Notes under the pieces: model-generated
Database searches by the model: none
The model's input: the letters and a program-made list of their open reading frames with translations, nothing else
Told to the model about the DNA's origin: nothing
Assembly: GCA_036493475.1 (NCBI GenBank)
Contig: DASXPS010000147.1
Span: forward strand, 1-64,000
Direction: 5' to 3'
Source of the DNA: Sporichthyaceae bacterium
GTDB lineage: Bacteria > Actinomycetota > Actinomycetes > Sporichthyales > Sporichthyaceae
Length of the DNA stretch: 64,000 nucleotides
Translations under genes and position numbers: made by a program
Part shown: positions 1 to 64,000 of the stretch, piece by piece
How the letters are laid out: every line of letters begins with the position of its first letter
Position numbering within the stretch: position 1 is the first letter of the stretch

Positions 1-1
1 A

Positions 2-1012
2 ATGTCGCGTTCCCACGTCGCCTCACCCGCGGCGATCCAGGGCTACTCCCCGGCGGACCTGAAAGCCGCTTACGCGATTCCGACCGAGCTCGGCGCCGGG
101 GCGACGGTGGCCATTGTGGATGCCTTCGACAACCCGAACGCCGAGGCCGATCTGGCCGTCTACCGAAACACGTGGGGGCTGCCACCGTGCGGCAGCGGCG
201 ACGGATGCTTCCGCAAGGTGAACCAGGACGGGGACACCGGGTCGCTGCCGTCGACCGATTCGGGATGGGCCAGCGAGATCTCCCTGGACCTGCAGATGGT
301 GTCCGCGGCGTGCCCCCGGTGCAAGATCCTGCTCGTCGAGGCCGACGACACCGACTACGACAATCTGGGCGCCGCGGAGAACTACGCGGCCACGCAGGGC
401 GTGGCCGCCATCTCCAACAGCTACGGCGGCACCGAATTCCCCGACGGTGTCAGCCAAGCGAGGCGGTACTTCGACCATCCGGGCATCGCCGTTCTCGCCG
501 CGTCCGGCGACGACGGCTTCCGGGTGGAGTTCCCGGCGGCGGCGCCGGGAGTCATCGCGGTCGGTGGCACTCGCCTGGATCGGGCGGCGAACGGCCGCGG
601 CTGGACCGAATCCGCGTGGATCGACGCGGGCAGCGGATGCTCGCCGTTTCGGCCCAAGCCCGCCTGGCAGCATGACCCCGGTTGTCACAGTCGGACCGTG
701 ACCGACGTAGCGGCCGTGGCGGACCCCAACACCGGCCCCGCCGTGTATGACTCGTTCAGCGGCGGGTGGACGGTCATCGCCGGCACCAGTGCCTCGACGC
801 CGATCCTCGCCGGGATGTACGCCCTCGCCGGCAACCCATACCCCAGCGCTCAGCCCCTTTACGACACCGCCAACGCAGCGGGCCTCAATGACGTGACGAC
901 GGGTCAGACCGACGACTGCGACACCGCGTACCTGTGCCAAGCCATGCCCGGGTACGACGGCCCCACCGGCATGGGCACCCCCAACGGTCTCCTCGCCCTC
1001 GGCGGCGCGTGA
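2..1012 (+). CDS. Secreted sedolisin-family (S53) serine peptidase, 5' end cut by the window
   Basis: Extracellular protein-degrading enzyme of the sedolisin family, which uses a Ser-Glu-Asp triad. Visible residues are Glu92 and Asp96 in SEISLD (the ExxxD spacing of sedolisins), Asp170 in AASGDDG (oxyanion-hole Asp) and Ser263 in GTSASTP. Paired cysteines (63/69, 104/107, 213/228) suggest disulfides, as expected of a secreted protein. There is no signal peptide. The frame opens at the window edge and begins at the start of the mature catalytic domain (YSPADLKAAY), so base 2 is probably an internal Met and the signal and propeptide lie outside. The stop at 1010-1012 is followed by convergent dipZ. 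Confidence 0.85.
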   Translation: MSRSHVASPAAIQGYSPADLKAAYAIPTELGAGATVAIVDAFDNPNAEADLAVYRNTWGLPPCGSGDGCFRKVNQDGDTGSLPSTDSGWASEISLDLQMVSAACPRCKILLVEADDTDYDNLGAAENYAATQGVAAISNSYGGTEFPDGVSQARRYFDHPGIAVLAASGDDGFRVEFPAAAPGVIAVGGTRLDRAANGRGWTESAWIDAGSGCSPFRPKPAWQHDPGCHSRTVTDVAAVADPNTGPAVYDSFSGGWTVIAGTSASTPILAGMYALAGNPYPSAQPLYDTANAAGLNDVTTGQTDDCDTAYLCQAMPGYDGPTGMGTPNGLLALGGA

Positions 1013-1043
1013 CCCACCGGGCCCGCGCATCGACGAGTGCCCG

Positions 1044-2423
1044 TCACTGCTGTCGTCCCACACCGCCCGCCGCGCCGTTGACCCCGAGCAGATGGCGGAC
1101 CAGGGCGTCGGTGCGGTCGTAGTCGCCCTCCCCGAAGTGGGTGGCGCGGATGTGGCCCTGCTGATCGATCAGATATTGCGCCGGCCAGTACTGGTTGTGG
1201 AACTGACCCCACGTGGTGTCGTCCGGGTCCAGCGCCACCGGGTATCGCACGCCGAGACGTTTGATGGCGTCGGCGACGTTGCCGGGGTCGGCCTCGTACT
1301 TGAACTCCGGGGTGTGCACGCCGACCACCACCAGGCCCCGGGCGTGGTAGCGGTCCCACAGTGCCTTGACGTGCGGCAGCGCGCGCAGGCAGTTGATGCA
1401 GGAGTAGGTCCAGAAGTCGACCAGCACCACCTTGCCGCGCAGCGCGGCCATCGTCAGCGGTTGCCCGTCGGCGGTGTTGTACCAGCGGGAGATCCCACCG
1501 AACTCCGGCGCCGGGCCGAAGTCGCGGATGACGTCGGTCTGCGGGTAGCCGTTGTGTCGTAGCTCGTCCGGGTCGAACCGCACGAGGTGGTCGCTGTCGG
1601 CGTCGGTGAGGCCCGCCTCCCCCGCCGCCGACCGGGCCGCCGCGGCTTGATCGGCGACCAACGCTGCGGACCGGCCACCGCCACCCCGGCTGTTCGAGGC
1701 GACGTGCTGCTGCAGCCCGGCGAACGGGGTGGCCGACCACGCGGTGTGGGTGGAGACCCAGGCGTTGAGCCGGGTGTCGGACTTGGTGCCGATGAGCACG
1801 CCGGTGATCAGCAGGACGACGCCCATTGCCGGCAGCACCAGGCTGCCGCCACGCGAGGCCTGCATCAGTCGGCGGCTCACCCCGGCACCACCGAGCACGA
1901 TTGCGGCCAGCGGCAGGCTCATGCCCAGCACGTAGGCGAGGGTGATCTGCACCCGCTCGCCGAAGTCGGTGCCGGTGGCCGTGGCGGCGGTCACCGAGGC
2001 GAACAGCGGGCCGGCGCAGGGCGACCACACCAGGCCCAACCCGCTGCCCAGCAGCACCCCCCCGGCGAACCCGGTCCGCCCGGCACCGTCGCGCGGACCG
2101 CGCGCCACCACCGACTGCATTCGGGTCGTGAAGCGTTGCTCGAGTGGCGGGATCAGCAGCACCACCGCGAACCCGACCAGGATCACCACCGCGATCCAGC
2201 GCAGCGTGTTGGCCGGCAAACCCAACGCGGAGATGGCCTCGCCCAGGGCGAGCACCGAGAGCCCGAACGTGGCGACGATCCCGGCCACGATGCCCCACGA
2301 CCGGGACCGCCGGCCGCCGGTTGCGGCCGCGAGGATCGCGGGCAACAACGGCAGCACGCACGGAGTGAGCACCGATGCCGCGCCCACCAGCAGGGAGACC
2401 AGCAACAGCACGACCATCGACAC
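1044..2423 (-). CDS. dipZ: DipZ-type thiol-disulfide transporter: CcdA membrane domain plus TlpA-like thioredoxin domain
   Basis: Carries reducing equivalents across the membrane to extracytoplasmic thiols. The first 230 or so residues form a CcdA/DsbD-type bundle of hydrophobic helices with the two family cysteine motifs TPCVLPLLP and SPCAGP. The C-terminal part (about residues 290-440) is a TlpA/AhpC-like thioredoxin domain with the active site C342-I-N-C345 in the WTYSCINC context. This domain order and the 459-residue length fit mycobacterial DipZ. The start is GTG at 2423 or ATG at 2417; neither has a strong Shine-Dalgarno. It lies downstream of, and on the same strand as, the NhaA-DsbA fusion, so both genes supply thioredoxin-fold domains outside the membrane. 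Confidence 0.88.
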   Translation of the reverse strand: MSMVVLLLVSLLVGAASVLTPCVLPLLPAILAAATGGRRSRSWGIVAGIVATFGLSVLALGEAISALGLPANTLRWIAVVILVGFAVVLLIPPLEQRFTTRMQSVVARGPRDGAGRTGFAGGVLLGSGLGLVWSPCAGPLFASVTAATATGTDFGERVQITLAYVLGMSLPLAAIVLGGAGVSRRLMQASRGGSLVLPAMGVVLLITGVLIGTKSDTRLNAWVSTHTAWSATPFAGLQQHVASNSRGGGGRSAALVADQAAAARSAAGEAGLTDADSDHLVRFDPDELRHNGYPQTDVIRDFGPAPEFGGISRWYNTADGQPLTMAALRGKVVLVDFWTYSCINCLRALPHVKALWDRYHARGLVVVGVHTPEFKYEADPGNVADAIKRLGVRYPVALDPDDTTWGQFHNQYWPAQYLIDQQGHIRATHFGEGDYDRTDALVRHLLGVNGAAGGVGRQQ

Positions 2424-2560
2424 CAGCCCTGCAGCGACGAATCGGGTGGATTCCCGTTATCGATCCTGCGTCGGGATCCGCGCCCGACCTAGACCTGCAG
2501 CCCGGTCGTAACGTCTTCGTAAGTGGGGCCGAGTGCCCCCGGACCCCATCTGATAGTACG

Positions 2561-4462
2561 TCAGCTGCGGGCGGGCAACGCCGCCCGCGCCCGCGCCTCG
2601 CGCACCGCGCGCAGCAGCGAGTCCAGGTCGTAGGCCCCGGTGTGCCGGACGCCGTTGACGAAGAACGTCGGGGTGCCGGCCACGTCGGACTCATCCGCAC
2701 TGTCCACGTCCGCGGCCACCCGGTCGGCCCACTTGTGCTCGCGCAATTCCGTCACCACGCGTTCGCCGTCCAGGCCGAGGTCATCGGCGTAGCGCCGCAG
2801 GTCTTTCGGCGTCAGCGCATCCTGGTGCGTCAACAGCACCCGGTGCATCTCCCAGAACGCGCCCTGCGCGCCGGCCGCCTCGGCCGCTTCGGCGGCCAGC
2901 CGCGCCCGCGGGTGCACGTCGTCCAGCGGCAGGTGCCGCCACACGTAGCGCAGGTCGCCGATCTCGGCGAGCAGCTCGCGCACCGACTCCTCGGCCAGCC
3001 CGCAGTAGGGGCACTCGAAGTCGCCGTACTCGAGCAGGGTCACCGGGGCGTCGGCCGGCCCGCGGATGTGGTCGCGGCCGTCGTCCACCGGGTCGGCCAG
3101 GTCGAGGATCATGGTTGAGCCGCCGAACAGCCAGCGAATCCGCGTGTACTTCGGCAGCCGGCTCACCAGCACGAACCACATCCAGGTGAGCGCGGAGGAG
3201 AACACCGCGGAGCACAGGATGCCGAACTTGGCCCGGTCCAGGTCGGTGCTGTGAAAGGCCAACGAGGCGATCAGCAGCGAGACGGTGAACCCGACCCCGG
3301 TGATCGCGCCGCCGCCGCCGACCGCGCCCCAGCCGACCGGCGGACGCAGCCGACCGCGGGTCAGCTTGGTGACCAGTGCGCAGGTCGCGGTCACCCCGAC
3401 CGGCTTGCCGACCAGGTACCCGAGCAGGATGCCCAGGGTGATCGGGGACCGGAACGAGTCGGCGATGAAGCCCATGTCGAGGTGGACGCCGGCGTTGGCC
3501 AGCGCGAACAGCGGCACCAGCACGTAGGACGTCCACGGGTGGTAGAGCTGCTGCAGCCGGTCGTTGGGGGAGACCGAGGCGTTCAACGCCACCGACGCCT
3601 CGCGCAGCAGCTGCGGGGTGGGTTGCTCGCGGAAGCCGCGGAAGCTCTCGGTGGCCAGCTCCAGGTCGGTGCGTGAGGCCGGGGCGGCGTAGACCAGCAG
3701 CCCCGCGGCCAGCCCCACCACCAGCGGGTCGACGCCGGATTTGAGCATCGCCACCCAGGACGCCACGCCGAGGGCGAACACCAACAGCCCCAGCCGCAGC
3801 CGGGCGAGGGCCAGCAGCACGATCCCGGCGAAGAACCCCACGGAGATCCAGAACTTCTCCCACTGCACCTCGCCGGCGTAGACGGTGGCGATGACCAACA
3901 GTGCGAGCAGGTCGTCGACCACCACCACGGTGAGGATGAACCCGCGCAGCCGGTCCGGCACCCGCTTGCCGACCAGCGCCAGCACGCCGAGGGCGAACGC
4001 GGTGTCCGTGGACATCGCCGTGCCCCAGCCGTGCGAGCCCGCCTTTCCCGCGTTGAACGCCAGGTAGATCCCGACCGCGCCGAGCATGCCGCCGCAGCCG
4101 GCCAGCACCGGCAGCACCACCCGGTTGCGCTCCCGGAACTCGCCGAGGTCGAACTCGCGGCGCGCCTCCAGGCCGATGACCAGGAAGAAGAAGGTCATCA
4201 CCCCGGAGTTGACCCAGTCCCGCAGCTCCATCGCCACGCCGTAGTCGCTGATCCGGATGGACAGCGTCGAATGCCAAACCCGCAGGTAGGAGCCGTCGTC
4301 GACGTTCACCCAGAGCAGCGCGGCGACCGCGGCGGCGAACAGCACTACCGCCGAACTGGTCTCGGTGCCCAGGAAGCGGCGCAGCGCGGTGTCCGCCCGC
4401 GTCCGCATGGTGCGGCCCGCGGCGGCCAGGGCGTCACTCATCGGCGGCGAACTTTCGCTCAT
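2561..4462 (-). CDS. nhaA: Na+/H+ antiporter NhaA fused to a C-terminal DsbA-like thioredoxin domain
   Basis: Residues about 15-440 are a complete NhaA-type sodium/proton antiporter. The signature segments are VNSGVMTFFFLVIGLEARRE, the paired aspartates in VVVDDLLALLVIA and the helix around GFTVSLLIASLAF. Residues about 460-633 are a DsbA-like thioredoxin domain with active site C484-P-Y-C487 (FECPYC) and the cis-Pro region GTPTFFVNG. Such fusions are known in actinobacteria. The first ATG (4462) lies inside a dispersed palindromic repeat, so the first seven residues may be repeat-derived; Met8 (4441) is an alternative start. The neighbouring dipZ could redox-partner the DsbA domain (inference). 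Confidence 0.9.
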   Translation of the reverse strand: MSESSPPMSDALAAAGRTMRTRADTALRRFLGTETSSAVVLFAAAVAALLWVNVDDGSYLRVWHSTLSIRISDYGVAMELRDWVNSGVMTFFFLVIGLEARREFDLGEFRERNRVVLPVLAGCGGMLGAVGIYLAFNAGKAGSHGWGTAMSTDTAFALGVLALVGKRVPDRLRGFILTVVVVDDLLALLVIATVYAGEVQWEKFWISVGFFAGIVLLALARLRLGLLVFALGVASWVAMLKSGVDPLVVGLAAGLLVYAAPASRTDLELATESFRGFREQPTPQLLREASVALNASVSPNDRLQQLYHPWTSYVLVPLFALANAGVHLDMGFIADSFRSPITLGILLGYLVGKPVGVTATCALVTKLTRGRLRPPVGWGAVGGGGAITGVGFTVSLLIASLAFHSTDLDRAKFGILCSAVFSSALTWMWFVLVSRLPKYTRIRWLFGGSTMILDLADPVDDGRDHIRGPADAPVTLLEYGDFECPYCGLAEESVRELLAEIGDLRYVWRHLPLDDVHPRARLAAEAAEAAGAQGAFWEMHRVLLTHQDALTPKDLRRYADDLGLDGERVVTELREHKWADRVAADVDSADESDVAGTPTFFVNGVRHTGAYDLDSLLRAVREARARAALPARS

Positions 4463-4572
4463 TCATGATCTGGCGGAGTTCTCTCATACGTGGGGCGTCA
4501 CTTTCGGCGGCCGAAAGGGCCCGGCGATGACGCCTCGCGTATGAAAGTGCCCGCTGCGCTCATGAATGAGCG
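4456..4572. repeat. Dispersed palindromic element, family 1, copy A (117 bp)
   Basis: The ends are the inverted repeat CGCTCATTCATGA / TCATGAATGAGCG, with an inner GGCGTCA / TGACGCC pair and CATACG / CGTATG pairs. The reverse complement aligns with 60543-60638. The first 16 bases are identical, GGCGTCAT and TGACGCCCC are shared, and the last 35 bases differ at only about three positions. Copy B lacks about 21 bases near one end. Two copies 56 kb apart with conserved ends and variable middles indicate a mobile or REP/MITE-like family. It separates nhaA from the lon promoter and supplies the first nhaA codons. Confidence 0.85.
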
Positions 4573-4654
4573 GAGGGAGGGGGGGTCGACGGGCATGGCG
4601 CACAGCATTCCGGACGCGTCCGCTGACAGCGGAATCCGGTCGGAATGAAGCCGG

Positions 4655-4675
4655 GTTGAGTCGTGTTGACGCAAG
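4655..4675 (+). promoter_or_regulatory. HAIR-like operator (probable HspR site) upstream of lon
   Basis: GTTGAGT-N7-ACGCAAG matches 12 of 14 positions of the HspR-associated inverted repeat (CTTGAGT-N7-ACTCAAG). A second partial palindrome, TTGA-N5-TCAA, follows at 4679-4691. It ends 27 bp before the lon start codon and overlaps a TTGACG hexamer that could be a -35. In Streptomyces lon is part of the HspR regulon, so heat-shock repression of lon is the likely role. Confidence 0.7.
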
Positions 4676-4702
4676 TCTTGAACGGCTCAATTAAGGGGTC
4701 CC

Positions 4703-7045
4703 ATGAGCGAGATGACGCTGCCGCTGTTGCCGCTGGACGGCCTGGTCGTGCTGCCCGGCATGGTGCTGCCGCTGGCCCTGAGCGACGCCGAGACCCGCGC
4801 CGCCGTCGAGGCGGCGCAGGCCTCCGCCCCGGAGGCCCAGGCCAGGGTGCTGCTCGTTCCCCGGCTGAACGGCAAGTACACGACGGTCGGCACGGTCGCG
4901 GTGATCGAGCAGGTCGGCCGGATGCGCGGCGGGGAGCACGTCGCGGTGGTCCGCGGCACCGGGCGGGTGCGCATCGGCACCGGGACCTCCGGGCCGGGCG
5001 CGGCGCTGTGGGTCGAGGTCACCGAACTGCCGGAGGTCGTCGAGGAGTCGGCGACCGTGCTGGCGCGGGAGTACAAGGCGCTGGCCACCTCGATCCTGCA
5101 GCAGCGCGGCGCCTGGCAATTCGTGGACGCGCTGCCCGGGGTGGACGACCCGTCCGCGCTGGCCGACGTGGCCGGCTACGCCCCCTACCTGACGCGGGAT
5201 CAGAAGATCGTGCTGCTGGAGACGACCGACGTCGCCGAGCGGTTGACCAAGCTGGTCGCGTGGAGCCGGGAGCACCTGACCGAGCTCGACGTCGCGGAGA
5301 GCATCCGCAAGGACGTCGCGGAGGGCATGGAGAAGCAGCAGCGCGAGTTCTTGCTGCGCCAGCAGCTGGCCGCGATCCGCAAGGAGCTGGCCGAGCTGTC
5401 CGGCGCCCCGGCGACCGAGGAGCAGGACTACCGCGCCAGGGTCGAGGCCGCGGCGCTGCCGGAGAAGGTGCGTGAGGCCGCGTTGGCCGAGGTGGACAAG
5501 CTGGAGCGCACCTCCGAACAATCCCCCGAGGTCGGCTGGATCCGGACATGGCTGGACACGATCCTCGACCTGCCGTGGGGGGAGCACACCGACGACGCCT
5601 ACGACATGGCGGGCGCGCGGGCGGTGCTCGACGCGGACCACGCCGGGCTGGACGACGTGAAGGACCGCGTCGTGGAATATCTGGCGGTGCGCAAGCGGCG
5701 CGCCGACCGGGGGCTCGGCGTGGTCGGCGGACGGCGGTCCGGTGCCGTGCTGGCGCTGGTCGGCCCGCCCGGTGTGGGCAAGACGTCGCTGGGTGAGTCG
5801 GTGGCCCGGGCCATGGGACGCAAGTTCGTCCGGGTGGCGCTGGGTGGGGTGCGGGACGAGGCCGAGATCCGTGGCCACCGCAAGACCTACGTCGGCGCCA
5901 TGGCGGGCCGCATCGCCCGGGCGATCAAAGAGGCCGGGTCGATGAACCCGGTCATGCTGCTCGACGAGGTGGACAAGCTCGGCGCGGACTACCGCGGCGA
6001 TCCGACCGCGGCGCTGTTGGAGGTGCTGGACCCGGCGCAGAACCACACCTTCCGGGACCACTACCTGGAGGTCGAGCTCGACCTGTCCGACGTGCTGTTC
6101 CTGGCCACGGCCAACACCTTGGAGTCCATCCCCGGTCCGCTGCTGGACCGGATGGAGCTGATCCGGCTGGACGGCTACACCGAGGAGGAGAAGGTCGTCA
6201 TCGCCCGCGATCACCTGATGCTACGTCAGATCGAGCGGGCGGGTCTGACGGCGGACGAGGTGTCCATCACCGACGAGGCGTTGCGTCGATTGGCCGCGGA
6301 GTACACCCGCGAGGCCGGGGTGCGGGACCTGGAGCGGTCCATCGCCCGGGTGCTGCGCAAGGTCGCGGCCCGGCCGCAGGACGCCGAGCCGGTCACCGTC
6401 GATCCGGACAACCTGGCGACCTACGTCGGACGGCCGCGGCACCTGCCCGAGTCGGCCGAACGCACCGCCCTACCGGGCGTGGCGACCGGCCTGGCGGTCA
6501 CCGGCGCGGGCGGCGACGTGCTGTTCATCGAAGCGTCGCTGGCCGAGGCGGAAACCGGCACGACCGGGGTCACCATCACCGGTCAGCTCGGTGAGGTGAT
6601 GAAGGAGTCCGCGCAGATCGCGCTGTCCTTCCTGCGCTCCAACGGCGCGGCGCTGGGCGTGCCCACCGCGCAGCTGCACGACCGCAGCGTGCACCTGCAC
6701 GTGCCCGCGGGTGCGGTGCCGAAGGACGGCCCGAGCGCCGGCATCACCATGACCACGGCGCTGGCCTCGTTGCTGTCCGGCCGTCCGGTGCGCTCCGACG
6801 TCGCGATGACCGGTGAGGTGTCGCTGACCGGGCGGGTGCTGCCGATCGGTGGCGTCAAGCAGAAGCTGCTCGCCGCGCACCGGGCCGGTATCACCACGGT
6901 GCTGATCCCGGCGCGCAACGAGCCGGACCTGGACGACGTGCCGGAGGCGGTGCGGGAGAAGCTGACCATTCACCCGGTCAGCGACGTCCGTGACGTGCTG
7001 CGCCTGGCGCTGACCGAGGTGGACGCTGCCGCCCTGGCCGCCTGA
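4703..7045 (+). CDS. lon: ATP-dependent Lon protease
   Basis: Cytoplasmic AAA+ protease that degrades damaged and regulatory proteins. Full length at 780 residues. An N-terminal substrate-binding (LAN) domain occupies about residues 5-195. The AAA+ module has Walker A GPPGVGKT (354-361) and Walker [10 protein letters not shown]. The C-terminal serine-lysine protease domain has Ser678 in PKDGPSAG and Lys719 in PIGGVK. ATG at 4703 is preceded by AAGGGG. The start region carries a HAIR-like operator, so heat-shock control is expected. A large stem-loop follows the stop. Confidence 0.97.
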
Positions 7046-7051
7046 CCCGCA

Positions 7052-7097
7052 GGCGTCCGCTCAACAGTGAGCTATAGCTCACGGTGGAGCGGACGCC
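7052..7097. terminator. Large stem-loop between lon and the DUF2630 gene
   Basis: Outer arms GGCGTCCGCTC (7052-7062) and GAGCGGACGCC (7087-7097) are perfectly complementary. Inside them is the perfect palindrome GTGAGCTATAGCTCAC (7067-7082). It lies 7 nt after the lon stop, between convergent genes, so a bidirectional terminator is the simplest reading. There is no T-run. Confidence 0.6.
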
Positions 7098-7122
7098 CGG
7101 CGGACGTGGGCGGTGCCGGGGA

Positions 7123-7353
7123 TTACTGGAGGTACTGCTCGACCTCGGGGATGGGGCGGGCATGCGCTTCGGCCGGGTCCTTGCCGAATTCGCGCAGGGC
7201 CTGACGCTGCCGGAGCAGGTCCCAGCACTGGTCGAGCTGCTGCTCGACCCGGGCCCGGTGGGCCTGCCGCTCCGCGCTGGTCTCGGTGTCGACGGCCAGC
7301 GCCTTCTCCTCGCTCACCAGCGCAGCGACCTTGGCCAGAATGTCCTCATCCAT
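7123..7353 (-). CDS. DUF2630 family small protein
   Basis: A 76-residue, highly charged helical protein starting MDEDILAKVAALVSEE and containing the family core QLDQCWDLLRQRQALRE with a C-terminal VEQYLQ. This resembles DUF2630, a short actinobacterial family of unknown function. ATG at 7353 is the only start that gives the family length; the frame extends upstream only as an open reading frame antisense to the ACT gene. It is convergent with lon and divergent from the ACT-domain gene 52 bp away. No function can be assigned. Confidence 0.8.
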   Translation of the reverse strand: MDEDILAKVAALVSEEKALAVDTETSAERQAHRARVEQQLDQCWDLLRQRQALREFGKDPAEAHARPIPEVEQYLQ

Positions 7354-7405
7354 ACCGGGAGTATGCCTGCACAGCGCCGGGGCGCACGGACTAGCCTGCC
7401 GCGGT

Positions 7406-7798
7406 ATGGCACATATGGCAGTGGACCTGGTCATCGACGTGGTGAACAGCCCCGGAGCCCTGGCCCGGGTGGCGGCCGCGATCAGTGATGCGGGGGTGAA
7501 CATCGCGGCGGCGACCTGCGTGGGCAAGCACGAGCAGGCGGAGATGCACATCCTCGTGCCGCATGCCGAGGCGGCGAAGCACGCGCTGTCCATCTCCGGG
7601 CTCACAGTCAGTCACGAGCACCACGTGGTGGTGGTCGACGTGGTCGACCGACCCGGCGTGCTCGCGGACCTGGCCCGCAAGATTGCCGAGGCCGGCGTCA
7701 ACCTGGAAGTGGTGTACGTGGCCACCCGGGACCGCGTGGTGTTCGGCTCGCCCGACCTGGCCGCGCTGAAAAAGGTCCTGGGCGTCCCGGAGTTGTGA
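7406..7798 (+). CDS. Tandem ACT-domain protein
   Basis: 130 residues with two ACT-type regulatory domains. The first (about 4-65) is VDLVIDVVNSPGALARVAAA, and the second (about 70-128) is VVVDVVDRPGVLADLARKI. The glycine/proline ligand-site pattern is present in each. ACT domains bind amino acids or other small ligands; with no catalytic domain here, the protein is a stand-alone sensor or partner subunit of unknown target. ATG at 7406 is chosen because the upstream codons are not conserved-looking. Its stop overlaps the next gene's GTG start (GTGA), so it heads a three-gene operon with the SRPBCC and HAD genes. Confidence 0.85.
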   Translation: MAHMAVDLVIDVVNSPGALARVAAAISDAGVNIAAATCVGKHEQAEMHILVPHAEAAKHALSISGLTVSHEHHVVVVDVVDRPGVLADLARKIAEAGVNLEVVYVATRDRVVFGSPDLAALKKVLGVPEL

Positions 7799-8265
7799 AC
7801 CACCACGCGATTCCCTGGCCCGACCTGAGCGGCCGGCCGCATGCGCACGTGGTGGAGCGCGACATGGTCGCCTCGGCGCCGGCCATCTACCGAGCCTGGA
7901 CCGTGCACTGCGACCGCTGGTTGTCGCTGCCCGGCCGGGCGCTGATGCGGGCCGAGGTCGGGGAGCCGTTCTACTTCGAGACCGAGTTCAACAACCGGCG
8001 CTACCCGCACTACGGCCGGTTCCTGGTGCTGGAGCCGGACCGGCGCATCGTGCTGACCTGGGTGACCGGGCCGAACGGCACCGGGGGCGTGGAGACGGTA
8101 TTGAGCATCGAGCTCACCCCGGCCCACTCGGGCACCCACGTGCGCCTGGCGCATGCCGGCTTCCTCACCGAGGCCGCCAGCCGGGAGCATGAGCACGCCT
8201 GGCACGTGGTGTTGCGCAATCTGGATGCCGTACTGGTCGACGAGCCGATCGAGGAGGAACTGTGA
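7795..8265 (+). CDS. SRPBCC / AHSA1-like domain protein
   Basis: 156-residue protein of the START/SRPBCC superfamily, a hydrophobic-cavity fold. The AHSA1-like pattern is visible in the opening helix and strand (HVVERDMVASAPAIYRAWT), the central FLVLEPDRRIVLTW and the C-terminal helix beginning EHEHAWHVVLRNLDAVL. No catalytic residues can be assigned and the ligand is unknown. The GTG start at 7795 overlaps the preceding stop and the gene's own stop overlaps the next GTG, so translation is probably coupled across all three genes. Confidence 0.78.
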   Translation: MNHHAIPWPDLSGRPHAHVVERDMVASAPAIYRAWTVHCDRWLSLPGRALMRAEVGEPFYFETEFNNRRYPHYGRFLVLEPDRRIVLTWVTGPNGTGGVETVLSIELTPAHSGTHVRLAHAGFLTEAASREHEHAWHVVLRNLDAVLVDEPIEEEL

Positions 8266-8921
8266 AGCCGGAAGCCGTCGCCTTCGACGTGATGGAGACG
8301 CTGATCTCGCTGGAGCCGCTGGGTGAGCGGTTGACCGACGTCGGGTTGCCCGCCAACGCCGTGCATGCGTGGTTCCCGCGCACCTTGTTGTACGGGCTGG
8401 GGTTGTCCGTGGTCGGGGACTACATCCCGTTCCCGGTCGCCGCGGCGGAGTCGCTGCGCGCGGTCAGCCGGCACACGCTGAGCGATGACCAGGTCGCCCA
8501 CGTACTGGCCGGCGTCAAGGAGTTGCCCGCGCACCCGGACGTGGCGGCGTGCATGAAGACGTTGGCCTCCGGTGGCGTACGGATGATCTGCCTGACCAAC
8601 GGGTCCGCGGAGATCACCGGCAATTTCCTGGACCGCAACGGGCTGAGCGACTACATCGAGTCGGTGGCGACCACCGCCGAGGTGGGTACCTGGAAGCCGC
8701 CCGCGGCGGTGTATCACCACGGCTGCGCCCGGCTCGGTCTGATGCCCCATCAGGTGGCGTTGGTGGCGGTGCACGCCTGGGACTGTCACGGAGCGAAGAA
8801 AGCCGGGCTGATGGCCGGCTGGGCGGCGCGCGCCGAGGGCAAGTACGGGGAGATCTTCACCCCGGCCGACGTCATGGGCGAGGACCTGGTCGAGGTGGCC
8901 GAGGGCCTGGTGGCGCTCTGA
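8262..8921 (+). CDS. HAD-superfamily hydrolase, haloacid dehalogenase type II-like
   Basis: 219-residue HAD hydrolase. Motif I is FDVMETL, with Asp9 as the nucleophile; motif II is LTNGS, motif III is the Lys of TWKPP and motif IV is HAWDCHGA. The lack of a second Asp two residues after the nucleophile (DVME rather than DxD) points to the dehalogenase or type II branch rather than a phosphatase. The cap region lies between residues about 15 and 95. The substrate is unknown. The GTG start overlaps the SRPBCC stop. Last gene of the ACT-SRPBCC-HAD operon. Confidence 0.82.
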   Translation: MKPEAVAFDVMETLISLEPLGERLTDVGLPANAVHAWFPRTLLYGLGLSVVGDYIPFPVAAAESLRAVSRHTLSDDQVAHVLAGVKELPAHPDVAACMKTLASGGVRMICLTNGSAEITGNFLDRNGLSDYIESVATTAEVGTWKPPAAVYHHGCARLGLMPHQVALVAVHAWDCHGAKKAGLMAGWAARAEGKYGEIFTPADVMGEDLVEVAEGLVAL

Positions 8922-9119
8922 CGCGGCCGTGAGTGCCGAGGGGCGCCCGGATGCCAAGGGCGCGGCCCGTTTTCTCGGTCCGGGTCGACCCCCGATGCCC
9001 GTCACCCGGGCGCCCGTGGTGCGCCCGACCGCGGACGGCAAACGTGACGTGGTCGGGCGGGACTTGGAGTCACGAAAGCCGCGATTCGGTTCCATGGGAC
9101 GTCGCGGGCGAAATGGCGT

Positions 9120-9179
9120 GTAACCCCCCGAACCCGCCCAAACCGCCCGCGCCGACTTTGCGCAGCGACCGGGGGTTAC
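9120..9179. terminator. Possible stem-loop between HAD and DUF2203 genes
   Basis: GTAACCCCC (9120-9128) and GGGGGTTAC (9171-9179) are perfect 9-bp arms separated by a C-rich 42-nt loop. The right arm contains the stop codon of the DUF2203 gene. The rest of the 8922-9175 gap shows no convincing gene. The long loop makes a terminator role uncertain. Confidence 0.3.
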
Positions 9180-9538
9180 GGGGTGAGGGGGCGGCGGCCG
9201 GGGAAGCCGAGGTCGCTGCGGTGGTACCAGGCGAGTTCGCGGTCGCCCTCCAACCAGCAGAACATCACCTCGACGCCGTCGAACTCGCCGGGAAAGTCGA
9301 TCAACAACGGCGCGACGCCCTTCAGGTGCGCACCGGTCTGCTGCACCTCGGTCAACAACTCGTCCAGCCGGGCCTGGGCGGCCTTGAACTCCGCCAGGCC
9401 GCCGAGCTCACTGCGGGTGCCCGCGTTCTGCGCGGTGGCCAGTTCGGCGGCGTCGGCGCGCAACGTGACGATCTCGTCGAGCACCGGCAGCAGCCGCGCG
9501 AGTTCGGCCCGGGCCTCCTCCAGCGTGAACAACCCCAT
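9176..9538 (-). CDS. DUF2203 family protein
   Basis: 120-residue cytoplasmic protein. An N-terminal helical half (FTLEEARAELARLLPVLDEI) is followed by a compact C-terminal segment with GVAPLLIDFPGEFDG, VMFCWLEGD and HRSDLGFPGRRPL, which are the recognisable DUF2203 features. Function unknown. The ATG at 9538 is 4 nt after the stop of the hydroxylase-family gene upstream, so the two are probably co-transcribed. Confidence 0.85.
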   Translation of the reverse strand: MGLFTLEEARAELARLLPVLDEIVTLRADAAELATAQNAGTRSELGGLAEFKAAQARLDELLTEVQQTGAHLKGVAPLLIDFPGEFDGVEVMFCWLEGDRELAWYHRSDLGFPGRRPLTP

Positions 9539-9542
9539 GCGC

Positions 9543-11057
9543 TCAGGTCTGCTCGGGTTGCGGCGGTTGGCAACCCGTCGAGCAGCACTTGCCGGGTTGC
9601 CGGCTGGTCAGTGGACGGCCACCGGCCACGCCGCGCTCCAACAGTCGTTGCACCAGTTCGGTCTTCTCCGGCAGCGGGTAGTTGCGCCAGATCTCCCGCT
9701 TCATCGCCTCCGGTGACCCGCCGCCGTGCAGCGAGATCACCGAGTACCAGCCGCCCTGATAGGACGCGGTCAGGTCCTCCACCAGGCGGGCGACCTCCAG
9801 CCGTTGCCGGCTCGGGATGTCGGCGCGGGCACCCAACACGGCGTCCAGTGCGGCCGCGGTCTCCGGGTTGTGGTCCTCGTCCGGGCCGGGCAGCGCCACG
9901 ATCAGCCCGCCGGAGACGTAGTGCGCCAGGCGGTGCATGTCGTAGATGCCGTTGGCCAGCAGTAGCTTGCCGATGTTGGCGAACACCGGATCCGGCATGA
10001 AGATGCCCGACGGGTCCTCGACCGCATAGCTGGACGCGGCCACGCCGCACGCGTAGAAGCCCTCCACCAGGGTGATCAGTTCGACCATGGCGTCGCGGAT
10101 GTGCGCATGCCGCTCGGTGTCCAGGCCGTTGGCCTCGGTCATCAGCACGCCGGCGCCGATGAGCAGATCGCCGAACCCGGCCCGGGCCCCGATGCAGGTG
10201 TGCCGGTGATGGGTGGCGTAGGAGGTGGTGAGCAGGCCGCCGACCTCGTGCTCGCCGGCCAGGAACACCCGCTCCCACGGCACGAACACGTCGTCGAAGA
10301 TCACCACGCCGGTTGACTGGCCGTAGCGGTTGGAGAAGGTGGCCGCCCGCTCGCCGGGCCGCCCGGCCGGGCGGGCCACGATGGTTACCCCGTCGGCGTC
10401 GACGGGCACCGCGGCGCACACCGCGAAGTCGGCATCCTCGGCGGTCATGGTGCGACACGGCATGACCAGGAACTCGTGCACGTACGGGGCGCCGGTGACG
10501 ATGGCCTTGGTGCCGCGCAGCACGATGCCGTCGCTGCGCCGGGAGCTGATGTGCACGTACACATCGGGATTGGCCTGCTTGCCGGGGCGCTGCGAGCGGT
10601 CGCCCTTGGCGTCGGTCATCGCCACGCCGAGGGTCAGGTCCTCGTCCTGGACCCGGGCCAGGTAGGAGGCGAAGCGTTGGCCGTACTCGGTGCCGTGCTC
10701 GGCGTCGGCGGCGAAGGTGGCCTGGGCCAGCGCGGCCAACGAGTCGTGGGTGAGGTAGCGCTGCGCGCACCCGGACTCCTGACAGACCAGCCGGACCGCC
10801 TCCAGCTTGGCCAACAGGTCCGCACCGTTGGTGTCCTGGTGCGTCATCCGGTTGACCGTGCGCCCATCGGGGGTGCGCGCGGTCATCACCTCGGCGTACT
10901 GCGCCTGGTGCGCCAGGTCGTAGGTGACGCCGATGGCGTTGATGCCGGGCAGCAGCGCCGGATCATCGGCCACCACGTCCACGGTGCGACCGTCGAGGAA
11001 CACCCGCGGCTTGTATTCGCGCAGGGACTCCCGGTACTCCGCCGCGGTCATCAACAT
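9543..11057 (-). CDS. 4-hydroxyphenylacetate 3-hydroxylase / 4-hydroxybutyryl-CoA dehydratase family flavoprotein
   Basis: 504-residue member of the acyl-CoA dehydrogenase-fold family that includes HpaB and AbfD. AbfD-like segments include MLMTAAEYRESLR, GINAIGVTYDLA, LRGTKAIVTGAPYVHEFLVMP and ARAGFGDLLIGA. Recalled AbfD Fe-S ligands (C99, C103, H292, C299) align here with C97, Y101, H284 and A291. Two of four are therefore lost, so a flavin-only enzyme is more likely than a cluster-bearing dehydratase. The C-terminus ends in an unusual Cys-rich tail, GKCCSTGCQP. Divergent from an enoyl-CoA hydratase 61 bp away. Substrate uncertain. Confidence 0.8.
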   Translation of the reverse strand: MLMTAAEYRESLREYKPRVFLDGRTVDVVADDPALLPGINAIGVTYDLAHQAQYAEVMTARTPDGRTVNRMTHQDTNGADLLAKLEAVRLVCQESGCAQRYLTHDSLAALAQATFAADAEHGTEYGQRFASYLARVQDEDLTLGVAMTDAKGDRSQRPGKQANPDVYVHISSRRSDGIVLRGTKAIVTGAPYVHEFLVMPCRTMTAEDADFAVCAAVPVDADGVTIVARPAGRPGERAATFSNRYGQSTGVVIFDDVFVPWERVFLAGEHEVGGLLTTSYATHHRHTCIGARAGFGDLLIGAGVLMTEANGLDTERHAHIRDAMVELITLVEGFYACGVAASSYAVEDPSGIFMPDPVFANIGKLLLANGIYDMHRLAHYVSGGLIVALPGPDEDHNPETAAALDAVLGARADIPSRQRLEVARLVEDLTASYQGGWYSVISLHGGGSPEAMKREIWRNYPLPEKTELVQRLLERGVAGGRPLTSRQPGKCCSTGCQPPQPEQT

Positions 11058-11118
11058 CAGCGCGCCTCCCGAGATGGTGGATGAAGTAATTTAACCCGCC
11101 GGCCGGGAGGAGACCGCA

Positions 11119-11892
11119 GTGGAACTCGAGCAGGACGTCGTCACCTACCACCTCGTCAACGGGGTCGCGTGGCTGACCATCAACCGCCCGCAGGCGCGCA
11201 ACGCGCTGAATCAGGCAGTGCGCGACGGGTTGTACGCGGGCGTGCGGCGGTTCAACGAGGACACCGGGGCCAAGGTGCTGGTGCTCACCGGGGCCGGCGA
11301 CCGGGCCTTCTGCGCGGGCGGTGACCTCAAGGAGATGGCCACCCTGCGGTTGAAGGTGCCGCCCGTCGATTTCCTCCCGCAGTTCGGTCGCAACATCGAG
11401 GTGCCCAAGCCGACCATCGCGGCAGTCAACGGCGTGGCCCTCGGCGGCGGTTTCCTGCTCGCCCAGCAATGCGACCTGGTGGTGGCCGCGGACACGGCGA
11501 GCTTCGCGATCAGCGAGGCCAAGGTGGGCCGCGGGTCGCCGTGGGCCGCACCGCTGCCGTGGCTGATCCCGCCGCGGATCGCCATGGAGATCGTGCTCAC
11601 CGGCGATCCGCTGACCGCCGCGCGGGCGCTCGAGGTGGGTCTGGTGAATCGGGTGGTGCCGGCCGCGGAGTTGGTGGCCGCGACCCAGGCGCTGGGCGAG
11701 CGCATCGTGGCCAACGCTCCGCTGTCGGTGCTGGCCGGCAAGGCGACGGTGCGGCTGTGCGCCGAACACTCGCTGAGCGAGGCTTACGCGCAGGCCGAGA
11801 AGATCTGGGACCCGGTGTACCGCAGCGCGGACGCGCAGGAGGGCCCGGCCGCGTTCCGGGACAAGCGACCGCCGGTGTGGACCGGGAGGTGA
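11119..11892 (+). CDS. Enoyl-CoA hydratase/isomerase family protein
   Basis: 257-residue crotonase-fold enzyme acting on an acyl-CoA thioester. Visible are WLTINRPQARNAL, the first oxyanion-hole segment AFCAGGDLKEM, the second one NGVALGGGFLLA and the active-site region SEAKVGRG. The GTG start at 11119 has a good Shine-Dalgarno (GGGAGGAG at 11105-11112). It is divergent from the hydroxylase/dehydratase-family gene, so the two may serve one CoA-ester pathway (inference). Confidence 0.9.
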   Translation: MELEQDVVTYHLVNGVAWLTINRPQARNALNQAVRDGLYAGVRRFNEDTGAKVLVLTGAGDRAFCAGGDLKEMATLRLKVPPVDFLPQFGRNIEVPKPTIAAVNGVALGGGFLLAQQCDLVVAADTASFAISEAKVGRGSPWAAPLPWLIPPRIAMEIVLTGDPLTAARALEVGLVNRVVPAAELVAATQALGERIVANAPLSVLAGKATVRLCAEHSLSEAYAQAEKIWDPVYRSADAQEGPAAFRDKRPPVWTGR

Positions 11893-11932
11893 GTGGTCGT
11901 CAGGCCGCTACCACCCCACGGCTCCGGGCCGG

Positions 11933-12379
11933 CTAAACGGTGAGGGTGAGCAGGTCGAGGCCGGGGAACTGGGCGAAGGCGGTGTCGATGGTGACCAGCC
12001 GGTGTCGGCCGGTGGCGGCGAACGCGGCCAGCCAGGCATCCGTCCACAGTTTGGGAGAGACGCTGTCCCGGGCGGCGTAGCTGCGCCAGCGGGCCTGCAC
12101 CCCGGTGGGCTCACGGTCCTGCAGGGTGATCCGCTCGTCGGCGAAGAGCGCGTCGTGCACGGTCCAGGCCTCGGCATTGGTCAACGGCGGGTTCCCGTAG
12201 GCGCCCAGCACGGCCGGGTTGGTGAGCAACCGCAGGAACGCCTGCTGGGTGGTGCGGCAGAACACCACGGTGCCGGGCTCGGACAGCCCGTCGAGCCAGC
12301 CGACCGCGCCCGCGTGGTGGGTGTGGGCGGAGATGCTCAGGGCCAGCCACACATTGACGTCGCACAGGTAGGTGGTCAC
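11933..12379 (-). CDS. VapC-type PIN-domain ribonuclease toxin (first TA pair)
   Basis: 148-residue PIN-domain toxin that would cleave RNA when freed from its antitoxin. The first acidic residue is in YLCDVNVWLAL. The segment VVFCRTTQQAFLRLLTN is typical of actinobacterial VapC toxins, and the C-terminal acidic pair lies in WTDAWLAAFA and VTIDTAF. It overlaps the antitoxin gene by 4 nt (ATGA), the usual coupling of TA operons. Confidence 0.9.
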   Translation of the reverse strand: MTTYLCDVNVWLALSISAHTHHAGAVGWLDGLSEPGTVVFCRTTQQAFLRLLTNPAVLGAYGNPPLTNAEAWTVHDALFADERITLQDREPTGVQARWRSYAARDSVSPKLWTDAWLAAFAATGRHRLVTIDTAFAQFPGLDLLTLTV

Positions 12380-12648
12380 CGCTCGCCCGACGGGAGCGCG
12401 GTGGCCTCCTCGGCGGCCAGCAGGGCCGCGACCCGCTCAGGGGTGAGCTCATGGTCGGAATCCGCCGGATGGGCGGCGTGGATGAGTGGCAGCCGGACCC
12501 GGGCCGGCGCGGGTCCGGGCCCGCGGTCCTCGTCAAGGGCGCGGTGCAGCAGGTCGGCGACGAGGTCCTTGAGGCGGCGGTTGTCCTCGGCGGCCTTGAT
12601 TTTGAGTCGGCGCACCAGGTCCGCGGGGAGGTCCATGGTCGTCTTCAT
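12376..12648 (-). CDS. VapB-type antitoxin (first TA pair)
   Basis: 90-residue antitoxin. The N-terminal 40 residues (TMDLPADLVRRLKIKAAED) look like a ribbon-helix-helix DNA-binding domain. The acidic, flexible C-terminus should wrap the toxin. ATG at 12648 has no Shine-Dalgarno, and a short palindrome lies 10 bp upstream, so a leaderless autoregulated transcript is likely. It precedes and overlaps vapC. Confidence 0.87.
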   Translation of the reverse strand: MKTTMDLPADLVRRLKIKAAEDNRRLKDLVADLLHRALDEDRGPGPAPARVRLPLIHAAHPADSDHELTPERVAALLAAEEATALPSGER

Positions 12649-12657
12649 CGAGCCAGC

Positions 12658-12667
12658 TTACCAGTAA
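12658..12667 (-). promoter_or_regulatory. Short palindrome upstream of the first vapB
   Basis: TTAC-CA-GTAA lies 10 bp upstream of the vapB start in an AT-richer patch. It is the expected position for autoregulatory binding by a VapBC complex, although the site is short. Confidence 0.35.
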
Positions 12668-12681
12668 ACCATTTTCCCAGC

Positions 12682-14103
12682 TCACGCCGCTGAGGTATTC
12701 GCCAGGGAGGCCGCCGCGGTGGCGACGTCGCGGGGATAGGTGCGCAGACCGATCGCGGCCACGCCGCCGGCCACCGGCAGCAGCACCAGGAACAGCAGGA
12801 AGGTCGGGGCCAGTCCGTGGCCCTGCCCGGCGGTATAGGTGTTGGTGGCGGCGTCGCCGACGCTGACGTGCGAGCCGAACAGGTGGTCGGCGACCAACCC
12901 GAAGGCCAGCGGGGCGGCCGCCTCGCACAGCAACCGCAACGTGGTGCGCACCGCCTCGGACCGTCCCCACAGGTGCGGATGGATGATGTCCAACCGCGCC
13001 GCGTCCTGCGCCGGGCTGCCCGCCCCGAGCAGCACCGATCCGGCGCCGAGCAGCGGCACGGACAGCCACAGCGTGTGCAGCGCGAACCCCGCGCCGAGCA
13101 GCACCGGAAGAACGAACAGCAACACGGCGGGCACCAGGATGCGCGCGGTGAGCACCCCACGGGCGAGCAGGTTGTCGGTGAACCGGCCGCCGAAAAACGC
13201 GCCGGCCACCGCGCCGACCGCGATGACCAGCAACAGCGCCGACGCCGCGGCGCTGCCGATGCCGTAGTGGTGCTGGGCGAACAACACCACGAACGTGCGC
13301 ACCCCGGCGAAGTAGAAATACGTCAGCGCGGACGCCGCGATGACCACCAGGTTGGTCCGCACCCGCAGCACGTAGCGCACCGCCCACCACAGCCCGGCCC
13401 GCTGCGGGTCGGTGTGCAGCACCTGCTCCGGGTAGGGCTCGACGCCGTGAGCGGCCACGGCCCCGGCGGCGCCGCGCCGCTTGGTCTGCACCCGCCCGGC
13501 CCGCCCGCGGGCCGGTTCGTCGAGCCGCCAGACGATCGCGGCCAGAGCCAGGCCGGGCAGCACCAGCCACGCGAACGCGGCCCGCCACCCGACCAGCCCG
13601 CCCAGCGCCCCGGACACCGCGAAACCCAACCCGGTGCCCGCGAACTCGCCGACCAGGATGAACCCGTAGATGCGCGCGCGCTGCCCGGCCGGGAACAGGT
13701 CGCCGGTGAGCGAGGCGACCGTCGGCCCGGCCGTCGCGCTGACCGCGCCCAGCGCCAGCCGGGACACCAGCAGCCAGCCGTAGGACGGGGCGAGCGCGCC
13801 GAACACCATGGCCACCGACCACAGCGCGATCGACCCGGCGAGCAAGCGGGTGCGGCACACCCGGTCGGTGAGCGCGCCGATGGGCAGCGTGGTCAACGCC
13901 CCGACCAGCGTGGTGGCCGCGGACAACAGGCCAATGCGGGTGTTGTCGATGTGGAACGAGCGCTGCAAATCCGACGCGGTGGCCGCAACGGTGCCCTTGT
14001 CGGCGCCGTCCAGGGCGAGGACCGCGGCGAGCACCAGGATCATCCGCAGCCGCGGCGAATCCCGGACCGCGCCGACGAGTCGGGTCAACGACCCGGCGGT
14101 CAC
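12682..14103 (-). CDS. MFS transporter
   Basis: 473-residue major facilitator permease with about 12 hydrophobic helices. The conserved loop 2-3 motif is present as GALTDRVCRTRLLAG. The N-terminus carries DGADKGTVAATASDL in helix 1, and helix 4-5 has PTVASLTGDLFPAGQRARIYG. An internal cytoplasmic loop (about 210-250) separates the halves. The GTG start overlaps the stop of the coiled-coil gene by 4 nt. Substrate unknown; the family includes drug and metabolite exporters. Same strand as the TetR-P450 genes. Confidence 0.85.
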   Translation of the reverse strand: MTAGSLTRLVGAVRDSPRLRMILVLAAVLALDGADKGTVAATASDLQRSFHIDNTRIGLLSAATTLVGALTTLPIGALTDRVCRTRLLAGSIALWSVAMVFGALAPSYGWLLVSRLALGAVSATAGPTVASLTGDLFPAGQRARIYGFILVGEFAGTGLGFAVSGALGGLVGWRAAFAWLVLPGLALAAIVWRLDEPARGRAGRVQTKRRGAAGAVAAHGVEPYPEQVLHTDPQRAGLWWAVRYVLRVRTNLVVIAASALTYFYFAGVRTFVVLFAQHHYGIGSAAASALLLVIAVGAVAGAFFGGRFTDNLLARGVLTARILVPAVLLFVLPVLLGAGFALHTLWLSVPLLGAGSVLLGAGSPAQDAARLDIIHPHLWGRSEAVRTTLRLLCEAAAPLAFGLVADHLFGSHVSVGDAATNTYTAGQGHGLAPTFLLFLVLLPVAGGVAAIGLRTYPRDVATAAASLANTSAA

Positions 14104-14948
14104 CCGTCGACCCCGGCGATCCGGTCGCGTTCGGCTTGCGCGTCGGCCTGCCGACGTTGCGCGGCGCGCACGGCCTTGTCCGCCTCGCGCACCGCGGCGG
14201 CGCTGTCCTTGCGGGCGCGCTCGGCCTCGGCGGCCGCGGTGCGCGCGTCATCGAGCTCACCGCGCAGCTCCTCGACCCGCCGGCCCGCGGCCTGCGCCGC
14301 GGCGTCCGCGTCGGCGGCGACGGATTGCGCGTCGTCGCGGACGCTGCCGGCCTCGGCGAGCGCTCGCGCGGCCTCGACGAGGTCCTGCTCCGCGCGCCGC
14401 AGCCGGACGTCGTCCAGGCGCGCGACCTTCGCCGGCGACCGATTCGGTGGGGCGGCCTCCACGTCGCCGAACCCGCTGCGGAACAGGCCCTCGACCAGCC
14501 GCCCGGCGAGCAACGCCTCCGCGGCATGTTGGTCGACCAGCGCTGCGTGCAGGGTGTCCGCCAACCCACCGGCCGTGGAGTCACTGACCGCCTGTCCGGC
14601 CTGCTTGGCCAGCGCCCGGGCCTGACTCATCAGCGCACGCACCACCTCGTCGCGCTGCTTGGCCAGCGCGCGCAGCTCGTCCCCGGCCAGCGCCCGAGTT
14701 GCCTCCCGCATGCCCGCGCCGAGCTCGATCAGCGGCGCCAACTCATCGGCGTGCGCGCGGGCCAACTGGTTGGCCAGCCACGCCACCACATTCGGCTTGG
14801 CCAGCGCCTTGATCCGCCCGGCCAACTCCTTGTCGCCGGCCTGCCGGGCCTGCTTCTCGTACCCGGTCCGGGCCGCGGTGAAATCAGCGAGCGGCAGCCC
14901 GTACAGCTCGTCGGCGATCTCATCGAGGCTGGGCCCTGCGGCGGACAT
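14100..14948 (-). CDS. Uncharacterised coiled-coil protein
   Basis: 282 residues, no enzyme motif recognised. The first 130 residues form a conserved-looking globular part (SLDEIADELYGLPLADFTAAR, KALAKPNVVAWLANQLAR). Residues about 180-282 are Ala/Glu/Arg-rich with heptad character, indicating a long coiled coil. It overlaps the MFS gene by 4 nt and follows the TetR gene after 57 bp. Proteins of this build occur widely in actinobacteria without known function. Confidence 0.6.
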   Translation of the reverse strand: MSAAGPSLDEIADELYGLPLADFTAARTGYEKQARQAGDKELAGRIKALAKPNVVAWLANQLARAHADELAPLIELGAGMREATRALAGDELRALAKQRDEVVRALMSQARALAKQAGQAVSDSTAGGLADTLHAALVDQHAAEALLAGRLVEGLFRSGFGDVEAAPPNRSPAKVARLDDVRLRRAEQDLVEAARALAEAGSVRDDAQSVAADADAAAQAAGRRVEELRGELDDARTAAAEAERARKDSAAAVREADKAVRAAQRRQADAQAERDRIAGVDG

Positions 14949-15005
14949 GGTTCAGTCTCCCGGGCGGGCCACCGCGGGTCGGCACGCGCCTCCGCTGACG
15001 CAACG

Positions 15006-15644
15006 TCAGGTGCTGGGCAGCAGCGCGACGCTGGGCAGCTCCCGGTAGGCGATCTCCCGCGCCTGCGCGGCGTCCAGACCCAGCGCGTGCAGCAACACCT
15101 CGGCGGTCTCCGACTCGGCCTGCGCACCCAAGCGTCCGTCCAGCACCGCCCGGGTGACCGCGATCGTGGCGCCCACCACGTAGGTCAGCGTGGTCACCGG
15201 CGAGGACATCGGGATGAACCGGCCCTGCTCGACGCCGGATTCCAGCAGCCGCCGGCCGAACGGCAGGATCCGCTGCTGGAACTGCACGTCCGCCTGGTCC
15301 AGGTTGACCATCAGCCGCGCCGTGGCCGGGTCCTCGGTGGCATTGCGCACGAACCAGCGGTGCGCCGCGCTGGCCGCCTCGGCCGGATCATCGAATCGGG
15401 CCACGTGCGCGATCAGTGTCCCGGCCAGGGTGGACATCAGGTCGAGGACGACGGCCTCGACCAGGTCCTCCTTGGAGCCGAAGTAGTTGTAGAACGAGCC
15501 GAAGCCGACGTCGGCGGCGTCGGTGACCTCACGCAGCCGTACGCCCTCGACGCCCTTCTCGGCGATGATCTGCGCGGCCGCCCGGGTCAGTTGGGCGCGG
15601 GTGCGTTGTTGTCGACGCTGTACCCGCCCGAGCTCACTCGACAC
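15006..15644 (-). CDS. TetR family transcriptional regulator
   Basis: 212-residue repressor. The N-terminal helix-turn-helix has RAQLTRAAAQIIAEKGVEGV followed by VGFGSFYNYFGSKEDLVEAV, the recognition helix with the typical tail. The C-terminal ligand domain is all-helical. The start is taken at GTG 15644 (SSELGRVQRRQQ), overlapping the last codons of the P450 gene; the frame is open further upstream, but that part reads through the P450. It probably controls the P450 operon, whose promoter carries inverted repeats. Confidence 0.88.
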   Translation of the reverse strand: MSSELGRVQRRQQRTRAQLTRAAAQIIAEKGVEGVRLREVTDAADVGFGSFYNYFGSKEDLVEAVVLDLMSTLAGTLIAHVARFDDPAEAASAAHRWFVRNATEDPATARLMVNLDQADVQFQQRILPFGRRLLESGVEQGRFIPMSSPVTTLTYVVGATIAVTRAVLDGRLGAQAESETAEVLLHALGLDAAQAREIAYRELPSVALLPST

Positions 15645-16848
15645 GGCCGAAAGATACCGGCATCGACTCCACGACCACGGTCGCCAGGCTGGGCCGGACC
15701 ACGGCGGGACCACGCGCGGCGATGGCCGGGAACCGGGCCAGCAGCTCCTCGAAGGCGATTCGTGCCTCGACCAACGCCACCGAGGCGCCGATGCATTTGT
15801 GCGGGCCCCAGGAGAAGGCCAGCGCCTCGCTGGGCAGCCGGGTGATGTCGAAGCGCAACGGGTCGGGAAACATCGCGGGGTCGAAGTTCGCCACGGTGAA
15901 GTTCATGACCACGGTGTCGCCGGCCTTGATGGCGTGCCCGCCGATCTCGGTGTCCGCGGTCGCGGTGCGGCGAATGTACCGGCCGGGGGTGATCACCCGC
16001 AGCATCTCCGCCACCGCCGGGCGGATCAGCCCCGGTTCCTCCAGGACGGCCTCCAGCGCGTCAGGGTGACGCAGCATCAGATCCAGGCCGGCGGCGATCA
16101 GGTTGCCGGTGGTCTCCAGTCCGGCCACCAGCAGCAGCCAGCACCACATCACCACCTCGTCGTCGGCCAGATCGCTGTGCACCAGCCGGGTGATCAGATC
16201 CTCGCGCGGGGCGCTGTGCCGGGCGGCCACCTCGGCGGCGAAGAACGCCACCATCTCCCCGAGCGCGGCGAAATCCGGGGTGGCGCCGGGCTCGAAGGAC
16301 TCCAGCACGATGTTCGCCCAGTGCTCGAAATCGTGTTCCCGGTCGGTGCTGACGCCGAGCAGGCGGGTGGTGACCAGCAACGGCACCCGGGTGGCGAACG
16401 CCCGGACGAAATCCGTCTCGGTGCCCGGCGGGATGGCGTCCAGGATGCGGCCGATCTCGGTGCGCACCGCGGGTTCGAGCATCTCGGCGGCACCGGGCCG
16501 GAAGTGCTGGTTGATCGGACCACGCAGTCGGCGGTGGGTCACCGCGTCCACGCAGTTCGCCGGACGCAGTGCCACCGGCAGTTGCGCGATCATCCCGGCG
16601 GCCTGCCGTACCTCGAACGCCGCGGCGTTGAGGAACACCCCGAACTCGGTGGTGAACAGCTCGCCGTCCTGCCCGACCTCGCGGATCAGGTCGTGCCGGC
16701 AGACGTTCCAGAAGGACTGGGTGTGCTCGGCCTCGACCCAGTACACCGGGTCGGTGGCGTGGATCTGCAGGTAGGCGGGACGGTTCTGCTCGGTGTAGAA
16801 GCGCGGGTCGCTGGCATCCAGCGTGAGCTCGGGGGCGGCGACGGCCAT
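15634..16848 (-). CDS. Cytochrome P450
   Basis: 404-residue soluble bacterial P450 that hydroxylates an unknown substrate using electrons from a ferredoxin. The I-helix oxygen-activation motif is AGLETTG; the ExxR segment is EMLR; the haem loop is FSWGPHKCIGA, with Cys as the proximal ligand. No ferredoxin or reductase gene adjoins it. The start ATG at 16848 is preceded by GGATCCTCC on the given strand (a GGAGG-type site). The overlapping TetR gene downstream and the AT-rich palindromic promoter indicate ligand-induced expression. Confidence 0.93.
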   Translation of the reverse strand: MAVAAPELTLDASDPRFYTEQNRPAYLQIHATDPVYWVEAEHTQSFWNVCRHDLIREVGQDGELFTTEFGVFLNAAAFEVRQAAGMIAQLPVALRPANCVDAVTHRRLRGPINQHFRPGAAEMLEPAVRTEIGRILDAIPPGTETDFVRAFATRVPLLVTTRLLGVSTDREHDFEHWANIVLESFEPGATPDFAALGEMVAFFAAEVAARHSAPREDLITRLVHSDLADDEVVMWCWLLLVAGLETTGNLIAAGLDLMLRHPDALEAVLEEPGLIRPAVAEMLRVITPGRYIRRTATADTEIGGHAIKAGDTVVMNFTVANFDPAMFPDPLRFDITRLPSEALAFSWGPHKCIGASVALVEARIAFEELLARFPAIAARGPAVVRPSLATVVVESMPVSFGRVE

Positions 16849-16883
16849 CGGATCCTCCTGGAGTTGAGGAGGACTGTAGACCT

Positions 16884-16923
16884 GAACTGATCAAAGTATC
16901 AATAGTGATCAAGCGGTCAGTTC
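16884..16923. promoter_or_regulatory. AT-rich promoter/operator region of the P450-TetR operon
   Basis: Inverted repeat GAACTGA (16884-16890) / TCAGTTC (16917-16923) encloses two TGATCA palindromes (16888-16893, 16906-16911). The stretch is clearly AT-richer than its surroundings and lies 36 bp upstream of the P450 start. A TetR-binding site is the likeliest reading. Confidence 0.5.
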
Positions 16924-17042
16924 TAATATCAGGCGACGTCGGGGTAGAGCACGGCGACGCGGCCGGCCAGTCCGGCCTGCAGGTGCCGACCGGTGTCGTT
17001 CATGGAGAGTGGCACCGCACGTTTCGGCGGCCAGGGTCGGGT

Positions 17043-17984
17043 ATGAAGCCGCACATGGCGGTACGGGATCGCATGCTGCACGCGGTCTTCTTCCACGACG
17101 ATCCCGTCCAGTACCTGGAGGGGGTGGGGCGCTGGGTCGCCGAGGGCCTGGCCGCCGGGGAGCCGGTGCTGATCACGGCCGACGCCGCCGACAACGAAGC
17201 GATCCGCGGGGCGCTGGGCCCGGCCGCCTACGCGGTGCAGTTCGCGGACGCGGCCGTGGTGGGCGCGAATCCCGCCCGGACCATCGCGGCGGTCCGCGCG
17301 TTCGTCGCCGCGGGCGGGGGCCGTCGGGTGCGCGCGCTGGCCGCGCTGATGTGGCCGGGTCGGACCCCGGCGCAGCGCGGTGAGGTGATCGCGCACGAGG
17401 CCGTGGCCAATCTCGCCTTCGCCGACTGCCCGGTGAGCTTTCTGTGTCCGTACGACACGTCGGTGCTGCCCGCGGAAGTCCTGGCAGAGGCCCGACGGGT
17501 GCACCCGCACATGTGGACCGCGCACGGGCACGCGGACTGCCCGCAGTACGACATCGACGAGCTGTTGATCGGGGGCCATCCGCCGCCGCAGCGCGATCCG
17601 CTCGCCGAACCACTCGCCGTCATCGTCGACCTGGCCGGCTCGGCCCGGCTGCGGACCCGGGTGGGGGAGATCGCTGAGGACGCCGGGCTGTCCGCACGGC
17701 GCCGCGACGAGTTCGTGGTGGCGGTCAACGAAGTGGTGTCCAACGCGCTGGTCCACTCCCCGCATCCCGCCGTCGTCAGGCGGGGGCGCGACCGGGACGA
17801 GGGGTCGTTGGTGGTGGAGGTCGCCACGGCCGGGTGCATCACCGACCCGCTGGTCGGCCGGGAATTGCCCAGAGATGCCGGTGGTGGGCGGGGGCTGTGG
17901 ATCGTCAACCAGCTGTGTGATCTGGTGGAGACCCGGTCCGGTCCGTGGGGGACGTTGACCCGGTTACATGTGCACCTGCCGTAG
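17043..17984 (+). CDS. RsbA-like sensor: MEDS domain plus anti-sigma HATPase domain
   Basis: 313 residues. Residues about 8-155 form a MEDS (DcmR sensory) domain (LHAVFFHDDPVQYLEGVGRWV; VSFLCPYDTSVLP). Residues about 190-313 form a GHKL ATPase of the anti-sigma type (FVVAVNEVVSNALVHS, the N-box; GGGRGLWIVNQLCD, the G-box). Such proteins sit in partner-switching control of stress sigma factors. ATG at 17043 is chosen; earlier in-frame codons lie in the P450 promoter. The 3' end overlaps the convergent ABC gene by 80 bp. Confidence 0.82.
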   Translation: MKPHMAVRDRMLHAVFFHDDPVQYLEGVGRWVAEGLAAGEPVLITADAADNEAIRGALGPAAYAVQFADAAVVGANPARTIAAVRAFVAAGGGRRVRALAALMWPGRTPAQRGEVIAHEAVANLAFADCPVSFLCPYDTSVLPAEVLAEARRVHPHMWTAHGHADCPQYDIDELLIGGHPPPQRDPLAEPLAVIVDLAGSARLRTRVGEIAEDAGLSARRRDEFVVAVNEVVSNALVHSPHPAVVRRGRDRDEGSLVVEVATAGCITDPLVGRELPRDAGGGRGLWIVNQLCDLVETRSGPWGTLTRLHVHLP

Positions 17985-18960
17985 CTGATAGGGCATCGGG
18001 TGGCGGGTACAGGTGGCAGGCCACCGAACGACCCGGCGCCACCTCCACCAGTGGTGGGTCGAACGTGGGACACGGCGCGAAGGCATGCGGGCAGCGGGTG
18101 CGGAAGCGGCAACCGGACGGCGGCGCGAGCGGGCTCGGGGGTTCGCCGGGCAGCACCATCCGGCCGCGGGAGCGGGCCCGGACCGGATCCGCCTCCGGCA
18201 CCGCGGCGACCAATGCCTGCGTGTACGGGTGCAGCGGTTCGCGGGTGATGTCCTCAGCGTCGGCGGTCTCCACGATCCGCCCGAGGTACATGACCGCGAC
18301 TCGGTCACTGACGTGCTCCACGACGGCCAGATCGTGCCCGATGAACACGCTGGTCAGTCCGAACTCGGCGACCAACTCGGTGAACAGGTTGAGCACCTGG
18401 GCCTGCACGGACACATCGAGGGCGGCCACCGGTTCGTCGCAGACCAGCAGCTCGGGCCGGGCGGCCAACGCCCGGGCGATGCCCACGCGTTGGCGTTGTC
18501 CGCCGGACAGCTCGTGGGGGCGCCGGCCTGCGCCCCTGGGGTCCAACCCGACCAGCTCCAGCAACTCGGTGACGCGTTCGGTGCGCGCTCGTCCGCGCAC
18601 CAGTCCGTGCACGGCCAGCGGTTCGGCGATGCTCGCGCCGATGGTGTGTCGTGGGTCCAGTGCGGCGTAGGGGTCCTGGAACACCACGGCGGTGCGTCGG
18701 CGCAGCGCGCGCAGCGCCCGCCGGGATGCGGTGCTGACGTCGGTGCCGTCGAACCGCACCCGCCCGGCGGTGGGTTCGATCAGGCGCAACGCGGCCAGGC
18801 CGAGCGTGGACTTGCCGCAGCCGGATTCGCCAACCAGGCCGAGGGTGGTGCCGCGGTCCAGACGCAGGCTCACGCCGTCCACCGCGCGCAGCGCGGATCC
18901 GCGCCGGCCGGGGTAGTGCACATGCAGGTCGTCGAGTTCCAGCAGCGGTGTCTCAGTCAT
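17905..18960 (-). CDS. Peptide ABC transporter ATP-binding protein (OppF/DppF type)
   Basis: 351-residue ATPase driving peptide import. Walker A is GESGCGKST, the Q-loop is VVFQDPY, the signature is LSGGQRQR, Walker B is LLVCDEP, and the H-loop is FIGHD. A C-terminal oligopeptide-transporter cysteine motif (CRFRTRCPHAFAPC) is present. The last 27 residues, after CHLYP, are a Ser/Thr/Pro tail that runs into the convergent RsbA-like gene. Last gene of the five-gene operon; it overlaps the previous ATPase gene by 8 nt. Confidence 0.93.
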   Translation of the reverse strand: MTETPLLELDDLHVHYPGRRGSALRAVDGVSLRLDRGTTLGLVGESGCGKSTLGLAALRLIEPTAGRVRFDGTDVSTASRRALRALRRRTAVVFQDPYAALDPRHTIGASIAEPLAVHGLVRGRARTERVTELLELVGLDPRGAGRRPHELSGGQRQRVGIARALAARPELLVCDEPVAALDVSVQAQVLNLFTELVAEFGLTSVFIGHDLAVVEHVSDRVAVMYLGRIVETADAEDITREPLHPYTQALVAAVPEADPVRARSRGRMVLPGEPPSPLAPPSGCRFRTRCPHAFAPCPTFDPPLVEVAPGRSVACHLYPPPDALSATAGAHVTGSTSPTDRTGSPPDHTAG

Positions 18961-19936
18961 CGGCGGTCCCCGCGATGTCGTAGAAGACCGCGGCGCGGTG
19001 GCCGGGGGCGACCTCGCGCAGCGGTGGAAGTTGCGTCGCGCACCGTGGGTCCGCGGCGATCGGGCACCGTGGGCGGAACGTGCAGCCCAGCGGGTGGTCC
19101 AGCGGGTCCGGTGGGCGGCCTGCGATGGCGTCGAGCGAGGTGCGGCGGTGTCCCAGCACCGGGCGGGCGCGCAGTAGCGCCCGGGTGTAGGGATGCCGCG
19201 GGTCGGCGAACAGCGCGTCCACGCCGGCCTCCTCGACGATGCGGCCCGCGTACATCACCGCGACGCGGTCGGCGATGCCGGCGACCACACCGAGGTCGTG
19301 GCTGATCCAGATCACCGCGGTGCCGAGCCGCTGCCGCAGCCGGTCGACCACCTCGAGGATCTGCGCCTGCACGGTGACGTCCAAGGCGGTGGTTGGCTCG
19401 TCGGCGATGAGCACGGCGGGGTCGCAGGCAAGCGCCATCGCGATCATCACCCGTTGCCGCAGCCCGCCGGACAGCTGGTGCGGGTGCGCGCGCAGCCGGT
19501 TGCGCGGGTCGGGCACACCGACCTCGGCGAGCAGGTCGGCGGCCCGGGCCTGTGCGGCCCGCCGGCCCAGCCCGAGGTGCACCCGCATGCCCTCGGTGAG
19601 TTGGCGGCCGACGGTGAGCATCGGGTTCAGCGCGGTCATCGGGTCCTGGAACACCATCGCGATACCCCGACCGCGGACCGTGCGCAGCTGTTGTCGAGGC
19701 ACCGTCAGCAGATCGACGTCGCCGAACCGAACCGAGCCGCGCACGGTCACCCCGCGCGGCGGGAGCAGGCCGAGCAGCGCCAACGCGGTCACGCTCTTGC
19801 CGCTGCCGGACTCCCCGACCACGGCCAGGGTTTCCCCGGCCGCCACGTCGAAGTTCACGCCGTCGACCACCCGGGCCGGCCCACGCGGGGTGGCGAAGGT
19901 GACCTGCAGGTGACGCACGGCGAGCACCGGATTCAT
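18953..19936 (-). CDS. Peptide ABC transporter ATP-binding protein (OppD/DppD type)
   Basis: 327-residue second ATPase of the importer. Walker A is GESGSGKSV, the Q-loop is MVFQDPM, the signature is LSGGLRQR, Walker B is VLIADEP, and the H-loop is WISHD. The C-terminal Cys cluster is CTFRPRCPIAADPRC. It forms a heterodimer with the neighbouring OppF-type ATPase. The start overlaps the permease stop by 4 nt, so it is translationally coupled. Confidence 0.93.
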   Translation of the reverse strand: MNPVLAVRHLQVTFATPRGPARVVDGVNFDVAAGETLAVVGESGSGKSVTALALLGLLPPRGVTVRGSVRFGDVDLLTVPRQQLRTVRGRGIAMVFQDPMTALNPMLTVGRQLTEGMRVHLGLGRRAAQARAADLLAEVGVPDPRNRLRAHPHQLSGGLRQRVMIAMALACDPAVLIADEPTTALDVTVQAQILEVVDRLRQRLGTAVIWISHDLGVVAGIADRVAVMYAGRIVEEAGVDALFADPRHPYTRALLRARPVLGHRRTSLDAIAGRPPDPLDHPLGCTFRPRCPIAADPRCATQLPPLREVAPGHRAAVFYDIAGTADD

Positions 19937-20832
19937 CGCCCACCGGCCTCGATCGCGCCCCGCGTGCGGGGATCCAGCGCATCACGCAGCGCGTCGCCGA
20001 CCAGGTTGCAGGCAAGCACCACGGCAAAAATGGCCAGGCCGGGGAAGGCGGCCACCCACCAGTGGCCCTGCATGTAGTCGCGGCCCTCGGCGAGCATCCC
20101 GCCCCAGGACGGCTCCGGCGGCTGCGTGCCCAGGCCGATGAACGACAGTGCCGCCTCGGCCAACAGTGCGAAGGCCAGGCTGATCGAGATCTGCACGATG
20201 ATCGGGCCGGCCACGTTGGGCAGCACGTGCCGGGTGATGATCCGGGTATCGGAGGCGCCGAACGAGCGCGCCGCGCGTACGTAGACGGTTTCCCGCACGG
20301 ACAGCGCGCCCGCCCGGGCGACCCGGGCGAAGATCGGCACATAGACCACGCCGATCGCGATCGTGGCGTTGTCCGGGCCGGGACCGCGCACCGCGAGGAT
20401 GGCGATGGCCAGCAGAATCGCCGGGAACGCGAACAGCACGTCCATCGTGCGCATCAGCAGCGCGTCCAGCCGGCCGCGGTAATAGCCGGCAAGCAGCCCC
20501 ACGGTCACCCCGACCACGGCCGCGATGCCCACCGCCAGCAGGGAAACGCGCAGTGAGACGGCCGCCCCGGCCAGGATCCGGGAGAGAATGTCGCGGCCGA
20601 GTTGGTCGGTGCCGAACGGGTGGTGCGCGCTGGGTGCGGCCAGTCGCCCGCGGACGACGTCGACCTGGTTGGGGGCGTAGGGCGCGAGTCGCCGGCCCAG
20701 CATGCCCACCACCACAAACCCGACGAGCACCACGCCGCCGCCGACACCCAGCGGATTGCCCAGCACCACCCGCAGCGTGCCCCGTCGGGGTGGCCGGGCC
20801 CGCCGTCGGCGTCCTCCCTGACGCAGCGTCAT
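19933..20832 (-). CDS. Peptide ABC transporter permease (OppC/DppC type)
   Basis: 299-residue inner-membrane subunit. A Lys/Arg-rich start (RRRRARPPRRG) and one N-terminal helix are followed by the extracytoplasmic loop HHPFGTDQLGRDILSRIL, which is diagnostic of DppC. The transport core has the EAA loop VRAARSFGASDTRIITRHVLPN. The start is ATG at 20832, overlapping the DppB-type stop; a longer in-frame extension would run through that gene and is rejected. Confidence 0.93.
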   Translation of the reverse strand: MTLRQGGRRRRARPPRRGTLRVVLGNPLGVGGGVVLVGFVVVGMLGRRLAPYAPNQVDVVRGRLAAPSAHHPFGTDQLGRDILSRILAGAAVSLRVSLLAVGIAAVVGVTVGLLAGYYRGRLDALLMRTMDVLFAFPAILLAIAILAVRGPGPDNATIAIGVVYVPIFARVARAGALSVRETVYVRAARSFGASDTRIITRHVLPNVAGPIIVQISISLAFALLAEAALSFIGLGTQPPEPSWGGMLAEGRDYMQGHWWVAAFPGLAIFAVVLACNLVGDALRDALDPRTRGAIEAGGR

Positions 20833-21773
20833 GTCAGGCTGATCCGGGGGTCGAGGATGGCGTAGAGCAGGTCCACCACCAGGTTGACGACCAGGAACAC
20901 CAGCGCGAACAACAGCACCGCGCCCTGCAGCACGGGATAGTCGCGGGACTGCACGGCCTGTAGCGCCAGCTGGCCGAGTCCGTTCCAGGAGAACACGATC
21001 TCCACCACGACCACGCCGGAGAGCAGGTAGGCGAGTTGGATGCCGATGACGGTGAGCACCGGCACCGCGGCGTTGCGCAGCACGTGCCGGCGCAGAATCG
21101 TCCACTCCGGCAGGCCTTTCGCGCGCGCCGTGCGGACGTGGTCCTCGTTGAGCACCTCCAGCGCGGAGGCGCGCACGAACCGGGTGAGCACCGCGCCGGA
21201 GACCACGCCGACGGTGAGCGCGGGCAGTACCAGGTGGTCGAACCACCGGGCCGGGTCCTCGGTGAGCGGGACGTAGCCGCCGGCGGGGAACCAACCCAGC
21301 AATCCGGCCAGCACCAGGATGGCCAGGATGCCCAGCCAGAAGTCCGGCACCGAGATGCCGACCTGGCTGAGCACGGTCGCCGCGCGGTCGAATACCGACT
21401 GCGGGCGCAGCGCGGATAGCAGGCCGAGGGGCACCGCGATGCCCAGCGCCACGACGATGGCCGCCACGGCCAGCGACGCGGTGGCCGGCAGCCGTTCGCC
21501 GATGACGGTGGACACCGGGTCCTCGCTGCGGAAGCTGACCCCGAGGTCGCCGTGCAACGCGCCGCCGAGCCAGTGCACGTACTGCGCGAGCAGCGGCCGG
21601 TCCAGACCTGCCCGGTGGCGCAGCGCGGCGTAGGTCGCCGCGTCGTAGCGGGTGCCCAGCGCGAGCCGGACCGGGTCGCCGGGCACCAGGTGGATCAGCG
21701 CGAACACCGCGACGCTGACGCCCCACAGCACCGCCACCGTTGCGGCAACCCGGCGCAGCAGGTAACCATTCAC
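20829..21773 (-). CDS. Peptide ABC transporter permease (OppB/DppB type)
   Basis: 314-residue membrane subunit. The N-terminal helix has the family form LLRRVAATVAVLWGVSVAVF, followed by HLVPGDPVRLALG and LGVSFRSEDPV. The EAA loop is RTARAKGLPEWTILRRHVLRN. The start overlaps the SBP stop by 4 nt. Pairs with the OppC-type permease to form the channel. Confidence 0.93.
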   Translation of the reverse strand: MNGYLLRRVAATVAVLWGVSVAVFALIHLVPGDPVRLALGTRYDAATYAALRHRAGLDRPLLAQYVHWLGGALHGDLGVSFRSEDPVSTVIGERLPATASLAVAAIVVALGIAVPLGLLSALRPQSVFDRAATVLSQVGISVPDFWLGILAILVLAGLLGWFPAGGYVPLTEDPARWFDHLVLPALTVGVVSGAVLTRFVRASALEVLNEDHVRTARAKGLPEWTILRRHVLRNAAVPVLTVIGIQLAYLLSGVVVVEIVFSWNGLGQLALQAVQSRDYPVLQGAVLLFALVFLVVNLVVDLLYAILDPRISLT

Positions 21774-23269
21774 CGGGCGAACTCCACGGTCTCGAGGTTG
21801 ACCGCCCGGTCCGCCCGAATCTGATAACCGGTCAGTTTCGGTGACCAGGCCTGCACGACTCTCGGGTTGTAGAGGTAGATGTAGCTGTTGGCGTCCACGA
21901 TGCGTTTCGCGACCTCGCCATACAGCGCCGCGCGGCGGGCGGCGTCGGTCTCGGTTGCGGCTTGCTGCAACAGTTGATCGGTCTGCGGGTCGCAGTACTT
22001 CTGGTAGTTGTTCGAGCCATTGCAGGCGTGCTGGGACTGATAGAAGTCGAACGGGTCGATGTCGCCGAGCCAGCCCAGCAGGTAGGTGTCGAAGTCGCCC
22101 TTGCCCTCGCGGTCCAGCCAGGTGGCGAACTCCTCCACCTCGATCCGGACGTCGATGCCGATCTCGTGCAGGTTCGACGCGATCACCTCCGCGGCCTGGA
22201 CCGTCTCGGGGTATTCGCTGGTGACCATCAGCCCCATCGACAGCCTCGGGTGGCCGGCCCCGGCCAGCAATGCGCGCGCCCGCGGCACGTCGCGGGTGAC
22301 CGGCGCGTAATCGGTGTGGCCGTACACACCGGGCGGGATGGCGGTCTGGATGGGGGCGGCCAGCCCCGGCTGCGCGGCCTCGGCGATGGCTGGGCGGTCC
22401 AGGCCGAGGTTGATGGCCTGACGCACTCTCGGGTCGTCGAACGGCGGCCGTTTGAAGTTGGGGGCCAGATACCAGTAGTCCACGCTGGGGACCTGACCCA
22501 GCCTCAGGTGCTTGTCGTGCGCGAGCTTGCCGACCCGGGCCGGCGGCAGGTTGTCGGTCCAGTCCACCTCGCCGGTCTGCAGCGCGACCAGCGCCGTGGT
22601 TGGTTCGCTGATGAACCGGAACTCCACCGAGCTCACCTGCGGGCCGTCGCCCCAGTAGTACTCATTGGGCAGCAACGTGATGGCCGCGGCGGTGACCCGA
22701 GCGACCCGGAACGGCCCGGTGCCATCGGTCTGTCGGGCGAGATCGAGATGTTCTGCGGCGCCCTGCGGGAGTATCGCGGTGCCCTTGAACCCGCCCAGTT
22801 CGGCGAGCAGATAGGGAGTGGGGCGCTTCAGGTCGAGGCGGACGGTGTGCGGGTCGACCGCGACAACGTCCGTCACCGGCTCCAGGCGGAACGCGTTGGC
22901 GAGCTTGCCGTTACGAATCCGGTTGAGGGAGTACACGACGTCGGTGGCGTCGAAGTCGCTGCCGTCGGCGAACCGCACACCGGTGCGCAGGTGGAACGTC
23001 CAGGTCCGGTCGTCAGCGGTGGTCCAGGACACCGCGAGCTGCGGGGCGTATCCGCCGCCGGTGGCGTTCGGCACGACGAGGGTGTCGTAGACGTTCTCCA
23101 ACACCTGGAAGCTCGCGTACGCCGTGGTCTTGTGCGGGTCGAGTTGGTCGGGTTGGCCACTGATCGCGACGACCAACGGGTTGTCGCCACGGGCGACGGC
23201 GTTGAGGCCCTGTCCGCAGCCGGCCAACACCAGGACGGCGGCCGTCGCCATCGCCGGCCATGCCCGCAT
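21770..23269 (-). CDS. Peptide ABC transporter substrate-binding lipoprotein (SBP family 5)
   Basis: 499-residue family 5 solute-binding protein. A short signal peptide ends in the lipobox VLAGC (Cys18), so it is anchored to the outer membrane face. Typical segments are LDPHKTTAYASFQVLENVYDT, WTFHLRTGVRFADGS and RQAINLGLDRPAI. It heads the operon SBP-permease-permease-ATPase-ATPase, all overlapping, which should take up di/oligopeptides or a related ligand (nickel and glycosides are other known ligands of the family). Confidence 0.93.
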   Translation of the reverse strand: MRAWPAMATAAVLVLAGCGQGLNAVARGDNPLVVAISGQPDQLDPHKTTAYASFQVLENVYDTLVVPNATGGGYAPQLAVSWTTADDRTWTFHLRTGVRFADGSDFDATDVVYSLNRIRNGKLANAFRLEPVTDVVAVDPHTVRLDLKRPTPYLLAELGGFKGTAILPQGAAEHLDLARQTDGTGPFRVARVTAAAITLLPNEYYWGDGPQVSSVEFRFISEPTTALVALQTGEVDWTDNLPPARVGKLAHDKHLRLGQVPSVDYWYLAPNFKRPPFDDPRVRQAINLGLDRPAIAEAAQPGLAAPIQTAIPPGVYGHTDYAPVTRDVPRARALLAGAGHPRLSMGLMVTSEYPETVQAAEVIASNLHEIGIDVRIEVEEFATWLDREGKGDFDTYLLGWLGDIDPFDFYQSQHACNGSNNYQKYCDPQTDQLLQQAATETDAARRAALYGEVAKRIVDANSYIYLYNPRVVQAWSPKLTGYQIRADRAVNLETVEFAR

Positions 23270-23347
23270 GCTTCACCCTGTCCGCCCTGCGCCCCGGCAA
23301 ACCTTCTCGGGCTATGAGGCGTGCCGGCGTGCCCTGGCGAGGATGAT

Positions 23348-23497
23348 TTATCCGGCCTGGCCCACGTCGAGTTGATCGGCAGCGAGGTCCTTGCGGTCTT
23401 CTTCCAGCGGCGCGGTGACCGACTCCTGCTCGCCGATGCTGCGATGACGCAGCCGCGCCATGGCCTGTCGCGCTTGTTCCCCCTGAAGTACACCCAC
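23348..23497 (-). CDS. Small hypothetical protein with a strong ribosome-binding site
   Basis: A 49-residue frame starting GTG at 23497 and preceded on its strand by GGGGAGGGAG at 23502-23511, an optimal spacing. The product is charged and helical (QARQAMARLRHR) with an acidic middle (APLEEDRKDLAADQLD). No family was recognised. It lies alone between the esterase and the SBP gene on the same strand. The Shine-Dalgarno and the charged, non-random composition are the support. Confidence 0.5.
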   Translation of the reverse strand: MGVLQGEQARQAMARLRHRSIGEQESVTAPLEEDRKDLAADQLDVGQAG

Positions 23498-23586
23498 GTC
23501 GTGCTCCCTCCCCTGTACTGATGTCAACGGGTGGCTTCCGCGAGGTGTTCCCGCCGCGGCGTGTCGCGCCGGCGACAGGAGCGGCG

Positions 23587-24276
23587 TCAGCGGCCGGCGA
23601 ACCGTTGTGACAGCCAGTCGCCCAGTGCCGCTATCTCCTCCAGGCAAACCTCGTGTGCCATCGGGTACGAGTGCCACTCGACTGTGTAGCCCGCCGCGCG
23701 TAACTGCTCGGCGGCCAGTTCACCGGCTCGGTGCGGCAGCACCGGGTCATGCAGGCCGTGGGCCATGAAGACCGGCGGCGTCTGCGGCATCGGCGTGGCA
23801 TCGCGAACCAGCGCCGCGCCTTGCGGCAGATAGCTGGACAGTGCCACCAGGCCGGCCAGGGTGTCCCGGCTGCGCAGCGCAACGGTGAGCGCGATCGCGC
23901 CGCCCTGGGAGAACCCGGCGAGCACCACCCGCGAGCGCGGCACGCCCCGTTCGGCCTCGCGGGCGATCAGCGCCTCGACGGCGGCGGCGGACTGCGCGAT
24001 GCCTGCCTCGTCCACCCGGGCATCGATGTCCGCCAAATCGAGGATGTCGAACCACGCGCGCATCCGCATGCCGGCGTTGATGGTGACCGGCCGGACCGGG
24101 GCGTGCGGGAAGACGAACCGCACCTCCGGCCACGTTGGGCGGACCAATTCCGGCGCGATCGGGGCCCATCCGTCTCCGCTGTCGCCGAGTCCGTGCAGCA
24201 CCAGGACGGTCCAACTGGGCTGCGGCCCGGTGGCGAACTCGACGGTTTCCAGCAGGTCGGCGGAGGTGGAGTCCAT
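23587..24276 (-). CDS. Carboxylesterase/phospholipase-type alpha/beta hydrolase
   Basis: 229-residue serine hydrolase of the small carboxylesterase family. The oxyanion region is LHGLGDSGDGW. The nucleophile is Ser in GFSQGG, the acid is Asp in HGLHDPVLP and the base is His in YPMAHEVC. It has no signal peptide and is probably cytoplasmic, hydrolysing short esters or lysophospholipids. ATG at 24276 is used because the codons before it are not family-like. Confidence 0.9.
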   Translation of the reverse strand: MDSTSADLLETVEFATGPQPSWTVLVLHGLGDSGDGWAPIAPELVRPTWPEVRFVFPHAPVRPVTINAGMRMRAWFDILDLADIDARVDEAGIAQSAAAVEALIAREAERGVPRSRVVLAGFSQGGAIALTVALRSRDTLAGLVALSSYLPQGAALVRDATPMPQTPPVFMAHGLHDPVLPHRAGELAAEQLRAAGYTVEWHSYPMAHEVCLEEIAALGDWLSQRFAGR

Positions 24277-24782
24277 GCGGGCGATTGTCCCGCGGGCGCC
24301 GGTGCACCCGCGGTTCGGCCCCCATTGCCGCGCTTGGATTGTCCACACCGGCGTGGATTATCGCCGGCGCATTGAGGAATAACGACGCCGCTCGATAACG
24401 GGCGTTACCGCACCGCAATTTGAGATTGCAGGTCTGATTTAGCCCTCTGACCTGCGGCTCTGTCCTTCGGCGGATCAGATGATCAAACCAGCGGGGCAGC
24501 TCGAACCGCGCGCTGAATCTTTAGTGGAATTCTTGGAAACGGTGCTGGCAATTCGTACCTGATCTGCGGAATAATTACGCACGCAACTCCGTCCGGCGCA
24601 CCAAGTGCAAATTCGGTGGGGCGCAGAGCGGGGGGCCACGCGGGTGGTGTGTGGTCGGGACGCCAACCACCCGTGCGTGCCGGGACCTCGTTATCGATGC
24701 ATCCGGCCCGCCGTGGGTGGGAGCCTGTCGGACATGCAGGCTCCCACCCCTCACGGCACATCGCCGCGACCTGACCGCGCGT
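24277..24782. other. 506-bp intergenic region with several inverted repeats
   Basis: No convincing gene on either strand. It holds hairpins CCGGCG-N8-CGCCGG (24348-24367) and GCAGGTC-N14-GACCTGC (24428-24455). A patch at about 24500-24590 is noticeably AT-richer than the rest of the window. The perfect stem-loop at 24715-24749 is listed separately. The part near 24277-24460 should contain the esterase promoter. Confidence 0.5.
24715..24749 (-). terminator. Perfect 13-bp stem-loop, probable terminator of the DUF6027-like gene
   Basis: GGGTGGGAGCCTG / CAGGCTCCCACCC with a 9-nt loop and no mismatch, 36 nt beyond the stop of the minus-strand gene. There is no T-run, as is common for actinobacterial terminators. 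Confidence 0.7.
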
Positions 24783-24785
24783 TAC

Positions 24786-25166
24786 TCAGCTGTCGTAGAC
24801 CTCCGGGTGCTCCAGCGGGAGCTTGAGCCAGGAGATCAGGGTTTTCAGTTCCGTGTAGGCGGCCAGGCGTGCTTCGTCGGTACCGATCGTCTCGGCTCGT
24901 TCCACCGGATCCCATAGCCGGGGCACAATCACCGGGCCGAGTTCCAGCAGACCACCGCTGCCCGCGGTGGCCCACCGCGCCAGCACGTAGCGCGCCAGCG
25001 CGCCGACCGGGATGTCGAGGCTCTCGGACATGCCGCGCAGGGTGTGCAGCGGGTCGAGGCGGCAGTAATCGGCGACCTCGGCCTTGAAGTTCGCATCCGG
25101 GTCATCGGCCGCCCAGGGCCCGGTCCACCGGTGCAGCTGCACGGTCGGACCGTCGTCGAGATCCAT
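24786..25166 (-). CDS. Small conserved actinobacterial protein, probably DUF6027
   Basis: 126 residues. The N-terminal RWTGPWAADDPDANFKAEVA and the core IPVGALARYVLARWATAGSGGLLELGP resemble, from memory, the Streptomyces family DUF6027. It has no signal peptide or membrane segment and its function is unknown. It follows the Fe-S-type regulator on the same strand after 36 bp, so it could share that transcript, and it ends before a strong stem-loop. Confidence 0.65.
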   Translation of the reverse strand: MDLDDGPTVQLHRWTGPWAADDPDANFKAEVADYCRLDPLHTLRGMSESLDIPVGALARYVLARWATAGSGGLLELGPVIVPRLWDPVERAETIGTDEARLAAYTELKTLISWLKLPLEHPEVYDS

Positions 25167-25202
25167 GGCGGCGAGGCTAGGACACGTCCTGGTCCGGTGG
25201 AA

Positions 25203-25904
25203 TCAGCCCGTGCCCGGGCCGACGGTGGCCGTGCACCGGCCGGGGCTGACGAACGGCAGCAACCGGCGCACCTGCATGCCGGAGTCCAGCCCATTGAGCA
25301 CACCCTGGATCAGCGCCTCGTGCATTCCGCACACCAGATCGGGTTGGCGGCGAGCTACCTCGAGGAACGGGCAGTGGCCCAGAGTGACCTCGATGTCGCT
25401 GCCCTCGACGGCGATCTGTGGGGCGAAGCCGATGGAATCCAACACCGACTCCAGTCGGACCGCGACCTCCTTGGGTTCGGTGCTGGACATCGCCGGACCG
25501 GACTCGGCCAGCAGGTGCTCGCCCCAGGCCCGACCGGTGCGCTCGACGGCCGCCCGGTCGCCGGTGGCGGCCATACTCTGCGCCAACATCTGAGCCAGCA
25601 TCAGATAGCTGCGACCGCCGGCGACCTCGGTGCGGGCGCGGTAGAGGGCCCGGGGTCGGCCGCGCACCGCACGGGGTTCGCTGGCCTGTTCGGCCATCGC
25701 GTCGGAGACCAGGCCACGCAGGTGGAAGCGTGCGGTGTTGGGGTGAATGTCCAGGGTTGCGGCGATCTGTTCCGCCGTCACTGCGACGCCCGCCGCGCGC
25801 AGAGCGTCCAGCACCGCGCCGCGGCGTGGGCTGATCCGGGCGCCGAACGGCGGATCGGTGCGTCGAGGTTCGCTCACAACGTCGGTTCTATCGCCCCGCG
25901 GCAC
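25203..25904 (-). CDS. Helix-turn-helix regulator with C-terminal Cys cluster (SufR/ArsR-like)
   Basis: 233 residues. The winged helix (about 20-90) has TAEQIAATLDIHPNTARFHL. The C-terminal domain has a cysteine set, HCPFLEVARRQPDLVCGMHE and FVSPGRC, like the Fe-S-binding SufR-type regulators. It is divergent from a flavohaemoglobin gene 123 bp away, which suggests it senses NO or redox through an Fe-S cluster and controls that gene (inference). GTG at 25904 is chosen because of GGAAGGGGG just upstream; ATG at 25925 is an alternative. Confidence 0.8.
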   Translation of the reverse strand: MPRGDRTDVVSEPRRTDPPFGARISPRRGAVLDALRAAGVAVTAEQIAATLDIHPNTARFHLRGLVSDAMAEQASEPRAVRGRPRALYRARTEVAGGRSYLMLAQMLAQSMAATGDRAAVERTGRAWGEHLLAESGPAMSSTEPKEVAVRLESVLDSIGFAPQIAVEGSDIEVTLGHCPFLEVARRQPDLVCGMHEALIQGVLNGLDSGMQVRRLLPFVSPGRCTATVGPGTG

Positions 25905-26027
25905 AGATTCCCCCTTCCGGCGCATCGGATTCTGACTCACAGCCTTCGCCCGCATAATAAAATCAAGGATTCCTGGTAAATAAGGTCGCCCGCCACACGG
26001 GCGAAGCGGCGGGACAGCGGGTGAGGT

Positions 26028-27140
26028 ATGGAACGGGAACTGATCAAGGAGAGCTTCGCGGTGGTGGAACCGCAGGCCGACCGGGTCGCCGCCTACTTCT
26101 ACGCGCGGCTGTTCGTGGAGAGCCCGGAGCTGCGCCAGATGTTCCCGCCGGCCATGGACGTGCAACGCGACCGGTTGTTCGGCGCCGTGGTGCAGATCGT
26201 GCAGGGCGCCGACCAGCCCGAGTTCCTGGACTGGTTCCTCAATGGACTGGGTCGCGACCACCGCAAGTTCGGCGTCAAGGCGGCGCACTACGAGGCGCTC
26301 GGCCGGGCGCTGCTGGCCGCGATCGCCCGCTATGCCGGCGACGCGTGGACCCCGGAGGTGGAGGCGGCCTGGGTCGCGGCCTACGCGCGCGCCGCGCGCA
26401 CCATGTTGGAGGCCGCGCGCGAGGCCGCGCTGGACAGCCCGGACTGGTGGCTGGCCGAGGTCGTTTCCCACGAGCTGCGTGCCTCGGACATTGCCGTGCT
26501 GCAGCTGCGCCCGGATCAGCCTTTCCCTTATACCGCCGGGCAGTACTGCTCGATCGAGACCCCGTGGTGGCCGCGGGTGTGGCGGTCCTACTCGATGGCG
26601 AATGCGCCCCGTGAGGACAACCTCATCGAGCTGCAGGTGCGCAAGATCGATGCCGGGTGGGTGAGCACTTCGTTGGTGCGCAGTGCCCGCCCCGGCGATG
26701 TGGTGCGCCTCGGACATCCGACCGGGACGATGACCGCGGAGCGCAACTCCGACCGTGACGTGGTGTGCATCGCCGGTGGCACGGGCTTGGCGCCGCTGCG
26801 GGCGGTGGTGGAGGACATGACGCGGTGGAACTGGTACCGCAGGGTGCACCTGTTCGTCGGGGTGCGCCGTCCCGATGAGCTGTACGACATGACCGTGCTG
26901 GACGCGATCGCCAAGCAGCACCAATGGCTGTCGGTGATCCCGGTGGTGTCCGAGGAGCCGCGGTATCACGGCGAGCAGGGCCTGGTCGTGGACGCGGCGT
27001 TGCGGCACGGGTCGTGGGCGAACCACGACGTGTACGTGTCGGGGTCGGCACGGATGGTGCGCGGGTCGATCGACCGGTTGTTGACCAGCGGGGTGTCGCT
27101 GTCCCGGGTCCGGTTCGACAGCTTCGGGGATTTGCGCTAG
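26028..27140 (+). CDS. hmp: Flavohaemoglobin (nitric oxide dioxygenase type)
   Basis: 370-residue fusion of a globin and a ferredoxin reductase. The globin (about 1-130) has the phenylalanine region FYARLFVESPELRQMFP and a proximal-His segment GVKAAHYEALGRALL. The FAD domain has RSYSMANAP and the NAD domain has GGTGLAPLRAVVEDM. It converts NO plus O2 to nitrate using NADH. It is somewhat shorter than E. coli Hmp (396). The promoter region is AT-rich (25950-25985) and shared with the Fe-S-type regulator. Confidence 0.9.
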   Translation: MERELIKESFAVVEPQADRVAAYFYARLFVESPELRQMFPPAMDVQRDRLFGAVVQIVQGADQPEFLDWFLNGLGRDHRKFGVKAAHYEALGRALLAAIARYAGDAWTPEVEAAWVAAYARAARTMLEAAREAALDSPDWWLAEVVSHELRASDIAVLQLRPDQPFPYTAGQYCSIETPWWPRVWRSYSMANAPREDNLIELQVRKIDAGWVSTSLVRSARPGDVVRLGHPTGTMTAERNSDRDVVCIAGGTGLAPLRAVVEDMTRWNWYRRVHLFVGVRRPDELYDMTVLDAIAKQHQWLSVIPVVSEEPRYHGEQGLVVDAALRHGSWANHDVYVSGSARMVRGSIDRLLTSGVSLSRVRFDSFGDLR

Positions 27141-27175
27141 ATCAGCAAACGACCAACCACGGCCATACCCCGCCG

Positions 27176-27904
27176 TCAGACCGTGCGGCCCAGCGACCAC
27201 ATCTGCGCGGCCTGCTCGGCACGCAACGCGCTGTGCCAGGGCAGCGACCGCGACGCGTTCTGCGCGCGGAACGTTTGCATCGCGGCGCGGACCAATTCCG
27301 GATCGGTACACCGGCGGGCGAGTTCCAGGCTGCGCTCGTCGACCTGATCGTCCGGCAGGGCCTCCCAGGCCAGCCCGAGATCAACGAGTCGCTGCCCGAC
27401 CACCTCCTCGCCGAGCAGCGTCATGGCCACCGATGCCTGCGGGCCGGCGACCTTGTCGAGCAGCATGAAATGGCCGCCACCGGGGTGCAGGCCGATGCGC
27501 AGAAACCCGGAGAGCAGTTTGGTCTCCATGGAAACGATGCGCACGTCTGCGGCGAGTGCGAGGTTAATCCCGGCCCCGACGGCGGCCCCGCGCATGGCCG
27601 CGATGACGGGCACGTCCAGGGTCCCGGCCGCGACAAAGCACTGGTAGACCTTGCCCAACGCGGCCAGCACTGCGGAGTCGGTGGGGTTCTGCCGAGCCGC
27701 GGCCAGCAAGTGCCGGGCCGCGCCGGAGCAGAACGCACCGTTCGCACCGCGCAGTACCAGCGCAGCAACGCCGGGGTCGTTCTGCACGGTTGCCACCGCG
27801 TCCAGCAAGGCCTCGGCGGATTCACCGGTCAGCGCGTTGCGGGTCGACGGGTCGTCGAGGGTGATGATCGCGACGGTGCCGTCGATCTGCAGGGACACAC
27901 TCAT
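27176..27904 (-). CDS. Enoyl-CoA hydratase/isomerase family protein
   Basis: 242-residue crotonase-fold protein. Visible are AIITLDDPSTRNALTGESAE, the first oxyanion segment AFCSGAARHLL, the second AAMRGAAVGAGINLALAADV and the SGFLRIGLHPGGGH active-site region. The position corresponding to the usual catalytic Glu (SEAxxG in the other homologue of the window) reads LRIGLHPG, so the exact reaction is uncertain. ATG at 27904 has GGAGG upstream. Convergent with hmp and divergent from the GAF-SpoIIE gene. Confidence 0.87.
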   Translation of the reverse strand: MSVSLQIDGTVAIITLDDPSTRNALTGESAEALLDAVATVQNDPGVAALVLRGANGAFCSGAARHLLAAARQNPTDSAVLAALGKVYQCFVAAGTLDVPVIAAMRGAAVGAGINLALAADVRIVSMETKLLSGFLRIGLHPGGGHFMLLDKVAGPQASVAMTLLGEEVVGQRLVDLGLAWEALPDDQVDERSLELARRCTDPELVRAAMQTFRAQNASRSLPWHSALRAEQAAQMWSLGRTV

Positions 27905-28119
27905 GGGCCGCATCCTCCATGGATTGGCGAAATCAGGCGCCGGTGGGTCGTGTCCGGTGCTCGCCCTTGACCCTAGAGACGCCGCGGTCGCGGCTCTCGG
28001 CGAACTCGGCCAGAACACGTGTCCGCGTCGTCGGCCGGCAAACGAAGTGGTGCGCCTTGACGGTGCGTATGCAGGCTTCTCTTTCCGAACGCCCGGGCAG
28101 TCGCAATAAACTGCGTGCA

Positions 28120-29400
28120 ATGACCACCACCACCGGCAGCGATGGCTTCGCGGCGAACGTGCAGCTGCGACGGATCGAAACGGTGACCGACACCGAGCTG
28201 GCGCAGCTCAGTGTGGAAGATCTGCTGGCCGAGTTGTTGGACCGGGTCCAGGGCCTGCTCAGCGTCGACACGGTGGCGGTCCTGCTGCTGGACCCCCAGG
28301 CGGACCAATTGGTGGCGAGGGCGGCCAAGGGTATTGAGGCCGAGGTTCGCCAAGGCGTGCGTATCCCGCTGGGTCACGGCTTCGCCGGTCGGGTCGCGGC
28401 CGAGCGCCACCCGGTGATTCTCCCCAAGGTTGATCACACCACCGTGTTGAACCCGATCCTGTGGGAGCACGGCATTTCGTCCCTGCTCGGCGTACCCCTG
28501 CTCGCCGGTGGCGCCGTGCTGGGCGTGCTGCACGTCGGATCGATCAGCCCGCGTCAGTTCACCGAGGAGGACGTGCAGCTCCTGCAGATCGCGGCCGATC
28601 GGGTTGCCTCGGCGATCCAGGTCCAGTACTCGAAGGCCGAAACCGCCGCGGCCGCCCTGCTGCAGCGCAGCCTGCTGCCCGCCCGGCTGCCGGAGATCCC
28701 CGGCCTGGAGCTGGCGTCGCGGTACGCGCCCAGCGAGTACGGCGGGCTGGGTGGGGACTGGTACGACGTCTTCATGCTGCCGAGCGGTGCTTGGTGTATC
28801 GCGATCGGGGACGTCGTGGGACGCGGCTTCATCGCGGCGGAGGCGATGGGTCGGCTGCGCACGGCGCTGCGCGCGCACGCCATGTACAGCGGCGACGCCG
28901 CGGAGGCGCTGAGCCGACTCACCGAGCAGGTGCGGCATTTCGACGGTGCACAGATGCTCGCCACGGTGCTGATGGCGATCATCGAGCCGTCGTTGGACCG
29001 CATACAGCTCTCCTCAGCCGGTCATCCGCCGCCGGTGCTGGCGGTACCGGGCGCCGTCGCGCGGACCGTGGCGGTCCCCGCCGATCCGCCGATCGGCATC
29101 AACTTCCAGGCGCGGCGCGTGTGCGAGTTCGACCTACCGCAGGACTCGCTGCTGTGCTTCTACACCGACGGTCTGGTGGAGCGCCGCGGTATCTCACTGG
29201 ACGTGACTCTGGACCGGCTGTGTGCCGCGACCGAATCGGGCCCGGCGGAGACGGTTTGCCGCAACATCATGGGCCGGCTCATCGGTAACGAGCCCACCAA
29301 CGACGACACCGCGGTGCTGGTGGTGCGCCGGGTGCCCGTGCAAGTGGAGGCCGGCGCGATCGTGGAACCGCCGGCCGGGGTCGCGGTTCTCGCCCCGTAA
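28120..29400 (+). CDS. GAF-domain SpoIIE/PP2C-type serine phosphatase
   Basis: 426 residues. A GAF sensor domain (about 40-175: HGFAGRVAAERHPVILPKVD; GVPLLAGGAVLGVLHVGS) is linked to a SpoIIE-type PPM phosphatase (about 185-415). The metal aspartates lie in GGDWYDVF, IGDVVGRG, FYTDG and NDDTAVLV. This is the RsbU-like layout that dephosphorylates STAS anti-anti-sigma factors. ATG at 28120 is chosen; in-frame codons before it run through the intergenic region. It is convergent with an HATPase gene that could be its partner kinase. Confidence 0.9.
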   Translation: MTTTTGSDGFAANVQLRRIETVTDTELAQLSVEDLLAELLDRVQGLLSVDTVAVLLLDPQADQLVARAAKGIEAEVRQGVRIPLGHGFAGRVAAERHPVILPKVDHTTVLNPILWEHGISSLLGVPLLAGGAVLGVLHVGSISPRQFTEEDVQLLQIAADRVASAIQVQYSKAETAAAALLQRSLLPARLPEIPGLELASRYAPSEYGGLGGDWYDVFMLPSGAWCIAIGDVVGRGFIAAEAMGRLRTALRAHAMYSGDAAEALSRLTEQVRHFDGAQMLATVLMAIIEPSLDRIQLSSAGHPPPVLAVPGAVARTVAVPADPPIGINFQARRVCEFDLPQDSLLCFYTDGLVERRGISLDVTLDRLCAATESGPAETVCRNIMGRLIGNEPTNDDTAVLVVRRVPVQVEAGAIVEPPAGVAVLAP

Positions 29401-29408
29401 TTCGGCCG

Positions 29409-29807
29409 CTACGGCCGGGAGAGTCGGAACCACACCGTCTTCCCGCGGGGGCAGCGGCGGACCCCCCAGGACGTGGCAATGGCTTCGACGATGCGTAGGC
29501 CCCGTCCGCCCTGCGTGGTTGGTTGCACCGGCGTTACCGCAGCCGTGGCGTCGCCGGCGTCGGAAATCTCCACCTCCAGTCGGTCGCTCCTGATGTTCAC
29601 CCGGACCCGGGCCTCGGTCCGGGCATGGCACACCACGTTGGAGACGACCTCGCCGGTGAGCAGGATGGCCTCGGCGCACAGCCGTGGCGGGAACTGGGCC
29701 TCGAGGCATCGCCGCTGCACGTACTGGCGTGCCGTACGCACGGACTCCGGCACCGGCGGGAGCACGATCACCGATGGGTCCGCACAATCGGAGCCACACT
29801 CGTGCAT
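29409..29807 (-). CDS. RsbW-like anti-sigma factor ATPase domain protein
   Basis: 132-residue single GHKL ATPase domain: AILLTGEVVSNVVCHA (N-box), VEISDAGDA (G1) and GGRGLRIVEAIATSWG (G2). Such stand-alone domains act as serine kinases/anti-sigma factors in partner switching. It lies 8 bp from the stop of the convergent GAF-SpoIIE phosphatase. No STAS or sigma gene is in the window. Confidence 0.85.
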   Translation of the reverse strand: MHECGSDCADPSVIVLPPVPESVRTARQYVQRRCLEAQFPPRLCAEAILLTGEVVSNVVCHARTEARVRVNIRSDRLEVEISDAGDATAAVTPVQPTTQGGRGLRIVEAIATSWGVRRCPRGKTVWFRLSRP

Positions 29808-29947
29808 GTTCGGGGCCTACCCACGAGATTGGGCGTGCAAGCCACGCGCCGCCCGTTCAGCGGAGACCCGGGCACCCTCGGCCTTCTTCGGCGCCTCGCC
29901 GGCGTGACCCGTGTTCGGACATCGTCTGCCTTCCGGACCCCCGGGGT

Positions 29948-30964
29948 ATGCCTGAGGTTGACCTCGAATCCGCCGGGGCTCCGTTGGATGCGGACATGCC
30001 CTCCACTGATCATCCCGCCCTCGTTTTGCCCAGCCAACTGATCGAGGTTGCCGACGCCCTCGGGCAGGACCCGCGCGACCTGCGGGTGGAGTACGAGGAG
30101 GACGGCGAGCCGGTGCTGCGCCTGCCGGACGGGGGGGTGGTGGACACCTGGCGCGAGGACTATCCCTACTCCCAGCGGATGAACAACCTGGAGTACGAGC
30201 TCACCAAGCGAACGCTGCAGATCGAACTGCTCAAGCTGCAGACGTGGATCAAGGAATCCGGTGGGCGGCTGGTGATCGCCTTCGAGGGCCGCGACGCCGC
30301 GGGCAAGGGCGGCACCATCAAGCGGTTCATGGAACACCTCAACCCGCGTGGGGCGCGGGTGGTGGCGTTGGAGAAGCCCACCGAGAAGGAACGCGCGCAG
30401 TGGTACTTCCAGCGCTACATCCACCACTTGCCCGCCGCCGGGGAGATCGTGCTGTTCGACCGGTCCTGGTACAACCGGGCCGGTGTGGAGCGGGTCATGG
30501 GGTTCGCCGGCCCCGATGAGTACCTCGAGTTCATGCGCGAGGTCCCGGAGCTGGAGCGGATGTGGATCCGGTCCGGCACGCACCTGGTGAAGTTCTGGTT
30601 CTCCGTCACCCGCAACGAGCAGCGCACCCGTTTCCTGATCCGCCAGATCGACCCGGTGCGCCAGTGGAAGCTGTCCCCGATGGACCTGGCCTCCCTGGAC
30701 AGGTGGGATGCCTACACCGCGGCCAAGACGGCGATCTTCCAGCACACCGACACCGACGACGCGCCGTGGACCGTGGTGAAGAGCAACGACAAGCGCCGCG
30801 CCCGGGTCGAGGCCATCCGGCATGTGCTGGCCCGGTTCGACTACCCGAACAAGGACTTCGGGGTCGTCGGCGATCCCGACCGGCGCATCGTCGGTCGCGC
30901 CCATGAGGTGCTCGAGGCCGAGGAGGACGGCAGCGGGCCGGACCGGTGGGTGACGTCTAACTGA
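29948..30964 (+). CDS. ppk2: Polyphosphate kinase 2 (PPK2)
   Basis: 338-residue PPK2-type enzyme transferring phosphate between polyphosphate and nucleotides. Walker A is EGRDAAGKGGTIKRF, the lid/Walker B region is LFDRSWYNRAGVERVMGF, and SPMDLASLDRWDAY is diagnostic. The N-terminal 60 residues are acidic and variable. ATG at 29948 is the first start giving a family-like N-terminus; ATG at 29996 is possible. A stem-loop with a T-rich tail follows the stop. Confidence 0.93.
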   Translation: MPEVDLESAGAPLDADMPSTDHPALVLPSQLIEVADALGQDPRDLRVEYEEDGEPVLRLPDGGVVDTWREDYPYSQRMNNLEYELTKRTLQIELLKLQTWIKESGGRLVIAFEGRDAAGKGGTIKRFMEHLNPRGARVVALEKPTEKERAQWYFQRYIHHLPAAGEIVLFDRSWYNRAGVERVMGFAGPDEYLEFMREVPELERMWIRSGTHLVKFWFSVTRNEQRTRFLIRQIDPVRQWKLSPMDLASLDRWDAYTAAKTAIFQHTDTDDAPWTVVKSNDKRRARVEAIRHVLARFDYPNKDFGVVGDPDRRIVGRAHEVLEAEEDGSGPDRWVTSN

Positions 30965-30980
30965 CGCTACGTCACACGTG

Positions 30981-31010
30981 ACGGCAGTCACCTGCCGTGA
31001 GACCTCTTTT
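30981..31010 (+). terminator. Intrinsic terminator of ppk2
   Basis: ACGGCAG-TCAC-CTGCCGT hairpin (30981-30998) followed by GAGACCTCTTTT. This is one of the few hairpins in the window with a T-rich tail. A second palindrome, CGTCAC-AC-GTGACG (30970-30983), overlaps its left arm. Confidence 0.75.
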
Positions 31011-31087
31011 CCGGAACAAGGCTTCTGCGCCTGATGTTTCCCCAGTGCCTTCCGAAACTGGGCGGGCAGTCAGGCTAGGAGGACCCC

Positions 31088-31468
31088 ATGACGACCATGG
31101 CGCAGGGAAGAGACACCGATCACACCGGACTACGGGTCCGGGTTGCTCCCCCCGTCAGCCCGCCGACGTTGTTCGGCCGGGAAAGCTCGGCGGAGTTGGT
31201 CGAGGCCGGATACGACCTCGCGCGTCGGGCGATCGGCAAGGCGCTGGAGCGAGTTCCGGTCGCTGACGCGGTGCGTGGCCTCACCGAACTGGCCGAACAC
31301 CGAGACCAGGTGCTGCGGATGGCGGAGGACTACCTCGGCTACACCACGTTCGACGTGCCCCTGGCCGCCCAGGTGGATGCGCTGGTGCTCGTCGAGGGCG
31401 CGCGCACCGGGCTCGCCGCCGCGCACACGCGGCGCTCCGGCCGGTTGGCCTTCTGGTTCCGCCACTGA
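31088..31468 (+). CDS. Hypothetical protein
   Basis: 126 residues, not recognised. An N-terminal disordered segment is followed by mainly helical sequence (AELVEAGYDLARRAIGKALER; LTELAEHRDQVLRMAEDYLGY) and a basic, aromatic C-terminus (SGRLAFWFRH). There is no signal peptide or membrane helix. CTAGGAGGACCCC before the ATG is a strong ribosome-binding site and supports expression. It lies between the ppk2 terminator and tRNA-Gly. Confidence 0.7.
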   Translation: MTTMAQGRDTDHTGLRVRVAPPVSPPTLFGRESSAELVEAGYDLARRAIGKALERVPVADAVRGLTELAEHRDQVLRMAEDYLGYTTFDVPLAAQVDALVLVEGARTGLAAAHTRRSGRLAFWFRH

Positions 31469-31507
31469 TCGTCGGGGCAGGCGGCGCTACACTGCTCCCG
31501 CAGTCCT

Positions 31508-31581
31508 GCGGGTGTAGTTCAATGGCAGAACATCAGCTTCCCAAGCTGACAGTGCGGGTTCGATTCCCGCTACCCGCTCCA
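31508..31581 (+). tRNA. tRNA-Gly (anticodon CCC)
   Basis: Complete cloverleaf: acceptor GCGGGTG / TACCCGC (one G-T pair), anticodon stem TCAGC / GCTGA with loop TTCCCAA (anticodon CCC), T-loop GGTTCGATTCC and an encoded CCA end. Its 3' 33 bp are repeated at 32602-32634. Confidence 0.96.
31549..31581 (+). repeat. Left copy of 33-bp direct repeat (3' end of tRNA-Gly; candidate attachment site)
   Basis: Covers the variable loop, T-arm, acceptor strand and CCA of the tRNA. It is identical to 32602-32634. This is the position used by tyrosine recombinases of integrative elements. Confidence 0.85.
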
Positions 31582-31720
31582 GCTGAACTGGGCTTTTTCT
31601 CTCTCCCTCATAGTCGCTGGCCATGGCTGCGAGTGGCCCTTGTAGGGCCCCTATGGACCGTGTTTTGGTCCGCGTTCGGTCCACGTCCCGGGTCGTCGGA
31701 CGAGCGCGACACTCCAACAA

Positions 31721-31750
31721 TGTATATACTGCCTCGACGTCTTGTATATA
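31721..31750 (+). promoter_or_regulatory. Direct repeats TGTATATA in the vapBC promoter of the island
   Basis: TGTATATA occurs at 31721-31728 and 31743-31750, 22 bp apart centre to centre, in the only strongly AT-rich stretch near the genes and 10 bp before the vapB start. Probable -10 region and autoregulatory binding sites. Confidence 0.5.
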
Positions 31751-31760
31751 TGGGGTGATT

Positions 31761-31967
31761 ATGGCGAAGACGTTGATCGACATCGACGAGGCTCTATTGG
31801 AGCGGGTCGCGGCGCAACTGGGGACGCGGACGAAGAAGGACACGGTGACCCGGGCGTTGGAGTTGGTGTTGCGGGCGGCCGCGTTCGACGACGCGGTGGA
31901 GTTCGCGCGGGCCGGGGGTCTGGACGACGCGAGTGACCCGGCGGTGATGAAGCAGGCATGGCGGTAG
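31761..31967 (+). CDS. VapB-type antitoxin (second TA pair)
   Basis: 68-residue antitoxin of the DUF2191/VapB type: an N-terminal strand-helix-helix (MAKTLIDIDEALLERVAAQLG, TKKDTVTRALELVLR) and an acidic C-terminal toxin-binding tail. ATG at 31761 follows GGGGTG. The last 10 nt overlap vapC, so the two are coupled. Located inside the tRNA-Gly mini-island. Confidence 0.87.
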   Translation: MAKTLIDIDEALLERVAAQLGTRTKKDTVTRALELVLRAAAFDDAVEFARAGGLDDASDPAVMKQAWR

Positions 31968-32398
31968 CCGACTACCTGCTCGACAAGAGCGCGTTGGCGC
32001 GTATCGGTGTCGAGCCGGTGGCGGGCAGGCTGCGTCCGCTGGTGGCCGCCGGTCGCACGGCGACCTGTGGGATGGTCGCGTTGGAGTTGTTGTTCTCCGC
32101 GCGCAACGGGCCCGACCACGAACGCATCCGTGACGGTTTGGGGGCTCACGAGTGGCTGGCGACCGAGGATGAGGACTTCGCTGCCGCGATCGATGTGCAG
32201 GCGCAGCTCGCGCGGACCGGGCATCACCGGGCGGTGCCGTTGCCGGACCTGCTGATCGCCGCGGTCGGCGCCCGGCACCGGGTCACCGTGCTGCACTACG
32301 ACGCTGACTTCGAGCGGATCGCCGCGGTCACCGGCCAGGCGGTGGAGTGGGTGGTGCCGCCAGGGTCGCTGGACGAGCCCGTCACCGGCACCCGATAG
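31958..32398 (+). CDS. VapC-type PIN-domain toxin (second TA pair)
   Basis: 146-residue PIN ribonuclease. Acidic residues are in ADYLLDKSALARI (Asp9), VALELLFSAR (Glu), PLPDLLIAA and YDADFERIA. It is unrelated in detail to the VapC at 11933-12379, which has the longer CRTTQQAFLRLL segment. It overlaps its antitoxin gene. As the only intact function left between the att-like repeats, it may stabilise the island by addiction (inference). Confidence 0.9.
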   Translation: MAVADYLLDKSALARIGVEPVAGRLRPLVAAGRTATCGMVALELLFSARNGPDHERIRDGLGAHEWLATEDEDFAAAIDVQAQLARTGHHRAVPLPDLLIAAVGARHRVTVLHYDADFERIAAVTGQAVEWVVPPGSLDEPVTGTR

Positions 32399-32601
32399 CA
32401 CCCCCGCCGTGCGCCGCCGGTCCGGAGTGAATGACGGCGCTGCTGGTGGGGTGGTTCTCCGACACCACGAACGGCCTTGGCGTCCTTCAGTGCCGCCTCA
32501 GCGTGCCGTGGCCCGTCCGAAGATGTGGTGGTCGTGCCGGTACCGGCGGCAGGCATTGCCTTTGAACGGGGAAATGATTGCTGGTCAGAACATCCCTCGA
32601 C

Positions 32602-32634
32602 ACAGTGCGGGTTCGATTCCCGCTACCCGCTCCA
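32602..32634 (+). repeat. Right copy of 33-bp direct repeat (tRNA-Gly 3' fragment)
   Basis: Identical to 31549-31581. Weaker similarity continues upstream (TCAGAACATC at 32585-32594 versus GCAGAACATC in the tRNA D-arm/anticodon region) but the anticodon stem is missing, so this is a non-functional tRNA fragment. It contains the stop codon and last codons of the minus-strand LLM gene. Confidence 0.85.
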
Positions 32635-33735
32635 CTCAGGAACAGCCGCCGAGCGGCCGGGTGCCCGTGGCGCTAAGGACTTCAGCCTCGGCATGACCTC
32701 GCGGGCGAAGGTGCGCATGTTCCGCTCGGCCTCCTCCGGTGGCATGCCGCCGTACCGGAAGACTCCCACGACGCTGTCGGATCCGACGAGATCGGAAAAG
32801 GCCACGATCTTCTCGAGGACCTGCTCCGGCGTGCCCCAGGCGTGCAGCCCGATGTAGAAGTCGGTCATCCGCTCCATGCCGCCGGGCGCGGTGAGCCGGT
32901 CATACATCAGCCCGTGGAACTCATAGCCGGGCGTGGCCTTCAGATGCGGTTTGTCGAACTCGTAATGGTCGACGACCGAGGCCCAGTACGCGCCGATGTA
33001 CTTTCGCGCCATCTGCTCGGCACGTTCGGCGTTCTCGTCGACGAACACCCACTGCCCCACGATTGGTGGCGGCGGCTCGGCCCCGATGGCCTGCAGGTAG
33101 GTCTGCCGGTACGTCGCGACATCCTCCGCAACCAGGTGCCACGGCTTCTGCGGGATGATCAGCACCCCGGTGCCCAGTTGCGCCATGATCTGCGCGGACT
33201 CCGGGGAGATTGTTGCGGAGTAGATGCGGTCCTTGAACGACGCGTACGGGCCCGGTCGCAGTTCGACCCGCGGCTGCTTGACGATCTCGCCGTCGAACTC
33301 CATGACGCCGGTCTCCAGCGCCTGCATGATGGCCAGCGCGGATTCCTTGAATGAGGTCCGCGCGGCCGACATCGGTACCCGCAGTCCGTCGAACTCCACC
33401 TTGCCGGTGCCGCGTCCGATGCCGAGGATCACGCGGCCGCGGGACATGTGGTCGAGCAGCAGGATCTGCTCGGCGGCGCGCAGGGGGTCGTGCCAGGGCA
33501 GCACCATCACCATCGATCCGAGTTTCACGGTCGTGGTCCGCCCGGCCAGGTAGGACAGGAACTGCAGGACGTCCGGGGACATCGCGTAGTTCGTGAAGTG
33601 GTGCTCCAGCCCCCAGACGGAGTCGAAACCCAGCGGCTCGGCGAGATCAGCCAACGCCAGATCTGCCGCCCACACCTCCCGATCGCTCAATGTGCCGGCG
33701 AAGGCCTGGAACACCGTCGTCATCCCGACGTGCAT
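32623..33735 (-). CDS. LLM-class flavin-dependent oxidoreductase (luciferase-like)
   Basis: 370-residue bacterial luciferase-like monooxygenase using FMNH2 or F420H2. Typical features are FDSVWGLEHHFTNYAMSPDV, the strand TVKLGSMVMVLPWHDPLRAAEQ and RVILGIGRGTGKVEFDG. ATG at 33735 has GAGGAGGG upstream. The last residues (PEWSG) and the stop codon are read from the tRNA-Gly 3' fragment, so integration or duplication there has defined the C-terminus. Substrate unknown. Confidence 0.88.
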   Translation of the reverse strand: MHVGMTTVFQAFAGTLSDREVWAADLALADLAEPLGFDSVWGLEHHFTNYAMSPDVLQFLSYLAGRTTTVKLGSMVMVLPWHDPLRAAEQILLLDHMSRGRVILGIGRGTGKVEFDGLRVPMSAARTSFKESALAIMQALETGVMEFDGEIVKQPRVELRPGPYASFKDRIYSATISPESAQIMAQLGTGVLIIPQKPWHLVAEDVATYRQTYLQAIGAEPPPPIVGQWVFVDENAERAEQMARKYIGAYWASVVDHYEFDKPHLKATPGYEFHGLMYDRLTAPGGMERMTDFYIGLHAWGTPEQVLEKIVAFSDLVGSDSVVGVFRYGGMPPEEAERNMRTFAREVMPRLKSLAPRAPGRSAAVPEWSG

Positions 33736-33894
33736 GGGTACTGCCCTCCTCGGCCACATCCGGACCTGCCGCCCGCGACGGAACCCCGGATTGGGTATCC
33801 ATCCTCACGCCGCCGGTCCGGTCCGCGGAGTCTGCCCCCTTGGTGCCGCTGTTTTGCCCGCGATGCCTAGGTCCGCCTGCACTGGCCCCGGCGA

Positions 33895-34104
33895 TCAGGC
33901 CGCGAGGGCCCGCATCGCCGTGCGGCGCACCGGGGGAGCGACCGCATCACCCGTGGGCAGAATCGCCCCGCCGTCCTCGAAGAGGATCAGGCCATTGCAC
34001 AGCAGTGCCCAGCCCTGCTCGGGGTGAGAAGCGCAGCGGTGCGCCGCGTTCTGCTCTGCGGTGCCAACACTCGGGCATCGGGGTTCGTGATCGCACATGT
34101 CCAT
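33895..34104 (-). CDS. DUF5999 family small protein
   Basis: 69 residues beginning MDMCDHEPRCPSVGTAEQ, with the core HPEQGWALLCNGLILFEDGG, which matches the short Streptomyces-type DUF5999 family from memory. Several cysteines and histidines at the N-terminus (CDHEPRC) could bind metal. ATG at 34104 or 34098. Function unknown. Confidence 0.75.
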   Translation of the reverse strand: MDMCDHEPRCPSVGTAEQNAAHRCASHPEQGWALLCNGLILFEDGGAILPTGDAVAPPVRRTAMRALAA

Positions 34105-34205
34105 CGCCTCATTGCGTGGATTCTTCCGGGACTTCGCTATCTCCAGCAGACGCCGATCGCGGCCGAAGCGCAGGAGTAGGTCCCTACCTTCTTCCCGGCT
34201 CGCTC

Positions 34206-34229
34206 CTACCCGCGCTTCCGGTCGGGTAG
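34206..34229 (-). terminator. Stem-loop downstream of the metal-dependent hydrolase gene
   Basis: CTACCCG-N10-CGGGTAG, perfect 7-bp arms, ending 7 nt after the minus-strand stop at 34237. A smaller GTAGG-TC-CCTAC hairpin lies at 34176-34187. Confidence 0.5.
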
Positions 34230-34236
34230 CTCGGCC

Positions 34237-35100
34237 TCAGCTCCGACGCAGATCGAAAAGTGCCCCATCGACGCCGAAAAGTTCCGTCCGCCAAGCACCG
34301 ATCAACTCGGTGTCGTCACATTCGTCGGGGTGGAAGCCCCTGCGGTGATAGCTCGACAGCCGCCGCAGGGCGTCAACGGAGATGAACGGCGAGCGCCGCA
34401 ATGCCCAGAGGTTCCGTGCCAGGCGGCCGGGGTGCCGTCGGACGGAGGGATCCCGGGCAAGCGACACCAGGGTCCAGATGCCCGTCTCGAGCACGAAGTT
34501 CACGTGGACGAGCCACATCGCAGTGACCCGCATCCGTTCGGTGCCCTCGAGCGCCCGGTAGACGTCGAAGGCGACCGCCTTGTGCTCCAGCTCTTCGAGT
34601 GCGTGCCAGACCATGAGATAACGGACGGCCCGGTGTCCGAGGGCGGCTCGAGCCTCGGCGTCGGCGAGCACCGTCCGGGCGAGCGTCGCGGTGTAGTGCT
34701 CGAGCGCGGCCACGATGGCCACATTCATTGTCTCGCTCAGGAACCGCTCTCGGAGCCGGGTCAGCCCACGGATGTAGGTGTCGATCGGGCGCGTCGGGTA
34801 TCCCAGCGTCGCCAGGTGTTCGTTGAAGGCTCGGTGCTCAAGGCCGTGCATCGACTCTTGCCCGATGAAACCGTCGACCGCCTCCTGGAGGCGGGATTCG
34901 GTGATCCGGGAGCGCACGGACCGTACGGACCGGATGAAATAGGCCTCTCCCTCGGGGAACACCGACGACTGCACCGCGAACAGGTGACTGATCAGGACGT
35001 CGCCATCGCCGGCGTAGTGCCTCGGCACGTCCGAGAACCATTCGTCGAACTCCATCGACCGTGTCGGCACGGCGGTGCCGTCGGCCTGAGGCGAACCCAT
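34237..35100 (-). CDS. Ferritin-like predicted metal-dependent hydrolase (PF10118 type)
   Basis: 287 residues. The family pattern is clear: VLISHLFAVQSSVFPEGEAYFIRSVRSV, GFIGQESMHGLEHRAFNEHL and HALEELEHKAVAFDVY, giving the E/H ligands of a di-metal helical bundle. The reaction is not established. ATG at 35100 is the family-like start. The frame continues upstream for 46 codons through what looks like a fragment of a different gene (see pseudogene). A terminator-like hairpin follows. Confidence 0.85.
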   Translation of the reverse strand: MGSPQADGTAVPTRSMEFDEWFSDVPRHYAGDGDVLISHLFAVQSSVFPEGEAYFIRSVRSVRSRITESRLQEAVDGFIGQESMHGLEHRAFNEHLATLGYPTRPIDTYIRGLTRLRERFLSETMNVAIVAALEHYTATLARTVLADAEARAALGHRAVRYLMVWHALEELEHKAVAFDVYRALEGTERMRVTAMWLVHVNFVLETGIWTLVSLARDPSVRRHPGRLARNLWALRRSPFISVDALRRLSSYHRRGFHPDECDDTELIGAWRTELFGVDGALFDLRRS

Positions 35101-35250
35101 GTGATAGCGATGCCCGCCGGTACCCGACACAAACAGGCTCCCCGGTTCGAGCAGGCCCACTGCAGCGAGCACGAAGGCGCCGGTACACAGGGAAACCATC
35201 CGGGCACCGGCCCGGCCCGCGTCGCCCCGGCGTGCCACGCCGAGCTTGAG
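35101..35250 (-). pseudogene. Fragment of a DJ-1/GlxA-type AraC regulator
   Basis: In frame with and directly before the metal-hydrolase start, the codons read RAGARMVSLCTGAFVLAAVG followed by LLEPG. That is the nucleophile-elbow segment of the DJ-1/PfpI domain of GlxA/FtrA-type regulators. No further part of the domain and no AraC helix-turn-helix is present; only about 150 bp separate the hydrolase start from cbbX. It is probably a deletion remnant, or less likely a real N-terminal extension. Confidence 0.5.
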
Positions 35251-35283
35251 GCAAATGCTCGCGCGGGTTCGCCACCGCGATCC

Positions 35284-36249
35284 TTACACCGGCGGCAGGC
35301 CCTCGCGGCGCGGGAACACCCGACTGGCCCGGATGTCCGGAGCCGTCAGGGTCATCAGGTCCCCGCGCGAGATCGCCGTGTCCAGGGAAACCAGCCGATG
35401 CGCCTGGCGTAGCCGGGCCCGCTCCAGGGCGTTGCGCACGCTGCGCGCCTGCGCGAACCGGGGCTGGGTCATCCGCAACTGCAGGTACTCCGCGAACGTC
35501 GCCCGGGCTTCGTCGTCGAAGGCGTACTGATCACGGGACAACATCAACTCGGCGATCTCGGCCAACTCCGCCGGGGAGTAGTCGGCGAACTCGACGTGAT
35601 GAGCGACGCGTGAGCTCAACCCCGGATTCGAGGCGAAGAAGGTCTCCATGCGATCCGGGTAACCGGCGAAGATCACCGCCATGGCTCCGCGCGCCGCCTC
35701 CATCTCCTGCAACAGAATCTCGATCGCCTCCTGCCCGTAATCGCGTTCGTTGTCCGGCCGGTACAGGTAGTACGCCTCGTCGATGAACAGCACCCCGCCC
35801 GCGGCGCGGGCAATCGCCTCCTTGGTCTTCGGTGCGGTGTGCCCGATGAACTGGCCCACCAGGTCCTCCCGGGTGACGGCATGCACCCGCGGCACGCGGA
35901 GATAGCCCAGGGCGTGCAGGATCTCCGCCATCCGCAACGCCACCGTCGTCTTACCCGTGCCGGGCGCACCGGTGAAGCTCATGTGCAGCGAGGGAAGCCC
36001 GGCGGCCAGACCGAATCGGGTCCGGGCGCGGCCCACGGTGAGCTGCGCGGCGATCTCCCGGATGCGTTGTTTGACCGCGGCCAGCCCGACCAACTCGGCG
36101 TCCAGCGTCGCGAGGACGTCGTCGACCCGGGTGCGGGCCGGGTCCGCGCGCAGGTCGATCAGGTCCTCGGCGGTGAGCGCTGTCGGCTCCACGGCCTCGT
36201 CGCCGGCGGCGGGCGGGGTCGATCCGGGCCGCTGCATGTCGAAGCCCAC
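35284..36249 (-). CDS. cbbX: Red-type Rubisco activase CbbX
   Basis: 321-residue AAA+ protein that remodels inhibited red-type Rubisco by pulling on the large-subunit C-terminus. Walker A is GAPGTGKTT and Walker B is GVLFIDEAYYLY. The CbbX-specific pore region is REDLVGQFIGHTAPKTKEA, and VIFAGYPDRMETFFASNPGL is typical. It is a few bases downstream of cbbS in the operon cbbL-cbbS-cbbX. Confidence 0.95.
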   Translation of the reverse strand: MGFDMQRPGSTPPAAGDEAVEPTALTAEDLIDLRADPARTRVDDVLATLDAELVGLAAVKQRIREIAAQLTVGRARTRFGLAAGLPSLHMSFTGAPGTGKTTVALRMAEILHALGYLRVPRVHAVTREDLVGQFIGHTAPKTKEAIARAAGGVLFIDEAYYLYRPDNERDYGQEAIEILLQEMEAARGAMAVIFAGYPDRMETFFASNPGLSSRVAHHVEFADYSPAELAEIAELMLSRDQYAFDDEARATFAEYLQLRMTQPRFAQARSVRNALERARLRQAHRLVSLDTAISRGDLMTLTAPDIRASRVFPRREGLPPV

Positions 36250-36252
36250 GCC

Positions 36253-36678
36253 TCAGCCCTCGCCGTACCGGGCTCCACCGGGGCGCTCCGTGGCATAGGA
36301 GTGCACGCCGTAGCGCTGCACCCGGCCGTGCACCTCGACGCGGTCGAGGCGAAAGCCGGGCTCCTCCGCGGGGCGTTGCACCAGGAAGCTCAGCGCCGTG
36401 GTTTGCCGTCCCAGGCTCGGGTCGTAGGCCATGACGCGGACGTAGTGCTGCGGGAACGCCGCCCGACAGGCCTCGATCTCCCGCAGCACCCCGTCCGGCT
36501 GATCGAGATCGAACAGGGGGAGGCCCCACATGTCCCAGTACACGTTGCGTGGGTGCGGATCGTCGGTGTACTCGACGGACAGCGGCCAACCCCGATCCAG
36601 CGCGTAGCGAATCTGCTCGGCGATCTCCACCTCCTGCAGCGCAGGCAGGTAGGAGAACGTTCCGTGGCGCAGGTACAT
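36253..36678 (-). CDS. cbbS: Ribulose bisphosphate carboxylase small subunit
   Basis: 141 residues. Typical segments are [32 protein letters not shown] and [21 protein letters not shown]. The C-terminal extension ([19 protein letters not shown]), absent from green-type small subunits, marks a red-type form I enzyme and agrees with the presence of cbbX. It is 7 nt after cbbL. Confidence 0.96.
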
Positions 36679-36685
36679 GACTCTC

Positions 36686-38229
<1,544 letters not shown>

Positions 38230-38243
38230 TATTGTGGTCGCCC

Positions 38244-39170
38244 GTGACGCCCGCCCGGTTGCGCACCTTCCTGGCCGTGGTCGATGCCGGCTCGGCGCGG
38301 TCGGCGGCCGCACAGTTGCATGTGACGGAGTCGGCGGTCTCCGCGTCGTTGGCCGCGTTGACCAAGGACCTGGGCGTCGCCCTCGTCGAACGGGAGGGGC
38401 GCGGGCTGCGGGTGACGCCCGCGGGCCTGGTGTTCGCGGGCTATGCGCGGCGCATCCTGGGCTTGATCTCCGAAGCGGTCGAATCGACCCGTCAGGACGT
38501 CGACCCCGAGCGGGGAGGTTTGCGGTTGGCCGCAGTGACCACCGCGGGCGAGTACCTGCTGCCACCCCTGCTCGCCGGGTTCCGGCGGGCACATCCCACC
38601 GTTCGTCTGTCGGTGGAGATCGGCGCGCGGGACCACGTGCTGCGCCGGATCGCGGAGCACGCGGTGGACGTGGTCATCGGTGGACGTCCACCGACCGGCA
38701 GTGGGTTGCGCACCTGGGCCTGGCGTCCCAATGCGTTGGTGGTGGTCGGCGCGGAACGCACCACCGGTCTCGGCACCGCCACCTGGTTGTTGCGTGAACC
38801 CGGCTCGGGCACGCGCGATGCTGCGCTCACCTGGTTGCAGTCGCGGGGACTGCAGCCGCCCACGCTCACCCTCGGCTCGCACGGGGCGGTGGTTGCCTCG
38901 GCGGTGCAGGGCCTGGGTGTGACGTTGGTGTCCGCGGATGCGGTGGCGCACCTCCTGGAGGACGGGCGATTGGTTACCATCAGCGCGCCGGGCACCCCGC
39001 TCACCCGTCCCTGGCATGTGGTCGCCCGGCCGCTGCCCAACCCCACCACCCGCCTGTTCCTCACCCACGTGTGCGACCCGACGGTGGCCGGTGCGGTGGC
39101 CTTCCGGGCCGGTCGACCACACCCCGTGAAGCGGGTCGCAGTCCACCCCGCAGATCGCCCGCGCGGGTGA
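38244..39170 (+). CDS. cbbR: LysR-type regulator of the Rubisco operon (CbbR)
   Basis: 308-residue LysR regulator. The N-terminal helix-turn-helix is FLAVVDAGSARSAAAQLHVTE and SAVSASLAALTKDLG. The C-terminal effector domain has RTWAWRPNALVVVGA and VASAVQGLGVTLVSADAV. It is divergent from cbbL, the standard CbbR arrangement, where it activates cbb genes in response to Calvin-cycle metabolites. GTG at 38244 is chosen; a TTG four codons upstream is possible. Confidence 0.9.
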   Translation: MTPARLRTFLAVVDAGSARSAAAQLHVTESAVSASLAALTKDLGVALVEREGRGLRVTPAGLVFAGYARRILGLISEAVESTRQDVDPERGGLRLAAVTTAGEYLLPPLLAGFRRAHPTVRLSVEIGARDHVLRRIAEHAVDVVIGGRPPTGSGLRTWAWRPNALVVVGAERTTGLGTATWLLREPGSGTRDAALTWLQSRGLQPPTLTLGSHGAVVASAVQGLGVTLVSADAVAHLLEDGRLVTISAPGTPLTRPWHVVARPLPNPTTRLFLTHVCDPTVAGAVAFRAGRPHPVKRVAVHPADRPRG

Positions 39171-39211
39171 GGGAGCCCGGCCGCGACAGCGCATAGCGTC
39201 CGGGACGGAGG

Positions 39212-39251
39212 GCGCATCTCCGGGGTTGTTGGCCCTTCCCCGGGGATGCGC
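39212..39251. other. Long stem-loop between cbbR and the aldolase gene
   Basis: GCGCATCTCCGGGG (39212-39225) pairs with CCCCGGGGATGCGC (39238-39251) with one mismatch and a 12-nt loop. It ends 43 bp before the fba start. It could terminate cbbR or act in the fba leader. There is no T-run. Confidence 0.5.
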
Positions 39252-39294
39252 GCCTCGCCATTGACACCCGCCCCCCGACCGCAGGAGTGCCCGC

Positions 39295-40386
39295 GTGCCC
39301 GACATCGTGACGACCGCGCGCCGCCTGGTGCGACCCGGCCGCGGCATCCTCGCCGCAGACGAGAGCATCGCCACGATGTCCGCCCGGCTGGACGCCGTCG
39401 GAGTGCCGGCATCGGAGGCCACCCGAAGGGATTACCGCGCGCTCCTACTGACGACCCGTCAGCTGTCCAGCTGGGTTTCGGGCATGATTTTGTGCGACGA
39501 GACGCTTCGGCAGACCCTGCCCGACGGCACCCCGTTCGTGGTGGCCGCGCGCGACCTCGACATCCAGCTGGGCGTCAAGGTCGACACCGGAGCGGTGCCG
39601 CTGCCGTTCACCGCCGGCGGCCGGATAACCGAGGGCCTCGACGGCCTGGCCCGTCGGTTGGCGGAGTATCGCGAGCTCGGTGCGACCTTCGCGAAGTGGC
39701 GCGCCGTGCTCGAGGCAACGGGCAGCAGCACCCGCACGATCAGAGCCAACGCGCACGCACTGGCGCGCTACGCGGCGCTGTGCCAGGAACACGAGATCGT
39801 GCCCATCGTGGAGCCGGAGATTCTCATGGACGGCCGCCACGAGATCGAAATCTGTCAGGTTCTGACGCACGCGGTACTTGGAGAGCTGTTCGAGCAATTG
39901 GACGTCATGGGTGTCGACCCGGCCGGCATCGTGCTCAAGCCGAACATGGTCGTTCCCGGTACGGGTTGCCACCAGCGCAGCTGTGGACCGGAGGACGTGG
40001 CCCGACGCACGCTCAAGGTGCTCGAGGCGCAGGTGCCCGCGGGCGTGCCCGGCGTCGCGTTCCTCTCCGGCGGCCAATCGAACGCACGCGCCTGCGCCAA
40101 TCTTGCGGCGATCAATGAATTGGCGGGCCCGGCGGTGCCGTGGGCTCTGACCTTCTCCTTCGGTCGGGCGCTGGTCGGCGACGCGCTGCGCACCTGGCGG
40201 GGTGATCCAGCTGCGGTGGCCGCGGCGCAGCAGCGGCTGGCCGAGAACTGCGCGCGCGCCGCAGCGGCGTGCGTCCGCTCCGGGTTGGTCGAGATGGCAA
40301 TGGCGGGGAACGACCACCGCGAGGAGCGGTTCGGCCGTGAGGAATCGCCGTTGTTCAACAGTCGCACCCTGTTCCGGGGGCGGTGA
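39295..40386 (+). CDS. fba: Class I fructose-bisphosphate aldolase
   Basis: 363-residue Schiff-base aldolase of the animal/plant type. RGILAADESIATMSARL, TPFVVAARDLDIQLGVKVD, PIVEPEILMDGRHE, IVLKPNMVVPG (Schiff-base Lys) and FLSGGQSNARACANL are all recognisable. It interconverts fructose-1,6-bisphosphate with triose phosphates and sedoheptulose-1,7-bisphosphate with erythrose-4-phosphate plus DHAP, both needed in the Calvin cycle. GTG at 39295 follows GCAGGAG. Its stop overlaps the phosphoribulokinase start. Confidence 0.95.
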   Translation: MPDIVTTARRLVRPGRGILAADESIATMSARLDAVGVPASEATRRDYRALLLTTRQLSSWVSGMILCDETLRQTLPDGTPFVVAARDLDIQLGVKVDTGAVPLPFTAGGRITEGLDGLARRLAEYRELGATFAKWRAVLEATGSSTRTIRANAHALARYAALCQEHEIVPIVEPEILMDGRHEIEICQVLTHAVLGELFEQLDVMGVDPAGIVLKPNMVVPGTGCHQRSCGPEDVARRTLKVLEAQVPAGVPGVAFLSGGQSNARACANLAAINELAGPAVPWALTFSFGRALVGDALRTWRGDPAAVAAAQQRLAENCARAAAACVRSGLVEMAMAGNDHREERFGREESPLFNSRTLFRGR

Positions 40387-41264
40387 TGTCGCCGCGGCAC
40401 CCGGTAATGGCCATCACCGGATCCTCGGGCGCGGGGACCAGTTCGGTCACCCGCACGGTGCAACACATCTTCCGCCGCGAGGGCATCGATGCAGCGCTGG
40501 TCGAGGGCGATGCCTTCCATCGCTACGACCGCGCCGCGATGAAGGGCGCCATGGCCGAGGCGGAGGAGGTCGGCAACCGTCATTTCTGCCACTTCGGCCC
40601 GGAGGCCAATTTGCTCCCGGAACTCCAGACGTTGTTCCGGGGCTACGGCGAGACCGGCACCGGACTGGTCCGACGCTATCTGCACGACGACGCCGACGCC
40701 GCGTCGTTCGGCCAACCGCCCGGTACGTTCACCGCCTGGGCGGACATCCCCGCGGGCACCGACCTGCTCTTCTACGAGGGCCTGCACGCCGGCGTGGTCA
40801 CCGACGAGGTCGACATCGCCCGCTACGTCGACCTGCTGATCGGCGTGGTGCCCATCATCAACCTGGAGTGGATTCAGAAGCTGCACCGGGACCGCACCGC
40901 CCGCGGATATTCCAGTGAGGCGGTGGTCGACACGATCCTGCGGCGCATGCCGGACTACATCAACTACATCTGTCCGCAGTTCTCCCGCACCCACGTCAAC
41001 TTCCAGCGGGTGCCCACGGTGGACACCTCGAATCCATTCATCGCCCGGCACATCCCCACGGCCGACGAGAGCTTCCTGGTGATCCGGTTCCGCGAGCCCC
41101 GCGGCATCGACTTTCCCTACCTGCTGTCGATGTTGCACGACTCCTTCATGTCCCGGCCGAACGTGATCGTCGCGCCCGGCGGAAAGATGGAGCTCGCGAT
41201 GCAGCTGATCCTCACCCCGATGATCCTGCGCCTGGTGGAGCACCGCCATCGATTGGCTGCCTGA
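40383..41264 (+). CDS. prk: Phosphoribulokinase
   Basis: 293 residues, the length of the bacterial class I enzyme. It makes ribulose-1,5-bisphosphate from ribulose-5-phosphate and ATP, the step that feeds Rubisco. The P-loop is GSSGAGTSS; other hallmarks are VEGDAFHRYDR, FYEGLHAGVV and VVPIINLEWIQKLHRD. The GTG (40383) and ATG (40386) starts both overlap the aldolase stop, so fba and prk are translationally coupled. Convergent with the histidine kinase gene 7 bp away. Confidence 0.96.
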   Translation: MMSPRHPVMAITGSSGAGTSSVTRTVQHIFRREGIDAALVEGDAFHRYDRAAMKGAMAEAEEVGNRHFCHFGPEANLLPELQTLFRGYGETGTGLVRRYLHDDADAASFGQPPGTFTAWADIPAGTDLLFYEGLHAGVVTDEVDIARYVDLLIGVVPIINLEWIQKLHRDRTARGYSSEAVVDTILRRMPDYINYICPQFSRTHVNFQRVPTVDTSNPFIARHIPTADESFLVIRFREPRGIDFPYLLSMLHDSFMSRPNVIVAPGGKMELAMQLILTPMILRLVEHRHRLAA

Positions 41265-41271
41265 CCTGCGC

Positions 41272-42411
41272 TCAGTCCACCGGAAGTTCGACGAACACCC
41301 GGGTGCCGCGTCCCGGTGAGCTCTCCAACCGCAGTTCGGCGCCCAGCAGCGCGGCGCGTTGCTCGATCGAGGACAACCCGAAGTGCTGCCGGGTCGGGTC
41401 CTCGGGCTTTGTCCGGGTGGTGCGCGCCTCCTGCAGCGCGAACCCCTGGCCGTCGTCGGTGCAGCCCAGCACGAGCGCGTCGCCCGCTCGTCGCAGCGAC
41501 ACCACGATGCGTGCCGCGCCGGCGTGCCGGATTGCGTTGCTCAGTGCCTCCTGCGCCATGCGGTACAGCGCGGCGGCGGCGTGTGCCGGGACCTCGCCCA
41601 GCATCGCGGGCGGGTCGGTGAGCAGTTCCACCTCGGTGCCGGCGGCCGGGGTCGAGGACTGGATCAGGGATTCCAGCGCGGCCACCAGACCGAGATCTTC
41701 CAGCACCAGGCTGTGCAGTCCGGAGATGGCCGCCCGGGTCTGGTGATAGGCCAGGTCGGCCAACTGCTGGGCAGCCGCGATCTGCGTCTGGGCCACTGCG
41801 GCGGCCCCGAGATCCCGCACCGCCAGATCCGCCGCGTTGAGGTGGAAGGCCAACGAGGCAAGCACCGTGATCACGCCGTCGTGTAGGTCGAAGGCGATCC
41901 GACGGCGTTCGTCCTCCTGGGCAGAGATGGCCGCCGCGATCAGCCGATCGCGTTCGGCGCGATGCCGCCCGACGGCCTGCCACAGCTGCTCGGTGTGCAT
42001 GCGCAGGCCCAGCGGTGCGGCCAGTTCGATGGCCCGGTTCAGTTCGTCCTCGGTGAACGGCCGCGCGGCACTTCGGTAGGCGGCGAGGACACCGACGATT
42101 TCCCCATACAGTCCCGGGATGGGCGCGCAGATGCGGCTGATGGCGTCGGCCGGCCCCATGCCCACCAGGCGGCGATGAGTCAGGTTCCGCGGCGAGTCCC
42201 GCACTATGCGCACCGGTCGACCGTCTCGGGCCACTTGACCGGTCACGCCGAAACCCAGCGGGATCCGCAGGGATTCCGCGATCCGCGCGTCACGGGGTGC
42301 GCAGGCCGCGACGAACAGGTCATCGCTGTCCACCGCGAAAACCACGACGCTGTCCGCGGACAGATGCTCCAGCAGGTAGTCACAGTCAGGCGGGGCTGCG
42401 TTCTGACGCAC
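41272..42411 (-). CDS. GAF-domain sensor histidine kinase (NarL-partner type)
   Basis: 379 residues. An N-terminal GAF domain (about 10-150: SADSVVVFAVDSDDLFVAAC; GFGVTGQVARDGRPV) precedes a HisKA_3 dimerisation domain with the phospho-His in RRRIAFDLHDGV and a GHKL ATPase (EALSNAIRHAGA; DDGQGF; STQRAA-like GLSSIEQRAALLGAEL). It is cytoplasmic, with no membrane helix. GTG at 42411 is 2 nt after the response-regulator stop, so the two are one operon. The signal is unknown. Confidence 0.88.
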   Translation of the reverse strand: MRQNAAPPDCDYLLEHLSADSVVVFAVDSDDLFVAACAPRDARIAESLRIPLGFGVTGQVARDGRPVRIVRDSPRNLTHRRLVGMGPADAISRICAPIPGLYGEIVGVLAAYRSAARPFTEDELNRAIELAAPLGLRMHTEQLWQAVGRHRAERDRLIAAAISAQEDERRRIAFDLHDGVITVLASLAFHLNAADLAVRDLGAAAVAQTQIAAAQQLADLAYHQTRAAISGLHSLVLEDLGLVAALESLIQSSTPAAGTEVELLTDPPAMLGEVPAHAAAALYRMAQEALSNAIRHAGAARIVVSLRRAGDALVLGCTDDGQGFALQEARTTRTKPEDPTRQHFGLSSIEQRAALLGAELRLESSPGRGTRVFVELPVD

Positions 42412-42413
42412 AA

Positions 42414-43106
42414 TCAACGAAAGACACCCTCGCGCAGTGCGACCGAGACGGCACCCGCCCGGTCGGCCACCTCGAGCTTGCGATACAGACCGCGCAAGTG
42501 CGTCTTGACGGTGTCCTCGCTGATCACCAGCGTGCCCGCGATCGCCTTGTTCGAGTGGCCGGCCACGAGCAGGGCAAGCACCTCCGATTCGCGTTGGGTC
42601 AGGCCCAGGTGCGCACCTGGCCAGAACTCCCCGGCGGAGATGCGCGCCGCGGACAGCGCCACCCGCCCGGCCAACGCCGGATCCACGACGGTCTCCCCGT
42701 CCCGGGCGCGCCGCAGATGACCGACCAGTTCGGTGGCGTCCACCCGCTTGAGGATGTAGCCGGACGCGCCGACCCGTAGCGCTTGGAACAGGTAGTGCTC
42801 GTCGTCGTAGACGGTCAGTAGCACGACACAGATGTTCGGATGGCGGGTGGTGATCGCCTGGCACAGGTCGATCCCGCTCGCCCGCCCCAGCCGGACGTCG
42901 CAGAGCACGACATCGGGCTGGGTGTCCGCGACCACGGCCAGCGCGTCGTCGTAGGTGGTGGCGGTGCCCGCGATCACCACCTGGTCGGAGAAGTGGGCCA
43001 GCATCGCCGTCAGGCCGTGCAGCACCATTTCGTGGTCGTCGACGAGCACCAGTCGCAGCGCCGGGCGCTGCCCGGTGGCAACCGACGATGCGCTCGGCGC
43101 GGACAT
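42414..43106 (-). CDS. NarL/LuxR-family response regulator
   Basis: 230 residues. The receiver domain (about 15-135) has acidic residues in LVDDHEMV and the phospho-Asp in VVLCDVRLGR, with Lys in YILKR. The C-terminal LuxR-type helix-turn-helix is LTQRESEVLALLVAGHSNKAI with EDTVKTHLRGLYRKL. ATG at 43106. Cognate partner of the downstream kinase. Possible targets include itself or the neighbouring prk/CHAP genes (inference only). Confidence 0.92.
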   Translation of the reverse strand: MSAPSASSVATGQRPALRLVLVDDHEMVLHGLTAMLAHFSDQVVIAGTATTYDDALAVVADTQPDVVLCDVRLGRASGIDLCQAITTRHPNICVVLLTVYDDEHYLFQALRVGASGYILKRVDATELVGHLRRARDGETVVDPALAGRVALSAARISAGEFWPGAHLGLTQRESEVLALLVAGHSNKAIAGTLVISEDTVKTHLRGLYRKLEVADRAGAVSVALREGVFR

Positions 43107-43446
43107 GACGGACAGGCTATGGCGGTGGCGGGGTCCGCGACGATAGTCCGCCTCACATTTCATCCCCGTGCTCCCCCTGCGGGGGGAGGGAAGCGGGGCA
43201 GAAGCCGCTGTGTCTGTGACCGAACCGGAGTGCCCCTCGGAACTGACATGTATTCTGACGCTACATCAGGTTGCTCACCGGTAGGCAATTCCTGTGAGAA
43301 ACCTAACGGCGCGCCGATTTGGTTTCTGCCATGACGGATGTTCAAATCACTCCGGTCCTTTCGGACGCCGAGTGTCAGGGGTTGCGCTCGGCGAGGTTGA
43401 AGCGACGCCGGCGTCTGTTCGTGGCTCGTTTCACGGGCACGAGCAG
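43107..43446. other. 340-bp region between the response regulator and the CHAP-like gene
   Basis: No gene is assigned. It contains a CTCCCCC-N4-GGGGGAG hairpin (43171-43188) and an AT-richer segment at about 43240-43325 that could hold the CHAP gene promoter. The CHAP frame is open back to 43294, but those codons do not look coding. Confidence 0.4.
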
Positions 43447-44148
43447 GTGGATTTTTTGGCGCGCACAAGCGGCCATCGCAAGCCAAGGACCGCCGGCACA
43501 AGCGGTCACCGCAAGCCAAAAACTGTCGGGCTGCGCCGGACCGCCGCGGGGGCGGGCCTGGTGCTGGCCGTGATCGCCGGGGCGTGCACCGTCCCCCGGG
43601 CGCCGGTGTTGGCCGCTGCGCCGGACCAAACGCCGGCCCTCGCGCAGGCCGACGTGCGGGTCATGCCCGAGCCGGCGAGCCGCGGATGGGGCCGACCGCC
43701 GCTGGCGCTCAAGGCCCCCGCCAAGGTCGGTGCCGCGCAGACCACGCCGGGGTTCGAGCCACCGCAGGCGCCCGGGCTCGACTTGGCGGCGCTGCGCCGC
43801 GCGCAGCACTACATGGGCACCACGGGTCCGTGGTCGCGCCTGTGCCTGCGGTTCGTGCGCAAGGTCTACGGGCTGGACGCGCGCGACCGCAGCGCAATCG
43901 TCGCCTGGCATGAGTCCCGGTCCAAGCACCGCGGGGATCCTCGGCCGCCGGCCGGGGTCCCGGTGTTCTGGGCGGGTGGCGGACCCGGCCACGTGGCCCT
44001 CTCCCTGGGTAATGGCTGGGTGCTCACCAGCGACTACCCCTCGCGCGGTCACGTCACGAAGGTGACGATCAGCGCGCTCGACGAGGCGTGGAACCTGCGG
44101 TATCTGGGCTGGACCGACGACCTCGAGGGCGTCGTGGTTCACCGGTGA
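43447..44148 (+). CDS. Secreted CHAP/NlpC-like cell-wall hydrolase domain protein
   Basis: About 233 residues. A basic N-terminus (with a duplicated TSGHRKP-type stretch) leads into a signal-peptide-like helix (AAGAGLVLAVIAGA) and an Ala/Pro-rich linker. The C-terminal 120 residues resemble a CHAP amidase/peptidase fold: Cys in RLCLRFVRKVYGL and His in GPGHVALSLGNGWVLTSD. It would cut peptidoglycan outside the cell. The start is uncertain: GTG at 43447 is a compromise, and earlier in-frame starts exist. Confidence 0.65.
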   Translation: MDFLARTSGHRKPRTAGTSGHRKPKTVGLRRTAAGAGLVLAVIAGACTVPRAPVLAAAPDQTPALAQADVRVMPEPASRGWGRPPLALKAPAKVGAAQTTPGFEPPQAPGLDLAALRRAQHYMGTTGPWSRLCLRFVRKVYGLDARDRSAIVAWHESRSKHRGDPRPPAGVPVFWAGGGPGHVALSLGNGWVLTSDYPSRGHVTKVTISALDEAWNLRYLGWTDDLEGVVVHR

Positions 44149-44154
44149 GCTGAT

Positions 44155-44736
44155 TCACGACGGCGGCGGGTAGACGTCGATGCCCGCCGCCACCGCGATC
44201 TGCCGGTACGCCGCGGCCAGATCCGCCAACCGCGCGTGCGCGTTCAACCCACTGGGATTGGGCGCGACCCACAATTGCGCCCCACCCAGGTCCTCCGGCT
44301 GCCGGCCGGAGAGGGCCCGCGGCCGGTCGAACGCCACGCGGTACGCCGTCACCCCGAGCACCGCCACCACCACCGGGCGGATCCGGTGCACCCGGCGCAG
44401 CAGCGCCCGCTCGCCGGCCACCAACTCCTCGCGGCTCAACTCGTCGGCCCGCGCGGTGGCCACCGGCACGATGTTGGTGATCCCCACCCCGCGGTCCTGC
44501 AGGTGCGCCAGGTCCTCCGGCCGATACCCGGTGCCCGCCGCGATCAGCCGGTCGCTGATGCCGGCCCGGTACAGCGCCGGATAGAACCGATTGCCCGGCC
44601 GGGCGAAGTGCGCCTGCACCGCCGCGGTCAGCAGCCCCGGGTTGATCCCGACGAACAGCAGCTTCGTCGACGGCCCGAGCAGGTCCGGCAACCGCGTGCC
44701 GCGGAATGACTCCAGCTGCGCCCGGGTGAACCCCAC
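44155..44736 (-). CDS. mug: Mug-type G/T(U)-mismatch-specific DNA glycosylase
   Basis: 193-residue uracil-DNA-glycosylase superfamily enzyme removing uracil or thymine opposite G. The catalytic-site motif is FVGINPGLLTAA, with the C-terminal loop VAPNPSGLNAHAR (motif PNPSG). A VAVLGVTAYRVAF strand precedes it. The GTG start at 44736 is 42 bp from the divergent selO start. The frame stays open for 1.4 kb further, antisense to selO; that part is rejected. Confidence 0.9.
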   Translation of the reverse strand: MGFTRAQLESFRGTRLPDLLGPSTKLLFVGINPGLLTAAVQAHFARPGNRFYPALYRAGISDRLIAAGTGYRPEDLAHLQDRGVGITNIVPVATARADELSREELVAGERALLRRVHRIRPVVVAVLGVTAYRVAFDRPRALSGRQPEDLGGAQLWVAPNPSGLNAHARLADLAAAYRQIAVAAGIDVYPPPS

Positions 44737-44778
44737 GCGCGCAGCATGCCGTGCCGTCGCCGGGTTAGCCTCGAAGGC

Positions 44779-46251
44779 ATGAGTGTCGCGACGGGCGTGC
44801 AGTTCGAGTTCGACAACTCCTTCGTGCGTGACCTGCCGGGATTGTTCACCCCCTGGCAGCCGCAGGCAGTGCCCGAGCCCGCCCTGATCGTGCTCAACGA
44901 GCCGCTGGCCCGCGAACTCGGCCTCGACCCCGCGGCGCTGGCCGCACCCGACGGCGTGCAGATCCTGGCCGGCAACACGGTGCCGGACGGCGCGGCGAGC
45001 GTCGCGCAGGCCTACGCCGGACACCAGTTCGGCGGCTACTCCCCGCGGCTGGGCGACGGGCGGGCCTTTTTGCTCGGCGAGATTCTCGACACCAACGGCA
45101 ACCGCCGTGACCTGCACCTGAAGGGCAGCGGACGCACCATCTACTCCCGCGGCGCCGACGGCCGCGCCGCGCTCGGCCCGATGCTGCGCGAATACATCAT
45201 CGGCGAGGGCATGCACGCCCTGGGCATCCCGACCACCCGCGCGCTGTCTGTGGTCTTCAGCGGCGAGCACATCGCCAGAGACACCGGCCTGGTGCCCGGC
45301 GCCGTCCTGGTCCGGGTCGCGGCCAGCCACCTGCGCGTGGGCAGCTTCCAGTACGCCCGCGCCGCCGAGGATGACACCCTGCTGCGTCGTCTCGCGCTGC
45401 ACGCCATCATCCGCCACCACCCCGCTGCCACCGCCGACCCGAATCCCTACGCCGCGCTGCTGCGCGGCGTCATCGAGGTGCAGGCCGCGCTGGTCGCGCA
45501 GTGGATGGGCGTCGGCTTCGTACACGGGGTGATGAACACCGACAACGTGACGATCTCCGGCGAGACCATCGACTACGGGCCCTGCGCGTTCCTCGACGGC
45601 TTCGATCCCGCCGCGGTGTTCTCCTCGATCGATTCCGGCGGCCGCTACGCCTACCAGAACCAGCCCGCGATCACCCTGTGGAACCTGACCCGGTTCGCCG
45701 AAGCGCTGCTGCCACTGCTCGCCGAGGACGGGGCGGACATTGAGATCGCCAAGGCCGAACTGGAGCGCTTCGCCGGGCTTTTCGAGGAGCGTTGGCTCCG
45801 CCTCATGCTGGGCAAGATCGGCCTGCCGGCGGACGGCGGTGACATGGCGCTGGTGCAGGGCCTGCTCGGCACGCTCGCCGGACAGCGCGCGGATTGGACC
45901 GGCTCGTTCCGCGCCCTGGCCGACGTGCTGCGTGGGGAGGACCCCGACGCGTCGTTCTTCCACCCCGACCCGGTGCGCGCCTGGGTGGCCGACTGGCGCG
46001 TCGCGTTGGACGGCGCCGGGATCGTGCCCGAGGCCGCAGCCGCCGCGATGGACCGGATCAACCCGCTCTACATCCCGCGCAACCACCTCGTCGAGGCCGC
46101 GCTGAGCGCCGCCGAGTCCGACGACCTCACCCCACTGCACGACCTCATCGACGCCATCACCCACCCCTACGACCGCCGTCCCGGCCTGGACGCCTATGCC
46201 CAGCCGGCCCCCGACAACTTCGGCCCCTACCGCACCTTCTGCGGCACCTGA
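44779..46251 (+). CDS. selO: Protein adenylyltransferase SelO (YdiU/UPF0061)
   Basis: 490-residue pseudokinase that transfers AMP to protein Ser/Thr/Tyr residues, linked to oxidative stress. The diagnostic block YAGHQFGGYSPRLGDGRAFL is followed by LKGSGRTIYSRGADGRAALG, with GVMNTDNVTISGETIDYGPC bearing the metal/ATP ligands. The C-terminus ends FCGT; this Cys occupies the region where some homologues carry selenocysteine. ATG at 44779. Next to mug in divergent orientation. Confidence 0.93.
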   Translation: MSVATGVQFEFDNSFVRDLPGLFTPWQPQAVPEPALIVLNEPLARELGLDPAALAAPDGVQILAGNTVPDGAASVAQAYAGHQFGGYSPRLGDGRAFLLGEILDTNGNRRDLHLKGSGRTIYSRGADGRAALGPMLREYIIGEGMHALGIPTTRALSVVFSGEHIARDTGLVPGAVLVRVAASHLRVGSFQYARAAEDDTLLRRLALHAIIRHHPAATADPNPYAALLRGVIEVQAALVAQWMGVGFVHGVMNTDNVTISGETIDYGPCAFLDGFDPAAVFSSIDSGGRYAYQNQPAITLWNLTRFAEALLPLLAEDGADIEIAKAELERFAGLFEERWLRLMLGKIGLPADGGDMALVQGLLGTLAGQRADWTGSFRALADVLRGEDPDASFFHPDPVRAWVADWRVALDGAGIVPEAAAAAMDRINPLYIPRNHLVEAALSAAESDDLTPLHDLIDAITHPYDRRPGLDAYAQPAPDNFGPYRTFCGT

Positions 46252-46267
46252 GCGGTCCGCGGAGTAC

Positions 46268-46331
46268 CCCCGAAAGCGCAGAACGGTACGGATAGGACGC
46301 GGGATTCGCGTACGGTTCTGCGCTTTCGGGG
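46268..46331. repeat. Palindromic element family 2, copy 1 (64 bp)
   Basis: Arms CCCCGAAAGCGCAGAAC-G-GTACG and CGTAC-G-GTTCTGCGCTTTCGGGG (23 bp, one mismatch) with an 18-nt loop. The arms reappear at 47366-47428. It lies between convergent selO and the DUF559-type gene, so it could also terminate both. Confidence 0.85.
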
Positions 46332-46369
46332 AGAACGAGTGTTGCTCGCGGGGCTTGTGGTGCCCGTGC

Positions 46370-47254
46370 TCAATGAGGGATGTAGACGCCGCGGCGGGCG
46401 AAGGCGTCCCTGGTGCGCTCGATCACGGTCGCCGGTCGCTGCAATAGATCGGTCGACGTCGATTTCAGCAGGATCCAGTCGTTGCGAATTAGCCCCTCGT
46501 CCCGCTTGATGTCGAGCTCCCACTGGCGGCGCTCACGATGGCGCTCGCTCTCGTATTCGTGGGCGATGCGGATCCAGTCCCACTGAAGATCCGGTTCCGC
46601 CAGCCATTCACCGTCCTCGTCGTAGACCGCCTCGTTCGATTTCGGCTCGGGAAAGCCGGCCGACACCAATAGGAAGCGGAGTCGTGATTCCATCGGTGAC
46701 TTCGATGCGGGATCGAGCCACTTCAGGCCTTCGCGCGCGAGGACGACGCCGCGTCGCCCGCGCCCCAGACGCAGGCCGCGCTCCAACTCCTCGACGCGGC
46801 CCGGGCACAGGGCGGCCAAGCCGTCGCCGGCCTGCACCAACGCCATCAAGTCCAACCGCGAGGCAAGGTCCAGGTAGGTCCGCGCGGGCGTCGTCACCGG
46901 CAGATCGTTGCGCCACGTCGGCGGTCCGTATCCGCCGATCCGATGACCAACGACGCCCGCGATCCGGGGTTCGATCAGCTGCTGCGTGCAGAAGTGGATC
47001 AGCGGATCGGCCGGGACTGTGATGCCCAGCAGTTCGGCGGCGGTGTAGTGGCTGAAAACGGCATCGTCGGGCAACAACAGTCGCAGCGCGCGGCAGCGCT
47101 CGACCAGGTCATTCCGTGTGCTTGCGGGCACCCATAGCGACCGGGCGACCTGGCGATTGCGTCGACGGTTCTCCAACCGTCGACGGGTGAAGCCACCGGC
47201 ACGGGCTGTCGGTGTGAGCGTCGGCCCGTCCAGCGCGCGAGAAGTGTCATCCAC
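46370..47254 (-). CDS. AbiEi-like / DUF559 endonuclease-fold protein
   Basis: About 294 residues. An N-terminal winged-helix-like part ([35 protein letters not shown]) resembles AbiEi-type antitoxin heads. The C-terminal part (about 205-290) has the DUF559/Vsr-like nuclease pattern: [26 protein letters not shown] and [12 protein letters not shown]. Many actinobacterial genomes carry multicopy genes of this build with no known function. The start GTG 47254 is tentative; the open frame further upstream runs through a palindromic repeat. It is flanked on both sides by family 2 palindromes. Confidence 0.7.
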
Positions 47255-47365
47255 AGCGCGGAGGTTGGCGCAAACAATGGCCTCCGCGCAGGCGTTCTCG
47301 GCGCCTGTGGATATCGCCCGTACGTTTGCCGCCGTCCCACCGTTCCCACACGTCGCAGCACCTCT

Positions 47366-47428
47366 CCCGAAAGCGCAGAACCGTACGCCTCCGGGCGCCT
47401 TTCGACGTACCGTTCTGCGCTTTCGGGG
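47366..47428. repeat. Palindromic element family 2, copy 2 (63 bp)
   Basis: CCCGAAAGCGCAGAACCGTACG and CGTACCGTTCTGCGCTTTCGGGG enclose an 18-19-nt loop. The arm variants (G/C at one position) are swapped relative to copy 1, so it is copy 1 in inverted orientation. It ends 29 bp before the dcd start. Confidence 0.85.
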
Positions 47429-47457
47429 ATACGGGGCGCACCGCATATCCTCGGCGC

Positions 47458-48033
47458 ATGCTGCTCTCCGATCGCGACATCCACGACCAGATCAAGAACA
47501 ACCGGGTGGTGCTGGATCCGTTCGACGCAGCGATGATCCAGCCGTCCAGCGTGGATGTCCGTCTCGACCGCTACTTCAGGGTGTTCGAGAACCACCGCTA
47601 CCCGCACATCGACCCGGCCGATGAGCAGCCCGAGCTGACCCGCATGGTGGAGCCCGCCGCCGACGAGCCGTTCATCCTGCACCCCGGCGAGTTCGTACTG
47701 GCCTCCACCTACGAGTGCGTCACGCTGCCCGACGACATCGCGGCGCGGCTGGAGGGCAAGTCCAGTCTCGGCCGGCTCGGCCTGCTCACCCACTCCACCG
47801 CCGGGTTCATCGACCCCGGCTTCACCGGGCACGTCACCCTCGAGCTGTCCAATGTGGCCACGCTGCCGATCAAGCTGTGGCCGGGTATGAAGATCGGCCA
47901 GCTGTGCTTCTTCCAGCTGTCCTCACCGAGCGAGCACCCGTACGGCTCGGCCAAGCACGGCTCCCGCTACCAGGGTCAGCGCGGCCCCACCGCGTCCCGG
48001 TCTTTCCAGAACTTCCACCGCACCGAGGTATGA
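47458..48033 (+). CDS. dcd: dCTP deaminase (bifunctional dCTP deaminase/dUTPase type)
   Basis: 191 residues, the length of the mycobacterial bifunctional enzyme that makes dUMP from dCTP. Visible are [28 protein letters not shown], the catalytic [11 protein letters not shown] with [20 protein letters not shown], and the C-terminal lid [13 protein letters not shown] at 47458. A family 2 palindrome lies immediately upstream, in the place of its promoter. Confidence 0.96.
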
Positions 48034-48084
48034 GCTCCTACGCCCGGTGCCACGCGCCCCGGAACCCCGCGGGCTGATCATCGA

Positions 48085-48609
48085 TCACTTCGATTGAGGC
48101 GTTGGGGAGGGGCCCGGTCGGCCCTCGGCCAGCCGGGCAAGGTTCAGCAACTGGCGCCGCGACATCACCAGATCACCAGCCGCGATCAGCTGCGCCTGCA
48201 CCCGGCGAGGCGGCAACACCACCTTCAACAACAGCCGACTCGCGTCGTCCCGGACCGGCACCAGAACCCAGGACATCAATGCGCCCATGATCCGGCCGGT
48301 CAGGTGCACCCCCGGCTCCACTGCCAGCACCCGTCCGATGGGTCGCCCCGCGGAAGCAGTGAGCCGGTCGCCGGGCACCGGGTCGGGCAGGTCCCTCAAC
48401 TCCCGCGGCGAGCGACGCCCCAGGTTGTCGATCCAGTCATAGGAGTACGGCGCCAGCCGGATCTGCCGTACCCACGGCCACACCGCAGCCGCCGGGGCCC
48501 GCACGGTGACACCGCGCCACGCGGCCGGTGCCGGCCCCGAGGCGAACGCGTCGCACGGGTAAGGCCGAGCGACCTCTGCGTCGCTCACCCCCCACCGGTC
48601 GCCGATCAC
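48085..48609 (-). CDS. SRPBCC-like conserved protein
   Basis: 174 residues. WRGVTVRAPAAAVWPWVRQ and YDWIDNLGRRSPRELRDLPD followed by strand-rich sequence suggest a START/SRPBCC ligand-binding fold. There is no catalytic motif, and the function is unknown. The GTG start overlaps the etfD-like stop by 4 nt, so it is coupled to that gene and probably follows it on one transcript. Confidence 0.7.
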   Translation of the reverse strand: MIGDRWGVSDAEVARPYPCDAFASGPAPAAWRGVTVRAPAAAVWPWVRQIRLAPYSYDWIDNLGRRSPRELRDLPDPVPGDRLTASAGRPIGRVLAVEPGVHLTGRIMGALMSWVLVPVRDDASRLLLKVVLPPRRVQAQLIAAGDLVMSRRQLLNLARLAEGRPGPSPTPQSK

Positions 48610-50834
48610 CCGTCGGTGCCCGCACCCGGGTCGTCGTCGGTGGCACCCGTCGGCTCCACGACGGCGGGTTCGGCGGTATCAGTCTCTGACGGCCCGTCAG
48701 CCGCCATGCCCACCCTAACCGGCTTCATCGCCCGCACCATCAGCTGCGCCACATCGATGACCTCGACGTGTGCGGGCGCGGCCCCCGACGACTGCTTGCC
48801 GGCCACCGAGTCGGAGATCATCGTCTTGCAGAACGGGCAACCGGTGATGATCGCGTCCGGCGACAGGGCCAGCGCCTCCTCGGTGCGGTTGTCGTTGATC
48901 CGCTGCCCGATGGTCTCCTCCATCCACATGCGCGCGCCGCCCGCGCCGCAGCAGAAGGAGCGCTCCTTCGACCGTTCCATCTCCTTGTACTGCAGCCCGC
49001 CGACCTTCGCGATCAGCTCGCGCGGCGGGGAGTAGACCTTGTTGTGCCGACCGAGGAAGCACGGGTCGTGGTAGGTCGCGGTCGACGTGACCTGCTGCTG
49101 CGGCACCAACTTGCCCGCGGCAACGAGGTCGTTGAGCAGTTGGGTGTGGTGCACGACCTCGTAGTTGCCGCCGAGCTGCTCGTACTCCCGGCCCATGGTG
49201 TTGAAGCAATGCGGGCAGGTCGCCACGATCTTGGTGACCTTGGCCTCGTTCAGCGTCTCCACGTTCTGCTGGGCGAGCATCTGGAACACGAACTCGTTGC
49301 CCATTCGCCGCGCCGGGTCACCGGTGCACGTCTCGGCCTGCCCGAGGATCGCGTACTTCACCCCGGCAATATTCAGCAGCTCGGCGACGGCCTTGGTGGT
49401 CTTCTGCGCCTTGTCGTCCAACGCTCCGGCGCAGCCGACCCAGAACAGGTAGTCCAGCTCGGAGGCGTCCTCGACGTCCTCACCGAGCACCGGGACGTCG
49501 AACCCGAGGTCCTTGGTCCACTCGGTGCGCATCCGCGCGGGCATGCCCCACGGGTTGCCGGCCTTCTCCAGGTTCCTCAACATCCCGCCGGCCTCGGCCG
49601 GGAACGAGGACTCGATCATCGTCTGGTAGCGGCGCATGTCGACGATGTGGTCGATGTGCTCGATGTCCACCGGGCACTGCTCCACGCAGGCACCGCAGTT
49701 GGTGCACGACCACAGGACGTCCGGGTCGATCACCCCGCCCTCGGACAGCGGGGCCACCAGCGGCCGCTCCGCCTCGGCCTTCACCGCGTCCGGCAGCGAG
49801 TCGCGTTGTTCCTCCGGGGTCAACAACCACGGCGCCTTGGCGAACGCGTGGTCGCGCAGATCGAGGATGAGCATCTTCGGCGACAGCGGCTTGCCGGTGT
49901 TCCACGCCGGGCACTGCGACTGGCACCGCCCGCACTCGGTACACGTCGCGAAATCGAGGAATCCTTTCCAGGTGAAGTCCTCGATCTTCCCCCGACCGAA
50001 GATGTCGACGTCCGGGTCGGCCTCCTCGAAGTCCAGTTCCTTGCCCGCGGACTGCATCGGCAGCAGCGGCCCCAGGCCGTCGGGCTTGCGCGCGAACGCC
50101 ACGTTCAGCGGCGCGATGAAGATGTGCATGTGCTTGGAGTAGACGACGATCACCAGGAAGCTCAGCATCACCCCGATGTGCGCCATCAGGCCGATGGTCT
50201 CGAGGACGTCGAGTGTGTCGCCGCTCGCGTGGTCGAAGATCTTGCTCGCCGCATGTGAGGCATAGGCGCCCTTGCCGTAAGGGAAATTGCCGTTGGCGTA
50301 GGACGCGCCGCGGAAGAAGAACATCGTCCAGATGACGTTGAAGATCATGAACAGGATCAGCCAGGCGCCGCCGGTGTGCGAGCCCTTGAACCGGGACTCG
50401 CGGTCCAGCCGCGCCGGGGAGTCCTTCCACCGGATTATCGAGAACACGATGATGCCGAGCAGCGCGAGCAGCGCGATGGTGTCCTGCGCAAAGCCCAGGA
50501 CGTCCCAGTGCCCGACGAGCGGGATGTGGAAGGCCTCCTTGAACAGGGAGCCGTAGGCCTCCAGGTACACCGTCGCCAGGATCACGAACGCCCAGAACAC
50601 GACGAAGTGCGCGGCACCGGGGATCGACCACTTCAGCAGCTTGCGCTGCCCGAACACCTCGACGATCTGACGCTTGATCGCCGCACCGATCTTCGGCCGC
50701 TCGATGTTGGTCAACCGGTCCGGGGCCGGCTGCCCGGTCATCGCCAGCCGGTACAGCCACAGCGACCGCCGCCCGGCAATCGGGAGTACGGCCAGGGTCA
50801 TACCCAGGCCGATGATGATGCGGGTCGCCGTCAT
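48606..50834 (-). CDS. etfD: Membrane (Fe-S)-binding oxidoreductase, EtfD-like
   Basis: 742 residues. N-terminal helices (five or so to about residue 240) resemble a haem/quinone-binding NarI-type unit. Two 4Fe-4S motifs follow (CTECGRCQSQCP from about residue 298; CTNCGACVEQCP). Two CCG-type domains follow (CPHCFNTMGREY; HDPCFLGRHN with SFCCGAGGARMW; TGCPFCKTM). This is the architecture of mycobacterial EtfD, which passes electrons from acyl-CoA dehydrogenases via ETF to menaquinone. The acidic C-terminal tail is low complexity. Confidence 0.9.
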   Translation of the reverse strand: MTATRIIIGLGMTLAVLPIAGRRSLWLYRLAMTGQPAPDRLTNIERPKIGAAIKRQIVEVFGQRKLLKWSIPGAAHFVVFWAFVILATVYLEAYGSLFKEAFHIPLVGHWDVLGFAQDTIALLALLGIIVFSIIRWKDSPARLDRESRFKGSHTGGAWLILFMIFNVIWTMFFFRGASYANGNFPYGKGAYASHAASKIFDHASGDTLDVLETIGLMAHIGVMLSFLVIVVYSKHMHIFIAPLNVAFARKPDGLGPLLPMQSAGKELDFEEADPDVDIFGRGKIEDFTWKGFLDFATCTECGRCQSQCPAWNTGKPLSPKMLILDLRDHAFAKAPWLLTPEEQRDSLPDAVKAEAERPLVAPLSEGGVIDPDVLWSCTNCGACVEQCPVDIEHIDHIVDMRRYQTMIESSFPAEAGGMLRNLEKAGNPWGMPARMRTEWTKDLGFDVPVLGEDVEDASELDYLFWVGCAGALDDKAQKTTKAVAELLNIAGVKYAILGQAETCTGDPARRMGNEFVFQMLAQQNVETLNEAKVTKIVATCPHCFNTMGREYEQLGGNYEVVHHTQLLNDLVAAGKLVPQQQVTSTATYHDPCFLGRHNKVYSPPRELIAKVGGLQYKEMERSKERSFCCGAGGARMWMEETIGQRINDNRTEEALALSPDAIITGCPFCKTMISDSVAGKQSSGAAPAHVEVIDVAQLMVRAMKPVRVGMAADGPSETDTAEPAVVEPTGATDDDPGAGTDG

Positions 50835-50940
50835 GCGCCTACTCCCTGTATCCGGGCTCGACTGTCGGGCGCACAGCCCGAACTGCCGCGACGCTATCGC
50901 TCGGTGAACTCTCGCCGAGGACGGCGCGACCGACGAATAG

Positions 50941-50952
50941 TACTCGTCAGTA
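50941..50952 (-). promoter_or_regulatory. Palindrome upstream of etfD
   Basis: TACT-CGTC-AGTA lies 107 bp upstream of the etfD start in a less GC-rich stretch. Its form suits a TetR-type operator. A second hairpin (AGCAGGG/CCCTGCT, 50964-50978) adjoins the end of the molybdopterin-type gene and may terminate it. Confidence 0.35.
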
Positions 50953-50992
50953 ACTAACCGGGGAGCAGGGCCCCTGCTGACCTGGCGTCAGA

Positions 50993-51514
50993 TCAGGGTC
51001 CGGTGACCCGAATCGTCTCGACATCGTCGACGTACCGGCCGCCGCCCTTGTCCCCCGGCACCGCCAGTCGGGGCGTCGTCAACGGCTTGCCGTCCTCACT
51101 GATGGCCAGCACGATCTGTGTCTTCGCCAACTCGGGCATGATCTCGCCCCAGGCGATCAACGCCCGGTAGTTGTTGGAACCGGTTACCAGGATCCCCCAG
51201 CCCAACGCGTCGTTCTTTCCGGCGCTGAACCTGGGCCCGGCCTTGGACAGGACGTCGAGCAACAGGGGGCCGCTGAACGTGTGGTGCCGGAGCACCTCGG
51301 CGGGCATGCCGCCCAGGTAGGTGACCTTCACCGTGTGCTGCTTGTATTTGGCGAGGTCGGCCCGCGTCAGCGTCAACGGGTGGCGGACCTGCCCGGTGAC
51401 CCGGGCGGCGCCCCCGTGCGCGTCCGCGGACGCATTCGCGCTGGTCTGGGCGACGGCGACGCCGCCAGCACACAGCAATGCGGCGGTCAGGGCGAGCGGA
51501 ACGAATCTGGGCAC
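50993..51514 (-). CDS. Secreted molybdopterin-binding (sulfite oxidase-like) domain protein
   Basis: 173 residues. A clear signal peptide (PRFVPLALTAALLCAGGVAVAQ) is followed by a small Oxidored_molyb-like domain: VRHPLTLTRADLAKYKQHTVKV, FSGPLLLDVLSKAG and VTGSNNYRALIAWGEIMP. The conserved Cys ligand of true sulfite oxidases is not evident, so cofactor binding is uncertain. GTG at 51514 has GAGGAGGG upstream. Divergent from hutH. Confidence 0.78.
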   Translation of the reverse strand: MPRFVPLALTAALLCAGGVAVAQTSANASADAHGGAARVTGQVRHPLTLTRADLAKYKQHTVKVTYLGGMPAEVLRHHTFSGPLLLDVLSKAGPRFSAGKNDALGWGILVTGSNNYRALIAWGEIMPELAKTQIVLAISEDGKPLTTPRLAVPGDKGGGRYVDDVETIRVTGP

Positions 51515-51660
51515 GTGCCCTCCTCTATGAGGCTTGTGACAGGTCAATTGGGTGCGTAGAAGGGCGTGCGCCCGTGGCAGATGCGAGCCTCAAAAAACGC
51601 CGCGAATCATGCTAACCCGGACGTTCGTCGCGCGTCCCGGGTGTCAGCGGGTCCGCACCG

Positions 51661-53210
51661 ATGCACTGGTGCTGGAATGTGCAGGTGCCGGAGGCCATCC
51701 AGATCGATGGGCGGGCACTGCCGATCGCCCGGGTGGTGGCCGTCGCCCGGGACGAGGCCGCCGTCGCCCTCACCGCCGAGGCGTTGAGTGCGATCGCGGC
51801 GACGCGTGCCCGGGTTGAGGAACTGGCCGCTTCCGACACCCCCGTCTACGGCATCTCCACCGGCTTCGGCGCGCTGGCCACCCGGCACATCCCGCCTGCC
51901 GACCGGGTCGCGCTGCAACGCAGCCTGATCCGTTCGCACGCCGCGGGCAGTGGGCCGGAGGTGGAACGGGAGGTGGTGCGCGCGCTGATGCTGCTCCGGC
52001 TGCGCACCCTGGCCACCGGCCGGACCGGCGTGCGCCCGGAGACCGCGCTGGCGTTGGCCGGGTTGCTGAACGCCGGGCTCACCCCGGTGGTCCCGGAGTA
52101 CGGCAGCCTGGGCTGCTCCGGGGACCTCGCCCCGCTCGCCCACGTCGCGCTCGCGCTCACCGGTGAGGGCACCGTGCGCGACGCAGCCGAGGACCTCTTC
52201 CCTGCCGACGAGGCGCTGGCCGCGGCCGGCCTGAACCCGATCACGCTGGCCGAGAAGGAAGGCCTGGCGCTGATCAACGGCACCGACGGGATGCTCGGCA
52301 TGCTCGCGTTGGCCTGCCACGACCTGCTCGGGTTGCTGCGCCACGCGGACCTGGCCGCCGCGATGAGCACCGAGGCCCTGCTCGGCACCGACCGGGTGTT
52401 CGCCGACGACCTGTCCGCGCTGCGCCCGCACCCCGGTCAGGCCGCGTCCGCAGCCAACCTGTCCGACCTGCTCGTCGGCTCGCCGATCGTGGCCTCGCAC
52501 GCCGGCGCCGAGGACGCCCGGGTGCAGGACGCGTACTCGCTGCGCTGCGCGCCCGCGGTGCACGGGGCGGCCCGGGACACCCTGGACCACGCGCGCGCCG
52601 TCGCCGAGCGGGAATTGGCCGCGGCCATCGACAATCCGGTGGTGCTGCCGGACGGCCGTGTCGAGTCCAACGGCAACTTCCACGGCGCCCCGGTCGGCTA
52701 CGCGCTGGACTTCCTGGCGATCGCGGTCGCCGACGTGGCCTCGATGTCCGAGCGCCGTACCGACCGGATGCTGGACCGCAACCGCTCCGCCGGCCTGCCC
52801 GCGTTCCTCGCCCACGATCCCGGCGTGGATTCCGGGTACATGATCGCCCAGTACACGCAGGCCGGGATCGTCGCCGAACTCAAACGGCTGGCGGTGCCCG
52901 CGAGCGTCGACTCGATTCCGTCCTCGGCGATGCAGGAGGACCATGTGTCGATGGGGTGGGCGGCGGGCCGCAAACTGCGCCGCGGGCTGGACGGGATGAC
53001 CCGGGTGGTGGCCATCGAGTTGCTGACCGCCGCCCGTGCGCTGGACCTGCGCGCGCCGTTGTCACCCGCCCCGCGCACCGGCGCCGCCCGCGACGCGCTG
53101 CGCCGGGTGGTGCCCGGCCCCGGCCCGGACCGCTACCTGGCCGCGGACATCGAGGCGGCGGTAACCGCGGTGCGCCGGGGCACCCTGCTGGCCGTGGTGG
53201 GGGAGCTGCA

Positions 53211-53214
<4 letters not shown>
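51661..53214 (+). CDS. hutH: Histidine ammonia-lyase
   Basis: 517 residues. Deaminates histidine to urocanate, the first step of histidine breakdown. The MIO cofactor forms from residues 152-154 in [14 protein letters not shown]; it is Cys-Ser-Gly instead of the commoner Ala-Ser-Gly, as in Streptomyces enzymes. Other hallmarks are [21 protein letters not shown] and [16 protein letters not shown]. The start at 51661 lacks a clear Shine-Dalgarno and is uncertain by a few codons. The stop overlaps hutU. Confidence 0.96.
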
Positions 53215-54863
<1,649 letters not shown>

Positions 54864-54984
54864 AGATGAGCGCGATTCGTCCGCGTGCCCGCGGCCTTCC
54901 GAACGCCGGGCGGAGATACGTTGGGACCGTCATGTGTGCGCCGGCCCGCCGGCGCCCCGTCCGATTCCTCCGGTGGTCTGTCCG

Positions 54985-56586
54985 GTGATCGAGTTCGAAG
55001 GCGTCACGAAGGTCTTTTCCGGCGGCACCGTCGCCGTCGAGGATCTCAGCCTGGTCGCGCCCGCAGGCCGCACCACCGTGGTGATCGGGCCGCCGGGTAG
55101 CGGTAAGACTGTGCTGCTGCGCATGGTCAACCGGATGCTGGATCCGTCGGCCGGCCGGGTGTTGTTGGACGGCGCACCGAACACCACCGCGCGCCGTTCG
55201 CAGCTGCGTCGCGGCGTCGGCTACTTCGTGCAGGGCGGCCTGTTTCCGCACCGCACGGTGTCCCACAACGTGGAGACCGTCCCGCTGTTGGCCGGCGCCG
55301 ACCGGTCCACCTCGCGACAGATCGCGTTGGCCCTGCTCGAGCGGGTCGGCCTGTCCTCGGTGTTCGCCGACAAGTACCCCGGTCAGCTCTCCGCCGGCCA
55401 GCAGGCCCGGGTCGGGTTGGCCCGTGCGCTGGCCGCGGACCCCCCGGTGCTGTTGATGGACAACCCGTTCGCCGGGTTGGACCCCGCGGTGCGCGGTGAC
55501 CTGCAGGACGACCTTTTGGAGCTGCAGCGCATCGCCCCGAAGACCATCCTGTTCACCACGCAGGACATCGACGAGGCCATCAAGCTCGGCGATCAGATCG
55601 CGGTCATGTCCGAGGGCCGCATGGTGCAGTTGGCCACTCCGCAGACGCTGTTGTCCCACCCCGGCAGCGACTTCGTCGCCGACCTGCTCGGCCGTGACCG
55701 CGGCATCCGCAAGCTGACGTTCCTGCCGGCCGGCGAGCTGCCGCTGTCCCCGGCGGCCACCGTGCAGGCCGGCACCACCGGTTTCCGTGCCCGGGCCATC
55801 GCCGACTCCCATCGGGAGCGGTGGCTGCTGGTGCTCGACCCGGAACGTCGCCCGCGTGGCTGGGTGGACAGCGCGGTGCTCGGGCCGGACGAGATCATCT
55901 CCGGCTCCGTGGTGCACCCGCTCGGTGGCACGTTTTACGCCGACGAATCGGTGCTCGCCGCGCTGGACGCAGCGATCCTGTCCGCGGCCGGGTTGGCCGT
56001 CTGCCTGGGTGACGACGGCCGCATCCTCGGCGTGGTCAGCCACACCGAGATCGCGCGGTACCTGACCGGGCAGCGACCCGCCGTGCCGGTGTCCAACCCC
56101 TTCCCGGTCAGTGGGCCCGCGGCCACCGCCGCCGCCCCGATCCCAGCACCCGCGCCGATTCCGGAACCGCCGCCCGCGCCGGAACCGCCCCCGGCACCAC
56201 CGCCCGCGCAGGCGCAGGTCGAGGCTGAGGAGTTCGAGGACGACGCCGCCGAGGAGCCGGCCACCGCGGTGCTGCCCGTCGTCGAGGAGGCCGCCGGGCC
56301 GGTCAGCCCCGTCCGCAAGGCAACCCAGACCGCTCCCGTGCCGGTGGTCAAGGAGACGCGGCCGGCCCCGGTGCCCAAGCCCGCGACGCCGGCGCCCGTC
56401 CCCGAGCCGGTCGCGGTCCGCACCGAACCCGCGGAGGCCGAGGCAGAGGCTGCGCCCGCGGAAACCGCGTCCGCCGGAACCACGACCTCGTCGCAGAACT
56501 TCGCCGCCGGCCGGTGGGAGTGGAACGCGGAGACCGGTGAGTGGGTTCAGCTCGCCGACTCGGAGCGCTCCGAGGCGGAGACGTGA
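54985..56586 (+). CDS. OpuC/ProV-type ABC importer ATPase with CBS region and long Pro/Ala/Glu-rich tail
   Basis: About 533 residues. The ATPase (1-240) has Walker A GPPGSGKT, signature LSAGQQAR, Walker B VLLMDNP and a Gln in the H-loop position (TTQDIDEA). Residues about 265-370 look like a CBS-type pair. About 380-505 is a disordered Pro/Ala/Glu/Val tail, ending in an aromatic motif GRWEWNAETGEWVQL. The family imports glycine betaine, choline or histidine; the hut context favours histidine or a related amine. GTG 54985 gives a family-like start; ATG 54934 is possible. The stop overlaps the permease. Confidence 0.85.
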   Translation: MIEFEGVTKVFSGGTVAVEDLSLVAPAGRTTVVIGPPGSGKTVLLRMVNRMLDPSAGRVLLDGAPNTTARRSQLRRGVGYFVQGGLFPHRTVSHNVETVPLLAGADRSTSRQIALALLERVGLSSVFADKYPGQLSAGQQARVGLARALAADPPVLLMDNPFAGLDPAVRGDLQDDLLELQRIAPKTILFTTQDIDEAIKLGDQIAVMSEGRMVQLATPQTLLSHPGSDFVADLLGRDRGIRKLTFLPAGELPLSPAATVQAGTTGFRARAIADSHRERWLLVLDPERRPRGWVDSAVLGPDEIISGSVVHPLGGTFYADESVLAALDAAILSAAGLAVCLGDDGRILGVVSHTEIARYLTGQRPAVPVSNPFPVSGPAATAAAPIPAPAPIPEPPPAPEPPPAPPPAQAQVEAEEFEDDAAEEPATAVLPVVEEAAGPVSPVRKATQTAPVPVVKETRPAPVPKPATPAPVPEPVAVRTEPAEAEAEAAPAETASAGTTTSSQNFAAGRWEWNAETGEWVQLADSERSEAET

Positions 56587-57227
56587 GCTGGGCCTGGGAG
56601 AACCGCAGCTTTCTGGGGCGGATGACGGGGGAGCACCTCTATCTGGCGTTGGTGCCGCTGCTGATCGGCTTCCTGCTCGCGGTGCCGCTGGGCCTGTTCC
56701 TGGCCCGCGCGCGCTGGGGGCGGCCGGCGGTGCTCGGTTTGTGTGTGCTGCTCGAGGCGATCCCGGTGCTCAGCTGGTTCGTGTTCCTGCCCGCGATCAT
56801 CGACACCACGCTGCCGGAGCGGACCAACGTGCTCGTCGGGTTGACCCTCGTGGTGTTCGCGATGATGACGCAGTGCATCTCGGCGGCCGTGGCCGCGGTG
56901 CCGGACGAATTGCGTGCCACCGCCGAGGGCCTGGGTTTCTCCACGTTCCGCCGGGCCTTTCAGGTGGATCTGCCGGTGGCAATGCCCGGCGTGATCGCGG
57001 GCCTGCGCACCGCCGCGGTGTCCTGCATCAGCCTGGTCACGCTGGCTGCGCTGATCGGCGTCGGCGGCTTGGGCCGGGTGATCACCGAGGGCTATTCGAC
57101 CGGTTCGGACCCCGAGGTGTTGTCCTCGGTGGTCGCGGTGGTGGTGCTCGCGGTCGCGGCGGAGAACCTGCTGGTGCGGGCGCAGCGCTACTTCCTGCCC
57201 TGGTCGACGCTGGCCCCGGTGCGGTGA
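56583..57227 (+). CDS. OpuC/ProW-type ABC importer permease 1
   Basis: 214-residue membrane subunit with about five to six helices and the EAA-type loop ATAEGLGFSTFRRAFQVDLP followed by AMPGVIAGLRTAAV and GVGGLGRVITEGY, which is typical of OpuCB/ProW permeases. The GTG start overlaps the ATPase stop by 4 nt. It pairs with the next permease. Confidence 0.92.
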   Translation: MSWAWENRSFLGRMTGEHLYLALVPLLIGFLLAVPLGLFLARARWGRPAVLGLCVLLEAIPVLSWFVFLPAIIDTTLPERTNVLVGLTLVVFAMMTQCISAAVAAVPDELRATAEGLGFSTFRRAFQVDLPVAMPGVIAGLRTAAVSCISLVTLAALIGVGGLGRVITEGYSTGSDPEVLSSVVAVVVLAVAAENLLVRAQRYFLPWSTLAPVR

Positions 57228-57269
57228 GGGATTCGTGAACCACGCGAGTGAGCCGGAGGCGAGTGAGCA

Positions 57270-58010
57270 ATGAACCTCTGGTGGAATTACATCTCCGACC
57301 TGGATCACTGGAAGGCCACCGACGGCATCGCGCAGCGGCTCGGTGAGCACGTCGCGATGTCCATCGGCGCGCTGCTGATCGCCACTGTCGTCGCGCTGCC
57401 GTTGGGCATCGCGGTCGGGCACAGCGGCAAGGGTGACGATCTGCCGATCCTGTTCGGCGTGCTCGGCCGACTGTTGCCGCCTCTCGGGGTGTTCGCCTAC
57501 TTCGCGATGAAGACCGAGACCGGCACCGGGCCCGCGTTCGTCATGTTGGTGCTGCTGGGGATGGCGCCGATCATGTCCGCGGGCTACGCCGGAGTGCGTC
57601 TGTTGGACCGTGCGGTGATCGAGTCTGCCCGCGCGTCGGGCATGGTGCCCATGCACGTGCTGCGGGAGATCGAACTGCCGATGGCCATGCCCCAGTTGAT
57701 CGCCGGGGTGCGCCGGGCCGCGGTGGCGATCGTGTCGATGGCCGCGGTGGCCGCGTACGCCGGCGCCAAGGGCCTGGGTCGGCTGATCATCGATGGGCAG
57801 CAGCCCGATGTGCACGACTACGGCATGGTGGCCACCGGCGGTTTCCTGGTCGCCGTGCTCGCGGTGGTGCTGGACCGAATCATCGACGCGTTCGGCCGCT
57901 CACTGGTCCCGCCCGGCTTGTACGCGACTCCGTCGGCGGCGCTGAAGGAGATCCAGCCGCGCATCGCCGAGCCTTATGTCCCGCCGGTTCCGGCCACGCC
58001 CGGCTACTGA
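57270..58010 (+). CDS. OpuC/ProW-type ABC importer permease 2
   Basis: 246 residues. Helices begin at about residue 28 (HVAMSIGALLIATVVALPLG). The conserved loop is ESARASGMVPMHVLREIELPMAMPQ and is followed by GAKGLGRLIIDG. The C-terminal tail is cytoplasmic and Pro-rich. No solute-binding protein gene follows, although OpuC-type systems normally need one. It is 7 bp upstream of the M20 gene. Confidence 0.92.
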   Translation: MNLWWNYISDLDHWKATDGIAQRLGEHVAMSIGALLIATVVALPLGIAVGHSGKGDDLPILFGVLGRLLPPLGVFAYFAMKTETGTGPAFVMLVLLGMAPIMSAGYAGVRLLDRAVIESARASGMVPMHVLREIELPMAMPQLIAGVRRAAVAIVSMAAVAAYAGAKGLGRLIIDGQQPDVHDYGMVATGGFLVAVLAVVLDRIIDAFGRSLVPPGLYATPSAALKEIQPRIAEPYVPPVPATPGY

Positions 58011-58017
58011 ACCGTCG

Positions 58018-59214
58018 ATGTCGTTCGACGCGCTGTGGGATGACCTGCTCGACGTCGGACGTGATGCCACGTCAGGTGGCTACTACCGGTTCACCGGTAC
58101 CACCGCGGAGCTGACCTGCCGCGAATGGTTCGACGAGCAGGCCGCTGCGCGCGGCCTGGTGGTGGAGACCGACCGCAACGCCAACCTGTGGGCCTGGCAC
58201 GCCCCCGACGCGCCGGGCGGGGCGATCGTCACCGGCTCGCACCTGGACTCGGTGCCCGACGGCGGGGCCTACGACGGTCCGCTCGGGGTGATCGCCGCGT
58301 TCGCCGCGTTCGACGCCCTCGCCGCTCGCGACGCGTTGCCCGTCGTGCCGTTTGCGATCGCGGCGTTCGCCGAGGAGGAGGGCGCTCGCTTCGGTGTGCC
58401 CTGCCTCGGGTCCCGCTTGCTCACCGGCGCCCTGCCCGCGGATGCGGTACTCGCCCGGCGGGACGCGGACGGGACGGCGCTGGCCGAGGTGTGGGCCGCG
58501 CTCGGCGCGCGAAACCCCGGGCCGGACCCGCAACGGTTGGCGCGGATCGGCGCGTACCTCGAGTTGCATGTGGAGCAGGGCCGCGGACTGGTGCACACCG
58601 GGCATGCCCTCGGGCTCGCCTCCGGGTTGCGTCCGCACGGACGGTGGCGGCTGAGCTTCCACGGCGCACCCGACCATGCGGGCACCACGGCGCTGGTCGA
58701 CCGGATGGACCCGATGCTCACGGTGGCGCGGTGCGTCATGGACGTGCGCGAGGCGGCGACGCGGCACAACGCGGTGGCCACCGTCGGGCGCATCCGGGTG
58801 GTGCCCAACGCCACCAATGTCATCCCGTCGCTGGTCGAGGTCTGGCTGGACGCCCGGGCAGGCGACGAGGCCACGGTGCGGGCGGTGGTCGACGACGTCG
58901 TCGGCCGCGTCGCGGCGCACGCCACGCTCGACGGGATCAGCGTCGACCTGGTCGAGGAGTCCTGGTCCCCCGCGGTGCACTTTGATCCCGGGTTGGCCGG
59001 TCGGTTGGCAGCGCGACTGGGCGGGGTGCCGGTGCTCGGCTCCGGCGCCGGGCACGACGCCGGGGTGCTCGCCGCGGCCGGGGTGCCGACCGCGATGCTG
59101 TTCGTGCGCAACCCCACCGGCGTCTCGCACGCCCCCGCCGAGCACGCCGAGCGGGACGACTGCCTGGCCGGGGTCGCCGCGCTGGCCGCCTGCATCAGCG
59201 AGCTCGCCGGATGA
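58018..59214 (+). CDS. M20-family amidohydrolase (allantoate/N-carbamoyl-amino-acid hydrolase type)
   Basis: 398 residues of the di-zinc M20 family. Ligands are visible in TGSHLDSVPDGGAYDGPLG (His, Asp), AFAEEEGARF (Glu pair), LELHVEQG (His) and PSGAGHDAG-like GSGAGHDAGVLA. The dimerisation lid is GAPDHAGTTALVDRMD. Sequence type suggests allantoate amidohydrolase or N-carbamoyl-amino-acid hydrolase. Its place between the transporter and hutF, overlapping hutF by 4 nt, suggests it acts on an N-substituted glutamate such as N-formylglutamate (inference). Confidence 0.85.
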   Translation: MSFDALWDDLLDVGRDATSGGYYRFTGTTAELTCREWFDEQAAARGLVVETDRNANLWAWHAPDAPGGAIVTGSHLDSVPDGGAYDGPLGVIAAFAAFDALAARDALPVVPFAIAAFAEEEGARFGVPCLGSRLLTGALPADAVLARRDADGTALAEVWAALGARNPGPDPQRLARIGAYLELHVEQGRGLVHTGHALGLASGLRPHGRWRLSFHGAPDHAGTTALVDRMDPMLTVARCVMDVREAATRHNAVATVGRIRVVPNATNVIPSLVEVWLDARAGDEATVRAVVDDVVGRVAAHATLDGISVDLVEESWSPAVHFDPGLAGRLAARLGGVPVLGSGAGHDAGVLAAAGVPTAMLFVRNPTGVSHAPAEHAERDDCLAGVAALAACISELAG

Positions 59215-60530
59215 CCCCCCATCACTACTGGTGCGAGCACGCGTGGACGCCGCCGGATGTGGTGCATCACGGCCTGCTGCTGGAGATCAGCGACGGGCGG
59301 TTCAGTGCCGTCGAGCCCGTGGTGGCCGCGCCCGCCGGGGCGACGGTGTTGCGCGGCCTGAGTTTGCCCGGCCTGGCCGACGCCCATTCCCACGCCTTCC
59401 ACCGGGCGTTGCGGGCCCGCGGCGGCGGCGCGGACTTCTTCGGCTGGCGCGACGGCATGTACGCCATCGTCCAGCGCCTGGACCCGGACTCCTACCTGGC
59501 GCTGGCCCGCGCGGTGTACGCCGAGCTGGCACTGGCCGGCGTCACCTGTGTCGGGGAGTTCCACTACCTGCACCACGCGTCCGACGGGGACCGCTACGTG
59601 GACCCGAACGCGATGGGCCACGCGGTCGCGCAGGCTGCGCGGGAGGCCGGCATCCGGATCACCGTACTGGACACCTGCTACCTGTCCGGTGGCTTCGGCG
59701 CGGACCTGACGCCAGCTCAGCTCCGCTTCTCCGACGGCGATATTCACAGCTGGCTGGACCGCGTGTCCCGGTTCAACCCCGGTGCCGGAGCCCGGCTGGG
59801 TGCGGGGGTGCACTCGGTGCGGGCGGTGCCGCTGGACGCCATCGAGCTGGTCGCCGAATGGGCCGCCCGCGGCGTCCCGTTGCATGCACACGTCTCCGAA
59901 CAAGCCGCGGAGAACGAGGCCTGCCGCGCGGCGTATGGCCGCACCCCGACCGAGGTGCTGCATCGGGCCGGCGCGCTGGCCAGCAACCTGACCGCGGTGC
60001 ACGGCACGCACCTCACCGCCGGCGACATCGAGCTGCTCGGGTTGAACGGGTCAGCCGTGTGCCTGTGCCCCACCACCGAACGCGACCTCGCCGACGGCAT
60101 CGGCCCGACCGCCGCGCTGCACGCCGCCGGCGTCACGCTGACCCTGGGCTCGGACAGCCACGCGGTGATCGACGTGTTCGAGGAGGCCCGCGCGGTGGAG
60201 ATGCACGAACGCCTGGTCAGCGGGACCCGCGGCCACCTCGACGCCGACGCGCTGCTGCGCGCCGCGACCGTGGCCGGGCACGCCTGCCTGGGCTGGCCGG
60301 ACGCCGGCCGGCTGGAGGTCGGCGCGCGTGCGGACCTGGTCAGCGTCGCGTTGGACTCGGTACGCACCGCCGGTGGCCCCCCGGACGCCCGCACCGCGGT
60401 GTTCGCCGCGACCGCCGCCGATGTGCGGCACGTGATCGCGTCGGGCCGGGTCATCGTCGCCGACGGCCGACACACTCTGCTCGACGACGTCCCCGCCGCC
60501 CTGCGCACCGCTATCGAGCCCCTGTGGTGA
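59211..60530 (+). CDS. hutF: Formimidoylglutamate deiminase
   Basis: 439-residue amidohydrolase-superfamily enzyme making N-formylglutamate plus ammonia from N-formimidoylglutamate. Metal ligands are in GLADAHSHAFHRAL (HxH), LHAHVSEQ (His), AVHGTHL (His) and LGSDSHAV (Asp). FHYLHHASDG is typical of HutF. The start overlaps the M20 stop (ATGA). Downstream, a 121-bp gap with a dispersed palindromic element separates it from hutI. Confidence 0.94.
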   Translation: MTPHHYWCEHAWTPPDVVHHGLLLEISDGRFSAVEPVVAAPAGATVLRGLSLPGLADAHSHAFHRALRARGGGADFFGWRDGMYAIVQRLDPDSYLALARAVYAELALAGVTCVGEFHYLHHASDGDRYVDPNAMGHAVAQAAREAGIRITVLDTCYLSGGFGADLTPAQLRFSDGDIHSWLDRVSRFNPGAGARLGAGVHSVRAVPLDAIELVAEWAARGVPLHAHVSEQAAENEACRAAYGRTPTEVLHRAGALASNLTAVHGTHLTAGDIELLGLNGSAVCLCPTTERDLADGIGPTAALHAAGVTLTLGSDSHAVIDVFEEARAVEMHERLVSGTRGHLDADALLRAATVAGHACLGWPDAGRLEVGARADLVSVALDSVRTAGGPPDARTAVFAATAADVRHVIASGRVIVADGRHTLLDDVPAALRTAIEPLW

Positions 60531-60542
60531 GCGCCCCCCGTT

Positions 60543-60638
60543 CGCTCATTCATGAGCGGGGCGTCATTTCCGTGCCCGAATTGCCCCGGTTCCATGACGC
60601 CCCGGGTATGACAGAACTCCGCCAGATCATGAATGAGC
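60543..60638. repeat. Dispersed palindromic element, family 1, copy B (96 bp)
   Basis: Same family as 4456-4572 in opposite orientation: ends CGCTCATTCATGAGCG and GATCATGAATGAGC, inner GGCGTCAT / ATGACGCC. Flanks CCGTT / AACGG extend the palindrome with one indel. It fills the hutF-hutI gap and would place a strong hairpin in the hut transcript. Confidence 0.85.
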
Positions 60639-60651
60639 AACGGGTGGCGCC

Positions 60652-61821
60652 ATGAGTTCGGTGCTGCTGACGGACATCGCGAGGCTGGTCACCAACGACC
60701 CGGCCGCCGGGCCCGGTCTGCTCGGTGAGGTACCCGTCGCGGCGCTGGTCGTGGTCGCGGGGAAGGTGGCGTGGGTGGGGCCCGCGCGCGGCGCCCCGGC
60801 CTGCGACGCCCGGCTATCCGCCGCCGGCGGGGCGGTGCTGCCCGGTTTCGTGGATTCGCACACCCACCTGGTATTCGCCGGCGACCGGCTCGCCGAGTTC
60901 ACCGCGCGGATGAGCGGCCGCCGGTATGAAGCCGGCGGGATCGCCACCACGGTGGCCGCCACCCGCGCCGCCCCCGATGAGGTGCTGCTCGCGCACACCG
61001 CGCGGCTGATCGGGGAACTGCAGGCGAGCGGCGTGACCACCGTGGAGATCAAGTCCGGCTACGGGCTGTCGGTCGCCGACGAGGCGCGCTGTCTGGCCGT
61101 GGCCGGACAGTTCACCGAGGAGACCACCTTCCTCGGTGCGCACGTGGTGCCCGCCGAGTACGCCGAGGACCGCGCGGCTTACCTGGACCTGGTCACCGGT
61201 CCGATGCTGGCTGCGGTGAGACCGCACGCTCGCTGGATCGACGTGTTCTGCGACCGCGGCGCGTTCGACGTCGAGGAGGCCCGGGCGGTGGCCCTGGCCG
61301 GACAGGCGGCGGGGCTCGGCCTGCGCATGCACGTCAACCAACTCCAACCCGGCCCCGGCGCGCTGCTGGCCGTCGAACTCGACGCGGCCAGCGCCGATCA
61401 CTGCACCCACCTCACCGACGCCGACGTCGACGCGCTCGCGCACTCGACCACCGTGGCCACCCTGCTGCCGGGCGCGGAGTTCAGTACCCGCGCGCCCTAC
61501 CCGAACGCCCGGCGCCTGCTGGACGCCGGCGTCACGGTGGCGCTGGCCACCGACTGCAACCCGGGCTCCTCGTACACCACCTCGATGCCGTTCTGTATCG
61601 CGCTGGCGGTGCGGGAGATGGGCTTCACCCCGGACGAAGCGGTGCATGCGGCCACCGCCGGCGGGGCCCGCGCGTTGCGCCGCGACGACATCGGCGTGCT
61701 GCGTCCGGGAGCGCGGGCGGACCTGGTGATGCTGGCCGCCCCCGACGCGGGGTACCTGGCCTACCGGCCGGGGGTGGCGATGGTCGCCGGGGTGTGGCAG
61801 GACGGCCACCCCATCCGATGA
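60652..61821 (+). CDS. hutI: Imidazolonepropionase
   Basis: 389 residues. Hydrolyses imidazolonepropionate to N-formimidoylglutamate. Metal and substrate residues are visible in [37 protein letters not shown] and [17 protein letters not shown] at 60652. Last gene of the hut cluster. A family 1 palindrome lies just upstream, so it may have reduced or separate expression. Confidence 0.96.
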
Positions 61822-61830
61822 CGCTGTCGA

Positions 61831-61962
61831 TCAGATGACGCCGGAGAAGACCCACCGGGCGATCGGGATCAACAACGGCGCGGTTCCGACCAGCAGGCCG
61901 AGCGCCGTCAGCAACGCGATCGCCCGCGTGCGCAGCGCCGGTCCACCGCTCGAGGCGCGCAT
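61831..61962 (-). CDS. Possible small single-pass membrane protein
   Basis: A 43-residue frame with a basic start (MRASSGGPALRTRA) and one hydrophobic helix (IALLTALGLLVGTAPLLIPIA). The composition fits a real micro-membrane protein, but there is no Shine-Dalgarno (a GTG five codons upstream is the alternative) and no family was recognised. Convergent with hutI, ending 9 bp after it. Confidence 0.35.
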   Translation of the reverse strand: MRASSGGPALRTRAIALLTALGLLVGTAPLLIPIARWVFSGVI

Positions 61963-61991
61963 GGTCCGCAGCACAACCGCAGGATAACGGC

Positions 61992-62010
61992 GGTTTTTCC
62001 CGGGAAAACC
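61992..62010. other. GGTTTT-CCCGGG-AAAACC palindrome before the M4 peptidase gene
   Basis: Arms GGTTTT / AAAACC enclose CCCGGG with one extra T. The rest of 61963-62150 shows no gene. It could be a regulatory site of the protease gene or of the small minus-strand frame. Confidence 0.35.
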
Positions 62011-62150
62011 CTGCTCGCGGTCAAGCCCTGGCGCCCGCAGAAAGCCTGCGTTATGTCCGAAATCTCCTAACCGTTGCCTTTCGCCCCGGGTCGCATGCCA
62101 AACTCCCCGCAAACGCTCATGCGCCACGCGACCGGCAAGGAGAACCACCG

Positions 62151-64000
62151 ATGCACCCACGCCGGCTGCTCGCGGTGACCGCGGTGCTCGCCGCGGTGGC
62201 TTGGGGTAATCAGGTGGTACATGCCGATCCCGGGCCCGCGCAGAGCCCGACATCGCTGCTCCCGGTCGGCGCCCCGTCCGCGGCCTCGTTGGCCGCGCAA
62301 CGGGTGCTGGAGGGCGTGGCCGGCGCTCCGCTGACCATTGTCCGGGATGCCCGCGGGCTGGCCCACACGTTCGGCACGTCTCCATTGCATCCGCTGGCGC
62401 TGCCCGCGGGTGCGGCGGTGAGCAGCCCGCAGGCCATGGCCCGTGCCCAACTGGCCCGGGTTGCGCCGCTGTTCGGGCTCACCGACGTCACCCACGACGT
62501 GGTTCTGGAGCCGCGCCCGGACGGGCTGCCCAGCCGGCCCGACGAGGACCTGATCGTGCGCTTCCAGCAGCTGCGCGGTGCGTTGCCGGTGCTCGGCGGC
62601 GAACTGTCCGTGGTGCTGGACCCGGCCGGTGCGCTGAAGTCGGTCACCGGGGAGACGCTGCCGACGGCCGCACCCCCGCCCGCCGCGACCACGACCGCGG
62701 CGCGGGCGAAGCAGATCGCGCTGGCCCTGGTCGCCCGCGACCACCCGCACACCCCGCGCACCTGGCTGCGCACGAGCACCCCGCAACGGTGGTGGTTCGA
62801 CCCCGCGTTGATCGGCGTGCCCGCGGCCGAGCACCTGCTCGCCGGTCCGGTGTGGCGCCTGGAGGTCGCCGACGGCGGCGCGGTGCGCGAGAGCGTGCTG
62901 GTCGACTCGCAGACCGGCCGGGTGCCGCTGCACTGGAACATGATCAACGACGCGTTGCAGGAGGCGGTCTGCGACGGCAGCAACAAGCCGGACAAGAACC
63001 TCACCGGGCCGGACTGCGTGAAGGCCAAATACGTCCGGGTCACCGGGCAGACCGCGACCAAGAACTCCGAGGTCGATCAGTCCTATGACAACGGCGCCCG
63101 GACCGCGACGTTCTACCAGAACTACGTCGACACCGACCTGACCTCGTTGCTCGGCCTGGACGCCGGGGACGGCAAGAAGATCCGGTCCACGGTGCGCTTC
63201 TGCCCGGACGACGACACCTGCGCGCTGTCCGGCGGGCTGCTGTCCAACGCGTTCTGGAACGGCCGCGGCATGTACTACGGCAACGGCTGGACTGCCGGCG
63301 ACGATGTGGTCGCCCACGAGCTGACGCACGGCGTCACCGAGCGCACCTCCAAGCTGCTGTACCTCTACCAGTCCGGCGCAATCAACGAATCAATGTCCGA
63401 CGTCTTCGGTGAGCTCACCGACCTGACCGACGGCTGGGACGGCACCGGCATCCAGACCCCATGGGTGATCGGCGAGGACGCGCCGCTGGTCTCGGTCCCG
63501 TTGCGCAACATGGCTGATCCGACGTCCACCCTCGGCGACGCCCAGCCGGACAAGATGACCAGTTCGTACTACAAAGCGGATCTGACCTTCACCGACAACG
63601 GCGCAGTGCACGACAACAGCGGGGTGGGCAACAAGGCCGCCTACCTCATCGCGCACGGCGCCACCTTCAACGGCCAAGCCATCTCCGGCATCGGCTACGG
63701 CAAGACCGCGACGTTGTACTTCCGCGTGGAGAACATGCTCACCTCCGGCGCGGACTACAACGACCTGGGCAACACACTGAACCAGGCATGCAGCGATCTG
63801 ATTGGGCATCACGCTTTCACCACGAACACCTGCGCGCAGGTGAAGGCGACCGTGCTGGCCACCGAGATGGCCAAGCAGCCGGTGGTGCCCAACGCGGCCG
63901 CGCCCGAGGCGTCGCTCTGCCCGAGCGGGCAGCATCGGGCGACGATCCTCTACGACAGCTTCGAGAACCTCTCCACCAAGCGCTGGTCGCTGGGCGGGCA
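62151..64000 (+). CDS. Secreted M4 (thermolysin-like) metallopeptidase, 3' end cut by the window
   Basis: 616 codons are visible, open to the right edge. A signal peptide (MHPRRLLAVTAVLAAVAWG, cleavage near VVHA) is followed by an FTP-type propeptide (to about residue 270) and the catalytic domain. Zinc ligands are H389 and H393 with catalytic Glu390 (HELTH), and E413 in GAINESMSD, 24 residues on as in thermolysin. The second catalytic His is H487 in AVHDNSGVGNKAAYLI. A further domain begins after the catalytic part (from about residue 590). AAGGAGA precedes the ATG. Confidence 0.95.
   Translation, partial: MHPRRLLAVTAVLAAVAWGNQVVHADPGPAQSPTSLLPVGAPSAASLAAQRVLEGVAGAPLTIVRDARGLAHTFGTSPLHPLALPAGAAVSSPQAMARAQLARVAPLFGLTDVTHDVVLEPRPDGLPSRPDEDLIVRFQQLRGALPVLGGELSVVLDPAGALKSVTGETLPTAAPPPAATTTAARAKQIALALVARDHPHTPRTWLRTSTPQRWWFDPALIGVPAAEHLLAGPVWRLEVADGGAVRESVLVDSQTGRVPLHWNMINDALQEAVCDGSNKPDKNLTGPDCVKAKYVRVTGQTATKNSEVDQSYDNGARTATFYQNYVDTDLTSLLGLDAGDGKKIRSTVRFCPDDDTCALSGGLLSNAFWNGRGMYYGNGWTAGDDVVAHELTHGVTERTSKLLYLYQSGAINESMSDVFGELTDLTDGWDGTGIQTPWVIGEDAPLVSVPLRNMADPTSTLGDAQPDKMTSSYYKADLTFTDNGAVHDNSGVGNKAAYLIAHGATFNGQAISGIGYGKTATLYFRVENMLTSGADYNDLGNTLNQACSDLIGHHAFTTNTCAQVKATVLATEMAKQPVVPNAAAPEASLCPSGQHRATILYDSFENLSTKRWSLGG

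Follow-up and report, generated by a model that had tools for sequence, protein, structure and literature searches.

Two palindromic elements lie 56 kb apart in a stretch of 64,000 nucleotides (the window) of a Sporichthyaceae bacterium. An earlier note had read them as either a mobile, REP/MITE-like family or a structured RNA. In this study, we asked what these elements are and whether any gene goes with them.

Two related palindromes in the window

Both copies, at 4456-4572 and 60543-60638, are real and have the layout given in that note. They lie in opposite orientation. Positions 4457-4500 and 60595-60638 are 93% complementary and form the best inverted pair in the whole window, and the ends opposite this pair share an identical CGCTCATTCATGAGCG. 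The proposed indel of about 21 bp was also confirmed, copy 2 being shorter than copy 1 by about that length. The end motif GCTCATTCATGA, allowing up to 2 mismatches, was matched 8 times; 1.98 matches were expected, and no shuffle out of 100 gave as many as 8. Predicted folding was far stronger than that of shuffled sequence (z -7.3 for copy 1 and z -6.5 for copy 2).

Copy 1, on the + strand, is two-armed, with a left arm (4456-4480), a core (4481-4547), and a right arm (4548-4572). It is placed between nhaA (-) and lon (+) and overlaps the 5' end of the longest nhaA open reading frame. Copy 2, on the - strand, is a shortened copy in which the single arm 60543-60558 is joined directly to GGGGCGTCA, and the outer half-site on that side is missing. 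It lies between two amidohydrolase genes, which we read as hutF and hutI. The gene beside copy 1 (2561-4462, - strand) encodes a Na+/H+ antiporter of the NhaA type fused to a thioredoxin/DsbA-like domain.

Copies of family 1 across the genome

The end and core motifs were used to locate further copies in the 217 contigs of the own genome (G000; 4.27 Mb). This gave 30 apparent sites, which were reduced to 28 distinct copies. The site on contig C70 was a chance match and was dropped, and the end of contig C116 overlaps the start of C133, so that one locus had appeared twice. By rough gene calls, all copies lie between genes or run into an open reading frame only at its extreme end or start. They often follow stop codons, and many are located between convergent genes. 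The many intergenic copies expected of a dispersed family are thus present.

The core of family 1 consists of CTSTCATACNNNNNGCGTCA, a variable centre, and the inverted counterpart of the first block. Its length was 67 bp in 24 of the 27 aligned copies, 66 bp in one, and 68 bp in two. The outer arm is CGCTCATTCATGA plus GCGCAGCGAG or TCTGGCGGAG and is largely palindromic in itself. By our tally, 11 copies carry both arms, 10 the left arm alone, and 7 the right arm alone, and a side lacking the arm usually ends CCA/TGG. Centre identity had a median of 44%, but reached 96% for the unlinked pair on C59 and C194 and 89% and 85% for the next two pairs. Shared centres at unlinked loci are what copying of the whole element leaves.

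Half-sites vary independently and do not covary

The strong predicted hairpins would suit a structured RNA or a riboswitch-like element. However, an Rfam scan of the window returned tRNA only and no match to the palindromes, and the copies occur in varied gene contexts. Across 27 copies, paired positions covaried no more than in shuffles (0.114 vs 0.129), with fewer double changes. The RNA reading offered in the earlier note therefore failed on covariation, and we give it almost no credence. The likeness of left and right half-sites within a copy was 16.93 of 20, against 17.09 for random pairing, and 1661 of 2000 shuffles scored as high. The half-sites resemble two separate sites for protein recognition, set a constant distance apart, and their independent variation favours recognition of half-sites in duplex DNA.

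Related elements and their presence or absence at orthologous sites

A covariance model (R1) found related elements in G001, a genome of the same genus, and G004, from a sister genus, with a few weak matches in G003. The plan is common to these genomes and the letters differ: CTCAT-TC-ATGAG in G000, CTCAT-CG-ATGAG in G001, and CTCAT-GC-ATGAG in G003 and G004. Direct search with GCTCATGCATGAGC gave 28 sites in G002, 35 in G003, and 11 in G004.

G002 and G003 are about 93% identical, and most element positions are common to both, so movement of the elements is slow. The two genomes differ in how many tandem units they have, in arms replaced as blocks, and in tandem units that have been homogenised. 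At the locus pairs L314/L332 and L323/L338, G003 and G002 have different numbers of tandem 59-bp palindrome units, and adjacent units are nearly identical within one genome, a pattern of concerted evolution.

Empty orthologous sites, another mark of a mobile family, were also found. The G003 element at C11:31750 is absent from the orthologous sites of G004, where the interval is about 24 bp, and of G002. At this site G002 (L345, contig C1, about 2299550-2300179) holds a small two-gene module, reading as MazE/MazF-like (mazEF-like), and no element. Beside another shared locus, a G002 palindrome of the kind that brackets the gene at L191 is absent from G003. In G001, at the site orthologous to copy 1, lon is not next to nhaA and the stretch compared contains no element; gene order differs there too, which makes this weak evidence of absence. 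No target-site duplication was identified at the one usable empty site, that opposite the element at C11:31750, whose edges have diverged and are not clean. The comparisons among G002, G003, and G004 show gain or loss of the element and not its mechanism. Many intergenic copies, shared centres, and an empty orthologous site speak for the mobile half of the earlier proposal, which, with the RNA half set aside, is partly supported as a whole.

A nuclease-family gene lies between matching palindromes

In three genomes, a single gene of one protein family is located between two elements about 1.1-1.2 kb apart: on contig C82 of G000, C112 of G001, and C2 of G004. In all three units the element arms face outwards. 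The C82 unit is the putative autonomous unit of family 1, to which both window copies belong. A protein search of five genomes found close homologues of the C82 gene in each (one in G000, one with a frameshift in G001, one in G002, and two each in G003 and G004), and all were bracketed by palindromes. More distant paralogues were mostly bracketed as well, each by a different palindrome. The G001 gene (L151, 3095-4050, contig C112) is split over two frames and is probably a pseudogene or a draft error.

The window itself contains a complete unit of a second family at 46268-47428, between selO and dcd. It consists of a downstream palindrome (46268-46331, + strand, 64 bp), a nuclease-family gene (46370-47254, - strand), and an upstream palindrome (47365-47428, + strand, 64 bp). 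Family alignment and profile assign to the gene product an AbiEi-type N-terminus and a DUF559/Vsr-like C-terminus. Its start was inferred to be the GTG at 47254; the longest open reading frame extends to 47446. The family-2 palindrome occurs in 13 copies in the own genome, all equal in length.

The window protein alone matched no Pfam family at E 0.001, and no related loci were found for it in viral contigs. Plasmid records gave only four weak matches to the family. Three of them are records filed as plasmids of Tsukamurella tyrosinosolvens (NZ_LR134451, NZ_LR134463, and NZ_LR134465; L350-L352) that are probably chromosomal contigs, since they carry housekeeping genes such as tatB, rpmG, and pdxS. 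Of the three nuclease-family genes on these records, two have matching elements on either side (scores 55.5 and 72.5).

Bracketing is widespread in the class

A profile built from 22 members matched 235 of 296 sampled genomes of the class and 95 of 105 genera. The two flanks of 85 distinct family genes were compared by local alignment in both orientations, against a null of 400 mismatched flank pairs (median 12, 99th percentile 19, maximum 42.5). Matching flanks scored above the 99th percentile of the null in 70 of these 85 genes and above its maximum in 35; the genes are not all independent, G002 and G003 being close relatives, and the sample favours high-scoring genes. By our own count, the genes above the 99th percentile comprise 22 of 23 in the own family (taxonomic) and 48 of 62 elsewhere. 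A bracket above that level was not seen in the remaining 15 of 85. In a related test on 39 control genes of the window, the top score was 21.5, probably from paralogous transporter genes. The bracketed units had a median length of 1189 bp (interquartile range 1114-1262), and in 44 of the 70 the matched element was itself palindromic above the 99th percentile of the null.

Similarity between elements followed identity between proteins (Mantel r 0.51; none of 2000 permutations as high). This bears on the possibility that the palindromes are host or passive sequence, such as terminators or nucleoid sites, into or beside which the nuclease gene inserts. The frequent position of copies after stop codons and between convergent genes is as that account would have it. 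However, the palindrome type differs from paralogue to paralogue within a genome and co-diverges with the protein, the centres are not conserved as terminators would need, and the pairs lack covariation. We consider passive sequence an improbable explanation.

The proteins combine an AbiEi-like domain with a predicted nuclease

Family members match AbiEi at the N-terminus and DUF559 or the Vsr-type MTES_1575 nuclease at the C-terminus. Among the 22 members, the profile of MTES_1575 was matched in 10 and that of DUF559 in 8. Previous reports describe MTES_1575 as a Vsr-type REase (PMC3710099) and place a DUF559 protein in the PD-(D/E)XK superfamily (PMC12907096). Against solved structures, the family profile matched the endonuclease-like protein 3hrl (E 1.2e-7) and, weakly, the mobile-intron Vsr-type endonuclease 3r3p (E 0.24). 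Conserved residues were S204, E207, D239, E250, G253, and R274, with D239 and E207 invariant and E250 nearly so; this set fits a predicted PD-(D/E)XK nuclease. A single-sequence structure model was unusable (pLDDT 39), and the nuclease fold rests on sequence profiles. The database annotation of a relative in Tsukamurella is AbiEi.

Alternatively, the bracketed gene could be carried along as a passenger or could regulate the palindromic sites. The main rival to a mobile unit is that the protein is a site-specific, AbiEi-like DNA-binding regulator and the palindromes are its operators or dispersed regulon sites, nothing being moved by the protein. The AbiEi-like N-terminal half agrees with this, and independent half-sites at a fixed spacing resemble binding sites. 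However, elements are found downstream as well as upstream of the gene, at convergent gene ends, and in all gene contexts. The conserved nuclease residues would have no role in a regulator, whole centres are common to unlinked copies, and orthologous sites can be empty. We therefore regard a pure regulator as unlikely, while taking it seriously.

Candidate DnaA boxes upstream of the genes

The hexamer TGTGGA/TCCACA was present in the 240-bp 5' flank of 76 of 87 family genes. In control regions it was found at 2-10%: in the 3' flank of 9/87, far away in 6/86 and 6/85, and in the coding part of 2/87. The commonest bases around this core, read on one strand, are TTGTCCACAG and include TTGTCCACA, which in Mycobacterium tuberculosis and Streptomyces coelicolor is the DnaA box of high affinity (PMC4285127). 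The sequences upstream of the family genes are thus candidate DnaA boxes. Among the 70 bracketed units, 61 have the box inside the unit, between the gene and the upstream element, and 31 have the exact form TT[AG]TCCACA. In the window unit, the DnaA-box-like TGTGGATGA (reverse complement TCATCCACA) at 47248-47256 on the - strand overlaps the inferred start of the gene, and TGTGGATAT (reverse complement ATATCCACA) at 47306-47314 on the + strand lies between the upstream palindrome and the gene.

These boxes weigh on how the elements might spread. Homing-like spread would involve duplex cutting at a target and copying of the element by break repair, without a single-strand step linked to replication. 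The weak match to 3r3p agrees with it, and arm blocks swapped between orthologous copies and homogenised tandem units are what gene conversion would do. Against it, the intergenic positions are diverse, no target sequence common to them was found, and the candidate DnaA boxes suggest a tie to replication. Spread of this kind seems to us improbable.

A proposed REPtron-like element and its relation to known systems

We observed bracketing of the gene, co-divergence of element and gene, predicted DnaA boxes, near-identical unlinked intergenic copies, and presence or absence at orthologous sites. We consider it probable that the units are REPtron-like selfish or mobile elements built on a Vsr-type nuclease, with the palindromes as their non-autonomous members. 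The autonomous unit, of about 1.2 kb, would be one gene for a two-domain protein between a matching pair of palindromic elements. The protein would consist of an AbiEi-like winged-helix N-terminus and a DUF559/Vsr-type PD-(D/E)XK nuclease C-terminus. Its N-terminal domain may bind both inverted half-sites of the cognate palindrome family, and the nuclease may nick or cut at these palindromes, either as hairpin single strands or as duplex DNA. Repair or replication would then place copies of the element in new intergenic sites, and DnaA may tie expression or timing to replication. The C82 unit would serve family 1, including the two copies noted in the window, and the unit at 46268-47428 would go with the 13-copy family 2.

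REPtrons and REPINs (PMC3733652, PMC3116915) likewise have one gene between palindromic repeats and a separate repeat family for each gene, and REPINs are dispersed, non-autonomous inverted pairs at a fixed distance with a variable spacer in intergenic positions. Inverted ends, fixed length, and the repeat-bracketed gene could thus suggest ordinary REP/REPIN elements moved by a Y1 (RAYT) transposase. However, Y1 (HUH, RAYT-type; PF01797) was found in 0 of 5 genomes, with control genomes positive, and the GTAG tag is absent, the family-1 ends reading CGCTCATTCATGA / TCATGAATGAGCG. The compensatory changes of REPINs were not found in family 1, where half-sites vary independently. A RAYT-driven system is accordingly most implausible. 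The protein here is a predicted Vsr/DUF559-type nuclease with an AbiEi-like domain and not a HUH Y1 transposase, and, unlike REPtrons, the units have predicted DnaA boxes inside. Since they lack the Y1 transposase, the GTAG tag, and covariation, the units are not REPtrons, but they look like them and may work like them.

Other systems resemble the units in part. CGTC-tagged REPs (PMC3733652) are also palindromic intergenic repeats without a RAYT, and the family-1 core contains GCGTCA. However, those repeats are reported to be 20-40 bp long and to have no associated transposase gene. The element here measures 117 bp and is linked to a nuclease gene, and at the corresponding place the motif is missing from the sister genomes and from family 2. 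As in MITEs, short non-autonomous copies with inverted ends accompany a longer gene-carrying unit with the same ends, here the C82 unit and its counterparts in G001 and G004. Unlike MITEs, the units have no known transposase domain. At the one usable empty site, with its diverged edges, no target-site duplication was seen. The C-terminal domain belongs by profile to the fold family of DUF559 and MTES_1575 Vsr-type nucleases, for which the accessible parts of PMC3710099 and PMC12907096 describe no link to dispersed palindromes; there, a Caulobacter Vsr-like protein is discussed with cytosine methylation. The N-terminal half resembles the AbiEi antitoxin of AbiE systems, but the protein has the extra nuclease domain. 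At the window locus, no AbiEii toxin gene stands beside the unit, whose neighbours are selO (SelO) and dcd (dCTP deaminase).

Searches of open-licence full-text papers turned up no account of palindromes associated with DUF559, Vsr, or AbiEi proteins, which is not proof of novelty. The bracketed genes suggest a little-noticed class of tiny mobile elements. We put at about even chances the broader proposal of class-wide actinobacterial mobile units of about 1.2 kb, each with a Vsr/DUF559-type nuclease and its own palindrome family and with DnaA-coupled mobility, REPtron-like and evolved independently of HUH transposases. Where annotated, these proteins are called AbiEi antitoxin or hypothetical protein. 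If each family protein serves its own palindromes, a large share of actinobacterial intergenic palindromes gains an owner, and many proteins with such annotations gain a testable function. The REP/RAYT way of life would then have been reached a second time with an unrelated enzyme, tied to replication by DnaA boxes, and biochemistry would have at hand nucleases already matched to their cognate DNA sites.

A further observation was made elsewhere in the window (31508-32634). A tRNA-Gly gene has an exact second copy of its last 33 bases (31549-31581) at 32602-32634, 1053 bp further along, which resembles the duplicated attachment site that integration of a small element would leave.

Follow-up and report, generated by a model that had tools for sequence, protein, structure and literature searches.

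The tRNA-Gly(CCC) gene of a Sporichthyaceae draft genome is probably the site of a decayed island, a CIME-like remnant that has kept the putative arm region of its left end and a VapBC toxin-antitoxin module of the VapC21 type, and that is most likely immobile. The stretch of DNA analysed (hereafter the window) covers 64 kb and lies on contig C147 of a 4.27-Mb, 217-contig assembly, the source genome. No integrase-like frame is present anywhere in the 64-kb window, nor was an integrase remnant found by tblastn or HMM searches between vapC and the distal copy of the tRNA end; the locus is therefore classed as a decayed remnant and not as an intact island.

The history that we favour would begin with a tyrosine-integrase element like those that target tRNA-Gly(CCC) elsewhere in this class. 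On integration it would have restored the tRNA gene and moved the original 3′ end to a distance of 1 kb, so that the 3′ part of the present tRNA-Gly(CCC) presumably comes from the element. A later deletion would have taken away the integrase together with the right arm and whatever other cargo there was, and probably stopped inside the distal att copy, of which 33 bp were left. The survivors would be the arm region of the left end and a complete, self-regulated VapBC, whose present-day role may be that of an ordinary chromosomal module, in which VapB would repress its own promoter at TATA-like repeats and neutralise the VapC ribonuclease.

The tRNA gene and the copy of its 3′ end

An intact tRNA and an exact 33-bp copy of its 3′ end had been described, in a reading of the sequence only, as bracketing vapBC with an AT-rich promoter, and this anatomy (Table 1) is borne out by ARAGORN, by the repeat search and by a scan for the T-arm pattern. 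In particular, ARAGORN detects no other tRNA in the 64-kb window, and the two copies form an exact direct repeat on the same strand, anchored at the 3′ end of the tRNA, whose final base is included in the distal copy. The window contains exactly two T-arm motifs, both within the 33-bp copies; since the reversed pattern, used as a control with two mismatches allowed, gave no match in a sample of 395 genomes, chance is excluded for this pair. The promoter side is indeed AT-richer, with a GC content of 58% at 31500-31749 versus about 66-70% in the surroundings. The further claim that the interval holds nothing else stands as far as genes are concerned, no other coding gene having been identified, but it leaves out the roughly 180 bp ahead of vapB, whose DNA resembles the left end of an element. 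From downstream of the distal copy, a luciferase-like gene (32623-33759) enters on the opposite strand; farther along the window (35284-38209, minus strand), the translations reveal a CbbX-like AAA protein and a RuBisCO large-subunit-like ORF.

Table 1. Features of the tRNA-Gly(CCC) locus, in window coordinates
Feature	Position	Strand	Basis
tRNA-Gly(CCC), intact; attB-type target	31508..31581	+	ARAGORN
Proximal copy of the 33-bp att-type repeat (tRNA positions 42-74)	31549..31581	+	Repeat search
Element left end (attL arm side)	31582..31690	+	Alignment with left-end DNA of elements that carry an integrase and occupy this tRNA
Three tandem 11-bp repeats, GGACCGTGTTT / GGTCCGCGTTC / GGTCCACGTCC, putative integrase arm-type sites	31655..31688	+	Top 1.1% of window segments
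Putative VapB operator/promoter, TGTATATAC-N12-TTGTATATA	31721..31750	+	Half-site comparison with homologues
vapB antitoxin, 68 aa	31761..31967	+	PF09957, E 2.6e-5
vapC toxin, PIN domain, 146 aa	31958..32398	+	PIN PF01850, E 2.3e-8
Non-coding remainder	32399..32601	.	No integrase remnant (tblastn, HMM)
Distal copy, 33-bp tRNA 3′ end (attR-type)	32602..32634	+	Repeat search

The distal copy is apparently truncated at tRNA position 42, where identity drops sharply from 100% to near-random. Just upstream of it, TGGtCAGAACATC offers a further short match of 12 nt to TGG-CAGAACATC of the tRNA, roughly in the tRNA register, with a score attained by 1.3% of window segments; this weakly significant similarity is to some extent compatible with a longer original copy or with a duplication of the tRNA. 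In the latter case, a tandem copy of the gene would have decayed, with vapBC lying or landing between the two, and an integrase would never have been involved. A second copy is not recognisable along the whole tRNA length, as it is exact only from position 42 and is joined by no more than the 12-nt match upstream, and the sharpness of the boundary argues against such a duplication.

Left-end similarity and the tRNA-Gly(CCC) site in relatives

Larger islands at this tRNA, which the sequence-only reading had suggested looking for in related genomes, do occur, and they carry integrases. The genus consists of two genomes, the source genome and G001, whose tRNA-Gly(CCC) genes are identical across 74 nt. 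In G001 the tRNA is on contig C15, and its 3′ end is found again on C70, a contig of 3.2 kb, with 98% identity over 48 nt and a perfect match in the last 45; adjoining this copy are a tyrosine integrase (PF00589, E 4.7e-20) and a toxin that is also a PIN protein but of another type than the source VapC. The assembly has C15 and C70 as separate contigs, which may or may not be opposite ends of a single element. In G115, the second copy measures 47 bp and is found 7.7 kb downstream of the tRNA, adjacent to an integrase 46% identical to that of G001, and islands with integrases are found at tRNA-Gly(CCC) also in other families of the class. This tRNA occurs across the class and, in the loci examined, is often placed behind a gene that is dcd-like by protein sequence, which is not so in the source genome. 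Over 39 tRNA-Gly(CCC) loci, the integrase matches (seven near the tRNA and one beyond a distal copy) are all downstream and none upstream. The repeat blocks in the islands of six relatives start at positions 23-30 of their own tRNA and measure 43-51 bp, and G054 has a 27-bp block starting at position 48; the loci surveyed were partly picked for fragments already seen, and these counts are not an unbiased rate. By these comparisons, tRNA-Gly(CCC) is an integration hotspot across this actinobacterial class.

The region 3′ of the source tRNA resembles the left ends of these elements. The 125 bp that follow the tRNA were aligned with six references, and significance was expressed as the share of 2000 window segments attaining the same local score: this share is 0.46% for G001, 0.15% for G004 and 0% for G115, and the alignment is not significant for G002, G003 and contig C70 of G001 (three of the six references significant). 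The 125 bp past the distal copy align with none of the six. The alignment with G001 includes ACCGTGTTTTGGTCCGCGTTCGGTCCACG against ACCGGGTTTTAGCCCACGTTTAGCCCACG, and the tandem 11-bp repeats stand at the same place as three repeats of GTCCCACGTTG type in G115, where they read GTCCCACGTTG-GTCCCACGCTC-GTCCCACG, and two of TTAGCCCACG in G001. The left 125 bp would thus belong to an integrated element, as the arm region of its tRNA-proximal end, and the repeats would be predicted to act as arm sites. The non-coding remainder after vapC, in which inspection by eye recognised no right-arm repeats, is presumed to be the scar of the deletion, at the former place of the integrase and of the right arm.

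The hotspot with its integrase-bearing islands, the left-end homology and the 3′-anchored, same-strand repeats found only downstream give good support to site-specific integration at the tRNA, as had been proposed. The same evidence is contrary to a tandem tRNA duplication, given that the copies in relatives are partial blocks anchored at the 3′ end, several of them adjoining integrases, and that the left end is homologous to integrase elements; we regard a duplication as quite improbable. Weighing against the decayed-island reading, besides the three non-significant references for the left end, are the limited size of the genus, with two genomes, and flanks that are not syntenic between G001 and the source genome. 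Within the family, the luciferase-like flank gene has best matches of only 36% identity, and in G002 and G003 the upstream gene of 126 aa is not a neighbour of PPK2. Furthermore, the two 33-bp copies are perfectly identical, though an old, unselected attR copy should drift; this identity implies that the decay is not very old or that the copies were homogenised.

A precedent at the same tRNA is offered by G056 (L142, G056:C1:620000-639999), in which a 3.6-kb unit carries PIN-like and HTH/ImmA-like ORFs, as read by eye from the ORFs, and retains, of an element like that of G019, only a stretch of about 200 bp, which matches its left end and integrase tail with 75% identity. Past the distal copy of this unit there is a second left end, followed by an integrase 84% identical to that of G019. 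In G004, which belongs to the family (L135, G004:C96), a small ORF resembling a DUF433-type antitoxin lies about 400-640 bp 3′ of tRNA-Gly(CCC) and could be the family's third gene of toxin-antitoxin type at this site.

The VapBC module

The order of the module, with a small antitoxin gene upstream of the toxin gene and a 10-bp overlap between them, is accompanied by a well-preserved toxin: D9, E43, D97, D115 and D117 of VapC are invariant among 82-85 aligned homologues, and the best solved relative is Mycobacterium tuberculosis VapC21 (PDB 5sv2, E 8e-30). In front of vapB, the putative operator has counterparts in homologues, of which 9 out of 24 have at least two GTATA/TATAC motifs within the 70 bp 5′ of vapB, versus 1 of 1200 background segments; Mycolicibacterium homologues carry CGTATATACTCAATCAAGACTTCGTATATACG at the position equivalent to the two half-sites. 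Judged by its sequence, this is a VapC21-type module with a conserved active site and a putative operator; it looks intact and self-regulated, and the source VapC would be expected to cleave RNA. Persistence by addiction, as had been suggested, is plausible, since it fits the intact catalytic residues and the putative operator; in fact, the deletion may have spared vapBC because its loss would free the toxin. No defence match was returned by PADLOC.

The GC content and GC3 of vapBC are host-like, so the module need not have come with the element. This composition is compatible with separate histories, in which the tRNA ends are the traces of an old, decayed element and vapBC reached the locus later, by insertion or translocation, or is native to it; in the same direction points the wide distribution of the VapC subfamily, mostly distant from tRNAs. 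Instead, a link with the island is favoured by other toxin-antitoxin-like modules in islands at the same tRNA (G001 and G056) and by L108, in which a fragment resembling tRNA-Gly(CCC) is found about 3 kb away from a VapBC 42% identical to that of the source. We consider separate histories very unlikely.

A general enrichment of the VapC subfamily near tRNAs was also considered and is not convincing, with 7 T-arm matches in 244 kb near VapC versus 14 in 1043 kb farther off. The matches near VapC in Kribbella (L107, L129 and L130) and in L123 are, by inspection, tmRNA 3′ ends beside an smpB-like gene, and the VapC relatives near tRNA-Thr (L086 and L087) and tRNA-Gly(TCC) (G001 and G002) have no second tRNA copy.

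Two other loci combine VapBC with copies of tRNA ends. In a Nitriliruptoraceae MAG (L069, PWTE01000231.1, 3719-14544), tRNA-Arg(ACG) is followed by three more copies of its 3′ end (41-45 bp), and after each copy there are a short ORF resembling the N-terminal or central part of an integrase and a cargo of its own. One of these ORFs matches PF22022 and none has a detected catalytic domain; a search of that genome for a full-length integrase with the same N-terminus found none. One of the units carries a VapBC 50% identical to that of the source, and in L083 the same tRNA-Arg-type fragment and the VapC are likewise 902 bp apart. In the source genome itself (L191, C69:18000-27570, 4618-8962), a 48-bp, 92% identical copy of the 3′ end of tRNA-Ser(GGA) is found 3.45 kb downstream of the tRNA; the interval holds only a 1066-aa protein of AAA/cyclase type and no integrase, and a second VapBC begins 113 bp past the copy.

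Integrase absence, mobility and known systems

The integrase of G001 has no match at E<=1e-10 in the 217-contig draft of the source genome, and 3-9 matches at this threshold in each of the four other genomes of the family (G001 to G004). The Phage_integrase matches of the source genome consist of two isolated genes that are possibly XerC/D, a weak partial match, and clusters at contig ends. In these clusters, on contigs C154, C199, C71, C26, C94, C53, C170 and C85, two to four integrase-family matches follow one another (three on each of the first three contigs), a pattern as expected of recombinase-in-trio (RIT-like) elements. The exact att sequence was not found in viral contigs, and phage or plasmid matches to the tRNA were discarded, being mostly phage or plasmid tRNA genes.

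The att block of the source locus, 33 bp from tRNA position 42, is devoid of the anticodon-loop part present in the six comparison islands. This short block, together with the lack of an integrase and of right-arm repeats, favours a deletion ending inside the distal copy. The sequence-only reading had also proposed that the cassette may be mobilised in trans, and this finds no support, as the source assembly has no G001-type integrase, the repeat is short and without the anticodon-loop part, and no right-arm repeats are seen by eye. Its description of an island stripped to a toxin-antitoxin module is instead supported, in the sense of decay.

The locus might nonetheless be a functional mini-element without integrase (a CIME or satellite), with working att sites and a VapBC cassette excised and moved by an integrase acting in trans. 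The left arm repeats are retained, related integrases are present in sister genomes, G056 has an integrase-less unit adjoining an integrase-bearing one at the same tRNA, and the integrase-less ssrA islands of Dehalococcoides have been described as possible cis-mobilizable elements (PMC3146451); moreover, the 33-bp core would suit an integrase with a T-arm crossover. Besides the missing anticodon-loop segment and right-arm repeats, however, the assembly holds no cognate integrase and no second copy of the vapBC cassette was found in the source genome, and we judge a functional mini-element unlikely. Candidate cognate integrases for the source att site are those on C70 of G001 and on C27 of G115. 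In a broader form, minimal integrase-free toxin-antitoxin cassettes at actinobacterial tRNAs would be moved by the integrases of other elements, making "tRNA end + VapBC + tRNA end" a transmissible unit, which we hold to be a long shot; if it were true, the tRNA-Arg tandem array of L069 would be the same phenomenon.

The decayed-island reading finds its closest parallel in CIMEs, the cis-mobilizable elements defined for decayed ICE/IME (PMC5704250), in which integration and transfer genes are likewise lost and tRNA-type att copies still bracket the cargo. A CIME keeps attL and attR, whereas the distal copy of the source locus is apparently truncated, with no right arm seen and no ICE/IME parent identified, and the remnant does not fully qualify as a CIME, since it is doubtful that its att sites are usable. 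The actinobacteriophages B22, E1, BritBrat and Spooky integrate at tRNA-Gly-CCC (PMC10865867, table 2), sharing with the source locus the isoacceptor, a common core at the 3′ end and a rebuilt tRNA; their cores are of 42-47 bp and they have an integrase gene, in contrast to 33 bp and none here. Mycobacteriophages commonly cross over in the anticodon loop (PMC10865867). The ssrA islands of Dehalococcoides are similarly made of units within direct repeats of the 3′ end of an RNA gene, some of them without an integration module, but they involve a serine recombinase, a tmRNA gene, reductive dehalogenase cargo and tandem arrays (PMC3146451). As for the cargo, M. tuberculosis VapBC21 (PDB 5sv2; PMC7517352) likewise pairs a PIN toxin with a VapB antitoxin, and its VapC is the closest solved one by sequence.

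The source locus is thus a further small instance of an already known type of decayed island. It provides an example of how small a tRNA island may become through decay: the coding cargo left is a toxin-antitoxin pair, an outcome to be expected if modules of this kind withstand deletion.
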